Source of the DNA: Ovis canadensis
Lineage: Eukaryota > Chordata > Mammalia > Artiodactyla > Bovidae
Direction of reading: 5' to 3'
Assembly (NCBI RefSeq): GCF_042477335.2
Contig: NC_091253.1
Coordinates: 93,510,501 to 93,574,500 of the forward strand
DNA: 64,000 bases
The position numbers and the translations under genes were made by a program. This document shows positions 1-64,000 of this stretch, in pieces (positions within the stretch are counted from its first letter, which is position 1; every line of letters starts with the position of its first letter). Below the pieces are notes generated by a model. That model worked only from the letters and a program-made list of their open reading frames with translations, made no database searches and was not told the DNA's origin.

Positions 1-620
1 CCCTCAAAGATGTGGAGGATAGCTACCTACGTTTTAAGTGTAAGGAGCACATGGTGACTTTCTTCCAAAGAGGGAAAAAGGGGTAACTTTACAGAGGAGA
101 AACACGATGAACACCGTCTCAGCCCGGTGATTAAGGTTGATATCGACAGTGGTAAGTCACATTATTGGTACGTGTTCTTTATGTGGTGTACCTTACCCTG
201 TGGGCTTCCTCCTCAAAACCTGTAACCCCAGTGTAATCATGAGAAACCCATCGGATAAATCCCAGTTCAGGGACACTTTGCAACATATGTGACCAGTGTT
301 CCTAAAACTTGTCAAGGTCACCCAAAATAAGGAAAGTCTGAGAAACTGGCACAGCCCAGAGGACCTTAAGGAGACATGACAACTAAATGTAATGTGGTCT
401 AGTGGATAGGGTGGGTCCTAGAACAGGGAATGGATGTTAGGTAAAAACCAAGGAAATATGAATAAGGCATGGAAAAAAGTAAAGCAAAACTCTGACTTTT
501 AGGGAAAAAAAAAAGGTATGTATTTGTTATTGGAAGTGCCATCCAAACCTTAGAAGCATAGTAAAGAAAATAAATGCCAATGCTGTATGATAAAATGTTA
601 TGTTAATTTTAGGTGAACAT
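1..620 (+). repeat. Old L1 (L1M-type) 3' end
   Basis: The stretch resembles the 3' UTR of mammalian L1M elements in sense orientation. It contains the typical run of 'aggaaagtctgagaaactg', 'aaggagacatgacaactaaa' and a near-match of 'ggacattaggtaaaaac' before an A-rich end near 505-515. The call is by recalled consensus resemblance only. The element runs off the left edge of the window. Confidence 0.55.
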
Positions 621-659
621 TTTTCTAGATTGATCTGTCTATAGAGGTAGAGCATATAT

Positions 660-723
660 ATGTTTATATACACACACACATATGTACACTCAGACACACA
701 CACACACATACATACACACAAAT
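660..723. repeat. (CA)n-rich microsatellite
   Basis: Imperfect CA repeats with TATA and CATA interruptions. Short open frames on both strands here are artefacts of the simple repeat. Confidence 0.9.
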
Positions 724-870
724 ATAGTAGGCATGCAGACAAGCAATCTTACAAAAGCAGGATCTTTGTATGTGTTTTAAAATTTTATTTTAGGCACAAT
801 TTGATTCTTTTACATTATGAAGTATATCAAACATACATAAAATAATTAAACTGACCCCTTCTGCATATTT

Positions 871-1175
871 AGGGCTTCCCTGGTAGCTCAGTTGGTAAAG
901 AATCTGCCTGTAATGCAGGAGACCCTGGTTTGATTCCTGGGTCAGGAAGATCCCCTGGAGAAGGGAAAGGCTGCCCACTCTAGTGTTCTTGGCTTTCCCT
1001 GGTGGCTCAGATGGTAAAGAATCCACCTGCAATGTGGGAGACTTGGGTTCGATCCCTGGAGGAGGGCGTGACAACCCATTTCAGTATTCTTGCCTGGAAA
1101 ATCCCATGGACAGAGAAGCCTGTCTGGCCATGGGGTCATAAAGAGCCGGACACGACTGAAGCAACTTAGCATGCG
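871..1175 (+). repeat. Bov-tA SINE, two tRNA-like units
   Basis: There are two successive tRNA-derived heads ('gcttccctggtagctcag' near 874 and 'ctttccctggtggctcag' near 993), each with B-box-like 'ggttcgatccctgg' or a diverged form. They are followed by the Bov tail ending in 'cggacacgactgaag'. The left unit is cut short and joined to a complete right unit. It sits at the left edge of an antisense L1. Confidence 0.9.
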
Positions 1176-1838
1176 GATTTGTACAACTATTACCACAATC
1201 AATTTTAGAACATTTTTATCATCCCCCAAAGAAGTTTCACACACATTAGCTTTCACTCTCTATTTCTCCTCAATCCTCTCAGTCCCAGGCAACCAACAAT
1301 CTACTTTCAGGCTCTATAGATTTACTTCTTTGGAACATGCCACATAAATGAAATCATACAGTATGTTGTCTTGTGACTGACCTTTTTCACTTAGGATACT
1401 GTTTTCAAGTATCATCTTATGATATATATTAGATATATATAAGATATGTATCATCTTATGTATTAGAACTTTTTTTTTTTACTGCTGATTAATATTCCAT
1501 CCTATGGATATACCAACTTGAATTATCCCTTCATTTGTTATAGACGTTGGTTATTTTCACTTTTTGGCTATTACAAATAATGCTGCTATGAATGCTTGTA
1601 TACAAGTTTTTGTGTGGGCTCATGTTTCCATTTCTCTTGGGTATATACCTAGGAGTGGAATTACTGGATCATTTGATAGTACTGTGTTTAACATTTTAGG
1701 GAATTTCCAAGCAGTTTTGAAAAATGGCTGCACCATTTTATTGATACATTCTCACTAGCAGTGTGTGAGAGTTCCAGTTTCTCTACATCCTCACCAACAC
1801 TTGTTATTATCTGACTTTATTGATTTTAGCTTGTTCTA

Positions 1839-1999
1839 GTGCTTTCACTTTTCACTTTCATGCATTGGAGAAGGAAATGGCAGCCACTACAGTGCTCTTG
1901 CTTGGAGAATCCCAGGGATGGAGGAGCCTGATGGGTTTCCGTTTATGGGGTCGCACAGAGTTGGACATGACTGAAGTGACTTAGCAGCAGTAGCAGCAG
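1839..1999 (+). repeat. Bov-A2 SINE, partial
   Basis: Begins with the 'ttcacttttcactttcatgc' linker of Bov-A2, continues through the 'ggagaaggaaatggca' unit and ends in 'cttagcagcagtagcagcag'. It lies within L1 sequence. The short flanking match 'agtg' is too weak to call a target duplication with confidence. Confidence 0.85.
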
Positions 2000-2059
2000 T
2001 GAGTATGACGTGATATCTCATGATGGTTTTGATTTTCATATTCCTAATGGCTAGTAATG

Positions 2060-2327
2060 GAGAAGGCAATGGCATCCCACTCCAGTACTCCTGCATGGAA
2101 AATCCCATGGATGGAGGAGCCTGGTGGGCTACAGTCCATGGGGTCGCACAGAGTCGGACACTACTGAGCGACTTCACTTTCACTTTTCACTTTCATGTAC
2201 TGGAGAAGGAAATGGCAACCCACTCCAGTGTTCTTGCCTGGAGAATCCCAGGGATGGGGGAGCCTGGTGGGCTGCCGTCTGTGGGGTCACATAGAGTAGG
2301 ACACGACTGAAGCGACTTAGCAGCAGC
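2060..2327 (+). repeat. Bov-A2 SINE with 14-bp target duplication
   Basis: Dimeric Bov-A2: two 'ggagaaggcaatggca'-type units joined by the 'tttcacttttcactttcatg' linker, ending in 'cttagcagcagc'. It is flanked by a perfect 14-bp duplication AATGGCTAGTAATG (2,046-2,059 and 2,328-2,341), which shows LINE-driven insertion into the surrounding L1. Confidence 0.95.
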
Positions 2328-2939
2328 AATGGCTAGTAATGTTGAATGTCTTTTCATGTTCTTATTGGTCATTTGTATATCTTCTGTGGAGAAGGAATTA
2401 TTTAGCTCTTTTGTCTATTTTTAAAATGGGTTATTTGTCCCTTTTATTACTAAATTACAATATCTAATTGTAAGTCCCTGATCAGACATATGGATTTGCA
2501 AACATTTTCTCCTAATATATGGATTGTCTTTTTCACTTGTTTGATAGTATTTTTTGAAGCGCAAAAGATTTTAATTTTGATGAAGTTCAGTTTGTCTAAT
2601 TTTTCTTTTGTTTCTAGTGCTTTTGGTGCAAAGCTTTCTAAGGTCATGAAGAATCACTCCTATATTTTCTTCTAAGAGTTTTAAAGTTTGGGCACTTACA
2701 GTTATTGATGGTCTGATTTGAGCTAAATTTTGTGTACAGTGTGAGGAAGGGTCAAATTTCATTCCATTTTCATGTGATTATTCAGTTGTTCCAGAACATT
2801 CATAGAAGAGATTATTTTTTTCCTCCCTGAATTGTCTTGGTACCCTTGTTGAAAATAATTGCTTGTTAATGTAAGGGTTAATTTCTGGATCTTAACTTCC
2901 TGCCATTGACTTATATGTTGATCCTTATGCCAGTACTAT

Positions 2940-3156
2940 GTGTGCTAAGTCTCTTCAGTCTTATCCGATCTTTGCAACCCTATGGACTGTAGCCTGCCAG
3001 ACTCCTGTGTCCGTGGGATTCTCTAGGCAGGAATACTGGAGTGGGTTGCCATGCCCTCCTCCAGGGGATCTTCCCAACCTAGAGACTAAAACCATGTCTC
3101 TTATGTCTCCTGCATTGGCAGGTGGGTTCTTTACCACTAGCGCCATCTGGGAAGTT
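2940..3156 (-). repeat. Bov-tA SINE, antisense
   Basis: Reverse-oriented Bov-tA. It starts with the tail complement ('gctaagtctcttcagtc'), then 'actggagtgggttgccatg' and the tRNA-like B-box complement near 3,080, and ends with 'agcgccatctgggaag'. It is inserted in the antisense L1, which resumes at once afterwards. Confidence 0.9.
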
Positions 3157-3199
3157 AGCACTATACTGTCTTGTATTTTAGAAATTGGGGGAAAGAGAA

Positions 3200-3640
3200 G
3201 ATATTTTTAAAGTCATTGTTTTAAACTATTAACTTTATTAAATTTAATAACAGAGAAAAAGAAATAAAATAAAATATAAGAATTCTTGAAATTTAGAAAA
3301 TATGCCTCTTGCATAAGATGTTAATTCTTAAAATAGCTAAGATTTAAGTCATTAAGAATGGAAATTTTTATATTTTGAAAACATGTAGTTATATTTCAGA
3401 TTCTATGACTAACTCTGCTTTAAAAAATAAGCAAATTAGCATCTTCATAATTCCTATCACTTCCCTTTTCTCACATTTTATTTTTACTAATAATATTTTT
3501 ATATCATGTTATTAATGTTACTAGCAATATATTTGAAACTATAACCCATACAGTGGTATAGTCTCGGTTATACATTTACATCTACTCAATACTCCCTACC
3601 AGTCCATGTTATCTAGATTGTTGACTATAGGTTCAAAGTT
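3200..3640. other. AT-rich spacer, nothing recognised
   Basis: Strongly AT-rich stretch between two antisense L1 fragments. I see no open frame, no clear repeat family and no structured motif. It may be worn L1 sequence. Confidence 0.5.
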
Positions 3641-4076
3641 GGGTGTAATATTTTCTTTCTTTATTGAGTTATGGTTGATGTATTCTATTGTATAAGTTGT
3701 AGGTGTATAATATAGTGGCTTACAATTTATAAAGGTTATACTCCATTTATAGTTATTATAAAATATTGGCTACATTCCTTGTATTGTACAATCTATCCTT
3801 GTAGCTTATGTATAATACTCTGTATTTCTTAATCACCAAATCCTGTATTGCCCCTCTCCCCAATGCTATTGAAAAGCTTGTTCTCTATATCTGTGAGTTT
3901 GTTCCTTTTTGTTATAATTACTAGTTTGTTATATTTTTTGTATTCTACATATAAGTGATATCATACAATATTTGTCTCTGTCTGATTTATTTCATTTAGC
4001 ATAATAACTTTCAAGTTCATCCATGTTGTTACAAATGGAAATATTTTAATTTTTAATGGCTGCATGGTATTCTATT

Positions 4077-4130
4077 GTGTGTGTGTATATGTGTGTGTGT
4101 GTGCATATATATATATATATATATATACCT
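4077..4130. repeat. (TG)n(TA)n microsatellite
   Basis: TG-rich run followed by about ten uninterrupted TA units, inside the L1 3' region. Likely length-polymorphic. Confidence 0.95.
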
Positions 4131-4214
4131 CACATCTTTATTCATTCATCTGTTGATGGAAACTTAGATTGCTTTCATACATTGGCAGTTATAAATACTA
4201 CTGCTATGAACATT

Positions 4215-4710
4215 AAAAAACAGAGACATGACTTTGCTGACAAAGATCTGTCTAGTCAAAGCTATAGTTTTTCCAATAGTCATGTATGGATGTGAGAGTT
4301 GGACCATAAAGAAGGCTGAGGGCTGCAGAACTGATGCTTTTGAACCGTGGTGCTGGAGAAGACTCTTGAGAGTCCCTTGGACAGCAAGGAGATCTAACCA
4401 ATCAATACTAAAGAAAATCAGCCCTGAGTATTCATTGGAAGATGTAATCCTAAAGCTGAAGCTCCAATACTTTGGCCACCTGGTGTGAAGAGATGACTTG
4501 TTGGAAAAGACCCTGATGCTGGGAAAGATTGAGGGCAGGAGGAGAAGGGGTGACAGAGGATGAGATGGTTGGATGCCATCCCTGACTCAATATGCATTTG
4601 TTTGAGCAAACTCTGAGAGATAGTGAAGGACAGGGAAGCCTGGCGTGCTGTAGTCCATGGGGTCACAAAGAGGCAGACACAACTTAGCAACTGAACAACA
4701 ACAAAAACAG
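4215..4710 (+). repeat. BovB LINE 3' fragment with target duplication
   Basis: 5'-truncated BovB, sense strand: the end of the RT ORF ('catgtatggatgtgagagtt', 4,282) and the 3' UTR ('ggggtcacaaagaggcagac', 4,660), with a 'caacaacaaaaac' tail. It is flanked by the 8-bp duplication TGAACATT (4,207-4,214 and 4,711-4,718), so its ends are exact. Confidence 0.93.
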
Positions 4711-5624
4711 TGAACATTGGAGTAAGTGTACCTTTTGATTTAGTGTTTTTGTTATGTATATATGCCCAACAGTGGAATTGCCAGGTCATATGACAGCTCT
4801 ATTCTTAGTTTTTTTGAGAAATCTCCATACTGTTTTCCAATGTGGCTGTACTAATTTATATTCTCACTAACAGTGAACAAGGCTTCCCTTTTCTCCACAT
4901 TCTCACCAGTGTTTGTCATTTGTGTTCTTTTCGATTATAAGCCGTTCTGACAAGTATGAAGTAAAATCTTTTTGTGGTTTTGATTTGCATTTCCCTGATG
5001 ATAGCAATGTTGAGCATCTTTTCAGTGCAGTGCCTGTTGGTTACCTGTGTTTTCTTTCTGGAAAAATGTCTATTCAATTCTGCCCATTTTAAAAATGGGT
5101 TGTTTTGTTTTTTTGATGTTAAGTTGTATGAACTGTTTATATATGCTAGATATTAATTCTTACTGGTCATATCACTTGCAAATATCTTCTCTCATTGAGT
5201 AGATTTTCTTTTTGTTTTGTCAGTGTTTTCTTTGCTGTGTAAAACTTTTAAGTTCAATTAGGTCTCGTTTGTTTATTTTTGCTCTCGTTTCCTTTGCTTT
5301 AGGAGACAAATCGAAAAAAGAAAATAAAAGAAAAAGAAAAACTACTATGCTGAAGTTATGCCAAAGTGTTCTGCTTATGTTTTTTCCCTCTAGGAGTTTT
5401 ATAGTATCTGATCTTACATTTAGATCTTTAATTAATTTTAGTTTATTTTTGTTTATGGCATTAGAGAATGTTCTAATTTCATTCTTTTACATGTAGCTGT
5501 CCAGTTTCCCCAGCACCACTTATTGAAGAGAGTGTCTTTTCTCCTTTGTATATTCTTGCCTCCTTTTTCATACATTAATTGACCATGAGAGTGTTGGATA
5601 ATGTCTGGGCTCTCTATTCTTTTT

Positions 5625-5950
5625 TTATATTTAATCTTATTCATTTATTTTAATTTTGGCTGTGCTGGGTTTTGTTGCTGTGTAGGCTTTCTGCAATGAA
5701 TGGAGGTTCCTCTTTGTTGCAATGTGCAGGCTTCTCATTGTGGTGGCTTCTCTTGTTCTGAGCATGGGCTCTAGGGGGCACAGGCTTCAGTAGTTGCAGC
5801 ATGTGGGCTTAATAGTTGCAGCTCCTGGGCTCTGGAGTACAGGCTCAATAATTGTGGCACACAGGCTTAGTTACTCCATGGCATGTGGGATCTTCCCAGA
5901 TCAGGGATCGAAACTGTGTCTCCTGCACCGGCAGGTAGATTCTTTATCTC
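5625..5950 (-). repeat. CHR-type tRNA SINE, antisense
   Basis: Reverse-oriented artiodactyl tRNA-Glu-type SINE. It shows the 'ttggctgtgctggg' start, repeated 'cagtagttg/aatagttg' units, and the B-box complement 'gggatcgaaactgtgtctcc' near 5,903. It splits the L1 'ctctattct...gttctattgatct' sequence. Confidence 0.85.
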
Positions 5951-6314
5951 TGGACTATTATGTTCTATTGATCTATATGTCTGTTTTTGTGCCAGTACCG
6001 TACTGTTTTAATTACTGTAGCTTTGTAGAATAGCTTGAAGTCAGGGAGCATAATTTCTACAGCCCTGTTCTTCTTTCTTCAAATTGTTTCGGCTACCAGG
6101 AGTCTTGTTTTGACTACCAGTGGTCTTGTTTTTCCATACAAATTTTAAAATTATTTATTCTATTTCTGTGAAAAATGCCATTGGTATTTTGATAGGGATG
6201 GCATTGAATTTGTTGATTGCCTAGGGCATTATGCTCATTTTAGCCATATTAAGTCTTCCAATCCATGATAATGATAATATCTTTCCATGTTTCTGTGTCA
6301 TCTTCAGTTTCTTT

Positions 6315-6440
6315 CATTGGTGTCTGTTTTTTGGCTGTGCTTCATGGCATGCAAGATGTCAGTTCTCTGACCAGGAATCAAACCTGTGCTCCCTGCCCAG
6401 GAAGTGTGAAATCTTAACCACTGGACCACCAGGGAATTCA
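6315..6440 (-). repeat. CHR-type SINE, short antisense copy
   Basis: A 'ttggctgtgcttcatgg' start and a 'ccaggaatcaaacctgtg' B-box complement, ending in 'ccactggaccaccagggaat'. The central repeated units of the family are missing. Inserted in antisense L1. Confidence 0.8.
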
Positions 6441-6945
6441 CAATCAATGTCTTATAGTTTTCGATGTACAGGTCTTTTACCCCCTTAAGTAGGTTTGTTC
6501 ATAGGTTTTTTATTCTTTATGATGTGATGGTTCTTTAATAGGATTGTTCCTTAATTTCTCTTTCTGATAATTTGTTGTTAGTTCATAGAAGTGCAACATA
6601 TTTCTATATATTAATTTTGTATCTTGATGCTTTAATGAATTCATTGATGAGCTCTAGTACTTTTCTGGTGGTGTCTTTAGAATTTTCTATGTATAATATC
6701 ATGTCATCTGTAAACAGGTACAGTTTTTACTTCTTCCTTTCCAATTTGAGCTCCTTGTATTTCTTTTTCTTTTCTGTTTTCTGTAGCTAGAACTTCCAAA
6801 ACTATGTTGAAGAGAAGTGGTGAGAATTGGCCTTCTTATCTTGCTCCTGATCTTAGAGAAGATATTTTCAGCTTTTCACCATGAGTATGATGTTAGATAT
6901 GGGTTTATCATATATGGTCTTTATTTGAGGTATGTTCCCTGTGGG

Positions 6946-7165
6946 CTCTCTGGTGGCTCAGCAGCAAAGATTCTGCCTGCCAATGCAGGAGACATGGGTT
7001 TGATTCTCGGGTTGGGAAGATTCCCTGGAGAAGGAAATGACAACCCACTTCATTATTTTTGCTGGGAAATCCCATGGACAAAGAAGCCTGGTGGGCTACC
7101 CTTCATGGGGTCACAAAGAATCAGATGTGACTTAGCAACTAAACAATAATAACAACATCATCAAC
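6946..7165 (+). repeat. Bov-tA SINE
   Basis: tRNA-like head 'ctctctggtggctcagcagc', B-box-like 'gggtttgattctcgg', body 'cccatggacaaagaagcctg', and a tail ending in AAC/ATC repeats ('aataataacaacatc'). Inserted in antisense L1. Confidence 0.9.
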
Positions 7166-7788
7166 AACAACATTCTCTCTATGTCCTCTCTCTGGACGTT
7201 TTTTAAAAAATCATAAATGATGGAGTTGAACTTTACCAAAAGCCCTTTCTGCATCTGTTGATATGGTCATATATATGCATATCTATATGTCTTCTTTTGA
7301 AAAAGTGTACTCAGGTATTCTCATTTAAAAAAAATTGGAATTGCTTTACAATATTTTGTTAGTTTCTGCTGTACAACAGCACAAATCAGCCATAGGTATA
7401 CATATATCCTCTCCTTTTTGAGCCTCCCTCCACCCCTCTAGGTCACCAGAGAGCAGCAAGTTGAGCTGCCTGTGCTATACAGCAGCTTCCTGCTACCTGT
7501 CTACTTTACACATGGTAGTGTGTATATGTTAATGCTCTCGATTTGTCCCACCCTCTTCTTCCCCCTCTGTGTCCACAAGTCCATTCTCTACATCTGTACT
7601 TCTGTTCTTGCCCTACAAATAGGCTCATTAGTACCAGTTTTCTAGATTCCATATATGTGCTTTAATATATGATATTTGTTTTTCTCTTTCTGACTTACTC
7701 CACTCTGTATGACAGGCTCTAGGTTCATCCACATCACTACACTGATTCAATTTCATGCCTTTTTTATGGCTGAGTAATATTCCATTGT

Positions 7789-7943
7789 CAGAGAAGGCAA
7801 TGGCACCCCACTCCAGTACTCTTGCCTGGAAAATCCCATGGACAGAGGAGTGTTCTTGCCTGAAGAATCCCAGGGACAGGGGAGCCTGATGGGCTGCTGT
7901 CTATGGGGTCTCACAGAGTCGGACACGACTGAAGTGACTTAGC
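7789..7943 (+). repeat. Bov-A2-type SINE, collapsed, 13-bp target duplication
   Basis: A dimeric SINE in which the middle is lost: 'cccatggacagaggag' runs straight into 'tgttcttgcctgaagaatc'. It ends 'gacacgactgaagtgactta'. A perfect 13-bp duplication AATATTCCATTGT (7,776-7,788 and 7,944-7,956) flanks it. The deletion between the two similar halves looks like unequal copying or recombination between units. Confidence 0.92.
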
Positions 7944-10331
7944 AATATTCCATTGTGTATATATACCACATCTTTATCTATGCATCTGTCCGTAGACATC
8001 TAGGTTATTTACATGTCCTGGCTATTGTAAATAGTGCTGCAATGGACACTGGGGTACATGTATCTTTTTGAGTTATGGTTTTCTCAGGGTATATACCCAG
8101 TAGTGGGATTTCTGGGTTGTTTGGTAGTTTTACCTTTAGTTTTTTTAGGAACCTCCATATTGTTCTCCACAGTGGGTAAACCAATTTACAGTCCCATCAA
8201 CAGTGTAAGAGGGTACCCTTTTCTTCACACCCTCTCCAGCATTTACTGTCTGCACATGTTTTTTATGATGGCCATTCTGACTGGTGTGAGATGATACTTC
8301 ATTGTAATTTTTGTTTGCATTTCTCAAATAATTAGTGAAGTTGAGGATATTTGCATGTGCCTCATGGCCATATTTATTTAAGTCTTCTGCCCAGGTTTTG
8401 ATTGGATTGTTTGTTTTTTTGATATTGAGCTGCATGAGCTGTTTGTATATTTTGGAGATTAATCCTTTGTTGCTTTGTTTGCAGATATTTTCTCTCAGTT
8501 TGAGGGTTATCTTTTCTTCTTGTTTATAGTTTCCTTTGTTATGCAGGGGCTTTTAAGTTTAATGACATCCCATTTGTTTAGTTTTGTTTTAATTTTCATT
8601 ACTCTAGCAAGATCCAAAAAGATCCTGCTGTGGTTTATTTCAGTGTTTTTCCTATGTTTTACTCCAAGAGTTTTGTAATATCTGATCTTACATTTAGGTC
8701 TTTAATCCATTTTGAATTTATTTTTGTGTGTGATGTTAGGTAGTGTTCTAATTTCATTCTTTTACATGTACTGTCCAGTTTTCCTAGCACCTCTTATTGA
8801 AGAGATTGTCTTTTTTACACTGTATATTCTTGCTTCCTTTGTCACAGATTAGGTGACCATAGGTGCATGAATTCATCTCTGGGCTTGCTATCTTGTACCA
8901 TTGGTCTATATTTCTGTTTTTGTGTGAGAACCATACTGTCTTGTTTACTGTAGTTTTGTTTACTGTAGTTTACTGTAGTTTGAAGTTGAGGGCTTGCTCC
9001 TCCAGGTCGGTTTTCCTTTCTCAAGATTACTTTGGCTATTTGGAGTCTTTTGTGTTTCCATACAAATTGTAAAATTTTTAGTTCTGCTTCTGTGAAGAAT
9101 GTCATTGTAATTTGATAGAAATTGCATTGAATCTGTAGATTGCATTGGGTAGTATATTCATTTTCACTATATTCATTTTTCTAATCTAAGAACATGGTAT
9201 ATTTCTCCATTTGCCTATATCCTTTTTGTTTATTTCATCAGTGTTTTATAGTTTTCTGAGTACAGGTCCTATACTTCCTTAGGTAGGTTTATTCCTAGGT
9301 ATTTTATTCTTTTTGTTGCATTTATACATGGAATTATTTTCTTAATTTCTCTTTCTGCTTATTTCATTGTTAGTGTATAGGAATGCAAGACATTTCTGTC
9401 ATTAAATTTGTATCCGCCAACTTTGCCAAATTCATTGATTAGGTCTAGTAATTTTCTGGTGTCATCTTTAGGATTTTCTATGTGTAGCAACATGTCATCT
9501 GTAAACAGTGACAGTTTGACTTCTTTTCCAACTTGTATTTGTTTTGCTTTTTTTTCTTGCTGATTGCTGTACTGAGGACTTTCAAAACTATGTTGAATAA
9601 GAATGGTGAGTGTGAACATCCTTGTCTTGTTCCTGTTCTTAAGGCAAATGGTTTCAGTTTTCCATCATCGAGTATGATGTTTGATGTAAGTTTGTCATAT
9701 ATGATGTTTATTATGTTAAAGTAGGTTCCCTTGATGCCCATTTTCTGGAGAGTATCATAAATGGATATTGAATTTTGTCAAAAAGATTTTTCTGTATCTA
9801 TTGAGATGATCATACAGTTTTTATTCTTTATTTGTTAATATGGTGTATCACATTAATTGATTTGCATGTGTTGAAGAATCTTTGTATTCCTGAGATAAAC
9901 ATGACTTGATCATGGTGTGTGATCCTTTTAATGTGTTGTTAGATTCTGAATGCTAGTATTTTGTTGAGGATTTTTACATCTATATTCATCAGTGATATTT
10001 GTCTATGATTTTCTTTTTTTATGATGGCTTTGGTTTTGGTATCAGGGTGATGGTGACCTTATAGAAAGAATTTGAGAGTGTTCTAACCTCTGAAATTTTT
10101 TGAAAGAGTTTGAGAAGGATAGGTGTTAGTTCTCTAAATGTTTGATAGAATTAGTATGTGAGGTATATGGTCCTAGACTTTCGTTTGTTGGAAGATTTTT
10201 ATTCACAGTTTCAATTTCTTTACTTCTGATTGGTATGTTTATATTTTCCAGTTCTTCCTGGTTTGGTCTTGGAAGAATTTGTTCATATCTGAGAATCTGT
10301 TCATTACTTCCAGGTTGTTTCTCCTTGGTCA

Positions 10332-10833
10332 TTCAGTTCAGTTCAGTCGCTCAGTCATGTCTGACTCTTTGTGACCCCATGAATCGCAGCACGCTAGGCC
10401 TCCTTGTCCATCACCATCTCCCGGAGTTCACTCAGACTCACATCCATTGAGTCCGTGATGCTATCCAGCCATCTCATCCTTGGTCGTCCCCTTCTCCTTC
10501 TGCCTCCAATCCCTCCCAGCATCAGAGTCTTTTCCAATGAGTCAACTCTTTGCATGAGGTGGCCAAAGTACTGGAGTTTCAACTTTAGCATCAGTCCTTC
10601 CAAAGAAATCCCAGGGCTGATCTGCTTCAGAATGGACTGGTTGGATCTCCTTGCAGTCCAAGGGAGTCTCAAGAGCCTTCTCCAACACCACAGTTCAAAA
10701 GCATCAATTCTTTGGCGCTCAGCCTTCTTCACAGTCCAACTCTCACATCCATACATGAACACAGGAAAAACCATAGCCTTGACTAGACGGACCTTAGTCG
10801 GCAAAGTAATGTCTCTGCTTTTGAATATACTTT
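10332..10833 (-). mobile_element. BovB 3' part of a twin-primed copy
   Basis: Reverse-oriented BovB 3' end: the 'ttcagttcagttcag' tail at 10,334, the 3' UTR, then the end of the RT ORF. The minus strand 10,394-10,804 still encodes the C-terminal 'VMYGCESW'-type stretch, here FMYGCESW, over 136 codons. The element continues in the opposite direction at 10,834. Left target duplication TCCTTGGTCA is at 10,322-10,331. Confidence 0.93.
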
Positions 10834-12824
10834 AGAACTAACACCCAGAAAAGATGTCCTTTTCATTATAGGGGACTGGAATGCAAAAGTAGGAAGTCAA
10901 GAAACACCTGGAGTAACAGGCAAATTTGGCCTTGGAATGCAGAATGAAGCAGGGCAAAGACTAATAGAGTTTTGCCGAGAAAATGCACCGGTCATAGCAA
11001 ACACCCTCTTCCAACAACACAAGAGAAGACTCTACACATGGACATCACCAGATGGTCAACACCAAAATCAGATTGATTGTATTATTTGCAGTCAAAAATG
11101 GAGAAGCTCTATACAGTCAACAAAAACAAGACCAGGAGCTGACTGTGGCTCAGATCATGAACTCCTTATTACCAAATTCAGACTCAAATTGAAGAAAGTA
11201 GGGAAAACCACTAGACCATTCAGGTATGACCTAAATCAAATCCCTTATGATTATACAGTGGAAGTGAGAAATAGATTTAAGGGCCTAGATCTGATAGATA
11301 GAGTGCCTGATGAACTATGGAATGAGGTTCTTGACATTGTACAGGAGACAGGGATCAAGACCATCCCCATGAAAAAGAAATGCAAAAAAGCAAAATGGCT
11401 GTCTGGGGAGGCCTTACAAATAGCTGTGGAAAGAAGAGAGGCGAAAAGCAAAGGAGAAAAGGAAAGATATAAGCATCTGAATGCAGAGTTCCAAAGAATA
11501 GCAAGGAGAGATAAGAAAGCCTTCTTCAGCGATCAATGCAAAGAAACAGAGGAAAACAACAGAATGGGAAAGACTAGAGATCTCTTCAAGAAAATTAGAG
11601 ATAACAAGGGAACATTTCATGCAAAGATGGGCTTGATAAAGGACAGAAATTGTATGGACCTAACAAGCAGAAGATATTAAGAAGAGGTGGCAAGAATACA
11701 CAGAAGAACTGTACAAAAAAGATCTTCACGACCCAGATAATCATGATAATGTGATCACTAATCTAGAGCCAGACATTTTGGAATGTGAAGTCAAGTGGGC
11801 CTTAGAAAGCATCACTATGAACAAAGCTAGTGGAGGTGATGAAATTCCAGTTGAGCTGTTTCAAATCCTGAAAGATGATGCTGTGAAAGTGCTGCACTCA
11901 ATATGCCAGCAATTGTGGAAAACTCAGCAGTGGCCACAGGACTGGAAAAGGTCAGTTTTCATTTCAATTCCAAAGAAAGGCAATGCCAAAGAATGCTCAA
12001 ACTACCGCACAATTGCACTCATCTCACATGCTAGTAAAGTAATGCTCAAAATTCTCCAAGCCAGGCTTCAGCAATATGTGAACTGTGAACTCCCTGATGT
12101 TCAAGCTGGTTTTAGAAAAGGCAGAGGAACCAGAGATCAAATTGCCAACATCCACTGGATCATGGAAAAAGCAAGAGAGTTCCAGAAAAACATCTACTTC
12201 TGCTTTATTGACTATGCCAAAGCCTTTGACTGTGTGGATCACAATCAACTGTGGAAAATTCTGAAAGACATGGGAATACCAGACCACTTGACCTGTCTCT
12301 TGAGAAATCTGTATCAGGTCAGGAAGCAACAGTTAGAACTGGACATGGAACAACAGACTGGTTCCAAATAGGAAAAGGAGTACATCAAGGTTGTATATTG
12401 TCACCCTGCTTATTTAACTTCTATGCAGAGCACATCATGAGAAACGCTGGACTGGAAGAAACACAAGCTGGAATCAAGATTGCCGGGAGAAATATCAATA
12501 ACCTCAGATATGCAGATGATACCACCCTTATGGCAGAAAGTGAAGAGGAGCTAAAAAGCCTCTTGATGAAAGTGAAAGAGGAGAGCGAAAAAGTTGGCTT
12601 AAAGCTCAACATTTAGAAAACGAAGATCATGGCATCTGGTCCCATCACTTCATAGGAAATAGATGGGGAAACAGTGGAAACAGTGTCAGACTTTATTTTT
12701 TGGGCTCCAAAATCACTGCATGACTGCAGCCATGAAATGAAAAGATGCTTACTCCTTGGAAGAAAAGTTATGAGCAACCTAGATAGTATATTCAAAAGCA
12801 GAGACGTTACTTTGCCAACCAAGG
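10834..12824 (+). pseudogene. BovB endonuclease/RT, inverted 5' part
   Basis: This is the 5' portion of the same BovB insertion, flipped to the plus strand. BovB encodes a protein with an APE-type endonuclease followed by a reverse transcriptase that copies its own RNA at a nicked genomic site. The endonuclease half is visible at 10,870-11,200 (GDWNAKVG; GSDHELL). The RT is visible at 11,751-12,616 (FRKGRGTRDQIAN; DYAKAFD; YADD at 12,509-12,520). The frame breaks near 11,677, again near 12,316 by a lost base, and by TAG at 12,614-12,616, so no complete protein is possible. The start of the endonuclease and any initiator are missing. Right target duplication TCCTTGGTCA is at 12,825-12,834. It is a defective copy of a common family; only the inverted structure is notable. 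Confidence 0.95.
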
Positions 12825-13221
12825 TCCTTGGTCAGTAGCATTTGTCTTATGTATTGAGGTGCTCCTATGTTGAGTGCATAAATATTTATAATTGCTATAT
12901 CTTCTTCTTGGATTAATCCCTTTATTATTATGTAGTGTCCTTTCTTATCTCTTGTATAACAGTTTTTATTTTAAGATCTATTTTGTCTCATATGAGTACT
13001 CCTACTCCTGTTTTTTAAAAAAATTTCCATTTGCATGGTATAACTTTTTCCATTCCCTCACTTTCAGTCTGTATATGTTTGTAGGGTTGAAGTGTGTCTC
13101 TTGTAGGGAGCATATACATGGATCTTATTTTTGTATCCATTCAGTCAGTCTGTGTCTTTTGGTTGGGGTATTTAATCCACTTACATTGAAGATAATTGTC
13201 GATATGTATGTTCCTATGAGG

Positions 13222-13436
13222 GGCTTCCCAGGTAGGGCTAGTGGTGAAGATCCTGCCTGCCAATGCAGGAGACATAAATGATGCAGGTTCCTTCCCTGGT
13301 TCAGGACCATCGCCTGGAGAAGGGCAGGACAACCCACTCCAGTATTCTTGCCTGGAGAATCCCACGGAGAGAGGAGCATGGTGGGCTACAATCTCAGGGG
13401 TCACAAAAGAGTTGGACACAACTGAAGTGACTTAAC
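13222..13436 (+). repeat. Bov-tA SINE
   Basis: tRNA-like head 'gcttcccaggtagggctagt', body 'aacccactccagtattcttg', tail 'ggacacaactgaagtgactt'. The flanks 'tatgttcctat' and 'tatatttctat' look like a worn target duplication in antisense L1. Confidence 0.9.
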
Positions 13437-13659
13437 ATATATTTCTATTTTCATTTTGTTAGTTGGTAATTTTCTTAATCGTTTTGAGTTTGTTTTTGTT
13501 GGTCTTTCTCATTGTGTTTCCTGTCTAGAGCAGTTCCTTTAGCATTTGTTATAATGCTGGTTTGGAGATGTTGAATTCTCTTAGCTTTTGCTTGTCTGTA
13601 AATCTTCTGATTTCTCCATCAAATCTGAATGAAATCCTTGCTTTCAGCACTTTCACCGT

Positions 13660-13738
13660 TTGTGCCTGGGCTTGATTCCTGGTCAGGGATCTAAGATCCT
13701 GCAAAGTATGTGGCACAGCCAGATTTTTTTTTTTTAAA
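13660..13738 (+). repeat. CHR-type SINE fragment
   Basis: Sense-strand 3' half of an artiodactyl tRNA SINE: 'cttgattcctggtcaggg' B-box region, then 'aagatcctgcaaagtatgtg' and 'gcacagccaga', ending in a T-run. It sits at the joint between two antisense L1 stretches. Confidence 0.65.
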
Positions 13739-15302
13739 GCAACAGATTTCTGTACGTTAACCTTGTATTCTGCAACTTTATTGAATTTGTTTATTGGTTC
13801 TAATAGTTTTTTAGTGGATACTTTAGGGTTTCCTATATGCAATATTGTGTCATTTGCAAATAGTGACAGTTTTGCTTCTTCCCTTCCAGTTTGGATGCAT
13901 TTTGTTTATTTTTCTTGATTATTACCATGACTAGGAGTTTCAGTACTATGTTGAGTAAAAGTGGTGAGAGTGGTCATCCTTGTCTTATTCCTGAACTTCA
14001 AGGAAATTCTTTCTGCTTTTCTCCATTGAATATGGTGTTAGCTGTGGTCTAGTCATATATAGCCTTTATTGTGTTGAGGTATGTTCCCTTTACGTCTTAT
14101 TTTGTTGAGCGTTTTTTATCATGAATGGGTGTTGAGTTTTGTCAAATGCTTTTTCTGTATCTATTGAGATGATCATGCATTTTCTTATCCCTCCTTTTGT
14201 TAATGTGAAGTATCACAATGATTTATTTGCACATATTGAATCATTCTTATATCCATGGAAGAAATCAAACTTGATCATGGTGTATGGACCTATTTATATG
14301 TTATTGATTTTGATTTGCTTTTATTTTGTTGAGAGTTTTTGTATTTGCATTCATCAGGGATATTGGCCTGTAATTTTCTTTCTTTCTCTTTTTGTAGTAT
14401 CTGGTTTTAATATCAGAAGAAATTTAGGAATTTTCTCGGCTATTCATTTTTCTAGAATAGTTTGAGAGATGTATATAATAACTATTCCTTTTATGTTTGG
14501 TAGAATTCCCCTGAATGGTCCTGGGCTTTTAATTGTTGGGAGTTTTTGATCACTGATTCAATTCCAATACTAGTAACTGATCTTTTCAGATTAGCTATTT
14601 CTTCCTGATTCAGTCTCAGAAGATTGCATGTTTCTAGGAATCTATCCATTTCCTCTAGGTTGTCCAGTTTGTTGACATATTTTGTCCAGTTTGTTTGCAG
14701 GATTCTCTTATGATTTCTTTGATACATTTGTAACTCCTCCTTTTTCATTTCTTATTTTGTTTATTTTGTTCCTTCTCCTCCCCCCTTTTTAAATGAGTCT
14801 GGGTAATGGCTTGTCAATTTTTTTTTAATCTTTAAAAAAAACCCAGTTCTTGGCTTCATTGATCTGTTGTCTGCTGACTTTGGTATTTTCTTGTTCTTCT
14901 TTTTCTAATTCCTTTAGATGATAGGTTAAATGCTTTGTTTGAAATTTTTCTTGTTTCATGAGATAGCCTGTATTGGTATAAACATCTCTCAGAATTAATT
15001 TTGCTGCCTCCCATAGATTTTTTTTGAAGGTTATGGCTTTATTCTAATTGGTCTCAAGGTATTTATTGATTTCTTTTTTATTTCTTCATTGACCTATTGG
15101 TTTTTTATTGACTCATATTGAGTTCATTGGTTTTTCATTAGTATGTTATTTATTCCCATTTTTCTTCTTGTAATTGATTTCTAACTTCACACCATTGTGG
15201 TCAAAAACATGCCTTAAATAATTTCCCTCTTAAATTTGTTGAAACATTCCATGTGCATTTGCAAAGAATATGTATTCTGCTCATATTAGATGGAATGTCA
15301 TG

Positions 15303-15934
15303 TGTTAGGGAATGTTTAACAGGAGGATTCCTACGTGCTGTTTCACATAAATTCTCTGTTCCTTATCAGTTCTTACAACGAGTAGTGCTGTCGCAGCTTT
15401 CAGGACTGAGATCATGAGAAATGGTATCTGCTTGGATTCCTTTCAGTAACTCCCTTCAGTGACTCTTTTCAGTATCAGCGACCTTGTATGTATTAGACTA
15501 TCCATATTGTGACTATTGATAAAATTTCATCCTGTGTAATAGCTGAGTAATCATCTTACTAAAGATATATAAGCCTGCATTTCTGCTAATAAAATACCTT
15601 TGCTCCATCAGAGCTTAGGTTCCCATGTCTTTTTTGTTTCTCTCTCTCCACCAACCCCCGCCCCGACCCCCGCCCCCGGCTAATTCTCTGGAGCTTAGAA
15701 ACCCGTCGTCGTGCTCACTCTCTTGCCCGGACTTCTAAGACTCCCTTGAGAAGGCACCCTGTGCCTTCACCCCCTCGAGAGGGTGCCCTGTGCCTTCGTG
15801 AACGATGCAAGCCCTGTGTCAAGGGCTTTATTGGTTCTCTGCATAAACTAGGGAATATCAGCCTCTTTCTCTGTTTCACTTTCTTATCGTCGACTCCTAA
15901 CCACCAGGTTCTGGTCTATTAAAGGACCCCAACA
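15303..15934 (+). repeat. Solo LTR, class II ERV, related to the provirus LTR
   Basis: Begins TGTTAGGGAATG and ends ACCCCAACA. A TATA box (TATATAAG, 15,566-15,573) and a polyadenylation signal (AATAAA, 15,588-15,593) lie in the usual order. It shares 'ctctgttccttatcagttct' and 'ggattcctttcagtaac' blocks with the LTR at 20,060, but has a longer GC-rich R/U5 with C-runs at 15,655-15,677. Flanks GTCATG (15,297) and ATCCTG (15,935) match at four of six positions, which fits a worn 6-bp target duplication in L1. No internal sequence remains, so this is most simply an LTR-LTR recombinant. Confidence 0.88.
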
Positions 15935-18238
15935 ATCCTGTAGATATCTACTAAGTCTAACTGGTATAATATGTCTTTTAAGGGCAGCGGTTTTTAAAAA
16001 AAATTGATTTTCTTTCAGCTAATGTGTCCATTGATATAAGTAGGGTGTTAAAGTCCCCTATTACTATTGTGTTATTGTTCATTTCTCCCTTCATGTCTAT
16101 TCGTATTTCTGCATATGTTTATGAACATTATATCCTCTTCTTGTGTTGTTCTCTTTATCATTATATAATGCCCTTTGTCTTTTATTATAGACTTTGTTTT
16201 AAAATCTGTTTTGTTTGATATGAGTATTGCTACTCAGCTTTCTCTTTGTTTCCATTTGGGTGGAATATTTTTTTCTATTCCCTCACTTTTGATCTGTGTG
16301 TATCTTGTACGCGATGTATAGATGAATCCTAGATTTTCATCCAGTCAGCCACCGCATTTCCTTTCATTAGGCATTTAGTCCACTGACACTTAAAGTGATT
16401 ATTGATAGGTATACACTTATTGCCATTTTGCTATGTGTGTTCTGATTGTTAATAGTTTTTCCTCTTTTCTTTTTTCTTCTTTTAGTCCCTTGTTTTGTGA
16501 TTTAATGCTTTTCTTTATGTTACATTTGCATTCCTTTCTTGCTAGTTTTGTATGTCTATTGTAGGTTTTATGATTTGTGTTTACATGTTGACCTATGACT
16601 ATTTCTATTTAATACTGGTGGTCATTTAAGTTTAAACACATTCTAAAAGCTCTACGTTTCAGTTCCCCTACAATGTTTTATGTTTTTGATGTCGTATTTT
16701 ACATCTTCATGTCTATCCCTTAACTGTTTATTGCTGTTTATTTGACAGCTTTTGTCTTTGAACCTTTGTACTAGCTAATTTAAATGGTTGATCCACAGTC
16801 TTTATCAGCAGGATATTCTCTTTTCTATAATTTCTTATTTCTTGTTGTAGCCTTTTCTTTCCTCTTAAAAAGAATAACCCTTAACACTTCTTTAAGACTT
16901 GTTTACTATTGATGGACTCTTTTAGTTTTTGCTTCTTTGAGAAGTTCTTTATCTCCTCTTTAATTCTGAATGATGACCTTGCTGGATAGAGTATTCTAGG
17001 TTTCTGGTTAACTTTTGCTTTTAAATACTTATATAATGCCACCCCCTTCTGTCCTGCAAAGATTCTCCTGAAAAACTTAGCTGATAGCCTTTAGGGTTCC
17101 CTTGTATATAACTCTTTTCTTTTTCCTTTTGCTGCCTTTTACTTCTTTTTTTAAAAAATTTTTAGTTTTGCCATTTCAATTATGATGTCTTGGTATGATT
17201 CTCTTTTTGTTCATCTTGTTTGAGACTCTGTGCTTACTGGACCTGGATATCTGTTTCCTTCTTCAGGTTCAGGAAGTTTTAAGCCATAATTTCATCAAAT
17301 ACCTTTTTAAACCATTTCTCTCTCCTTTTTTTCTGAGGTTCTTATGGTGTGGCTGTTAGTATGTTTGATATTTTCTCAGAGGTCCCTTAAACTACCTTCA
17401 TTTTTGAAAATATGTTTTTCTTCTTGCTGCTCTGACTGGGTGATTTCTTTATTTTGTCTTTCAGATTGTTTATGTGTTCTTCTCTATCACCTAATCTGCT
17501 GTTAATTCCCTTTAGTTGTATTTTTCATTTCAGTTATTGCATTTTTTAGCCCTGACTAGTTCTTTAAAAATAATTTTTTTTCCTAGTTCTTTGTTCAAAT
17601 TCTCATTGTGTTCATCTGTTCTTTTCTCCAGTTCAGCTTATTATTACTTTGAGCTCTTTTTGTTGTTGTTGTAAATTATTTCTGTTTCATCAGGATTTTT
17701 TTCAGGGTGTTTTTCATTTCTTTCATTTTAAACATATTCCTCTGTCTTCTAATTTTGTTTAACTTTATCTCTATGAAATTAGGTGAGTCAGTTACCTTAC
17801 TTGGCCTTGAAGGCATGTCCTTGTATGGGAACATCCCTATGCAGTCCATCTGTGCCCAGTAGCTTCGGTCAGAGAATTGGAACTAAGCAAGCAGGGGTCA
17901 TGTCTTCCCCAGGATGTGCTGGCAGCCACCACTTTGGTGGGAAGTAGGACTGGAGATGGAGTGGTGAGAGCCAGGTGAAGGTTGAAGTTTTTCCCATGAT
18001 TAGTGGCTGTCATTGCCATATCAGGGCTTGGGGCAGGGCCCACAGGGCTGGAATAGGAGTTTTGAAGGAGCTGCGTTTCTCTCAGATGTGATGGTAGTCT
18101 TTGGTTTGGGATGTGGTCTGAGCCTGAGAATGTGGGGTGCACTTCTGTGTTGATTTCACTTTTCTTTTTGGTATGAGATCCCTGGTTAGTTTCTCTGTGT
18201 GAGCTGGAGGGGTCAGTGTCAACAATGAGCTGGACTTA

Positions 18239-18450
18239 AAGTGAAAGTGAAAGTGAAGTCATTCAGTCATGTCCGACTCTTTGTGACCCCATGGACTGTA
18301 GCCTACCAGGCTCCTCCCTCCATGTGATTCTCCAGGCAAGAGTACTGGAGTGGGTTGCCATTTCCTTCTCCAGGGGATCTTCCCAACCCAGGGATCGAAC
18401 CCAGTTCTCCCGCATTCCAGGCAGACACTTTCACCTCTGAGCCACCAGGG
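18239..18450 (-). repeat. Bov-tA SINE, antisense
   Basis: Starts with 'aagtgaaagtgaaagtgaag', followed by 'gactctttgtgaccccatgg', and ends with the tRNA-head complement 'ctctgagccaccaggga'. The B-box complement 'gggatcgaacccag' is well kept (near 18,391). Confidence 0.92.
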
Positions 18451-18907
18451 ATGGGGATGTGTGCTATGGTGATGGTGGTCTCTGCTCTGGAGTTAGCCTT
18501 ATTCCCTTTCAGTAGCGTGTGATCAGAAGGCACGTGCTGGCAATGGCTGTCTCCATGCTGATTAGAGGCAGGGCCAGTGTGCAAGCTGGCTCCATTTCCT
18601 CCAAGTTTGCATACTTTTGTTGGCTATAGCCATCTCCCTCTCGGTAGGGAGCAGTGTTGGAGCAAGAGGTACTGCAGCAGGAGCCCAGTATGGGTGGGGG
18701 GAGTGCTCTGGGGTGGCCTTGGCATGGGGAGAGCCCCAGGCAATTTTCAATCTGCTGCCTCAGCACTGATTGTGAGTAAGCAAGTCTGTAGGCATGCTCT
18801 TTAAGAGTGGAGTCTCAGTTTCTTACAGCCCTCTGATAAGCGTCAGTGGTTTTTAGACCAGTTAAGGGGCTTCACCTTCATGGGGTCAGCCCCAGGGTTG
18901 GCATGTC

Positions 18908-19178
18908 TAACATGTAGCTGCTCCTGCTGCTAAGTCGCTTCAGTCATGTCCGACTCTGTGTGACCCCATAGATGGCAGCCCACCAGGATCCCCTGTCCCT
19001 GTGAGTCTCCAGACAAGAATACTGGAGTGGGTTGCCATTTCCTTCTCCAGTGCATTAAAGTGAAAAGTGAAAGTGAAGTCACTCAGTCATTTCCGACTCT
19101 TAGCAACCCCATGGTCTGCAGCCTACCAGGCTCCTCCATCCATGGGATTTTCCAGGCAAGAGTACTGGGGTGGGGTGC
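18908..19178 (-). repeat. Bov-A2 SINE, antisense
   Basis: Starts 'gctgctcctgctgctaagtc'. Two 'actggagtgggttgcc'-type units are joined by the 'aaagtgaaaagtgaaagtg' linker. Lies in the presumed L1 5' region. Confidence 0.92.
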
Positions 19179-19498
19179 TCAAACTCTTTATTCCCCCAGG
19201 GAGGATCCCTGAGTCTGAAATACCCTCTCTTCTGTGTCCCCTGCTAGGGGTGCAGGTCCTGACCAGATTGCTTTTCCTCCCTTCCTACCAGACTACATGT
19301 GGATCTTTCTTTATAACCCTGGTTGTAGAAGAGTTGTTCTGCTAGTTCTCAGGTCAATTTCAGCAAGAGTAATTCTATATGTAGTAGTGGTTTTGATGTG
19401 TTCCTAAGGGAAGGTGAGTCCAGCATTATCCTGATCTGCTAGCTTGATCTCTCTCTTTTGGTAAATATTCCTTTTCTATTGACTAGAGTGTTAGATGG

Positions 19499-19511
19499 TA
19501 CATATATATAC

Positions 19512-19544
<33 letters not shown>

Positions 19545-19555
19545 AATGTGTGTGT
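19499..19555. repeat. (TA)n(TG)n microsatellite
   Basis: Alternating TA/CA units followed by about nine TG units. Likely length-polymorphic. Confidence 0.95.
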
Positions 19556-19828
19556 TTATGGTAATTATTTTATATAAAACTTCAGCCAATAAGAAAGAAA
19601 TATATATTTATTTCTATTACTATAAAAATACAATAAGCCAATTTTTAATGGGATTGTACTATATGGGCTATTTTGTAAATTGTTTAAAAAATGTTGACTG
19701 TGTACTTGAAAATCTTTTTAATAACAGAATATACACCTAGCTCATTCTATCTAGTGGTTATATAGAACTCCATGGTATGAATGTTTCATTATGCATTAAC
19801 TATTAACCTATTGTTGGATATTTAGGTT

Positions 19829-20059
19829 CAGTTCAGTTCAGTTGCTCAGTCGTGTCCAACTCTTTGTGACCCCATGAACTGCAGCATGCCAGGCCTCTCT
19901 GTCCATCACCATCTCCTGGAGTTTACTCAAACTCATGTCCATTGAGTCGGTGATGCCATCCAACCATCTCATCCTCTGTCATCCTCTTCTCCTCCCGTCT
20001 TCAACCTTTCCCAGCATCAAGGTCTTTTCAAATGAGTCAACTCTTTGCATGAGGTGGCC
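19829..20059 (-). mobile_element. BovB 3' end (left piece, split by provirus)
   Basis: Reverse-oriented BovB tail 'ttcagttcagttcagttgctc' and 3' UTR, ending at 'gcatgaggtggcc' where the provirus enters. The same BovB resumes at 27,416 with 'aacgtattggagtttcagc'. GTGGCC, the last six bases (20,054-20,059), are the left proviral target duplication. Confidence 0.95.
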
Positions 20060-20563
20060 TGTCAGGGAACGTTTAATTTTAAGGAATCCTATATATTTTC
20101 TGTTTCTTAAAGGCCCTCTGTTCCTTATCAGTTCTTGGAAAACAGGAACGAGCAGAGCTGCCCGCAGTTCTCAGGACTGAGGTCATGAGGCAGAATGCAT
20201 ACATGGATTCCTTTCAGTAACCTTTTACTTTTCTGTAAAACTACTTAGTCATGTTCCTATTCGCAATACATGGATTGTCTTCTGGCCCTGTGACGATTGT
20301 TATTCCCCTAGTTACTGTTGATATGGTCCTATGACTATTGTTATTCCCTTTATTACTGTTGTTATGCATCTGGTTTTGGTGTTTTTTACTCAACTTTATT
20401 TTTCTGCCTAAAGCTTCCTTGTATAACAATATATAAGCACACACTGCCATGAATAAAGTACCCTTGTTCCACTAGAGATTTGGGTCCCCCGCATCCTTTT
20501 TTCTTCGCCTTCTTTTCATCGACTCCTGTCCCCAGGTCCTGGTCTGTCAAGAAGACCATAACA
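20060..20563 (+). repeat. 5' LTR of the provirus
   Basis: 504 bp, starting TGTCAGGG and ending CATAACA. It has a TATA box (TATATAAG, 20,430-20,437) and a polyadenylation signal (AATAAA, 20,452-20,457). By-eye alignment with the 3' LTR shows roughly 40-50 differences over about 500 positions. If a generic mammalian neutral rate applies, that suggests insertion on the order of 20 million years ago; this is an inference. Confidence 0.95.
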
Positions 20564-20565
20564 AG

Positions 20566-20583
20566 TGGCACCCGAACAGGGAC
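20566..20583 (+). other. Primer binding site, tRNA-Lys3-like
   Basis: TGGCACCCGAACAGGGAC lies 2 bp after the LTR end. It differs at one position from the 18-nt site complementary to the 3' end of tRNA-Lys3 (TGGCGCCCGAACAGGGAC). It is where minus-strand DNA synthesis would have begun. Confidence 0.92.
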
Positions 20584-20636
20584 CTGGAATACGCCCTTGG
20601 CAAGTGGACGGAGTGACTATGGACCTACTGAGGTCG

Positions 20637-20642
20637 GTAAGT
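20637..20642 (+). promoter_or_regulatory. Likely major splice donor
   Basis: GTAAGT preceded by CG, 14 nt before the gag start, matches a strong 5' splice site. In this virus group such a donor makes the env mRNA. Here the same event would also have produced a spliced mRNA carrying the BCL2L1 insert. Confidence 0.65.
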
Positions 20643-20650
20643 GCGGGGTT

Positions 20651-21217
20651 ATGGGACAAACAACTGGAAAGCCCCACCACTTTTCTGCTTTGCTTCATTA
20701 TTTATTTAAAGTTCAAGGACTTTCGGTTTCACATCAGTAAATAGAGGCTTGTCTCCAAATGGTAATTGAACATAATCCCTGGTTCTCTGATGAAAGCAAT
20801 TTTGATTTTAAGATTTGGAACTGGGTTAGAGAGAATGTTAAACAAGCCACAAGAAGGGGAAAAAATATTCCAATAGATTTCTGGTCCTTATGGGCCCTCA
20901 TTAAAGCCATGATTTTGCCTTTTCAAGGAAATTCTAGCCCCCCTGATATTCGACAACAGGCAGAACACTTGTTACATGAATATGAATTAGATGATAAAAC
21001 TTTACAAAAGGCCCAATTAAAACAACATAAAATATTTCAGAATTATCCCACCAGCTCTGCTCTGGCTGCCGCAAGTGTTCCTCCTCCTCTTGCAATGGAC
21101 TCAAAACTGAAAGTCCTCTTAACTCAAGGACAAAATGACTCTGCCAATGACTTTTCTGAGGCCATTTCGACACTAGAGCTGGCAATACTTTTTAAAATGA
21201 CAATGATAAGCCTTTAA
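20651..21217 (+). pseudogene. gag, matrix region (broken)
   Basis: Gag is the structural polyprotein that assembles the virus particle at the membrane. The reading frame starts MGQTTGK, a myristoylation-type N-terminus, only 67 nt after the primer site. A TAA at 20,738-20,740 stops it after 29 codons. The same frame continues (HNPWFSDESNFDFKIW) as a helical, matrix-like stretch to a stop at 21,215-21,217. The following capsid N-terminal half is not recognisable, and foreign-looking sequence takes its place. The start was chosen by the MGQ motif and its distance from the splice donor. Confidence 0.85.
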
Positions 21218-21510
21218 CACACACTCACATTTGTAAGAAAAAACTTTCTACTCATTCTCCTTCACGACAAAAGCTTTATGGGTTACTAGACTGGGACATG
21301 GAAAATGGGTTCTTTCTAGTCTTTACCACGTCACACCTGCCTTTAGCTGAACAAAACCTTGCCAAATATAAACTCCGAATAATTGAGCCACCCAACTCTG
21401 ACAAAGATGGTCCATATTTTGAGCCCAACCTATGGATGTGGATAAACCCCAACACTGTATTTCCCCCTGGAAAGTTAGAAGTCAATAAAACCTGAAGACA
21501 ACTACACAAA
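21218..21510 (+). other. Unidentified segment inside gag
   Basis: Where the capsid N-terminal domain should lie there is a different coding-like stretch. The plus-strand frame from about 21,270 to 21,495 (stop at 21,493-21,495) reads without stops, rich in aromatics and prolines, with pieces such as GLLDWDMENGFFLVF and EPNLWMWINPNTVFPPGKL. I do not recognise it as Gag or as any named protein. Gag-like sequence resumes at the major homology region (QGHNE, from 21,518). It could be a second captured host exon, relocated env sequence, or a divergent Gag segment. Confidence 0.45.
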
Positions 21511-22078
21511 AATATTTCAAGGACATAATGAAGCCCATGCTGATTTTTTAAGCTAGATTGGAAGTTGCTATTTCCTGTAATGTTATAGGAGAAGAAGCCA
21601 AAATGCAGCTAGAAAAACTGCTTGCTTATAAAAATGCAAACTAAAAATGTTAAAGAGCTATCACTCCAATTCATGAGACTGAGACTATTATTGATTATTT
21701 GAAGGCTTGTAGCAATTTAGGATCAGAACTTCAAAAAATGAAAATGTTAGCTGAGACAATGGTTGATGCCTTTAAAAAGGGAAATGAAGGATGTTTTGCA
21801 TATGGGGATAAGACCCATTTAAAAAAGAGATTGTCCTAAAAAATACACAGAAAAAATTAAAACTATTAAAAAGCCTCCAGGAATTTGCCCTCGTTGCCGT
21901 AAGGGGATACATTGGGCCAGAGAATGTCAATCTAAATATGATATTGAAGGGAAGCCTATTTTGGGAAACTCCAAGCTGGGGACTCCCCAGGTCCCCATCA
22001 ACAAAAACCAGGGGCAAACTGCATCTTTTCCTTCAAACCCTCAACATCCGGCAGTGCTGCTGTCAATATACCAGCCTT
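21511..22078 (+). pseudogene. gag, capsid C-terminus and nucleocapsid (broken)
   Basis: The capsid major homology region starts at 21,518 (QGHNE) and runs into a stop at the frame break near 21,560. Downstream are a helical capsid C-terminal stretch and two zinc-knuckle units that in life bind viral RNA. The first (from 21,792) has tyrosine in place of its second cysteine and a one-base shift inside. The second, at 21,886-21,927, is a complete CX2CX4HX4C. Frame changes occur at several homopolymer runs. Two knuckles are usual for this virus group. Confidence 0.85.
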
Positions 22079-22079
22079 A

Positions 22080-22740
22080 AATGATTTTCACCTTTTTCCT
22101 CAAGTATTCCCTTCTAGAATACCTACCAGACTTTTTGGACCCCTACCCCCACAAACCTTTAGTCTTTTACTTGGCTGATCTAGTTGGACTTCTAAAGGAG
22201 TTACTGTTCACCCTGAAGTAATTGATTCAGATTATAAGGGAAAAAATTCAAATTATGATGTCATCTCAGATACTATGGCAATTCAAAAAGGGGGACAAAA
22301 CTGCTCAAATACTTCTTTTACCTTAAATTTCTATTAACTCCTCTGATAACATACAGACAGGTGGATTTGACAATACAGATCAAAAACAATCCTTACGGAC
22401 ATCAGTAGTATCTGAATATGTATGACCAAATATAAATATCAAAATTAATGGCAAAAAATTTTTTGATCTTCTTGATACTGGATCTGATATCACTATTATC
22501 TGCAAACATTTATGGCCCAAATCTTGGCCTATACAGAGAAGTTCTTGCCAAATTGCAGGAGTTTCTCAAACCAAAGTACAAGAGGTTTATCAAAGTGTCC
22601 AAATATATCCATGTGAGGGACCATAAAGCCAGCCTGCAACATTATGACCTTATGTGATAGATGCACGCCTTAATTTAATAGGAAGAGATTTACTTATGCA
22701 ATGGCAAGCTGAAATATGTATTCCACGTTTTTCCTAGGGG
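22080..22740 (+). pseudogene. dUTPase and protease remnant
   Basis: In betaretroviruses the pro frame encodes a dUTPase, which removes dUTP, followed by the aspartic protease that cuts Gag and Pol. A dUTPase tail is visible near 22,200-22,240 (HPEVIDSDYKG). The protease active-site motif DTGS is at 22,474-22,485 within LLDTGSDITII, and a 'GRDLLMQW' stretch follows near 22,682. Stops lie at 22,423-22,425 and elsewhere, and the frame changes near 22,630. No complete product is possible. Confidence 0.85.
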
Positions 22741-22749
22741 CCACTGCTC

Positions 22750-24540
22750 ACTTAACAAATGGTGCAGTTATTAAAATAACTCGGAAAAGTGACAAGCCTA
22801 TTTGGAGAGAGCAATGGCCCCTTGCAAAAGAGAAACTAGAGGCTACTAAGGAACTTGTCAATACACAATTGAAATTAAAACACATTGAGGAATCTTATTC
22901 CCCTTGGAATTTTCCCATTTTTGTAATTAAAAAAATCTGACAAATGGCATCTCTTAACAGACCTTCAAAAAGTTAATGCATCTATGAAACCTATGGGTAC
23001 GCTGCAACCAGGCATTCCATCACCTACCACTGTTCCTCAAAACTGGCATATTATTATAGATTTACAGGATTGCTTTTTTACTATACCTTTACACCCTCTA
23101 GACTGAGAAAGATTTGCCTTCTCTCTTCCTTTTCCTAATCATATTGGGCCTCATAAATGATATCAATGAACTGTATTGCCTCAAGGAATAATGAATTCTC
23201 CCACCATGTGTTAATATTATGTAGCCAAAGCCCTTGAACCTGTGTGAAAACAATTTCCTGACTTTCTTGTTATTCATTATATGGATGATATATTGTTTTC
23301 AGCTCCATCTGTTTTAGAAACTCAACATATGTTTGACATAGCTCAACGATGTTTAGAAGACTCTGGATTAATTATTGCCCCTGAAAAAATTCAAACCTCT
23401 ACACCTTACCATTACTTAGGATCTATTGTTAATAGACAACATATTACTCCCCAACTAACACAAATTTGTGTTGATAAATTATCAACCTTGAATGATTTTC
23501 AAAAACTTTTAGGTGCTATAAACTGGATTAGACCCTCTTTAGGCATTGCAAATGATCAACTGACTAATTTATTTAATACTTTGAAAGGAGATCCTGATTT
23601 AAATATCCCTCGTTCACTTTCACAAGAGGTACAAGAGGAGCTCTGTTTAGTACAAAATAAATTACAAAAACAGTTTCTTACTCATATTAGACTTGAATTA
23701 CCTCTGAAGTTGTTTGTACTCCCTTCTCTCCATTCCCCCATAGGACTTCTTGCCCAACAAGAACACTCAATAGAATGGATCTATACCCATTTTAGAGGGA
23801 CCAAGTCACTTACACCCTATCTTGATTTGATTGCTCTAATAATTATCAATGGGAGAAATAGAACTAAGACTTTAATTGGCTCCGATCCTCACAAAATTAT
23901 ACTACCTATTAATAAAGCTTAATTTGAAAATGCATTAGAAACTTCTACCAATTTTCAGATAGCCTTCTTAGACTATTTTGGAGAGATTTCATTTTATTAT
24001 CCTTATAATAAACTTTGAAATTTCTTCAAAAATACTAAATTTATTATCTCTCGCATTGTTACAACACAGCCTATACCTCACACTGATGTTTTCTATATAG
24101 ATGGGACCAAAAAACTCTAAAGCCTCATTTTGGTCTCTCAAAGAAAATAAAGTCTTTAATACTAAATTCCATTCTGCCCAACAAAATGAATTATATGCTC
24201 TTATTCAAGTTATTCACCTACATCCTTACCCTATTAATATAATTTCTGACCCCTCAAATTCAGTTTTTATATTAAAAAATATAGAAACTTCTACCACAAA
24301 TTCTAATCAGTTATTATTCAACAACTTTTTCTTGAATTACAGTCTATTATTAGGGACCACACTTCCCCCATTTCACACACTGAAACTAAAAATAAAAAAA
24401 GTTAAAAAGGAGGACTACATAGGAACAATTCTATCTTCCCTATCCAGAGCAGACTTTACTAGATTCCAACGTAAGATATCCTTTAAACCTATAACTATTG
24501 TTAATACAGCTTTATTTGTTTTAAATTTTTAAAACTTACC
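22750..24540 (+). pseudogene. pol, reverse transcriptase and RNase H (broken)
   Basis: RT copies viral RNA into DNA and RNase H removes the RNA strand. The RT N-terminus ([13 protein letters not shown]) is at 22,806-22,844. A frameshift follows near 22,930. The catalytic YMDD box is intact at 23,278-23,289 in a 213-codon open piece (23,281-23,922). In-frame stops include 23,104-23,106, 23,158-23,160 and 23,167-23,169. RNase H begins with a catalytic Asp (DGT, 24,100) and keeps the later Glu/Asp stretches in the 24,101-24,532 frame (QNELYALIQ; IISDPSN). Several stops fall where tryptophan is normally conserved. Confidence 0.92.
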
Positions 24541-24863
24541 ACAAGGAGTTATCGTGAAATAAGCAGAAAAACATTTCTAGGAATTGTAAGACACTTCTCT
24601 TCCTCTGCCCATTTGGTATCAAGATGGGCTAACTAAACAATGGAAATCTGGGAAATTAATCTTACAGGGAAAAGGGTATGCTTGTATTTCTCCAGGTAGA
24701 TCCAATGAAAATCAACTGGCTTCCTCTTTGGACGATCTGCCCCAGAAGATCCTCCAGCATTCCAAATAAAAAAGAAATGACAAAATTCCCGAGAAAAATT
24801 CCAAACAAGCCATGGTGATTCTAAAAATCTCCAAGAAGCACCGCCCTCAACATCATCGACCTT
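24541..24863 (+). pseudogene. Integrase C-terminal remnant
   Basis: Only the DNA-binding C-terminal part of integrase is visible: WYQDGLTKQWKSGKLILQGKG at about 24,618-24,680, followed by a basic tail. The zinc-binding N-terminus and the DDE catalytic core, normally over 200 codons between RNase H and this point, are absent. A sizeable internal deletion lies near 24,540-24,600. It overlaps the start of the env region, as is usual for this group. Confidence 0.72.
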
Positions 24864-24873
24864 ATGATCTCCT

Positions 24874-25153
24874 GGCTGCTGCTGCTGCTGCTAAGTCGCT
24901 TCAGTCGTGTCCGACTCTGTGCGACCCCATAGATGGCAGCCCACCAGGCTCCCCCATCCTTGGGATTCTTCAGACAAGAATACTGGAGTGGGTTGCCATG
25001 TCCTTCTCCAATGCATGAAAGTGAAAAGTGAAAGTGAAGTCGCTCAGTCGTGTCCGACTCTCAGCGACCCCATGGACTGCAGCCCACCAGGCTCCTCCAT
25101 CCATGGAATTTTCCAGGCAAGAGTACTGGAGTGGGGTGCCATTGCCTTCTCCA
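24874..25153 (-). repeat. Bov-A2 SINE inserted in the provirus
   Basis: Antisense Bov-A2: 'ggctgctgctgctgctgc' start, two units joined by 'aaagtgaaaagtgaaagtg', end 'ccattgccttctcca'. It is flanked by the perfect 10-bp duplication ATGATCTCCT (24,864-24,873 and 25,154-25,163). It therefore entered after the provirus and gives a relative date. Confidence 0.96.
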
Positions 25154-25163
25154 ATGATCTCCT

Positions 25164-25347
25164 TACCTAGGGATAAACAAAAACCCTTACTAATCAAGAT
25201 AAAAATCTGGTTTCTCAACAGAGAATGCCTTGGAATCCAGAAAATATTTTTGTTGCTATGCTTGCTTTGCTTGCTTTTGCTTCCCCCACTCAAGCTGAAT
25301 TAATCATACTTTTTGGACCTATATACCTAACCCCCTTTTTCACTACA
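25164..25347 (+). pseudogene. env leader and start of surface subunit
   Basis: Env mediates entry; here only its N-terminal end is left. An ATG at 25,225 opens a frame with a hydrophobic leader (FVAMLALLAFASPTQA), suitable as a signal peptide. The family-typical surface start (FWTYIPNPPF) follows at about 25,309-25,340, but in the next frame, so a one-base slip near the T-run at 25,309-25,313 is likely. The remaining surface sequence is cut at about 25,347, where BCL2L1 sequence begins. Because of the slip, the leader frame runs on into BCL2L1. Confidence 0.8.
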
Positions 25348-25999
25348 GGTATTTTAGACAACAAACTGGTGGAACCCATCCTTATTATAAAAATATCTCA
25401 GAGAAACTGGGAACTAGTGGTTGACTTTCTCTCTTACAAGCTTTCCCAGAGAGGATACAGCAATGCCATCAGTGGCAACCCATCCTGGCACCTGGCAGGT
25501 AGCCCTGCAGTGAATGGAGCCACTGGCCACAGCAGAAGCTTGGACGCCAGGGAAGTGATCCCCATGGCAGCAGTAAAGCAAGCCCTGAGGGAGGCAGGCA
25601 ATGAGTTTGAACTGAGGTACCAATAGACATTCAGTGACCTGAATGTCCCAGCTTCACATCACTCTAGGGACAGCATATCATAGCTTTGAACAGGTAGTGT
25701 GTGAGCTCTTCCTGGACGGGGTGAACTGGGGTCACATTGTGGCCTTTTTCTCCTTCAGTGGGGCACTAAGCATGGAAAGCACAGACAAGGAGATGCAGGT
25801 ATTGGTGAGTCAGCTCACAACTTGGATGGCCACTTACCTAAATGGCCACCTAGAGCCTTGGATCCAGGAGAACAGCGGCTGGGACACTTTTGTGGAACTC
25901 TACAGAAACAATACAGCAACCGAGAGCCAAAAGGGCCAAGAGTGTTGGTCCCTGATGGGCATGACTGTGCTTGTATGGTTCTGCTGGGCTTGCTCTTCA
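25348..25999 (+). pseudogene. BCL2L1: Captured BCL2L1 (Bcl-xL) cDNA within env
   Basis: Bcl-xL sits in the mitochondrial outer membrane and blocks apoptosis by binding BH3 proteins and BAX/BAK. Homology starts in the 5' UTR, 45 nt before the start codon, which is ATA here (25,393-25,395). BH4 is present (ELVVDFLSYKLSQRGYS). Codons 24-48 of the loop are cleanly missing at 25,461/25,462. The caspase-site Asp61 is Gly. BH3 is at 25,573-25,620 (VKQALREAGNEFELRY, Asp95 to Asn). TAG follows at 25,624-25,626, and an extra base near 25,641 shifts the frame. BH1 is at 25,703-25,768 (Arg139 to His) and BH2 at 25,856-25,903. The coding intron expected near Trp188/Asp189 is absent (about 25,883), so the source was spliced RNA. 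Nine bases are missing before the tail anchor and one inside it. Homology stops near 25,999, before the stop codon, and env resumes. There is no poly-A and no target duplication of its own. Confidence 0.95.
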
Positions 26000-26890
26000 A
26001 CTCATAGTAACTGTTCCTTTCATTATAGTCATTCGTATTTTATACAAGCTAATGTTCCTCTTCCTTTTGTTATAGCTATAGAGAACTTACAGTTTAATAA
26101 GACTCTACGTTTTGTGACTTGTATAGATTACAAATTATATACTTGTCTTAATTCCTCTGTTTCTTTGAAAAATGAATCCCTGGAAAGAGGGTCCCATGTC
26201 AGGCCTTGCCTCCCAGCTGCTCACTAACTTACTCCAGCGATCTAAATGATTCACTGGATGGTTAATTCTTGGTATTTTGGGATTAGTAGCCATTTGCACC
26301 ACTGCTGCTGTTGCAGACATTGCTTTACAAACCTCAGTTCAAACACATAATTTTGTTCAAAATTAGACCAGAGGTGCTCATACTATGTGGGCCACTCAGG
26401 CTCAGATAGATGAGGAAGTTCAAGATGAACTACAGAAACTAAAATCAGCCACCAAATGGGTTGGAGATCGATTAATAGACTTACAGAAGCAAATAATACT
26501 AAAATGTGATTGGAATTCTGCTCAATTTTGTATTATCCCTGTTCAATTCAACTATAGTGCTTATGACTGGGAGCAAATCAAATTTCATTTGCAAGACATA
26601 CACGATATGCTTCCCTAAATGTAGTTATTACAAAAAGAAATCTTCAAAACCTTCTCTAAAAGTCTGCCCTCTTCGAATAATTTGGAAACTTTAGCTGAAC
26701 AGCTAGCTGATCAATTATCTGGGCTAGACCCTTAAGGATGGTTCCAAAGTATTACTCATAGTATTGGGTCTGGTGCTGTAACATTGGTAATTGTCCTGGT
26801 AATTATATTTGTTGTATACCGATGCCTTTCAACAAAAATTGTTCAAACTAAACAAACTCAATTGGTCAAGGCCTTTTTCACAACAATAAT
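26000..26890 (+). pseudogene. env, end of surface and transmembrane subunit (broken)
   Basis: Env sequence resumes right after BCL2L1. A surface C-terminal stretch (VPLPFVIAIENLQFNKTL...TCIDYKLYTCL) is open to 26,227. The transmembrane subunit follows in other frames: a hydrophobic fusion-peptide-like region at about 26,250-26,320, a stop TAG at 26,364-26,366, then a heptad-rich ectodomain (26,385-26,618; DEEVQDELQKLKSATKWVGDR, then CDWN...FC). The membrane span is at 26,772-26,825 (GAVTLVIVLVIIFVVYRC), followed by a short basic tail. Stops and shifts block any complete product. The order proves that BCL2L1 replaces the middle of env. Confidence 0.88.
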
Positions 26891-26903
26891 AAAAAGGGGG
26901 TAT
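26891..26903 (+). other. Polypurine tract
   Basis: AAAAAGGGGG (26,891-26,900) lies just before the 3' LTR, where plus-strand DNA synthesis is primed in retroviruses. Confidence 0.85.
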
Positions 26904-27409
26904 TTTCAGGAAACGTTTAATTTTAAGGAATCCTATATGTTTTCTGTTTCTTGAGGGCCCTCTGTTCCTTATCAGTTCCTGGAAAACAGGAACAAGCAGA
27001 GCTGCCCGCAGTTCTCAGGACTGAGGTCATGAGGCAGAACGCATACATGGATTCCTTTTAGTAACCTTTTACTTTTCTGTAAAACTACTAGTCATACTAC
27101 CTTACTTGCAATACATGGATTGTCTTTTGGCTCTGTGACGATTGTTATTCCCCTAGTTACTGTTGTTATGGCCCTATGACTATTGTTATTCCCTTAGTTA
27201 ATGTTGTTACGTGTCTGGTTTCGGTGTTTTTTACTTAACTTTATTTTTCTGCCTAAAGCTTCCTTGTATAGCACTATATAAGCACACACTGCCAGGAATA
27301 AAGTACCGTTGTTCCACTAGAGACTTGGGTCCCTCGCATCCTTCTTTTCTTCACCTTCTTCTCGTTGACTCCTGTCCCCACGTCCCGGTCTGTCAAGAAT
27401 ACCATAACA
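26904..27409 (+). repeat. 3' LTR of the provirus
   Basis: 506 bp. The first dinucleotide is TT rather than TG, a later mutation; the end is CATAACA. TATA box at 27,275-27,282 and AATAAA at 27,297-27,302, as in the 5' LTR. Followed directly by the right target duplication GTGGCC (27,410-27,415). Confidence 0.95.
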
Positions 27410-27415
27410 GTGGCC

Positions 27416-28768
27416 AACGTATTGGAGTTTCAGCTTCAACATCAGTCCGTCCAATGAATATTCAGGACTGATTTCCTTCAGGATAGACTGGTTGCATCTC
27501 CTTGCAGTCCAAGGGACTCTCAAGAGACTTCTCCAACACCACAGTTCAAAAGCATCAATTCTTCAGTGCTCAGCTTTTTTGTAGTTCAACTCTCACATCC
27601 ATACATGACCACTGGAAAAACCATAGCCTTGACTAGACAGACTTTTGTTGGCAAAGTAATGTCTCTGCTTTTGAATATGCTGTCGAGGTTGGTCATAACT
27701 TTTCTTTCAAAGAGTAAGCGTCTTTTAATTTCATGGCTGCAGTCACCATCTGCAGTGATTGTGGAGCCCCCCAAAATAAAGTCTGCCACTGTTTCCCCAT
27801 CTATTTCTCATGAAGTGATGGGACTGGATGCCTTGATCTTAGTTTTCTGAATGTTGAGCTTTAAGTCAACTTTTTCACTCTCCTCTTTCACTTAACATCA
27901 AGAGGCTCTTTAGTTCTTCTTCACTTTCTGCATAAGGGTGGTGTCATGTGCATATCTGAGGTTATTGATATTTCTCCCAGCAATCTTGATTCCAGCTTGT
28001 GCTTTATCCAGCCCAGCATTTCTCATGATGTATTCTGCATATCAGTTAAATAGGCAGGGTGACAATATACAGCCTTGATGTACTCCTTTTCCTATTTGGA
28101 ACCAGTCTGTTGTTCCATGTCCAGTTCTAACTGTTGCTTCTTGACCTGCATACAAATTTCTCAAGAGGCAGGTCAGGTGGTCTGGTAGTCCCATCTCTTT
28201 CAGCATTTCCCACAGTTTATTGTGATCCACACAGTCAAAGTCTTTGGCATAGTGAATAAAGCAGAAGTAGATGTTTTTCTGGAACTCTCTTGCTGTTTTG
28301 ATGATCCAGTAGATGTTGGCAATTTGATCTCTGGTTCCTCTGCCTTTTCTAAAACCAGCTTGAACATCTGGCAGTTCAAGGTTCATGTATTATTAAAGCC
28401 TGGCTTGGAGAATTTGAGCATTACTTTACTAGCATGTGGAATGAGTGCAACTGTGTGGTAGTTTGAGCATTCTTTGGCCTTGCCTCTCTTTGGGATTGGA
28501 ATGAAAACTGACTTTTTCCAGTCCTGTGGCCACTGCTGAGTTTTCCACATTTACTGGCATATTGAGTGTGACAGTTTCACAGCATCATCTTTTAGGATTT
28601 GAAATAGCTCAACTGGAATTCCATCACCTCCACTAGCTTTGTTTGTAGTGATGCTTCCTAAGGCTCACTTGACGTCACATTCCAGGATGTCTAGCTCTAG
28701 GTGAGTGATCACACCATTGTGATTATCTGGGTCATGAAGATCTTTTTTGTATTCTTGCCACTTCTTCT
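27416..28768 (-). pseudogene. BovB RT region (right piece, split by provirus)
   Basis: Continuation of the BovB interrupted at 20,059. On the minus strand it encodes the RT C-terminal region and most of the RT domain: FRKGRGTRDQIANIYW within 28,042-28,386, and the RT catalytic box changed to YAHD (27,943-27,954). Frameshifts separate the pieces. The 5' end is truncated at about 28,768, next to the target duplication at 28,769-28,778. With the left piece it is an ordinary 5'-truncated BovB of about 1.6 kb. Confidence 0.95.
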
Positions 28769-29849
28769 TATTTAGGTTATCTACCTTTTTTTTTGCTATT
28801 ACAAACAATACTGAAGTGCCCACCTTATATTGTCTTGTCAATATGCATACTGCATGCAATTTTAAAGGAAAATTCCTAGAAGTGAACTTCTGGGTTTAAA
28901 AGGTTAAAGGGTTAATAGATTAAAGTGCTAAATTATCCTCTAAAAGGATTTGTCAATTTCTGTTCAACATTATGTGAAAACAGTATTACTTTCTCTACAC
29001 CTTTGCCTTTACTGAATACTATTCATCCTTTAAATTTTTGCTAATAGTGAATATGCTTTCTCATTGTTTTAATTTGCATTTCTGTGAACAGCAGAGAAGC
29101 TGAGCCTCATGTATGTATATATTTGTCCTTTTAAAAACATTTCATTTGGAAATAATTTTGAAACTGCAAACACAAAAACAGTACAAGGGAAGTATGCACA
29201 CACTCTTTACCAGGTTCATTTTGCTTTATTATTTGCTCTCTCCATGTATGTTTACATGGGTATTTACATGTGTGGTGCATGTATGCTCATGTATGCATGT
29301 GGACATAATTTTTTGCTGACCTATTTGAAGGTTGCATATATTATAATAGTTTAAGGTATCTCCGTGTATATCCTAAAAATAGGAATATTTTTTTACATAA
29401 CTATAATGAAGTTATCAAATTCAAAAATTAGCATTAATACAATACCTTAATCTATCATTCATATTCCAGTTTTGTCCACTGACCTAATAATATCCCTGAT
29501 AGGAGTCTTTTCACTCCAGTAAAAGATCGAATCCAGGATAAGGTGTGGCATTTAATTGTCATGTTTCTTTAGCTTTCTTTGATATAGAACATTTCCACAA
29601 CCTTTCTTTGTCTTTTATGACATTAATATTTTGTAAGAATGTAATCCCTTGTGCCCCACTTTCTTAGTAGAATGTTTATCACTTTGTGCTTGTCAGATGT
29701 TTCCTAATAACGGACTGAGGTTATGCATTCTTGGCAAAAATACTGCATAGCTGATGGTGTGCTCTTCTCAGGGTATCACGTCTAGGGCACGGCTTGTCCA
29801 TCTCTTCCTTATTGGTTACGATAATAGCCACATGTCAAGTGTTCAACAT

Positions 29850-30120
29850 GCATCCCTTGTTTGTTAAGTACTGGATTCAAAGATGAATAAGATAATCCCT
29901 TTGCCAAGGAGATTACAGTCTAGGCAGGAAGCAGAAATATAAACAGAAAAAATGTGTTGAATGTAATAGAGACATGAACAATGGAGTAATTAAATCTACC
30001 TTTAGGAATAACTCTGGCCAGGGAAGCTTCACAAAGATGAGTTACTTAAGAACAGGAACTATCCCTATGAATGTTTGTTTCCTTGATAGCACCTTTCCTT
30101 GAACTCGTTATATAAATATT
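29850..30120. repeat. Ancient mammalian repeat, L2-like
   Basis: 'tactggattcaaagatgaat...aaggagattacagtctaggcagg' resembles the widespread old repeat with the 'ccctgccctcatggagctta' block. The family name is by resemblance only. Confidence 0.45.
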
Positions 30121-31735
30121 GAGTAAGTTAATGAAAAAAATCTATGTACCTCAAAATAAAACTGTCAGAGTATGGTGCAAAATATGATTTTATTTCTCTT
30201 TGTAGTTCACTATCCATTATAGAATTGAATGTTATACACACTGAATAAATTTATTTACATGCTGAGAGAAAATGTTCATAGTAAATAATGTGTAAAAAAT
30301 GTTGTTTATAAATTTACGATATAAGCTTTTCTAATATAGTTTTATAGCCAGTTAGAGACTTTGATTACAAACTTGAAATATGTACAGAATCATAGATCTT
30401 GATGCAGAAAAGAATTTCAAGAGTGCATTCATTCTGATCTCTTCTCTTGAGGCAAGGTCAATTATACACATCAAGCCACGGGGCTCAGAGAAATTTAATG
30501 CTTTGACAGGGTTAAAGTTGTACAGTTATCAAGGAGTCTATAGTCCAGATCTAATGCCAGGCATGTTCCTGGCAATAATTGGTGCTTAATCCATATTTGC
30601 AGAGTGAATAATTCTTTCTTCCTAGTGTATTGTGTTATCTACTATTCATACTGAACTTTTAGGAATCCCTGTGATTGCAGCTTTTATGTGTGGTCTCCAA
30701 GAGTCACAGCTAATCCTTCAGGTCATGTCCTAAAGTTACAAGTTCTATTGCTGTGAACTGATACTGTGGTCTAATAGAAATACAAAATGAGACATGTTTG
30801 TAATTATGAGTCTTGGAGTAGCTACATTAAAGAAGTAAAAGAGAGAATAAAGTAAATTTTCATAATATATTTTATTTAATGAATATACACAAAGTTTTAC
30901 ATTTTGATGTGTAAATAATATAAAAATTATTGAGATATCTTACATTTTTTCTTTATAATTTCTTAGAAAAGCAGTGTGTATTTTGCAACCCAATCTGGTT
31001 ACTGTGTAGCCCAATAACAACAGGATGGAGTGTGTGTTGGACAATGCAGACCTTTTAAAACATGACCTTTGGTAATCTACTTTATGCTTTGCATTGCTTA
31101 CTGACAGATGCCAAAGGACAAATGTCCCAATTGAGGGTTTCTTCTGCCACTAGACCTGACTGTGGCATAGTCTCAGGATTGTGAGCACAGATCTTAATAT
31201 AGTTCTTTCACAGAACTGCAGGATCTTAGAAAGGGACAACGCTATATAGTAGTACTTTGCTAAAAACATACACACAGGACCATTTGTTTCTCATGCTTAT
31301 GGGAGCAGCAGCTAGTTGTGATGTTTTCAGAATTAGACTATGAATAATGTGTTTATCTAAATTGTTCTCCATGTTCCTTTTAAAGATTAAGACATCACAG
31401 CATCAAGATAAAATTGCTTACTCCTAGATTTGAGGGGAGGAAAAGAAGGTAGCTTTGATGAAAATTTGACACTCAGATTTTAAATTCTTTATTTTATATG
31501 TTGATAGTGAACATTTTTCTTTGCTATTATTAGAGACAGAAACCTTTGTAGAAGATAATATTTCAAATTAGTGGGTAAAGGTAAATGGACTTAATATACA
31601 ATCTTGATATAACTGAGCACACATCTGTAGAACTGTAAAATAACAAAGCTGGGTCCCAACTTTTCCTCTATGTCAATCAGGTGTTTTGGTTCATGCTGTT
31701 GGTGGAGTGCAAGATTGGAGGGCAATGTCAATTTA
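30121..31735. other. AT-rich non-coding stretch
   Basis: No gene and no clear young repeat. The longest open frame (30,380-30,589, 69 codons) has no recognisable motif. Worn repeat remnants are possible near 30,370-30,600. Confidence 0.5.
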
Positions 31736-31744
31736 TTTATTTAT

Positions 31745-31835
31745 TGTTTTTAAATAAATTATTTGCTTTTATTTTTGGCTGCTCTGGGTCTTCGTTGTGT
31801 GCATTCCAGGATTTCTCTAGTTGTGGTTACCAGTC
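31745..31835 (-). repeat. CHR-type SINE fragment, antisense
   Basis: 'tttggctgctctgggtcttc...ctctagttgtgg' is the start of the antisense CHR-type consensus. The rest is missing. Confidence 0.7.
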
Positions 31836-31975
31836 ATATGAGGTAGGCATTATTATTCTCATTAGCTTCTTTAACATGGATTAGGACACTTCAGAGAAAG
31901 GTTCAGTAATTTGACTAAGATCACACAGCTAGTACATGGTAGGCAGTCTGATCTAAAAATATAGGTTCTTTATCA
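31836..31975 (-). repeat. MIR SINE, antisense
   Basis: 'gaggtaggcattattattctcatt...gatcacacagctagtacatgg' is the antisense MIR core. Confidence 0.75.
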
Positions 31976-31994
31976 GTATTAATTAGTACCTTGA

Positions 31995-32150
31995 TATATT
32001 TGGGAGGTCATAAATTTTCTTTTTTTAATCTTTTGGCTGTGCTGTGCAGTATATGGGATTTTATTTCTTCAACCAGGGATTGAACCCACACCCTGTGCAT
32101 TGGAAGAGTGGAGTCTTAACTCCTGGACTTCCAGAGAAGTTCCAGATTTT
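31995..32150 (-). repeat. CHR-type SINE, short antisense copy
   Basis: 'cttttggctgtgctgtgcag' start, 'cagggattgaacccacaccc' B-box complement, end 'ctggacttccagagaagttc'. Confidence 0.8.
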
Positions 32151-33479
32151 CTATATCCTTCCCTTTTCAACATACAATAATTTTTTCTTTTAAAGAAAAT
32201 AATTGTATTCAAAGATAAGGAATCTCTTTACAGCCAGGGGGCAGCAAATGATTGCTTTTGAACCAAGTGTAGGGCAAGTGAAAAAATGCAGATAGATTTT
32301 TAAACTGCTTAATGGTAGTTAATAAGCCTCAAAATAAGAAAATGAAAGTCTTCCCTGGGCTTTTCTTTATGCTTTTAGAAAAAGTTATTTTCATGTTAAA
32401 GGAATATTTAAAAATATTACTTTGAGGTCATAAATTTATACAAAGACTATTATCATCTTGATCTGAATCTTGATCTAAATATCAGTATCTCTAATATTTT
32501 TCCACTTTGATTTTATATTTTAAATGCCAGAATATGTCTATTCATTACAAATATTGTAATTGCTGCTTTCATAAGAGAGTGAAATAAAATTAGAAATGGA
32601 ATTTCAATTTATGTATACAAGATATTTTTTAAAGATTCAAAAAGGAGGAAAGTGGTAGGGAAACATGAGCATCAACTGAAATATTAACTTATGTTTTCTG
32701 TGTTGTAAAAAGGTACAATTGTTAGATACTGTAAATGAAGATTTGAGGGTGCTTTTAGAGCTTTTTGAAGGGATAATACAGAGAATAGCAGAATGGGACA
32801 TTTACTAATAAATAACAACTCAATAATCTTTGATAATCTAATGGGAAAACTGATACTTAAATGTTGTTCCTCCAAATGAATGGAAAGAACTGGAATTGGG
32901 ATGCAGGATTCTTAACATTTTGATTGACATGAGTTCTAAAACTGAGGGGAATTCATATTTAATTTATTTACCATCAGGCAGATACCAATCCAAAATGAGG
33001 ACTTTGGGATGACTGTGGGGTGAGAAGAGATGGCAGGAGGCAGGTGGCCCATGCCCAGCAGGGGTGGGGGCAGGACTCAGGTGAATTTTGCTCCCTAGAC
33101 TGCTGGGTCTTGCTTCAGCTCCTCCTTGGACTGGCTTGCCCGCATGAGGCCTAACCCCCCAGGCTTACTGCTGGGAAGGGCTCCAAAGACCTCTTTCCAA
33201 GAGCCTCCACTCAGCAAGCCATCACCCGAGGTCCGTTTCTTTTATTTAAAACAGCCTCTTAAAAATAGTAGGTGTGCTTGAGAGAAAACACATTATACTA
33301 CCAGACATTATTAGCGCTTTTGGATGACTGATTTCCTTGGCTAATTTCCTTTAGGATAGGGAGCAGGATTCAGCCTTTCTCCCAGGGCTCAGCCTCCTGG
33401 TCTTGTTTTGTAAACCCTTTCTCCTGGGGCCTGCTCTAATCTTCCCACATGGAAGCCAGCGACCTGCCTTTTTAAACAT
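32151..33479. other. Non-coding stretch, nothing recognised
   Basis: AT-rich to 33,000, then a GC-richer patch (33,000-33,230). No convincing gene, RNA or repeat seen. Confidence 0.45.
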
Positions 33480-33745
33480 TTTTAAAAAAACTTTTTATTG
33501 TACATTGGCGTATAACTGATTAACAACCTTGTGATGATTTCAGGTGCACAGCAGAGCAACTCAGCCACACATATACATGTATCCTATATATATCCATGTA
33601 TCCATGTACATGTATCCATGTACATGTACCCCAAACTCCCTTCCCATTCGGGCTCCCACGTAACATGGAGCAGAGTTTTGTGTGCTCCTTGGTAGGACTT
33701 TGTTGCTTATCCATTTTATATGCAGCAGTGTGTACAGGGACACGT
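33480..33745 (-). repeat. Bovine-type L1 3' UTR fragment, antisense
   Basis: 'tttattgtacattggcgtat...gatttcaggtgcacagcagagc...ccattttatatgcagcagtgtg' follows the bovine L1 3' UTR. A short 'tccatgtaca' tandem expansion lies inside it (33,590-33,630). Confidence 0.8.
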
Positions 33746-34279
33746 CTTGCTCTTGTTTGACTCCTGACCCTGGCATAGACTGAGCCTAGAAGGGAGGGGA
33801 GTGGGCGTGGGCATGCCGGGAGGAAGATGTTCCCAGAGAGGGCCTGTGGCCAGCAGGCAGGGCTTAGACCCCTGGACGGAGGAGGGCATGGCTGAGGCCT
33901 GCAGTTGGAGGTAGGGGGCCCGTGAAGGAAATGTGTACATTTCATGATAGTACTGCTGAATGGTTGTCCTTTGCAGAGGTGAGAGAAAATAATCATCTGA
34001 ACTCCTCTGGGTTCTAAATTAATGCTGGGTCCCACCTCCATTAATAAGGCTTTGTATTTGACAAAGAATTTTCTACTTCTTTGTCTCAAACAACAAACAT
34101 AAGAAGAGGCCCTTTTGATATATACATCTGAGGAATTGAGGGAAGGTCTATGCACAGGGAAACAATATTTTTAGTGTTGTGTCCAAACATAGTTTGCATA
34201 TAATGTAAACATTGTGTAACTTTTATAAATTTGTATCATATTCATATACTTACATATCTATGTAATATTTATATTTCCC

Positions 34280-35175
34280 CTTGCTATGGTCCTAACTCTA
34301 GTTGGCACCATGCGTGCTGCGTCACTGGCCCACATTTTTTTAACAGAACTCCTCTCAGATTTGAGCTCATTTAGGGACACCCCGTCCACCATCTATAATT
34401 CTAGCCCCTCCTCCCCCTGCCTGCTGAGCTTTCTTCCCAACTATATTGTTGTTATGGCATCTAAACTGCTGTGGATCGTGCTTGCATCCCTCTCCCAGCT
34501 CTTCCCTGGTGGCTTAGCTGGTAAGAATCTGCCTGCAAAGCAGGAGACCTGGGTTTGATCCCTGGGTTGGGAAGATGCCTTGGAGAAGGGAACGGCTACC
34601 CACTCTGGTATTCTGGCCTGGAGAATTCCGAGGACTGTGTAGACCATGGGGTTGCAAAGAGTCGGACACGGCCGAGCACCTTTCACTTTCACTTTTCACT
34701 TTCCAGCTCTTAAGCAGTTGATTTGCTGTTAGCTTTAGTGCATCTGCATCCCCTGCTTCCTTGCATGGCTTCCACCTCTTCACAAGGTCTGTAGCGCCCA
34801 GCACTGCAGTTCATGTGTCAGTGTCCCTGCCCCCAGGCCTTTGCACCTGCCACCCCTTTGCGAGGAGCATTCCTCCCCCAGATGGTCACTTGGCATTTCC
34901 TTCACTTCCTTGAGGACTCAACTTAAACATACCTGTCAGTGCCTGAAATCCACCTCCCTGCCCCATGGCATTTTGTAGCTCCTTTTCCTGCTTTGTTTTT
35001 CTACTGAGTACAAAATACACCTAGTCTTCTATAGATTATATTTTACTCACTAATGTGGTTTGTTTTCTGTCTAAATTATGTGTTCCAGGAGGACAGAGAC
35101 TTTGGTCTATATTGTTCAGAATCGTATCCTCAGTGCTAGCACACAGTAGGTGTTCAATTAGTATTAACCCATAAA
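34280..35175 (+). repeat. L2-like old LINE 3' end, split by a SINE
   Basis: The right part (34,800-35,175) has the L2 3' hallmark order: 'caggcctttgcacctgcc', 'ttccttgaggactcaact', 'gttccaggaggacagagact', 'cacagtaggtgttcaattag'. The part before the Bov-tA at 34,501 is less certain. Confidence 0.7.
34504..34702 (+). repeat. Bov-tA SINE with 9-bp target duplication
   Basis: tRNA-like head 'cctggtggcttagctggtaa', B-box 'gggtttgatccctggg', tail 'tttcactttcacttttcact'. Flanked by CCAGCTCTT (34,495-34,503 and 34,703-34,711). Confidence 0.94.
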
Positions 35176-36160
35176 GGAACAAATAAATAGCAGCATTAAA
35201 TAAATGCAGTAGAAATAAATCAGAGTACCCAGGCATTGGATCTGAGCCTAGAACTGATGTCAAGGGAAATGAATGATTTTTTTTCCCCTAATATGTGTAG
35301 AACGGCACTAGCTAAATTAATTCAGTTACCTGGATTTGCTAAGTTTGTGAAATGCCAACTAGTCATTTCACTGTTTCATATATGTGTATATGTATATGAA
35401 ATTAAAAAATAAAGAGTGGGAATCTATAAAGATTTCCAACTGATTTTTACAGACCAAAGGGAAACAGATCTTTGTCTCCTGGATTGTCAGAGACATCATT
35501 ATGCTTCTAAGACATCTGTTCATCTCATCATTTTTGTTTCCTCCTGTGGTTTGTACAATTGAGCCTATTGGTACGTGTTTGTTTACATAATATGGCATAT
35601 GGTATTGGTCAGTTCTGACCATAGAAATGTCCTGAAGATTTGCGGTGGCACTGAGCCTCACAATGTATGGTTTTGTCATTGAAAAATTAGATTTTTACTC
35701 TGGTAAACAAAATGAGTACTGAGCAATTTGACAGGAATTTTGAATAAAGCTATTTAGATTTCTCATCCCACTATACAGTACTGAATTGTAAGATTTAGTG
35801 AGCTAATACTGAATAAGTAATTTTTTTTTTTTTACTTATTAAATATAAGGTTGGATCTGGGCAAATTGGGACAACTTGATATTCCAGAATGAAACTTGGA
35901 AAATATTGGGACTTTTAGTGTAATTTGTGAAAAGATTTCACTATTCTTGTGAATGCAGATATTTTCCAGAAAGCACTGCCCTTGAAAAGTTGTGAAACTT
36001 TATCTGAGCAAAGAAAAAAATATGAGAAATACGTTTACCCTCATGAACATTGTATGATTTTGCTTCTAGAGCCAGAAGACTTTATCATCCTGGTTTGCTT
36101 TATTTAGTAGTCAATGTCCCTCAGCTTTAATTAGAATTCTTGATTTTATCAAACAAAAAG
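35176..36160. other. Non-coding stretch, nothing recognised
   Basis: AT-rich with no convincing gene or repeat family. A 103-codon minus-strand frame (35,368-35,679) has no recognisable motif and lacks codon-use support. Confidence 0.45.
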
Positions 36161-36990
36161 TGGACTTAATAAGGAGAGACTTTAATTGCAAAAGGGGGAA
36201 GGGGCTGCTACAATGTTGTAAGGGGGCTATTGCCGTAGAAAGAATAGTGACCACGGGACCTGAAGTGTCTTTAAGAGTTAGGCAAAAGGGCTTTTACAAG
36301 AGGAGTCGTTGTTCAGTCGCTAAGTTGTGTACAACTCTTGGTGACCCCATGAACTGCAGCACGCCAGGCTTCCCTGTCCTTCACTGACTCCCTGAGCTTG
36401 TTCAAACGCATATCCATTGAGCCAGCAATGCCATCCAACTATCTGCAGTGTCTTAAGAGTTAGGCAAAAGGGCTTTTATGAGAGATGGAGACAAAGCTAG
36501 AAAGAGCCTGGTGTGGGGAAGTGGAATGAAAGGATGGCATACAGGACAGCAAATGAGAGAATGGTTTGTCTTGACACCATCCAGGAAGGACCCACAAATA
36601 GGGGCTGTACGCTGTCTCAGGCTGAGAGAAGGCGCAAGGCCAGGGACGTGAGAAAAGGAGAGGGGTTTAACCAGTGTTCAGTTTCCAGACATTTTGTTCT
36701 GCTTGGTCAGTGGGGGCAAGGGGTTGGGCTGATCACGTATGAAGCCAAGGCTGACCTTGCCATAGGTAAACACGGGAGCATCTGCGAGTCTCATCTATGT
36801 CGCATCATTTGGGAAGGCTGGTTCTTCACAGGAAGCTGTTTTCCAGAGCACAAAGAATGGGAGAACTCCTGTAACCTCTGTTTGCCAGGAGCACAGGGCT
36901 CGGTTCAAGTTCAACATCATCAGCTTCTTTCGTTGAATGATTTTGGAAAATACTCTGGCTTTATTTTCTTTATAAAAAGATTACAATGAA
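36161..36990. repeat. Possible old LTR or unclassified repeat, split by a BovB tail
   Basis: GC-richer, purine-biased sequence ('gagagactttaattgcaaaa', 'agagcctggtgtggggaagt') with the texture of an old LTR. No clear TG...CA ends or polyadenylation signal could be fixed. A plus-strand frame of 158 codons (36,513-36,989) has no recognised domain. I cannot name a family. Confidence 0.3.
36297..36446 (-). repeat. BovB 3' tail fragment between long direct repeats
   Basis: Reverse-oriented BovB 3' end: 'gttgttcagtcgctaag', 'tggtgaccccatgaactgca', 'catatccattgagcc'. It is flanked by direct repeats of 33 and 32 bp (36,264-36,296 and 36,447-36,478) that differ by one T. These are best read as an unusually long target duplication. 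Confidence 0.85.
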
Positions 36991-37769
36991 TTTTTCATTG
37001 GTGAGAAGTAACTGATGGTTACTAACTTTAACATTTGAGAGTCCCTCTCCAAGATGTTCTTGGGGGTGGGATGTGAATATGTAAAATATCTCATTAAAAA
37101 AGAAAAAGGTGTTTTTGAAGCTTTTTACTTGCAGATATAGTAATATGTATTAAAGGATGTGATTTCCTGGTTTATGTGGCAGCTGACTTCCAGAGGCATT
37201 GCATATTTAACTGTTGCAAATGAGAATTGTAGGAGATATAAATCTTTAAAATGTTGATTAATCAAACTTAATACTTGAAAACTTTACCATAAAGGAAAAC
37301 ATCTAGGTCACCCTAAGCTACTTCCTTTACAAAAATTAAAAAACTACTTCCTGACCCTCTAGGAAGTTTCATTCTACAGTGGATGACATGGCAAAAAGTT
37401 GTGTACAAATAGAAGGAATTAAAGGTAACAATGTTGTGTTTCATTTGTTGTACCATGTTAAAAAAGACCATAGAAACACAGAATTTATATTTAAATCAGT
37501 TCATTCTTTTTCTGAAACGGATTGGATACATGAACTTAGAGATAACTGCCCATTTTATTTTTTCTTGCAGCTATGCATTTATATTAAATTCTGATTTTCT
37601 TCAAGGTATCTCAAAGAAAATGAGGAAAATATATAATTTTATTAAACCTCTGAAATTCCAAACATATGCAAAACAAATAAAAATAGACTAAAGGTGGGAA
37701 AACTTTTGAACATTTTGTAGGTGTGCCCACCTGGCAGGAAAATTCCTTCCCATTGGGCCCGGTCCGTGA
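36991..37769. other. AT-rich stretch, nothing recognised
   Basis: No convincing gene or repeat seen. Short open frames near 37,379-37,691 overlap each other in different frames and show no motif. Confidence 0.45.
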
Positions 37770-37885
37770 GGAAAGCTTGGATTCAGTCTGAGTTCTGTCA
37801 CTCACCACCTGGGTGACTCCAAGGATACCTACAATTTCCTAGCCTCAGTTTCTTGCATTCCTTAAATACAGACTAGATGGTCCAT
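37770..37885 (+). repeat. MIR SINE, worn
   Basis: 'tgagttctgtcactcaccacctgggtgactcc...cctagcctcagtttcttgc' follows the sense MIR core. Confidence 0.7.
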
Positions 37886-38003
37886 AAAGCATAAGTGTAG
37901 TTTTAAAAGTTTGTTGTATTGTCTTAAAGCCAGAAATTCCTTTATTTATGAGGCAATTAAAAAAAATCTTGTATCAACAGATTTCCAGCCCTAAAAGATT
38001 TGT

Positions 38004-38054
38004 CCATGGGATCGCAAAGAGTCAGACACGACTGAGCGATTGAACTGAACTGAC
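38004..38054 (+). repeat. 51-bp BovB tail with 11-bp target duplication
   Basis: Only the last bases of a BovB: 'ccatgggatcgcaaagagtc', then 'agacacgactgagcg' and a GAACT-repeat end. It is flanked by a perfect 11-bp duplication AAAAGATTTGT (37,993-38,003 and 38,055-38,065). An extreme 5' truncation. Confidence 0.93.
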
Positions 38055-38065
38055 AAAAGATTTGT

Positions 38066-38898
38066 AGAAGGTGCGATTAAGGAAAAGGGTAAGAAAGAAG
38101 AAAGGAAGATACATTCAGTAAAAGGCACAAGAGAGGGGTCTTCCCTGAAAACGGCTGAGTGCTCAGGGTAAAAGTTCTGTTTGCTGGTAGCACCCAGGAT
38201 CTTGCATTTTTCCTCACCTCATCCTGGCCATGAATTTTTACAGGGTCACCACCTATGCCAAAACAACCCCGCTCTTTGTTTTTCTTCTCCCTCCTCAGTC
38301 TCTGCAGAATACTCACCCTCACATCCTGGTTTCCAGAATTAGCTGCACCTGGGACAGCCTCATCAGTTTTTCCGTCAGCCTTCTGCAAATCACGTATAAA
38401 GTAGCTTCTGTTGCTATTTCCATTTTCAGGCACTAGATGGCGCTCGTTCACCACTATGGAGGTCTCAGCCCGTTGTCATCCGTGTTCCCAGGTCTTCTAT
38501 ATCAAGTTATGTGTTTAACTACCTTAGAGTTAGAAATATTTTATTTTCACTTGTTTGTAATCATATCTTCTAGGCAGTAATTTTATACATTTATGTAAAA
38601 TTCGCAAACAGTGCTTCCTCATTTTGGATATTTCTGTAGAAGAGTTATTTTCTCATTGTGATGCTGGAGGATGGGGAAAACCAGCTTCGTATCTTAGAGA
38701 TCTCATGAAATCATGTCATCTTCCATGAGGTGTTGAGATGTTGCCTTTTGGAAAACACATAAAAAAAATCTTGTGTAGTTGACAATATCTTCCAGCTAAA
38801 TATTTGAAGTTCTATTTCTAATGAAAAAAAGAAAAAACTTTTCAAATTGTATCACCCATTTGATTTTTATGCCTTTTGTATATTTCTTTTTCTTTAAG
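38066..38898. other. Non-coding stretch, nothing recognised
   Basis: Mixed base content. Overlapping short frames at 38,077-38,454 (minus) and 38,230-38,436 (plus) show no known domain. Confidence 0.45.
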
Positions 38899-39241
38899 CC
38901 AAAGACATTTAGTCTTAAAAGATGCAGTTCAGAATCAGTTTTCTGGAGACAGATTGTCATTTTTCTCTCAATGCTGTGCCAATAAGCTAAAGGGAGCAGT
39001 AGAGAGCGGATATACACATCATCATGACAGACATCTAAAATATACTTATGGTCTTCAGGAAGATATGCCCATCATTTGTAAAAATTTCAAAAATGACTTC
39101 ATGAGAGATGTCTTAAGAATTTCCATGGAAAACAAAGTTATGGAGAATCTGAAGAAAGTTTATCTATTCATTAGTAAATTTATAATTTTTGTAACTCTGA
39201 TGATTAATGTTACCAGCATACAATTCTATTTATTTCATTGA
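38899..39241 (+). other. Exon-like open frame, unidentified
   Basis: A polypyrimidine tract ends in a 3' splice-site-like TTTAAG (AG at 38,897-38,898). It is followed by about 114 open codons in AT-rich DNA, where such length is uncommon. The predicted peptide begins RHLVLKDAVQNQFSGDRLSF and is rich in charged residues, turning hydrophobic near the end. I do not recognise a family, and no good splice donor is visible before the stop. It could be a terminal exon, a worn repeat or chance. Confidence 0.2.
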
Positions 39242-39485
39242 ATGGATATTTAAAAACATAAAATTCTTTCTTTCTTTTCTTCTTGGTATTTGACCAGATG
39301 CCACATAAGACCAAAACTGTAAATGTATAAAATAAAATAATTTTAATTTCCAATGAAAAGGTCTCTAAAACTCAGTTTTTCTGTAAAATCTTGATTCATA
39401 CAGATTTTTTGCAAAATGTCATTTTAATTAAAAAATTAATCAGTTCTTGGTGCTGTTGTTTAAGAGGGTAACCTAAATATTGTTA
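39242..39485. other. AT-rich spacer
   Basis: Nothing recognised. Confidence 0.4.
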
Positions 39486-39706
39486 GGGCTTCCAAGTGGC
39501 ACCAGTGTTAAAGAATCCACCTGCCAATGCAGGAGACACAAGAAACTTGGGTTCAATCCCTGGGTCGGGAAGATCCCCTGGAGTAGGAAATGGCAACCCT
39601 CTGCAGTACTCTTGCCTAGAAAATTCCATGGACAGAGGAGCCTGGCAAGCTACAGTCCATGGAGTTGCAATGAACTGAACATAGCTGAGCATGCATGCAC
39701 ATTCAA
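39486..39706 (+). repeat. Bov-tA SINE
   Basis: Head 'gggcttccaagtggcaccag', B-box 'gggttcaatccctggg', body 'ccatggacagaggagcctgg', tail 'gctgagcatgcatgcac'. Flanks 'aaatattgttag' and 'aaatattttag' are a probable target duplication. Confidence 0.92.
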
Positions 39707-41015
39707 CCCAAATATTTTAGGAGCTGAATTAAATTTTTGATGAGCCCCCTGATTAGCATTAAAAATAATTAAAGATCTTCTATGTACTCTCAAATATGAG
39801 GATTTTTTTAGCAGATTATAATTTAAAAATGATCTCTGATATCTTTCGCAACAGTGGAGTTCTGTCATTTCACAGTTCCCTTCTTAACTATCCAATTTCC
39901 TGGATGCCCACACTGTGGACGCAGTCCTTCCCAACTTGATGATGGCTTGTGTAGCTGTCAATTCTAGATTTATTGCTTAGTTTGGGAAAGAGCTGTTTCA
40001 ACAGCCCATGCCCTGCAGATCTCTCTGAACCACAAAAATTGTTTGCCTAAAGCAAAATATTAGTCGATACCTCACATGTCTGTAATTCTGAAATTATGTA
40101 GTTTTTTTTCTGAATAAAGTTAAAAATCTAAAATGACAACAAAAATTTCTTAACTTTATCATAACTCCGTGATATTGCTGTCTGGCAATAGCCGCGGCCA
40201 AACCCACAATTTAAATTTCAAACTTAGTAAGTGTGAAATCATCTTTGCGAGCCAGAATACACAAAGCAGCAGTTGCAACAATATCCTTCTACAACACATG
40301 TTAGAAAGAACATCACAAAACACGTTGCCAAAATTATTAATTTTCTAGAAGAAAAACACACGAAGCAAATGTTCTTGTAGAACTAATACGGTTCATGCCT
40401 TGAAAATTGCTTTAACTAGCAATAATATATCGCTGTTGAATTACATGTTCAAGACATTGGAATTCTTGTTAATTCATACTTTGTTTCATAACTACACATA
40501 CTTGAGAAAGCCAGATATCTTTAAAAGCTGAAATTTTGAGGACTCAGACAGTTTTCTGGGACCCAATCCCAGTCCTTTTATAGGTATGAATAAAAAAACG
40601 AACAGTAAAGACAGGGACCATTGCTTCTTGCTCCTTCCTCTCCTCATGTCTCCTAACCTGTCCTGATTTGATAAAATAACTTCACTCAGGTGGTCCGTGC
40701 TCAAGTTCAATATTCCAACCAACTTTTCTCTCTTCCAAACTGTAGTATTTTTAACCCCCTTGTTTTTGTCTCTTCCTTTAGGCTCAGAAACCATGGGCCA
40801 TTGAAATCTTCTTCTTCTTTCTTGTTTCTCTACTAAATTCTTGTGGTCGCTGGGTTCTTTCTCTGAAACATTTCCTCTTCTCAGTTATTGAAATATTTTC
40901 ATTCCCTCCTCTGCACATCTGGATTTGACGGGTCAAAATTCAAATTAGCCTATTTTCAACATTGATTTTTACATTTCTCTCTCATCTTCCCCAGAACTTA
41001 AAGAGTTTAGACTCT
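39707..41015. other. Non-repeat stretch, possible conserved element inside
   Basis: No gene seen. A part at about 40,170-40,450 keeps a CpG-bearing 'agccgcggcca' and is free of recognisable repeats. It is a reasonable place to look for a conserved non-coding element. Confidence 0.35.
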
Positions 41016-41240
41016 GCTTCCCAGGGGGTGTTAGTGGTAAAGAACCCACCTGCCAATTCACGAGCCATAAGGGATGAGGGTTTGATCCTTGGGACTGGAA
41101 GATCCCCTGGAGGAGGGCATGGAAACCTACTCTATTATTCTTGCCTGGAGAATCCCATGCACAGAGGAGCCTGGCGGGTACAGTCCATAGGGTCACAAAG
41201 AGTCAGACGTGACTGAAGCAACACAGCATGCACACGCATG
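41016..41240 (+). repeat. Bov-tA SINE
   Basis: Head 'gcttcccagggggtgttagt', B-box-like 'gggtttgatccttggg', body 'cccatgcacagaggagcctg', tail 'gactgaagcaacacagcatg'. Confidence 0.9.
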
Positions 41241-41284
41241 CTGGTAAGAGCTAAGACAGACTTTGCTGGTAGATTATATCAGAT

Positions 41285-41540
41285 GCCAGCCTTACTGGCA
41301 TGATCCTTGTTACCAGCCCCACAATGACAGCACTTCCTGCTGCCTCTGCACTGCTTTCCTTCATCATTTCGCCTCTTGCCCTTCTTTGTGCCTTCTTTGA
41401 TCCAGCTTTGTTTTGCTACTCAAATTCAGCATATTCTTCATTCAAAATGTGGAAGAAATCCCAGGAAAGCTGCACTGTTACCCCAAAGAGCGCCCGTGTG
41501 GCCCTCTCCCTCCTGCAAGTTTTTTGCTGGCATTTCTAAT
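41285..41540 (+). repeat. Possible L2-like fragment
   Basis: 'cctctgcactgctttcct...ctttgtgccttctttgatcc' resembles the L2 3' region weakly. Confidence 0.35.
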
Positions 41541-41834
41541 GGATAGCCCATGACTTTCCTTGTGTTCTTACTATGGCCTCATGTGACCACTGCAATGTCC
41601 TAAGGATATTTCAGATTCCTGAGGCTGAGAGTATTATCATTTTTGTCAAATTATCCACCATATGTTCTTTGTTGTTGTTGTTGACAATTGCATTTGTTCT
41701 CTCCCTCAGGATTCTGATGACTGCTCCTCCAAGTGATCTTTGCCCCTGAAACTATGGTTGTTATTCATTTGGCAATCTCCCATTTCTTCAGAGAGGACTG
41801 GTGTGTAATTTCAAATGCTGCTTCCTCTTTTAGC

Positions 41835-42020
41835 TTTAAAATAAAACAGTTTTATTTAGATATAATGTGCATACTATAAAGTGCACCTGTTTTAAGTATA
41901 CAAATCCATAAATTTGAGGATACCTACGGAGTTATGTAACTTCCACCACCATCTAACTTTAGAATATTTTCATCACCTCCAAAAGAAACCTTGTACCATT
42001 TTCAGCCACTCCACTATTGG
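41835..42020 (-). repeat. Old L1 3' end, antisense
   Basis: 'tagatataatgtgcatactataaagtgcacc...gttatgtaacttccaccacc...tttcatcacctccaaaagaaacc' is the antisense L1M 3' UTR. Confidence 0.8.
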
Positions 42021-42700
42021 TTGGCGTGTAACCCACCAGTGTTTTAAAATACTGAATGCATTAGGACATCTCTATTCAACACTGTGGTTATTATTGAGGG
42101 AAAGTTATCAACTAATTTCTAATGGATTTAAAAAATACATTTTCCTGGCACTCACTTATGATTAAAGATCCTTGATTAGGCACTCATTTGAAATTTTTGT
42201 TTGTTTTTTGGTGCATCAAACTCCAATGCAGAAGAACATTTGGCTTTTGTGCAATGGCAGATCATTTTTTATTTTGAAAGAAACTGTGTCAACAGAACAA
42301 CTAATTCATTCATCTTGATTGAATTGATGAGTCAATTTAGTTTTTCCAACACTGTTAAAAGTGATTATTTGATCAAGAACATTTGTTATTTTATTCAAGT
42401 TTGTCAAATAATTTGAGTGTGTGGATAGTCTTATATTTACATTAGTTAATCTAAAAATTGGTGGGAAAGGAATAAGACCTAATGCAAAAAGAATTTCAAT
42501 GGAGCACCACTTTGGAATCTAGTTATGTATCTAGTTCCAAAGGCCCATGTGCTTGTTAAAAATTGACAGTAGAAATTTAAAATATTTTATTAAACAGATG
42601 TTCCTGTTGTAGACAGTAATAACTACATTGATTTGTAGATCACATATCAGGAGGTGCAGTTAATATGGGTACCTTGTGTCCTTGTGACCATTACCAGTAT
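42021..42700. other. AT-rich stretch, nothing recognised
   Basis: Possibly the continuation of the old L1. No open frame or motif of interest. Confidence 0.4.
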
Positions 42701-42709
42701 TTGGAAACT

Positions 42710-42738
42710 GAGTCGGACACGACTGAAGTGACTTAGCA
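42710..42738 (+). repeat. Bov SINE/BovB tail fragment
   Basis: 'gagtcggacacgactgaagt' plus 'gacttagca', a tail only, 24 bp ahead of a full Bov-tA. Either a very short insertion or the remnant of an older SINE. Confidence 0.75.
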
Positions 42739-42761
42739 GAGCAGAGAGAGTCAGAGTCTGA

Positions 42762-42975
42762 GTGCTCCCAGGTGGCGCTAGTGGTTAAGAACCCGCCTGC
42801 TAGTACAGGAAACAAAAGAGACGTGTGTTCGATCCCTGGGTCGGAAAGATCCCCTGGAGGAGGGCATGGCAACCCACTCCAGTATTCTTGCCTGGAGAAT
42901 CACCATGGACAGAGGAGCCTAGCTATCTATAGTCCATAGGGTCACAAAGAGTCAGACACGACAGAAGCGACTTAG
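42762..42975 (+). repeat. Bov-tA SINE
   Basis: Well-preserved head 'gctcccaggtggcgctagtg', B-box 'gtgttcgatccctggg', body 'aacccactccagtattcttg', tail 'cagacacgacagaagcgact'. Followed by a CA-rich run. Confidence 0.94.
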
Positions 42976-43006
42976 TGTGCGCGCACACACATACACACAC
43001 ACACAG
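42976..43006. repeat. (CA)n microsatellite after SINE tail
   Basis: 'gtgtgcgcgcacacacatac' continuing into pure CA units, apparently grown from the SINE 3' end. Confidence 0.9.
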
Positions 43007-43149
43007 TCTGACATTTTGATATTTGCTTTTACCTTTATTATTTCATCAAGGTTTTACGTGTACCTTGTCGGTTTTGCTTTCTAAATATTTCGGGAACCCA
43101 CTTGTAACGTCTCTCAGGTGAAGAACTGGGACTCTCTCGGAGTTTCGCT

Positions 43150-43745
43150 GTCCATGCTTGGCTTGTATTTCTGCTCCCCTCGTGGGCCCTTTCCCTGTCA
43201 CCCCATCCTCAAGCCTGTGTCTTCACTCCGAAGCCAGCACAATCCCTCAGGACCAAACCCAGTCGTGCGGGCCTCTGTGACGTGCCTGGGTCCCGGGGAG
43301 AGCCAAGGGCAGGCTGCTCCGCGGGCACTGCTTCCTCACCGGCTCCCGCCCGCCGAATGTCCCTGCACCTTCTTGCTGGACGCTTCTCCGCACGTGCTCG
43401 GACGCTTCCGGCCTCCCTCAGCAGCTTGCTCTGCCTGCAGTGGTTGCCTCCCATCCTTCTTCACGCAAGTCACTTGGATTCATTTTTAAAGACAGTTCAG
43501 GTGTCGACTTTTCTGGAAAGCCTTTCCTTGACCACAGATTAGGGGAAGGGTCCCTCCTCTTTGCTCCCTGAAGCATGTCACTCATTCTATCATTTTCCGA
43601 AGCAGTTTGGTATGTGTCCCTCACTGGTGTGCAGATTCCTCGAGGGCAGGGAGCGTGTTTTAATTCTCTCTCTATTCCCGGTGTTTGCCAGATTCTTTAT
43701 GATAGTTGGCTGACCTGAAGTGAATTTTGCTGAATAAATGGCTAA
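43150..43745 (+). repeat. L2-like old LINE 3' end, GC-rich
   Basis: The right half has the L2 order 'aaagcctttccttgaccaca', 'attcctcgagggcagggagc', and 'gctgaataaatggc' at the end. The left half holds several CpGs ('gctccgcgggcactg', 'ctcccgcccgccg'), which give long but empty open frames on both strands. Confidence 0.65.
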
Positions 43746-44074
43746 ATTTCTTGGATATTGGAACACTCTGCTCTTTTTGTGTGCCTTTTTCTAAACATTT
43801 GTTCATCTCGATATTGTTGCTCTGATTTACCACCAAGTTTTTCTAGAACTTTATGAGTATAAAACATTTTTTCCCCCACAGTGTTTTTGTGAATGACTCA
43901 AGCCTGACCTTAGGATGAAAAATGCAAAGTAAAGGTTCTAAAACATTATTCTGTATTAACTCTTCATATGTTTACATTTATTTGTTGATCATTTTCTAAA
44001 GTGAAAGTTAGATTAAAAATGCTAAAAGTATTATTATAGCTACCACCTTCATTTATCAAGTTCTTACTGTATGC

Positions 44075-44290
44075 AGGCGATTTCCCTGGTGGCTCAAATG
44101 GTAAAATGTCTGCCTACAGTGTGGGAGACCTGGGTTCAATCCCTGGGTTGGGAAGATCTCCTGGAGAAGGAAATGGAAACCCACTCCAGTATTCTTGCCT
44201 GAAAAATCCCAAGGATGGAGGAGCCTGGTAAGCTACAGCCCATGGGGGTCACAAAGAGTTGGACACAACTGAGCAACTTCAATTCACTCA
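44075..44290 (+). repeat. Bov-tA SINE with target duplication
   Basis: Head 'tttccctggtggctcaaatg', B-box 'gggttcaatccctggg', tail 'gagttggacacaactgagca'. Flanks CTTACTGTATGC (44,063-44,074) and CTTACTGAATGC (44,291-44,302) match at 11 of 12 positions. Confidence 0.93.
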
Positions 44291-44324
44291 CTTACTGAAT
44301 GCCAGCCTCTATAAAAAATCCCTT

Positions 44325-44530
44325 CACAGTAAGTTTATTATACTAAAGCATCCTAACAACAGATGCAGAAGAAAGTATTATCCCCACTTTTACATCCAGG
44401 GAAACTGGGTCTCAGAGAGGGTAAGTAAGTTGCCCAAAGTCACACAGCTATAAGTTGCACAGCTAAGATTCAAACTCAGAGGGGTTAACTCCAGAGTCTA
44501 CTTTTCTACTGAGTCGCAGTGCCTTCCAGA
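44325..44530 (-). repeat. MIR SINE, antisense
   Basis: 'gggaaactgggtctcagaga' and 'cccaaagtcacacagctata' are the antisense MIR core, followed by 'actccagagtctac' from the tRNA-like part. Confidence 0.88.
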
Positions 44531-46429
44531 AAGGCAATTTCTGCAAGAATGACACACAAGGTCAGTAAATTATGAAAATAAGGGGGTAGAGAGGAGGCAA
44601 CAGTCAGACACTGCTTTGAGAGGGTAAGCAGTGTAATAATAGTCAAAGCAAAGTTAGAATGGGAGAGTCGGTATCTCTACGGGGAGAAGGCAAGCTTCTG
44701 ACATCCGGAAGGAGGATGTGGAAAGGTGGGAGGTCTGCCAAAGACACAGCGTGCCCAGGCCCCCAGTTTTCAAGTGACTGTTCTTGACAGGAAATGTTTC
44801 GGTGCTTACAACTCATCACATGACCCAGGAAAAGCTATGGATGGAGGAATCCTCCCCTCGCTCCTAAGTCTTTCTTTCCTTTTCTTTTTGTTCCCTTCTT
44901 CTTCCTTCTTATTTTTCACAAAGCAATGAACAAGAGGAGAAAGAAATTAAAGGAAAAAGAGGAAAGTATTTATTAAGTGGTAAAGAAATAAAGAGAAAGG
45001 TTAAGAAATAAAACATAACGGATCTGGTGTTGGTCATCAGATAGTTTTCTATGTAAACATCATTATCCTCAGATAAATGATTTCTTTCTTTTGGGAGCTT
45101 AAATTATATCTTCCACAAATTATCTTTCAAGAAAATCCATTTGGCTTGATTTTAACTCCAGTATTTAAAAGACCTGCAATCATCATTCTTTTTTCACAGT
45201 TTATGATTCTTTTGAGGTCCCCATTTTCTCAATATTTGACCAAATTATTAAAACAGAAATGGAAAAACATGGATTTCTTCCAAATAGTGTGAACATTGTT
45301 TTATAATTTTGTTAGCATGTAGAGGTGACAGAATGCTTAGTAATTTTGTCTGCAAACTCTGAGCATGGACATTCCATTTAAAAATGAATATCAAAATAAA
45401 ACCAAATGAATGTCATTTGTGAATGTTATTATATCACTTTCTTTTAAAATTATGACAATAAATCAGTTTTTTCTCTCTTCATGGTATTGAGTTAAAACTT
45501 TTTAGTAGCTGATCTTCTTCCCAGTATGAAGACAGATTTGAATTAAGAGTCTCTTTGAAATGAAAAAAAAATGGTAAGTTGTATTGATAAACTGTGTGAT
45601 AAATGGTTGTGTAGAAACCATTGACATTGTATGGTGGATCAGAATTTAAAATGACTTTATATTTATATATGTATATATATATGCATGTATACATAGTCAT
45701 TCTTGTAAATTAGTCTCAATCACATGGCTTTGCTTTTAGCCATATATCTATGTAAAACAGTACATTTTAAAATATTTAATTTTACAATGAGACAAAATTA
45801 AAAAAAATTGACTCAGAGGAAAATTGAACAACGGGGATGATGAACTTTCTCTGACTTGTCATAACTGAAAAAGTGATTTCAATAAAAAATAACTTTTTTT
45901 CCCCTGCAGAGCAGGAGTGTAATGTATGGAGATAACTTTGCAGTATCCAGACCTGTGATTTCAGGGTTCTGCCAGATGTTGTATGTGCGCCAAGAGACCT
46001 CACAGAATTGGGTAGGAAGCATGGACCTCGCTGCCTGAGTGACACACAAGGAGGACCATGGGCCAGTCAGGAAAGGCTGCTGCCCAAACCAGGGCCCCAA
46101 GAGCTGCTGGGGGAAGGGCTCAATTAGGTGCTTGCCTTGTTTTGTCCCCATCAAACAGGAGGCAAGGCTGGCTGGGGTGGGGAGAACCAGATCCAAGACT
46201 CGCTTCTGATCCCTTTCATTGTCCTCTTCCCCTAAAATGTAGGAGGAAAGAGCATGTAAAGAAACTTCAGATTGTGCAGAATTCCCTCCAATTTAAATTT
46301 TGGGCTGTAATGACCTGAGTGCAGTGGTGAAGCCTACCTATTGTACATGTTCTCCTCTTACGCCTTGTTACAAACAGACTGATGAATTCATTTAACCTCT
46401 CATTTCTTCCTTTCTTCATTTGCTTATCT
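44531..46429. other. Non-coding stretch, nothing certain
   Basis: Includes a pyrimidine-rich run (about 44,868-44,920) and a TA-rich run (45,650-45,695). No gene, RNA or clear repeat family recognised. Confidence 0.45.
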
Positions 46430-46510
46430 TTTTTTAAATTGAGGGGTAATTGCTTTATTGTATTGTGTTTGTTTCTACCAAATATCAGTATGAATCAGCC
46501 ATAGATTTCG
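46430..46510 (-). repeat. Bovine-type L1 3' UTR fragment, antisense
   Basis: 'aaattgaggggtaattgctt...atcagtatgaatcagccata' is a short piece of the same L1 3' UTR seen at 7,330. Confidence 0.75.
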
Positions 46511-46589
46511 TCCTGTCATTTAGCTACAACCATTAATTGTGTTATCGTTTTGCCGAAACCTAATGGTGAAATAAGGCAGGTGCATGGCC

Positions 46590-47330
46590 CACAAGGAACC
46601 TGTGAACAGGCATTAGCATCACTCCTCATGGAGCTCAGTCTAGTTGGGGTACAGTCAGTAAAATCAGTAAGTTGAATAAGTCACTTTGCAATGGCTGCTG
46701 TGAAAGAGATGAACAGGATACAGTGACAGAGAACAATGCTGGGGGAAAAAACTACTTGATAGGGTGGTCAGGTACAGGTTTTTTGAGAAGGGGGCATGGA
46801 GGCTCAAACTTAAGATGATAAAGGGCCAGCTCTGCAAAGACAGTGAGTTGCATGTGCAAAGGCCCTGAGATTTGTACTCCTTGTGGTAAGAAGGAGCTTG
46901 TGTTTTCAAGGCACAGAAGGGCAAGTGTTTTCTTTCTCAGCTGCAGCTTTTGTGAGTCAGAGAGAGAGGCACAAACTGGAGGATGGGTATTGCAGAGTTT
47001 TTCAAGGCAAAGCAAGGAGCTTCATTTTTCTTTGAAATAAAATGTGGAGTCCTTGAAAGGGCTTAGACAAGGAAGAAATATGAGCTAGCCTATGTTTTAA
47101 AAGGAATTCTGGGGCTTCCATGTGAAAAACAGATGGAAGTGGGCAGGTGAAGAAGCAAGGGAATCTGTAAGGGGCTTGTGCACTGGTCTGGGTGAAAGGA
47201 CAGTGCTGGTACCCGGTGGTAACAGAGGTGACGGATGGGATGGGGAAGATGGGTAGGTAGATTTGGCCGGGCTGAGGGTGAGAGATCTCTGCTTGTCCTC
47301 TGGAGTTCTGCAGCTCTGAGAACACAGCTT
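46590..47330. repeat. Ancient mammalian repeat, L2-like, long copy
   Basis: Shares its block order with other copies in the window: 'ctcatggagctcagtctagt', 'gggtggtcaggtacaggttt', 'gcaaaggccctgagatttg', 'tatgttttaaaaggaattct'. Several 60-105-codon minus-strand frames here are empty. Confidence 0.6.
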
Positions 47331-47585
47331 GAAAATCACTAATCTGTACAGTGTGAAGATGAATTTGACTGACATTTTCATGAACACAAAAATGATTTGA
47401 CTGAACCGACCAGATTCCCTAGTGGTTGAAGCTTTAGTTCTTCTAAGGCTAAGATTCTAGTTCGTTTTATTCAAAAGCTCCAAGATGGCTTTTGATGATG
47501 GAAGTGTATTTATTGAGGTGTATAAAAACTGTTTACCACACATGTTTTATTTAAAATGTTCTGTGGAGGAAATAATTTCTAAATC

Positions 47586-47631
47586 CTTGACTTTCAATCT
47601 TATGATTGAACTCTCATGATTGAAAGTCAAG
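47586..47631. repeat. Perfect 14-bp inverted repeat (hairpin)
   Basis: CTTGACTTTCAATC (47,586-47,599) pairs exactly with GATTGAAAGTCAAG (47,618-47,631) across an 18-nt loop. No recognised element surrounds it. Confidence 0.9.
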
Positions 47632-47639
47632 ATTGAGTG

Positions 47640-50254
47640 GGTAGCATAAACAAGGGACGAGGCCATCAGGAGGAAGAAACAGCAAAGATGAATGGAGTCA
47701 ATGATTTAAATGCATAAAAAAAAATCAACCTAAGACTGCTGTGCTCAATCTTAATTTTTTTTTTTTTAAATGATACCCCTTCTTTCAATGAGCAGTGTTT
47801 GGAAGGTTAAGACAACGGTTTTGTGATTTTGATGCCTCAGGCAGGTTGTGCTTCTGTACTTAATTTTGCTGCAGTAACACACGCCCTGATGGAGCTCTGG
47901 CTTGATTATTGTAATTCCCTTTTAGGAGGACTTCCAGCAGGGCTGTGCCGTCACTCGCAGCTCATGCAGTAGCAGCGGCGCATCTGCGGGCTGATTTGAG
48001 AACGGGCAATCATATTACCCTATCCTGTATAATTTGATCTGTGCGGGTCACCGAGGACGCTGGCAACGTTTCTTTGTTTCTCACTTGCTCTCCCTCTCTC
48101 TTTTTAAAGGATGAAAATCACATTCGTGTGTATCCACGCCTGTCTATTTTCGCCGTCGTCTATCTTTTCTTAGGCAGAACTGTGTGCCATTTTACGTACT
48201 CTCAAGTCACATGTCATTTTAGGTAGCCATGCTGCTTATGATATGAGTGACAAGGGAAAAAAAAAAACAACAGTGAGATAAGATTATGAGGTCCTGTTTG
48301 CATACGTTTTGTCTCTACTTAATCAAAGAGGCTTATGTCCCCTGGAAGGATGAAGAGCGATTCGATTTGATTCGATTCTGTTCCACCCTTCTACTCACAC
48401 CTTCTTGAACCTGGCAGCAGCCTGGAAGACAGAGGCAGCTGCTGCTCATGCTGCAGCTTTGTCTGTGGTTGGTAAGGTAGGTTTTGACGCATGTGGTCGG
48501 TAAATGTGAGAAAAGCTGTGGACACGGAGGTCAGGTCAGGAGCCATGACACTGTGGGCTTCGCTGGATTGCCAGGTACCCCTCTTTGTTGTCCAGTGAGC
48601 ATCCTAGTTTAAGGTTGTTCAGAATGGTAGGAAATTGGATTGGAACAAAGATCATCCGTGTGTGTGCATGGCTGTGGACTCCTACCCACAGGGGATGTAA
48701 GCCAAGGTACACAGGTAGGGGACACACATCCTGCCATCAAGACCAGGTGAGCACCAGGCCTTCCTTCCTTCCAAATAGAATGAATAATCAAAGCAGATGG
48801 ACACAAACAAAGACATTCTCTGATAGTTGGTGTAAAGATCAGATTAGTGATTATGTGGCTATCGTCAATGGAGCAAATTCCATGAGAAATCTGTTCATTT
48901 TAACACTGTTTTGCCTTTTAAGACATCAAGTACTACATCTGAAGGTTTATTGTGTACAAATACAGTGAAACAATATGTGTAAGAAATGAAAGCCTCCCTC
49001 CTTCAGAGTGAGGTCTAAGAAAAGTCAAAGAAGAAGGACTCTAACCAACAAGCATTTTAGTAGATGGATAGTCCTGCTGAGAACAGAGTGGTTTGTAGAA
49101 AGAAGTCAGATGACTATAGTCAGTGCTGGATGCAAATGGTTAAACCAGGACGTCTGCTTTCATGCAGCAGTGGAAGCCATTCTTGCTGTGAAATAGCATC
49201 CCTTCCGCTGAAATAAACTGCACAGTGTTAGTCTCAGGCTGGTGACTGGAGAACCTAATTCTTGTGACACTTCTCAACCGAGGAGTACTAAAGCTTTTGA
49301 GATAGTGCAGATGTTCAAGGTTGCCCTTGGCTTTGAAGACTTGCTGTGATATATCGCTGGGCTCTGTTAGGTCATAGAATTGGTTACCAGCTTTCAGGGG
49401 GATTTCAGTTTAAGTTTGAAATCTCCAAGTCAAGAGTAGGATGCTTTTCCTGCTAGTCATTATAAAATAAACAAGTCTTCAATTAAGCCATGTCCTTTGA
49501 CAGAACATATGGGACAGGGTGAAGTCAGTGAAGGCTTTGTTTCTTATGGATGAAGGACAGGTTAACACTAGGACACTACCTTACAGTATTTTTAAACAGG
49601 TGAAATTATCCTGTGACTTGCATTTGGAAGTAACAAATTATAAATATTTTGGGTGCATATACTGGAATCGGTTACTTCACAAATCTGACTGTGAACAAAG
49701 AGTTGTGCTCTAACCTGTGGCTTTGGCTGTGGACAAATTCAATGGGGGAAACTGACAGACACCGTCAGTGTCACTGACGTAGCTAAAGGAGACATTTTCT
49801 AAAGCCAACCTTGAGAACAGAAAGCAAAATGCAAGTGGTGGTGGGACTTGAGAAAAATGCTTTCTCTTGGGATCCGGGAAGGAAATGCCAGAGAAGACAG
49901 AACCCAAGCCTTGGAAAAATGGTCATTTTCAACATTGTTTGCTTAAAATGTTCTGTGCGTTATTATTATTTTTAACAAAAACTCCTCTGAGGACCCCTAA
50001 GGGGATCCCCAAAGGTAATTTATGTATATCACATTAAAAATTTGCCTATTAAGTTGTTTTTCAATTTGTGATATCCTAGGTGAATCAAGTCCACATGACC
50101 TTTCAAGTAATCAACATAACCTTAGAGAAATAGCTAGATTTATGGGGAGTTTTGATTTTGATATTTAATGAGTGAGGTTTTAAAAATGTGTACATGTGTA
50201 TTTTCTTTTAGGGAAATGGCCAAAAACCTTATTGAAAAATAGAGAGAGTACAAG
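47640..50254. other. Non-repeat stretch with retained CpGs
   Basis: No gene recognised. The part at about 47,930-48,250 keeps many CpG sites in otherwise ordinary DNA ('gccgtcactcgcagctc', 'gcagcggcgcatctgcgg', 'caccgaggacgctgg'), unlike neutrally decaying sequence. It could be a conserved or regulatory element. Long frames at 48,585-48,968 show no domain. Confidence 0.35.
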
Positions 50255-50365
50255 ATGGCTTATACCTTCTTGCGACTGTGGGCAAGTCACTATGCTTTTT
50301 TGGTCCTCAGTGATTTCATTTATAAAATGAGAAAACTGCTGTAGGTTCTTGGAAGTGTATAGATA
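50255..50365 (+). repeat. MIR SINE, worn
   Basis: 'gactgtgggcaagtcactat' and 'cattt' plus 'ataaaatgagaaaactgctg' follow the sense MIR core. Confidence 0.75.
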
Positions 50366-52619
50366 CTTATAAAATACATGATAATGCTTGCATGTAAATA
50401 CTCTTTTAATGCATATGGACTGTTGCTTATCTTTTGTGCTAACTACTATGAAGTGGGCTTAGCTGGAAAAGTGGAGGAGGAACATAAACAGGGATGAGGG
50501 GAGGCGCCGCGTGTGGATTGATGATGCCAGGACTCCATGGGCTGAGAGGTCACCCATGGCCTGAAAGATTAAAGCAAAGAAGGGAAGCAGGATCAGAGGG
50601 CAGTTCCCAATCTATTTAATCTCATCAGCCAGCAATATTTCAAAGACAGTGTTTGGAGATTGACCATTATATATTGTAAGGACATTAAAAAATCTAATAT
50701 GATGTGTTACCTTCATTTTATAAATAAAATGACATTCATATCTGTAAAATACAGGGAGCATATGAGGAAAAAACCCGTTTCTTTAACAAAACTTATCTTT
50801 TGGAAAATTTATCCTATGGGCCTTATTTTCCTCATTTTTCATTGGACTGGTAAGAAAGGGTCACGGGTCCTAGGAGTGGCATTTAGAAATCAGTGAGTCT
50901 TTCCAGAATTCATTCTATGATTTTTCTTTTTTTTTCTGGAAGAGAGCTAATAAATGAGTGCTCTCCTAGGCTCAAAGTCCCCAGAGCCTCTGTTTAGTTG
51001 TGCTCGTGATGGAGGGTTTGGAGGGCAGACCAACTCTTTGTCATCTTCTTAGGGGACCAGTGAGCTGCTGTGTGTGGGGGGAGGGCTTGCAGGAGTGTGA
51101 GTGCATTTGGAAACAGTGGGGAGCGCTGAGACGGAACCTTGGAAACCCTGCTGGGATGATCATCTTTAAGATCGAGTTTTACAATTAGCATGGTACGAAT
51201 AACATAAATAAACTGATGGTGATTTACCTTGCTTTTTTATTTCATTTCCTGGAGTTTTATGACTTGAATTTTGTGAAAATCTCCATTATCAGTCAGCGGG
51301 TAGTCCACCCATCTAAAATTATTTGTTGATTGTCTGAGAAATAATTATCCCCCAAGAAAGTCCAGCACCGGCAAACAGCCTTAATTATTACACAGTTCTT
51401 ATCTTTCCATAGCCTTTTGGCCATGTGTAGCCCTTTGGTGTTCTGATGGTGCTCTTAGCATTGCGATGGTGCTGTCTGCATCCGTCAGTCTACACTTGAT
51501 AGGAAAACCTGTTTTCAGGGTACCCGGTTTCCCTCTTTGTGTTGGGGGATGATAATAGTGAGACTGTCATCTCCTGGAGGCAGAGATAATAGCATCCATC
51601 CATCGACTGGTCGTGATTTCCTGATGTAACTGCCCTCGACATCCACGTATTTTTAGACCAGGAGCTTCCCACTACCTATAGCCCAAATTCCTTGAGGCGA
51701 AGCTGCAGTATATATACTGGCAAATAATCAGTGTTCCTTAAGAGGAAACTTAATGGAAAGCATTTTGGAGTATTTCTATTAGAGCGTGTAAGACCTCTAA
51801 GCTTTGGCAGCTTTCTGATCGGTCCTCTCATCAGCTAGGAGACCGAAGGCAGCATTGGCCCAGAAGCCACTGAAGTCAGAAAGGGTAATTAGAGGACGTG
51901 TCTCCCTTGTTTAGAGTCACTCAGGGGCCTTCAAAGAAATTCCTCTAGTGTTTAGAACAGGTTCGGAAAAGAGGAACCTGGTCTACTCGTCTCCTACTGA
52001 ATGTTGTATATAACTGAGCTTACTTTTTTATTTTTTTAAGTTCTGGTAATGAAGTAGCTTTGAAGATGAGCCTTTCTGTTTTGTGAAGACACAGCCCTCT
52101 AGATGGTATAGCAAAGAAAGGGGCCTGGGATAGGTTGAAGAGGTGGTAGCCTGGAGAGGGATGCGCGAATGGCTCTCATCTCGGCGGGACGTCTCGTCAT
52201 CCTCCTCTTCCCGGAAACACAGCGGTCCATCTTCACCGGAAACCGGAACTCTGCCCATGAAGCGTCTTCATTCCGCCATTCTCTAGGTCTCAATCAATGA
52301 AACCATTTAATTGCAGTCATCAGCAGCAAAAATTTTAGCCCATTAAAAAACTTTATCAATGGTCTTGACTTTTCAATCAGTTGCTAGGGGGAGGGTGTTT
52401 TTTCTCTAAATGGTTTTCTCCCTCCCCATCGTAATTACTTAATCCAGGGCCCCCACCTTCCTGCCTGGACTTGGACATGGTCCTCCCCTCTACTTCCTTG
52501 GACTCTGTCTCTTAGCCCTTCCGGTCTGTTCTCTGTGCCTGTTTGAGGACTTATCTTTTCTTTACCCCAACTCAGACCATCACCTCCACCCAGTGCATCC
52601 AGTCTCAGCTCTACTGCCT
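50366..52619. other. Non-coding stretch with a possible conserved element
   Basis: No gene seen. At about 52,270-52,400 an AT-rich, repeat-free block with TAATTG- and CAATCA-type motifs ('ccatttaattgcagtcatca', 'cttttcaatcagttgctag') resembles deeply conserved non-coding DNA in texture only. Confidence 0.3.
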
Positions 52620-52930
52620 GAATTTCTCCAGGATTCACCTGCTCCACATGCATTTATTGAGCACCAACAATGCACTAGGCATGTGCTAGGACCTGGGCGT
52701 AAGAAAAAGATATAAGTCTCACTGTTGAGGAACAGTGGTTCTCGTCGAGGAGAGAAAGTGGGGGGGAAGTTCCGGAGTCAGGGAAGGCTTTGCCAAGGAG
52801 GTGACCTTGGAACCTGGTCTTGAGGGAATGGAATTCATCACACAAAAGGGATTTCCAAGGAAGAGGAACTGCAAAGAAAGATGAAAGGGCACGGATTGGA
52901 TTTGCGAGGTGGCATGAATTCTGAAGTTAG
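52620..52930. repeat. Ancient mammalian repeat, L2-like
   Basis: 'catttattgagcaccaacaa', 'caccaacaatgcactaggca', 'gtcagggaaggctttgccaa' and 'gaggtgaccttggaacctgg' follow the same old repeat as 46,590. Confidence 0.65.
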
Positions 52931-53204
52931 CTCTGGATGGCCTGAGGGTGGGTGAGCCTGGAGGGGTAGGGCGGAGACAGGCACTGCAGCCAGGCCTCCT
53001 CGCGGTGGTCCTGCTCTCCCCAGCAGACAACCTCGGTTCCGACTGGGCCGTCTTATGCCCTTTTGGTCCTTTCCCCACCCAGGCCCTCACTCCCGTGCTC
53101 CCCCCATTCGGAACATGCCATTTCCCCAGATCTTCCTGTCTTCTAAGATGCAATTGTTGTGCCACTTGCTCTAAGGAGACATCCTAGACTTCTTTAACCC
53201 TCTT

Positions 53205-53745
53205 TACGTGCCGTTTGTTTCTAAACATTTTTGTGTGGTAAAATTACAGACTATAAAATTTACCATTTTAACCATTTTTCAGTGTACAGTGTGACATTAA
53301 GTACATTTGCGTTGTGTCTATCACCACCAGCCATCTCCAGAACTTTTTCATCTTCCCCAGAGACTCTATACCGCATCCCTCCAGCTTCTGGAAGCCACTG
53401 CTTTACTTTCTGTTTCTATAAATATTACTTCTCTCGATACCTCATGTAAGTGAGGTATATACAATATTTGCCCCTTTGTAAATGGCTTCTTTCACATAGC
53501 ATAAAGTCTTCAGCTTTCATCCATGTTGTAGCATGTGTCAGAATTTCCTTTTTTTTTCAGGCTGAGTAACACTCCATTATATGTATGTACCACCTTTGTT
53601 TATCTATTCACCTGTAGATGGACACCTGGGTTCCTTCTGTCTTTTGACTATCGTGAATAATGCTGCTATTAACATAGACGTATGGGTTTGAGTCCCTGTG
53701 TTTGGTCCTTTGGGGGTGTTTCTTTAAAAAAATTGTTTTAGACTA
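53205..53745 (-). repeat. Old L1 3' end, antisense
   Basis: 'ttaccattttaaccattttt', 'agtacatttgcgttgtgtct', 'gggttccttctgtcttttga' is the antisense L1M 3' UTR to ORF2 end. Confidence 0.87.
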
Positions 53746-53869
53746 TGTAACATAATTTGATATGAAATAGTTTCTTATTTATTACTGATATTATTTTATA
53801 ATACTTTGAATATCTACTAAATGGTATGATATAGGCACTTTATGTAGAGAAACAACCTGAGCCACTAAT

Positions 53870-54060
53870 ATCAGTTGAGCTCTTATGATCTACCAAGCAC
53901 TCTTCTGCATGTTTTACACTTAATAACACATTTAATCTTCAGAATAACATGAGAGGAACACTTGCAATCCCCATTTTGCTGACTGAGGAAATGGAGACGC
54001 TGAGTGGTTACATAATTTACCCAAGGGCATATAGCAAGTAAGAGGTATATGTTACTAACT
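53870..54060 (-). repeat. MIR SINE, antisense
   Basis: 'ctcttatgatctaccaagca', 'cattttgctgactgaggaaa', 'cataatttacccaagggcat' follow the antisense MIR. Confidence 0.8.
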
Positions 54061-54074
54061 TTCAGCTACTCAGA

Positions 54075-54195
54075 AAGGCAAATATTATCATCTTCACTTA
54101 CTCAGATGAGAAGATGATTGTTCTGAGAAATTAAGTGTCATACCTAATATACCACACAGTTAAAAAGCAGCAGAGTTCAAACATAACCCTGGTTT
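54075..54195 (-). repeat. Second MIR SINE, antisense
   Basis: 'cagatgagaagatgattgtt...accacacagttaaaaagcag' again gives the antisense MIR core, next to the previous copy. Confidence 0.65.
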
Positions 54196-54208
54196 ACTTG
54201 ACTCCTGG

Positions 54209-54346
54209 ATTCCCTGGTTGGGAAGATCTGGAGAAGGGAAAGGCTACCCATTCCAGTAGTCTGGCCTAGAGAATTATCTGGTCTGTATGGTCCATGGGGT
54301 TGCAAAGAGTCGGACATGACTGAACGACTTTCACTTTCACTTTCTT
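54209..54346 (+). repeat. Bov-tA SINE, 5'-truncated
   Basis: Begins inside the B-box region ('attccctggttgggaagatc'), tail 'catgactgaacgactttcac'. Confidence 0.88.
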
Positions 54347-55844
54347 TTACCTGACTCTAATTCTCATGCTCTGCAGTGTATTTTTATTTTACTTTAAAAC
54401 CAGATTGCACATTCTCGAGGGGAAAACATCCTAAGTATGACACATTTCCAAGTATATAATCAGTGATCACTAAATATTTGATTTCTCATTGTTAGGTTAA
54501 TGAGTGGATGAATGCATAGGATTTAAGGAAAGGACATCACACTTTTGAATGGAGATGAGGCATTTGAGGACAGGGGATTAGGAAGACATCATTTAAAACA
54601 ATACTTTCATGAAGACATTAGTGCTCAATAGCTGTTGTTTTCCCAAATCTGTAAGTAAGTCATAATACATAGAATGCAGTGTTTCAAATGCTGCATCCCA
54701 TGAAAAAAAGTCATTGATGATTCAGAGTTACACTGCTCTCATGAATTATTAATGTTTGCTAGTGGGATGAGAAGCCCCAAACTCCCACCAGGCTGCTGCT
54801 TCTGCTCCTGCCATGGAGGGGGGCCTTTTCTGTGAAGAGAGGAGACCTTGGGGGAAGCCAGGCTGGGAGGGGATGGCTGACGGAGAGTCAGCGTGAGGAT
54901 GGACGGCCCCAGTGGGAGGAGGGCACATGTGAATTGACAAGTAGGATCCATCCATTATATAAAAATAAACAATAAGCAACTTTTGAATCACGGTGCTGTA
55001 TTTCCTTCTGGGATTCATATGACTACACAAACCACTTGAGCTTCATTTTTATGGTTTATGAAGCTCAAGGGAATTATATGCTCATAATTTATAGCTGCTT
55101 GTTTCACGTAGTGTTTATGGCTCCGTATGCTATGTATGATGATATCGTGTGCATGCCTGTACATAGGCTTTAATTAATGACCTGGAGATTATCCTTGGCT
55201 TGACTTATTGATGTCTCTGTGTTGGAAAACATGTGCTCACATGCTGAAAAATAAGAGCAGCTCAGGGCCACGAGCAGTAGCCTTGAAATTTGGAGTGAAA
55301 TTTCACACCACTCTATGCTTATCCCAGCTGCAGATTCAGTGTTTGGAATTCTTCATAGGTTGTGCACCTTTCAAGCTCATCCTCTAAGCTTCTACAAGTG
55401 AATCAATTGAAAGTTGAATTAGGTTCTAAGTCTCTTTGAGTCTGTTCTTTTCTATATTTTTTGGAGAGTGCAATGGACATAAAAGTTGTCATTTCTTTCT
55501 TAGTTATTCTTTCTTTGAGAAGCAGAGAGTCTTCTTCATTCTGTGCAGTTGGGGGAGGGATGGTGTTCTGCTGTGGAATTTGCAGAGATGTCTTTAGGGC
55601 TCCATGTGTAAAGAGAAGAGGGAAGATGTGGGATGCAATTTTACTTTCTCCTTTAGAGTAGCTCTGCTAAAGCTATATTTTAGACTGTTGAAGTGACTTA
55701 ATTAAATCTAGTTCCATGATTTTCAAACTTTAAAAAACTTGGAGACCCCCCTCTTTAGAGAAAAACAAGTGTAGATATCAAAAGATAAAACAGATAAATG
55801 AGCAACTGCCTTTGTCCCTTTGGCCAGGTGACAGGCAGTGTGTA
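54347..55844. other. Non-coding stretch with a small hairpin
   Basis: No gene recognised. A perfect 12-bp inverted repeat CTTGAGCTTCAT / ATGAAGCTCAAG lies at 55,035-55,046 and 55,058-55,069 with an 11-nt loop. Confidence 0.5.
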
Positions 55845-56020
55845 CAGCGGTTCAAGTATGAACTGTGGCATTGGACAACTTGAGTTCAGGTCCCGACTAG
55901 TCCCACTTACTTAGGAGGACAAGTTATTTAATCTTTTTGTGTCTCGATTTCTCCATCTATAACATGGGGAAGATAATAAAACTTCTCTTATGGCACTGTT
56001 GATATAAGTTACATTTTTAT
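55845..56020 (+). repeat. MIR SINE
   Basis: 'acttgagttcaggtcccgac', 'aggacaagttatttaatctt', 'tccatctataacatggggaa' follow the sense MIR. Confidence 0.85.
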
Positions 56021-56030
56021 GCCATGCCTT

Positions 56031-56342
56031 GAAAGTGAAAGTCACTCAGTCATGTCTAACTCTTTGCAACCGTGTGGATTATACAGTCCATGGAATTCTT
56101 CAGGCCAAAATACTGGAGTGGGTAGCCTTTCCCTTTTCCAGGGGATCTTCCCAACTCAGGGATTGAACCCAGGTCTTCCTCATTGCAGGCAGATTCTTTA
56201 CCAGCTGAGCCATCAGGGAAACCCAAGAATACTGGAGTGGGTAGCTTATCTCTTCTCCAGTGGATCTTCCTGACCCAGGAATCGAACTTGGGTCTCCAGC
56301 ATTGCAGGTGGATTCTTTACCAACTGAGCTATGAGAGAAGAC
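56031..56342 (-). repeat. Bov-tA SINE, antisense, two units
   Basis: Tail complement 'gaaagtgaaagtcactcagt', then two tRNA-head complements ending 'gctgagccatcagggaa' (near 56,217) and 'actgagctatgagagaa' (near 56,338). Same two-unit layout as the copy at 871. Confidence 0.92.
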
Positions 56343-56551
56343 CCCAGGCCATGTCTTACAAGTGGTATTAATACTATCAGCTACTGTTATTGTTATGTAA
56401 ACTGCTCAAGCCTTGGTGCAACAGCCTGAAAACTTTGAGTTCTTCAAACATATATTGAACACCTGCCTTGTGCCAGGTCTAAGTACTGGAGGGAGAGTGG
56501 TGAACTAAGCAAAGTCTGCTTTACTGGCTCTTGTATTCAGGTGGTCTAGCC

Positions 56552-56731
56552 CAGGGGTTGGCAACTTTTTTTTGAAAAGAGTTGGGAATGTAAGCGTTTT
56601 AGTCTCTGAAGACTGTACTGTCTCCATCATGGCTCAGCTCTGCAGTTGCAACACTAAGCAGCCCTAGACACTATGCTAAGAACAGGAAGTGGGCTGGATC
56701 TGGCCTCATGGCAGAGATTTGCCTCTTCCTG
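56552..56731. mobile_element. MER5-type hAT DNA transposon remnant
   Basis: Starts CAGGGGTTGGCAAC and ends TTGCCTCTTCCTG, with the inner order 'gtctctgaagactgtactgtctc', 'agcagccctagacactatgc', 'gctggatctggcctcatgg', as in MER5 non-autonomous hAT elements. Flanking 8-mers GTCTAGCC and GTCTAATC match at six of eight positions, fitting a worn 8-bp hAT target duplication. Confidence 0.87.
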
Positions 56732-56838
56732 GTCTAATCTAACCTCTCCTTTATAAACAAGAAAATTGAAGCCCAGGTCACACAGAAGTGGCCAAATCAA
56801 AACCAGAATGCTGTTTCAGACAACCTAAACTGTACTCT

Positions 56839-57346
56839 GAGACATTACTTTGCCAACAAAGCAGAGACATTACTTTGCCAACAAAGGTCCATCTAGTCAA
56901 GGCTATGGTTTTTCCAGTAGTCATGGATGGCTGTGAGAGTTGGACTATAAAGAAAGCTGAGCGCCAAAGAATTGATGCTTTTGAACTGTGGTGTTGGAGA
57001 AGGCTCTTGAGAGTCCCTTGGACTGCAAGGAGATCCAACCAGTCCATCCTAAAGGAAATCAGTCCTGAATAGTCATTGGAAGGACTGATGCTGAAGCTGA
57101 AACGCCAATACTTTGGCCACCTGATGCGAAGAACGAACTTATTTGAAAAGACCCTGTTGCTGGGAAAGATTGAAGATGGGAGGAGGAGGGGATGATAGAG
57201 GATGAGATGCTTGGATGGCATCACCAATTCAATGAATGTGAGTATGAGTAAGCTCCGGGAGTTGGTGATGGACAGGGAGGCCTGGCGTGCTGCAGTCCAT
57301 AGGGCTGCAGAGTTGGACATGACTGAGCGACTGAACTGAACCAAAG
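56839..57346 (+). repeat. BovB 3' fragment with internal 25-bp tandem duplication
   Basis: RT ORF end ('catggatggctgtgagagtt') and 3' UTR to 'gactgaactgaacc'. The target duplication CTGTACTCT is at 56,830-56,838 and 57,347-57,355. The first 25 bp (56,839-56,863) are repeated at 56,864-56,888. Confidence 0.92.
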
Positions 57347-57605
57347 CTGTACTCTTTCACTCTGCCATACTCTCTGGTGCACTGGCTCTGTAAGGGCCCT
57401 GTCTTCTTCCCTCCTATCTTCTATTAAGCACAGAAAGCTGGATGAAGAAGAAGGTGACCAGGAGCCTTACCAGCAGATCCTATGATTTACTAGCTTTTGT
57501 ACCTGTTTTCAGATTGGTGTATTTGCTCACTCAACAAATGATTTATCAAGTGTTTATCATGTCCTAGATAAGTGATTAGTAAAGCAGGCAAAGATCCCTG
57601 CCCTC

Positions 57606-58035
57606 AAATAGAGACACAGACACAGAGAGCAGACTTGTGGACACAGCAAGGGAAGGGGAAGGTGGGATTAATTGAGAGAGCAGCATTGATATATAAACAC
57701 TACCATGGGTAAAACTGGAGAAGGAGATGGCAACCCACTCCAGTATTCTTGCCTGGAGAATCCCATGGACAGAGGAGCCTGGCAGGCTACTGTCCATGGG
57801 GTCGCAAGAGTCAGACACGACTTAATGACTAAACCACCACAAACCATGTGTGAAATAGATCCCTAGAGCAAAGCTGCTGTATAACACAGGTCGCTCAGCT
57901 CGGTGTTCTGCAATGACCTAGAGGGGAAGGATGGGGGTTTGGGAGGGAGGCTCACGAGGATGGCTGATTCATGCAGTTGTATGGCAGAAACTAACACAGC
58001 ATTGTAAAGCAGTTATTCTCAAATTGAAAAAAAAA
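57606..58035 (+). repeat. Bovine L1 3' end with 16-bp target duplication
   Basis: 5'-truncated sense L1: 'aatagagacacagacacaga', then 'tgacctagaggggaaggatg', 'gctgattcatgcagttgtat' and a poly-A end. The perfect 16-bp duplication AAAGATCCCTGCCCTC is at 57,590-57,605 and 58,036-58,051. It is later split by a truncated Bov-tA. Confidence 0.95.
57716..57840 (+). repeat. Bov-tA SINE, truncated, inside the L1
   Basis: 'ggagaaggagatggcaaccc' to 'cagacacgacttaatgac', without the tRNA head. Flanks 'accatgggtaaaac' and 'accatgtgtgaaat' are a diverged target duplication. Confidence 0.9.
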
Positions 58036-58197
58036 AAAGATCCCTGCCCTCTTGGAGCTTCCATTCTAGAGGAGAGGAGGGAGACAGTTTATAATACACA
58101 CAACAGGTAAGTAATTAGGTGATGAGGATCAGGAATGTAGGGGTAGGCTGTAGGGCTTCCTGGTTGGTTAGAGTAGACCTTGCAGAGAAGGTGAAAT

Positions 58198-59015
58198 TGT
58201 TACGGAATCAAACTCGGGTCTTCTCCCCTGCACACAGTAAAGCCAATTTACTGACACTATGTTGTGGTGAAGGAAACTATAGTGTTTATTGCAGGTCCAA
58301 GGCAAGGACCTGCAAGGAATCCAAGGCAGCTAGTGCCCCAAACACCTAAACTCCTTGATGGATTTCAGTAGGGAATTTTTAAAGGCAGGATGGGGAGGGG
58401 CATCCTAACCAGCTCATGCACGGTTCTCCGGTTGGTTGAAGGGGAAGTAACAAGGGAAGTGACATTATCAGTCCTCAGGCTCCAGGATCTCCAGCAAAGA
58501 GGTCCAACCAGTCCATCCTAAAGGAAATCAGTCCTGAATATTCATTGGAAGGACTGATGTTGAACCTGAAACTCCAATATTTTGGCTGCCTGATGCGAAG
58601 AGCTGACTCATTTGAAAAGACCCTGATGCTGGGAAAGATTGAAGGCCAGAGGAGAAGGGGATGACAGAGGATGAGATGGTTGGATGGCATCACCTACTCA
58701 ATGGGCATGAATCTGAGCAAACTCTGGGAGTTGGTGATGGGCAGGGGGGCCTGGTGTGCTGCAGTCCATGGGGTCCCAAAGAGTTGGACATGACTAAGTG
58801 ACTGAACTGAACTGAACTGAGGCTCCAGAAGGCCTGGGGGCTATGTGCTTATGGTCATCAAGTGGTTAACATTTTCCATTTTTGGAAGTTTTCGAATCAA
58901 CTCAAAAAACATGCATCAGATGCTATTGTCTAGGTCCTTCAGAGAGGAGCTAAAGGAGAGGATATGGGGGAGGAGTCTGTCCCAGGAAGGCCCCATAAGT
59001 TCCTGCTCAGTGACA
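58198..59015 (-). repeat. Solo LTR, class I ERV type, split by BovB
   Basis: On the minus strand it starts TGTCACTGAGCAGG and ends TTCCGTAACA, with a polyadenylation signal ('gcaataaacactatag', near 58,280 on the plus strand) at the usual distance from the end. Four-base target duplications AAAT lie at 58,194-58,197 and 59,016-59,019; the 4-bp size fits gammaretrovirus-like ERVs. Without the BovB insert it is about 475 bp. Confidence 0.82.
58486..58819 (+). repeat. BovB 3' fragment inside the solo LTR
   Basis: 'aggtccaaccagtccatcct' to 'gactgaactgaactgaactg', flanked by AGGCTCCAG at 58,477-58,485 and 58,820-58,828. Confidence 0.92.
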
Positions 59016-59859
59016 AAATTTGAGAAAAGCCTTGAGGGAGTCAAGAATATTCACAGAATGAAACCAGGGCAAGGGCCTTCCTGGCAGAGGGAACTGATGG
59101 AGCAGAGAGAGGGTATCCAGGCAAGAGAGTTGGAAGAATGGCAAATAGGTCAGAAGTGCTGGAGAGGAGCATGTGAGGGAGCATAGGCGGAGTGGAGGTG
59201 ACATGCGAGCAGAGGCCGTGTGGCGTCCGCGAGCCCGAGGTCAGTGGGGAGGCACCGCGACATTCTGGACAGAGGACGGCTATGCTCCTGGAGCATGGAC
59301 TCGCTCCTGTTTCTCTTGAGGCTGCAGTGTAAGAAGGAGGCTGGTGAGGAGGCTGTAGCATCAAGGCAGACAAGAGGGGACATTGGCTCAGCCCCAGGGA
59401 TAGCTATGGGTGGGGAGAGCAAGAGGATGTCAGAGTCTGGATGCCTATTTTGAATGATATGCGTTTCCAGCATTTTGAAGGTGGAGTGTGAAGAATGAGA
59501 GGAGTTAAAGACGCCCGTCTGCTTACAGGATTCCCAGGATTCCTGAGCTAATCACAGCCCAGGACACTTCTCTGATGCCTGGGACAACTGAGGTCCAGAG
59601 AGTTGTCCCTCTGGTTGGGGCAACTCTACCTCCCTCTTCTGTTCCCCATCGCCTCCCCGTGTTTGTCTTCTTCCTGCTTCCCTGATGCTGCAGAGCTAGG
59701 TGCCCCTTCTCTGTCCTTTCGCGGTCATTCTCTTTTTACTTCCTCCTGCCACGAAGTGTCCGTCTCTGTTTAAGGACTCCCCGTGTAGGTTAGTTCTCTG
59801 AGGCTCCTACCATAGTGCTTGATACACTGTAGGTGGTTAGTTAGTGCCTGTTGTGTGGA

Positions 59860-59960
59860 TATGAGTTTGGGCAAATGCTGGGAGATGGGGAAGGATAGGG
59901 AAGCCTGGCATGCTGCAGTCCATGGGGTCGCAGAGTCAGACATGACTTAGCGACAACAAT
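59860..59960 (+). repeat. BovB 3' tail fragment
   Basis: 'atgagtttgggcaaatgctg', 'gcctggcatgctgcagtcca', end 'gacttagcgacaacaat'. Confidence 0.88.
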
Positions 59961-60849
59961 GAAGAAGCAAATTTTTTCAAATAGTCTCCAAATTTCCGGC
60001 CATTCTGAAGTCTCCTTTCTAAGCTATCCTGTTATAGTTCTTTCCCTGCCTTTCCCTCCTGTGTTGTCTTTCTTTCGTTTCTCGTGGAATCTTTACTCGG
60101 ATTTGCTTCATATTTTCTACTTTAAGAGTTTCCCCTGGGCCTGTCACATTGAAAGGAATAGTCCTTTGATTTTCATTTTAAATTACATCCGTTAAACAGT
60201 AACACATCAGGCAGTAAGGCATTTGATATTTTAAATCTCTCTTTTTACTTTCTTTTGGTTTCTCAACAGGTCTCTCGGGGGGCATTCAAGCTCCGAGTGT
60301 CTTGAAATTCTGCCAGGACTGGGGCACGGTTGCTGCGGTGTGTGTAATCCTTGCATGTGTGAAGTGCAGCTGGAGAACGCAGCGTTTACTCACGCCCAGA
60401 GTGTAATACATCTGTCTACGCCCGTCCTTCTCCTTTGCCATTATGCTTAGTTGAGCATGTGCTATAAAAACCACCAGGTGTTAACCATCTAGGCAACCAA
60501 GCCCTGACTAAATCTTCTCAGGATGAAGATGCACCTGCTGGAAGCATCTTCCAGAACTGCAAATTCACACAACCCTTTGCTTTTAGCTGAATTATTGCTC
60601 CAAATCCTGCAAGCCACAAAAGGACAGCATCAGGGTAGAGTACACAATGGGTAAAGCACCCATTATCTGCAGCGACTTGAAAGATTTTTATTCTTATTGC
60701 ATATTTTTATTCTTTGAAGGATGCGTGAGTCTTTTTATTGCCTTAAAAGGGCTGGGAGGTAGCAATAGATTATTGGTTGCCATACTTTTGGCTTTATGAC
60801 TCACTGATCATAGTCTCATTCTTTTGAGCCCAATGATAAAGTAATAGAT
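59961..60849. other. Non-repeat stretch
   Basis: No gene recognised. About 60,270-60,480 is CpG-bearing ('acggttgctgcggtgtg', 'gaacgcagcgtttactcacg') and free of clear repeats, so it may hold a conserved element. Confidence 0.35.
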
Positions 60850-60970
60850 AATATTTATTGACTGGTACCATGCTGAGTGTCCTACATGTGTGTTTAATTG
60901 TCACAACCCTAAGATAGGTGCTATTATTATTATTCCCATTTTACATTTGAAGCATGAAGTTAAGTAATCG
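60850..60970 (-). repeat. MIR SINE, antisense
   Basis: 'aatatttattgactggtacc', 'ataggtgctattattattat', 'cattttacatttgaagcatg' follow the antisense MIR. Confidence 0.8.
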
Positions 60971-61394
60971 ACCCCCGGACACTATCTGTGGAGTCCAAGA
61001 CACACTTGTTCTCACCAAATGGTATTTGTATATCTACAGGCTCTCTGGTCTTGTGCAGGCTCATATTCAGTTTTTCCTCATTTATATTTTAAATTCTGAT
61101 CCTTTTGGGGATACAGAGTAAATCTTGATAAACCCTAAAGTTAAATTGTGTTTCATTTGGTGGATGATATTTTATAAAAACTTCCAACTTTTATGTATCA
61201 CTGTAGCACTCACAAAATATTTTAAACATAATATCTCCCTTACTTTTAGTGTTCTGTGGATACTTAACTCTTCTATAATCAGAGTCTTACTGATCATCTT
61301 AAATGCAGAGAAAAGCTTCCTTGTCCTTCTTTTTCCTTTTAATTCTCCCCAAGTCCGACCTCTTGTCACATCTATTGCTTCACAGTATTCACAA

Positions 61395-61505
61395 TAATTT
61401 CATATCTATTATTGGATTTAATCCTCAAAGCAGTTATCTGAGGTAGATGCTATTTTCCTTATTTTTCTATTGAAGAAATTGAGTCTCAGCAACTGATTTG
61501 ACTTG
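61395..61505 (-). repeat. MIR SINE, antisense, worn
   Basis: 'taatcctcaaagcagttatc', 'gaggtagatgctattttcct' and 'gaagaaattgagtctcagca'. Confidence 0.7.
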
Positions 61506-61544
61506 TCAGAGGGATGAGGCAGAAGGGAAATCAGAGAGATTTGA

Positions 61545-61890
61545 AGTCTGGGAAAGATTCAGCCTACCATCTCTGGCTTTGAAGGTGAATGGCCCCAAGC
61601 CTGGGAAGATGAGCTCAGCCTCAAGAAACTGAGATCAATCCCTGGTCAAGAGCTGGCAAGGAAATGGGGATCTTAGTCTTACAACCTCAGGGACCTGACT
61701 TCACCCCTGGTGCTTCCAGAGAGGAAAGCAGTACCTTGATCTCAGCCTTGTGAGACACCTAGAGAGAACCAACTGAGCTTTGCTGTGTCTGGACTCCTAT
61801 GTCATGGAGCTCCCTGGAAAATAAATATGCAGTTTTAAGCTGCTAAATTTGTGATGATCAGTTATAATGACAATAGAATACAAATACAGT
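61545..61890 (+). repeat. MLT1-type (MaLR) LTR
   Basis: 'agctggcaaggaaatgggga', 'cttacaacctcagggacctg', 'ccttgatctcagccttgtga', 'gaaaataaatatgcagtttt', 'aagctgctaaatttgtgatg' is the MLT1 LTR order, with its AATAAA signal near 61,820. Confidence 0.85.
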
Positions 61891-61899
61891 CCCATAATG

Positions 61900-62375
61900 T
61901 TTGCCAACAAAGGTCTGTCTAGTCAAGGCTATGGTTTTTCCAGTAGTCATGTATGGATGTGAGAGTTGGACTATAAAGAAAGCTGAGCGCTGAAGAATTG
62001 ACGCTTTGAACTGTGGTGTTGGAGAAGACTCTTGAGAGTCCCTTGGACTGCAAGGAGATGCAACCAGTCCATTTTAAAGGAAATCAGTCCTGAATGTTCA
62101 TTGGAAGGACTGGTGCTGAAACTGAAACTCCAACACTTTGGCCACCTGATGTGAAGAACTGACTCCCTGGAAAAGACCCTGATGCTGGGAAAGATTGAAG
62201 GCAGGAGGAGAAGGGGATGACAGAGGATGAGATGGTTGGATGGCATCACTGACTCAATGGACATGAGTTTGAGTAAACTCTGGGAGTTGGTGCTGGACAG
62301 GGAAGCCTGGCGTGCTGCAGTCCATGGGGTTGCAAAGGGTCAGACAGGACTGAGTGACTGAACTGAACTGAACTG
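61900..62375 (+). repeat. BovB 3' fragment
   Basis: 'ttgccaacaaaggtctgtct', 'catgtatggatgtgagagtt', end 'gactgaactgaactgaactg'. It abuts the MLT1 end. No clear target duplication was found. Confidence 0.92.
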
Positions 62376-62659
62376 ATTGTTTCCATGGGCTTTCTGGACA
62401 GCACACAGCACTGTGGTCTCTGAAAGTGAGAATATTATCTGCCCTGGGTGTGCCCAAGATAATCCACTTAGGTCACAAAGAAAGCTCAACTCTTATAGTT
62501 TTGTGTTGTTTTTATAGTGTAATTAATGTATTGGTGCAGTAGAATATTTATAATGCATATATGTGTTGTCTGCTCAATTGTTTTTTATTGATAGGGTTAC
62601 ATGATCAAAGAAGTATGTTGAACAGTGACCTAGGAGAGAGGCGAGTGGAGTGTCAAGTC
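62376..62659. other. Spacer, nothing recognised
   Basis: No gene or repeat recognised. Confidence 0.4.
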
Positions 62660-62800
62660 AGCATGTTTCAGTGGAAAGCTCCCTGTGTTTGGAGTTAGAT
62701 AGATGGATTTCGTTTCCACCTATGATGGAATCAGCCTGGTGGCTTTGGCTCAGACACTTCACATCTGTGGCTCACACTTCCCCATGGAACCTGAGGAAGA
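62660..62800 (+). repeat. MIR SINE, worn
   Basis: 'tgtttggagttagatagatg' to 'cacttcacatctgtggctca' follows a sense MIR loosely. Confidence 0.5.
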
Positions 62801-63284
62801 TTTCTTGAGCTTCCTTGAGAGTAGAGTGATGCCATGTTGATGTCCAAATTAGTAACTACCATTTTTGAACCATGTCTTTGTTCTGATTGAGGAAAAGAGA
62901 AACATAGACCAAAAAACAGGTTTTACTGAGTTGGCTGATTGTTCGAACAAATTAATCACTGTGTTTGACTGAGTTTACTTAAAACAGTAAGCTACATCTA
63001 GACAGGTATTTTTCTGATTCACTTCCTAAGTTTACCAACCTCTAATCTGGTACTTCACATCAGATTAATAAGATTTTGCAGAATCAATGGATAGACTTAG
63101 TTAGGTAGAAAAAAGATTTAATGAGAAGCATTAATAATGTAATTTTAATTATTTACTTATTACCAGGGCCCAGTAATAATACTGCCCCCCTGGTTTCTGT
63201 TAGACCACAGAATCTCAGGGAGATTGGCAGTAAAATTGATATCTCTAGGCATATTCTAACAGGACTGTCAGTTCCATAATATGG
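62801..63284. other. AT-rich spacer, nothing recognised
   Basis: No gene or clear repeat seen. Confidence 0.4.
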
Positions 63285-63530
63285 CTCCATGTATATCGTA
63301 CATATCATGTGCCAGATGTTATTCTAGGTACTTTCTTTTTCTATGTTAACTCAATGTTCACAATAACAATGTTGCTTTAGTACAATATTGCTCCTTTATT
63401 ACAAGGGGGTAAAGCAAAGGACAGAGAGGTTAAAGAACCTACCACAGCTCACACAACTAGTTGGGAGGGCAGGGATGGACGTGCAGGAGGCTGACTGCAG
63501 AGTCTGTGCCCATCACCACTAGGCCCTGTT
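63285..63530 (-). repeat. MIR SINE, antisense
   Basis: 'tcatgtgccagatgttattc', 'gtaaagcaaaggacagagag', 'cagctcacacaactagttgg' and 'gcagagtctgtgccc' follow the antisense MIR. Confidence 0.8.
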
Positions 63531-63754
63531 GCTTCTCCATGGTAGGAGGTTATGAGGTAGGCTTAGGAGGACTCTTCTCCTGAGTTCTTTGAGCACAAGT
63601 ATTTCTTAAACTTCTAATCAGGAAAAACTGAGGACCACCTTTCCTCCCCAAGGACTCAGAGCAGGAGACTAGAGTGGGAGGACCCAGAGTGGGCTGTCTA
63701 GGGTTGCTATAGAGACAAGCAGTGAGGAGAGCATGGCACCAAGAACTCTCTGGC

Positions 63755-63905
63755 CTTGGGAAAATTAATCAATCTTTCTGAGCCACAGTTCCCTCATATG
63801 TCAGCATGGAGCTGACAAGCCTACGGGATGAGGCTGTAGAGGATGAAGTGAAATAATGAATGCTTAGCATTGCTTCAGGCATGGAACACAACAGGTGCTT
63901 AATGA
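63755..63905 (+). repeat. MIR SINE
   Basis: 'ccttgggaaaattaatcaat', 'ctgagccacagttccctcat', 'gaatgcttagcattgcttca', 'aacaggtgcttaatg' follow the sense MIR. Confidence 0.8.
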
Positions 63906-64000
63906 GACTGTCAAACTACACTGCACCCCTGTCTGAATGGCTCTTGAGCCCAAAAGGTGTTAATACACAGGAAAGAGGGTGTGACCTACTGACTGTGGCA

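What the first reader, a model, noticed from the sequence alone, without database searches (positions are those of the whole stretch)
25348..25999. Endogenous retrovirus that captured the anti-apoptotic gene BCL2L1
A spliced, same-strand BCL2L1 copy sits exactly in place of the middle of env, with viral env on both sides. It has part of the 5' UTR but no stop codon, 3' UTR, poly-A or target duplication of its own. That is the signature of retroviral transduction (as with v-onc genes), not of a LINE-made retrocopy. An ancient ruminant retrovirus carrying a death inhibitor would be a striking and, to my knowledge, undescribed fossil. Novelty is my inference, not a database result.
Basis: partly seen in the sequence, partly recalled or inferred. 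Interest (0 to 1): 0.95.

Follow-up and report, generated by a model that had tools for sequence, protein, structure and literature searches.

The report
Ancient sheep retrovirus carrying stolen Bcl-xL
Several fossil retroviruses in a sheep-like genome carry the same copied host gene, the cell-death blocker Bcl-xL, in place of part of their envelope gene, which shows that an extinct virus of ruminants took up the gene and multiplied with it, much as a living koala virus has been seen to do.

Summary
Confirmed. Window 25346-25999 is a spliced, sense-strand BCL2L1 (Bcl-xL) cDNA inside a betaretrovirus-like provirus (20060-27409; 6-bp target repeat GTGGCC). It replaces about 0.7 kb of env SU, with env on both sides. 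It is not alone: the same genome holds five loci with the same two env/BCL2L1 joins, four with LTRs at both ends, one 5'-truncated. Ordinary-env relatives continue in env at these points. Database proteins with the same 3' join come, where named, from Ovis, Capra, Bos, Bubalus, Moschus, Muntiacus, Cervus and Rangifer. The 5' join lies on a 5-6-nt microhomology (CAGGT) inside BCL2L1 exon 2. The 3' join removes the last codons and the stop; an env-derived stop follows two codons later in 4 of 5 copies. The insert has no poly-A, 3' UTR or target repeat of its own. This is one retroviral transduction followed by multiplication. The closest precedent is koala retrovirus, which independently replaced env with BCL2L1 (Nat Commun 2021). 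The window copy is dead. A splice from virus leader to insert fits an annotated sheep protein. Anti-apoptotic function during spread is likely but unproven; the selection tests are weak.

The parts
20054..20059 (.). 5' target-site repeat GTGGCC
   Evidence: a copy of the host repeat elsewhere has the two flanks joined without the provirus
20060..20563 (+). 5' LTR (TG...CA)
20566..20583 (+). primer binding site, tRNA-Lys type (label recalled)
   Evidence: sequence, place
20594..20642 (+). leader with splice donor G|GTAAGT (GTAAGT from 20637)
20741..22080 (+). broken gag (Gag_p10 20741-21214, zinc knuckle 21823-22077)
23248..24529 (+). broken pol (RT thumb, RNase H pieces; the RNase H match is below Pfam's cut-off)
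24874..25153 (+). later SINE-type insertion, absent at this point from the other four copies
25154..25350 (+). env 5' piece: leader region (env ATG 25225), ending in a pyrimidine tract and CAG
25346..25350 (+). 5' join: CAGGT shared by ordinary env and BCL2L1 exon 2; also a splice-acceptor-like CAG|GT
25346..25999 (+). captured BCL2L1 cDNA: 47 nt before the former start codon, then exon 2 and exon 3 joined (about 25882/25883), without the last codons and stop; 25-codon loop deletion, ATA for ATG and frame breaks in this copy
26000..26440 (+). env 3' piece (SU end and start of TM), with a deletion of about 54 nt shared by the five BCL2L1 copies; TAG at 26005-26007 ends the Bcl-xL frame
26367..26615 (+). 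env TM piece (GP41)
26904..27409 (+). 3' LTR (start approximate)
27410..27415 (.). 3' target-site repeat GTGGCC

Best explanation
An extinct betaretrovirus-like virus of early pecoran ruminants transduced BCL2L1. Reverse transcriptase switched from env to co-packaged spliced BCL2L1 mRNA at a CAGGT microhomology and back into env near the gene's last codons, replacing about 0.7 kb of SU with about 0.73 kb of cDNA (joins shown; template switch inferred). The chimera then multiplied in the germline, by repeated entry or by retrotransposition (five loci shown; route not shown). It could make Bcl-xL from a spliced mRNA, leader donor G|GTAAGT to acceptor CAG|GT at the join, with the insert's own ATG and an env-derived stop. 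An annotated sheep protein fits that splice; use by the virus is inferred. Having lost most of SU, it needed a helper for infection or moved inside cells (inferred). Bcl-xL would have kept infected cells alive (inferred, about 0.6). The confidence below is for origin by transduction and multiplication.
For: Five loci with the same joins. Four have LTRs at both ends, one of these with a truncated 3' LTR; target repeats are perfect at C9 and 5 of 6 at C3. Ordinary env runs on past the 5' point in 10 of 12 loci and up to the 3' point in the 10 of 12 printed. Replaced env is 678-749 nt in the 8 of 12 loci where it could be measured, against inserts of 727-738 nt, or 651 in the window copy. The BCL2L1 copies form one env clade (94/92) and share a deletion of about 54 nt, 5 of 5 against 0 of 12. 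Of 183 database rows, 21 end at the join with NS/NT/SS and 7 run into env letters, 3 more by eye. Changes shared by all or all but one copy against the parent are G>A in 20 of 26, against 36 of 134 private changes, p 2e-6; by all copies 13 of 18, p 3e-4. That fits passage through a retrovirus. The sheep protein P0019 fits the C3 leader exon spliced to the insert.
Against: Selection tests are weak. Shared coding changes are 11 N and 9 S against 13.2 N expected (P 0.20). dN/dS among copies is 0.63-0.92. The open C3 frame could be chance (P of no stop 0.14). No transcript was seen directly. BH1 Arg139 (importance recalled) is changed in 5 of 10 viral rows that cover it. G>A is polarised on today's parent only, and part of its exon 2 is masked. 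Two cervid rows with the NS end (P0151, P0162) group with host BCL2L1 in the tree: an early branch or, less likely, a second capture.
Confidence: 0.93

Rival explanations
1. A LINE-made BCL2L1 retrocopy fell into the env of one provirus, which was then copied.
For: The insert is a spliced cDNA. Ruminant genomes hold active LINEs (established knowledge).
Against: No poly-A, 3' UTR or target repeat at the insert; about 0.7 kb of env is replaced rather than interrupted; both joins lie within exons, the 5' one on a microhomology.
Confidence: 0.03
2. Transduction as above, but the gene was a passenger: never translated to advantage, and the copies spread as ordinary env-less retrotransposing elements.
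For: dN/dS among copies not far below 1, no significant constraint, BH1 changes in several rows.
Against: The frame is set up for expression: own ATG in 4 of 5 copies, env-derived stop in 4 of 5, splice-acceptor-like site at the join. Several species keep long open frames, though those rows are listed because they are open.
Confidence: 0.35
3. One or more of the open copies, such as the one on C3, now serves the host as a second Bcl-xL gene.
For: Open frame in this genome and an annotated sheep protein that fits a spliced product (P0019); Capra has a close relative (P0122).
Against: Changes private to C3 are 10 N and 3 S against 8.0 N expected. An open frame is not unlikely by chance, and the copy is young.
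Confidence: 0.08

Closest known systems
Koala retrovirus that transduced BCL2L1 (PMC7910482 and PMC12789523, passages read)
   Same: Same gene, Bcl-xL isoform, exons joined at the splice junction, env replaced with env ends on both sides, short microhomologies (CAG and CCTCCC there; CAGGT at the 5' join here).
   Different: KoRV is a living gammaretrovirus (class recalled); in that provirus most of gag and pol is replaced as well. It was seen at a few low-coverage sites in one koala, with signs of a similar capture in a second, and as a germline copy in four. Here it is an ancient class II family with gag and pol remnants, five loci in one genome, and relatives in three ruminant families.
Crocodilian ERVs that captured nectin3 and KIT ligand (PMC4299795, passages read)
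   Same: Host mRNA captured by an endogenous retrovirus family and multiplied with it; nectin3 replaces env.
   Different: Other genes, other ERV groups, other hosts. Purifying selection was reported for the KIT-ligand frames; it is not clear here.
Acute transforming retroviruses such as Rous sarcoma virus (recalled)
   Same: Host cDNA in sense between LTRs, expressed by viral splicing.
   Different: Those are exogenous viruses of single tumours or flocks; here the chimera is in the germline at several loci.
Viral Bcl-2 homologues of herpesviruses and poxviruses (recalled)
   Same: Viral use of a Bcl-2 family death inhibitor.
   Different: DNA viruses, far more diverged proteins.

Membership tests
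Host-gene-transducing retrovirus | Intronless host cDNA in sense orientation between LTRs | tested here: met
Host-gene-transducing retrovirus | Viral sequence replaced, virus on both sides | tested here: met
Host-gene-transducing retrovirus | No poly-A or target repeat of the insert's own | tested here: met
   A-runs counted in 5 of 5 copies; joins read
Host-gene-transducing retrovirus | Copies at several loci with the same joins | tested here: met
   (5 loci, a lower bound)
Host-gene-transducing retrovirus | Gene expressed from viral mRNA | tested here: inconclusive
   donor and acceptor-like sites present and used in sheep protein model P0019; no RNA data
Host-gene-transducing retrovirus | Gene gives the virus or infected cell an advantage | not testable with these tools
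   indirect tests inconclusive
Class II (betaretrovirus-like) endogenous retrovirus | Gag p10, CCHC zinc knuckle, RT thumb, GP41-type TM; 6-bp target repeat | tested here: met
   that these mark class II is recalled, and no pol tree was made
LINE-made processed retrocopy | Poly-A tail and target repeat at the cDNA | tested here: not met

The most novel reading that the evidence does not exclude
A retroviral Bcl-xL stayed a working viral gene through millions of years of multiplication in pecoran germlines, and one copy, shared by sheep and goat, still makes an LTR-driven, spliced Bcl-xL protein in its hosts.
Probability: 0.12. Interest if true: 0.93.

Novelty: new variant of a known kind. Interest (0 to 1): 0.8.

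Why it matters
Transducing retroviruses are generally seen as short-lived accidents (recalled). Here one multiplied in the germline and left several datable copies in one genome (LTR divergence 0.024 to 0.104 in four of them), with relatives in three families of ruminants. An unrelated virus in koalas captured the same gene at the same place in env, which suggests that BCL2L1 capture is favoured and makes that testable. It also warns that several ruminant entries annotated 'bcl-2-like protein 1' are retroviral copies and not the cellular gene.

Tried and rejected
Viral contig searches found nothing: Bcl-xL piece and 3' join pattern. LINE origin rejected. The idea that env and Bcl-xL form one designed fusion was dropped: the window's env leader reads in frame into the insert, but it has a local 4-nt loss there, and in other copies tract lengths differ and stops follow the join. 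The first thought that the other four genome copies were plain processed pseudogenes was wrong; each has env at both sides. Selection tests were not significant, and pairwise dN/dS mixes viral and later change. The counts took in a few columns beyond the 3' join; one search repeats them without those columns, and its numbers are used here. Rows against or unclear: P0046 ends like the host gene although it looks viral elsewhere; P0089 looks like a chimera of two copies; P0151 and P0162 group with host BCL2L1 although they end like the proviral copies. Of 183 database rows, 108 fell into none of the three classes; the two searches listed the best 120 of 225 and of 242 hits, and host range outside Pecora was judged only from names in those lists.

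Full report
What is there. Window 25346-25999 matches BCL2L1 exon 2 and exon 3, joined without the intron that separates them by about 49 kb in the parent gene of the same genome. Bcl-xL chains in the PDB match at E 2.7e-51, and Pfam finds BH4 and Bcl-2 domains. Part of the parent's exon 2 is masked and was left out. The segment lies in a provirus with LTRs at 20060-20563 and about 26904-27409, gag, pol and GP41-type env pieces in the same orientation, and the 6-bp target repeat GTGGCC. A copy of the flanking host repeat elsewhere runs through the site without a provirus. The contig lengths and the near-identity with Ovis aries proteins suggest a sheep genome (inference).

One event, many copies. 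In the own genome the DNA search and protein search find five loci where BCL2L1 and env are joined: C9 (the window), C2, C15, C3 and C5. One search scored 150 of 256 candidates, so five is a lower bound; most of its 147 matches lie in the env part of the query. At all five, the 5' join reads env ...ACTACAGGT then BCL2L1 ATTTTAG..., with small differences, and the 3' join reads ...GGGCT(T/C)GCTCT... then env CTCATAGTAACT or a close variant. Ordinary env reads CTGCAGGT|TGTAGAA or close variants at the 5' point in 10 of 12 loci of L017-L028 (L019 is interrupted there by a repeat and L020 gave no leader match). At the 3' point env runs through in the 10 of 12 printed. The parent reads GAGCAGGT|GTTTTGG inside exon 2, about 70 nt after an intron-end-like CTTCAG. 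So the 5' join sits on a shared CAGGT. At the 3' join the parent has TTCAGTCGG and env has GTAGTCATAG; the overlap is short and one base differs in the copies. The insert is 727-738 nt long (651 in the window), against 678-749 nt of env replaced in the 8 of 12 ordinary loci where both points were found. No A-run over 3 nt lies near the 3' join in any of five copies. In a tree of the env segment after the join, the five BCL2L1 copies group together (94/92) apart from 12 ordinary env, and they share a deletion of about 54 nt (lengths 425-432 against 481-488).

Host range. Two searches of 5.8 billion proteins (the best 120 of 225 and of 242 hits listed) gave 183 rows held here. Of these, 21 end at the join with NS, NT or SS in place of the host's last residues, 7 run on into env letters by pattern, 47 end like the host gene and 108 are neither. 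Three more (P0006, P0007, P0096) join env by eye. Named members are Ovis, Capra, Bos, Bubalus, Moschus, Muntiacus, Cervus and Rangifer, all Pecora (Moschus and Rangifer looked up; the rest from general knowledge). In a tree of 25 chosen proteins 17 viral rows form one side (100/98). A Muntiacus/Rangifer pair that ends like the proviral copies but keeps host-like residues (RRTF, WFL) groups with host BCL2L1. I read it as an early branch of the same capture, because it has the same end; a second capture is not excluded. Whether copies in different species sit at the same sites could not be tested.

Age. LTR pairs differ by K2P 0.081 (C9, 501 sites), 0.104 (C15, 241 sites, 3' LTR truncated), 0.078 (C5, 490 sites) and 0.024 (C3, 465 sites); for C2 no 5' LTR was found in the stretch fetched. 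At recalled rates of 2.2-3e-9 per site and year these are about 13-24 million years for three copies and 4-5.5 for C3. Gene conversion between LTRs could make C3 look young, but a goat protein, P0122, pairs with its sheep protein in the tree (100/100), as expected of an insertion before the sheep-goat split.

How it most likely worked. The copies other than the window keep the BCL2L1 ATG (4 of 5). Two codons after the join an env-derived stop ends the frame: TAG in C9, C15 and C5, TGA in C3; C2 stops one codon before the join's end. The product would be Bcl-xL with its last Arg-Lys replaced; in C3 the frame is open for 232 codons from the ATG. The C/T-rich env tract plus CAG before GT makes a splice-acceptor-like site at the insert's edge; ordinary env has a similar tract. 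The leader has G|GTAAGT in C9, C3 and C5 and A|GTAAGT in C15. The annotated sheep protein P0019 (JEQ12_014112), 98% identical to the C3 frame, begins as C3 would if these two sites are joined: leader ...PPEDG, then ILDNRLVEPILIIK and MSQSN. The annotation may rest on prediction alone. So the virus could express Bcl-xL from a spliced mRNA, in the manner of src in Rous sarcoma virus (recalled). With most of SU removed, infection needed a helper's Env; ordinary-env relatives in the same genome show that such viruses existed.

Was it used? Changes shared by all or all but one copy against the parent are G>A in 20 of 26 sites, against 36 of 134 private changes (p 2e-6); counting only changes shared by all copies, 13 of 18 (p 3e-4, which replaces the counts). 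That fits retroviral passage, though only today's parent was at hand to polarise. Coding tests lean towards constraint but do not establish it: shared changes 11 N to 9 S, 13.2 N expected (P 0.20); dN/dS against the parent 0.36-0.76, which includes the parent's own silent changes, and 0.63-0.92 among copies. The open C3 frame has no stop where 1.7 are expected in the 151 codons compared (P 0.14), and its private changes are 10 N to 3 S. In the protein rows, Ala104 is Thr in 13 of 14 viral rows that cover it and Arg139 is changed in 5 of 10 (importance of these residues recalled). I hold function during spread at about 0.6.

The window copy itself. It has lost the start codon, carries a 25-codon in-frame loop deletion, at least one stop and frame breaks, and a later SINE-type insertion upstream. 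Gag and pol are broken as well.

Known and new. Papers were searched. The koala retrovirus papers (PMC7910482 and PMC12789523, passages read) describe env replaced by BCL2L1 with exons joined and microhomologies CAG and CCTCCC; the later paper says the germline copy was found in four koalas that died of leukemia. PMC4299795 (passages read) describes crocodilian ERVs that captured nectin3, in place of env, and KIT ligand. No title or abstract start in those listings points to BCL2L1 in a ruminant ERV; I did not open the other listed papers, and subscription papers and preprints are not held. The finding is thus a new, ancient and independently evolved case of a known kind, with a striking parallel in a living virus.

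Noticed in passing
L031:4239-4298 (G000:C3): The C3 provirus carries a 60-nt piece of BCL2L1 exon 3 in antisense inside its env leader, a second rearrangement of the captured gene.
   Followed up: no
window 25461-25462: The window copy lacks 25 codons of the Bcl-xL regulatory loop in frame; goat P0008 begins at the same edge (NAINGNP) and yak P0085 shows GYSN, so a loop-deleted subfamily may exist.
   Followed up: partly
P0122, P0149, P0156, P0160, P0162: Ruminant gene models of the proviral copies drop the stretch after SFEQ, much like the Bcl-xS isoform (isoform recalled).
   Followed up: no
window 19832-20059 and 27410-28000: The provirus sits inside an older repeat that other loci carry uninterrupted; a frame that looks like a LINE reverse transcriptase lies at 28042-28389 on the minus strand (the label is by eye).
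   Followed up: no
P0019, P0053, P0122, P0149, P0156, P0160: Ruminant database entries named Bcl-2-like protein 1 carry the proviral 3' join, so they are proviral copies and not the cellular gene.
   Followed up: partly
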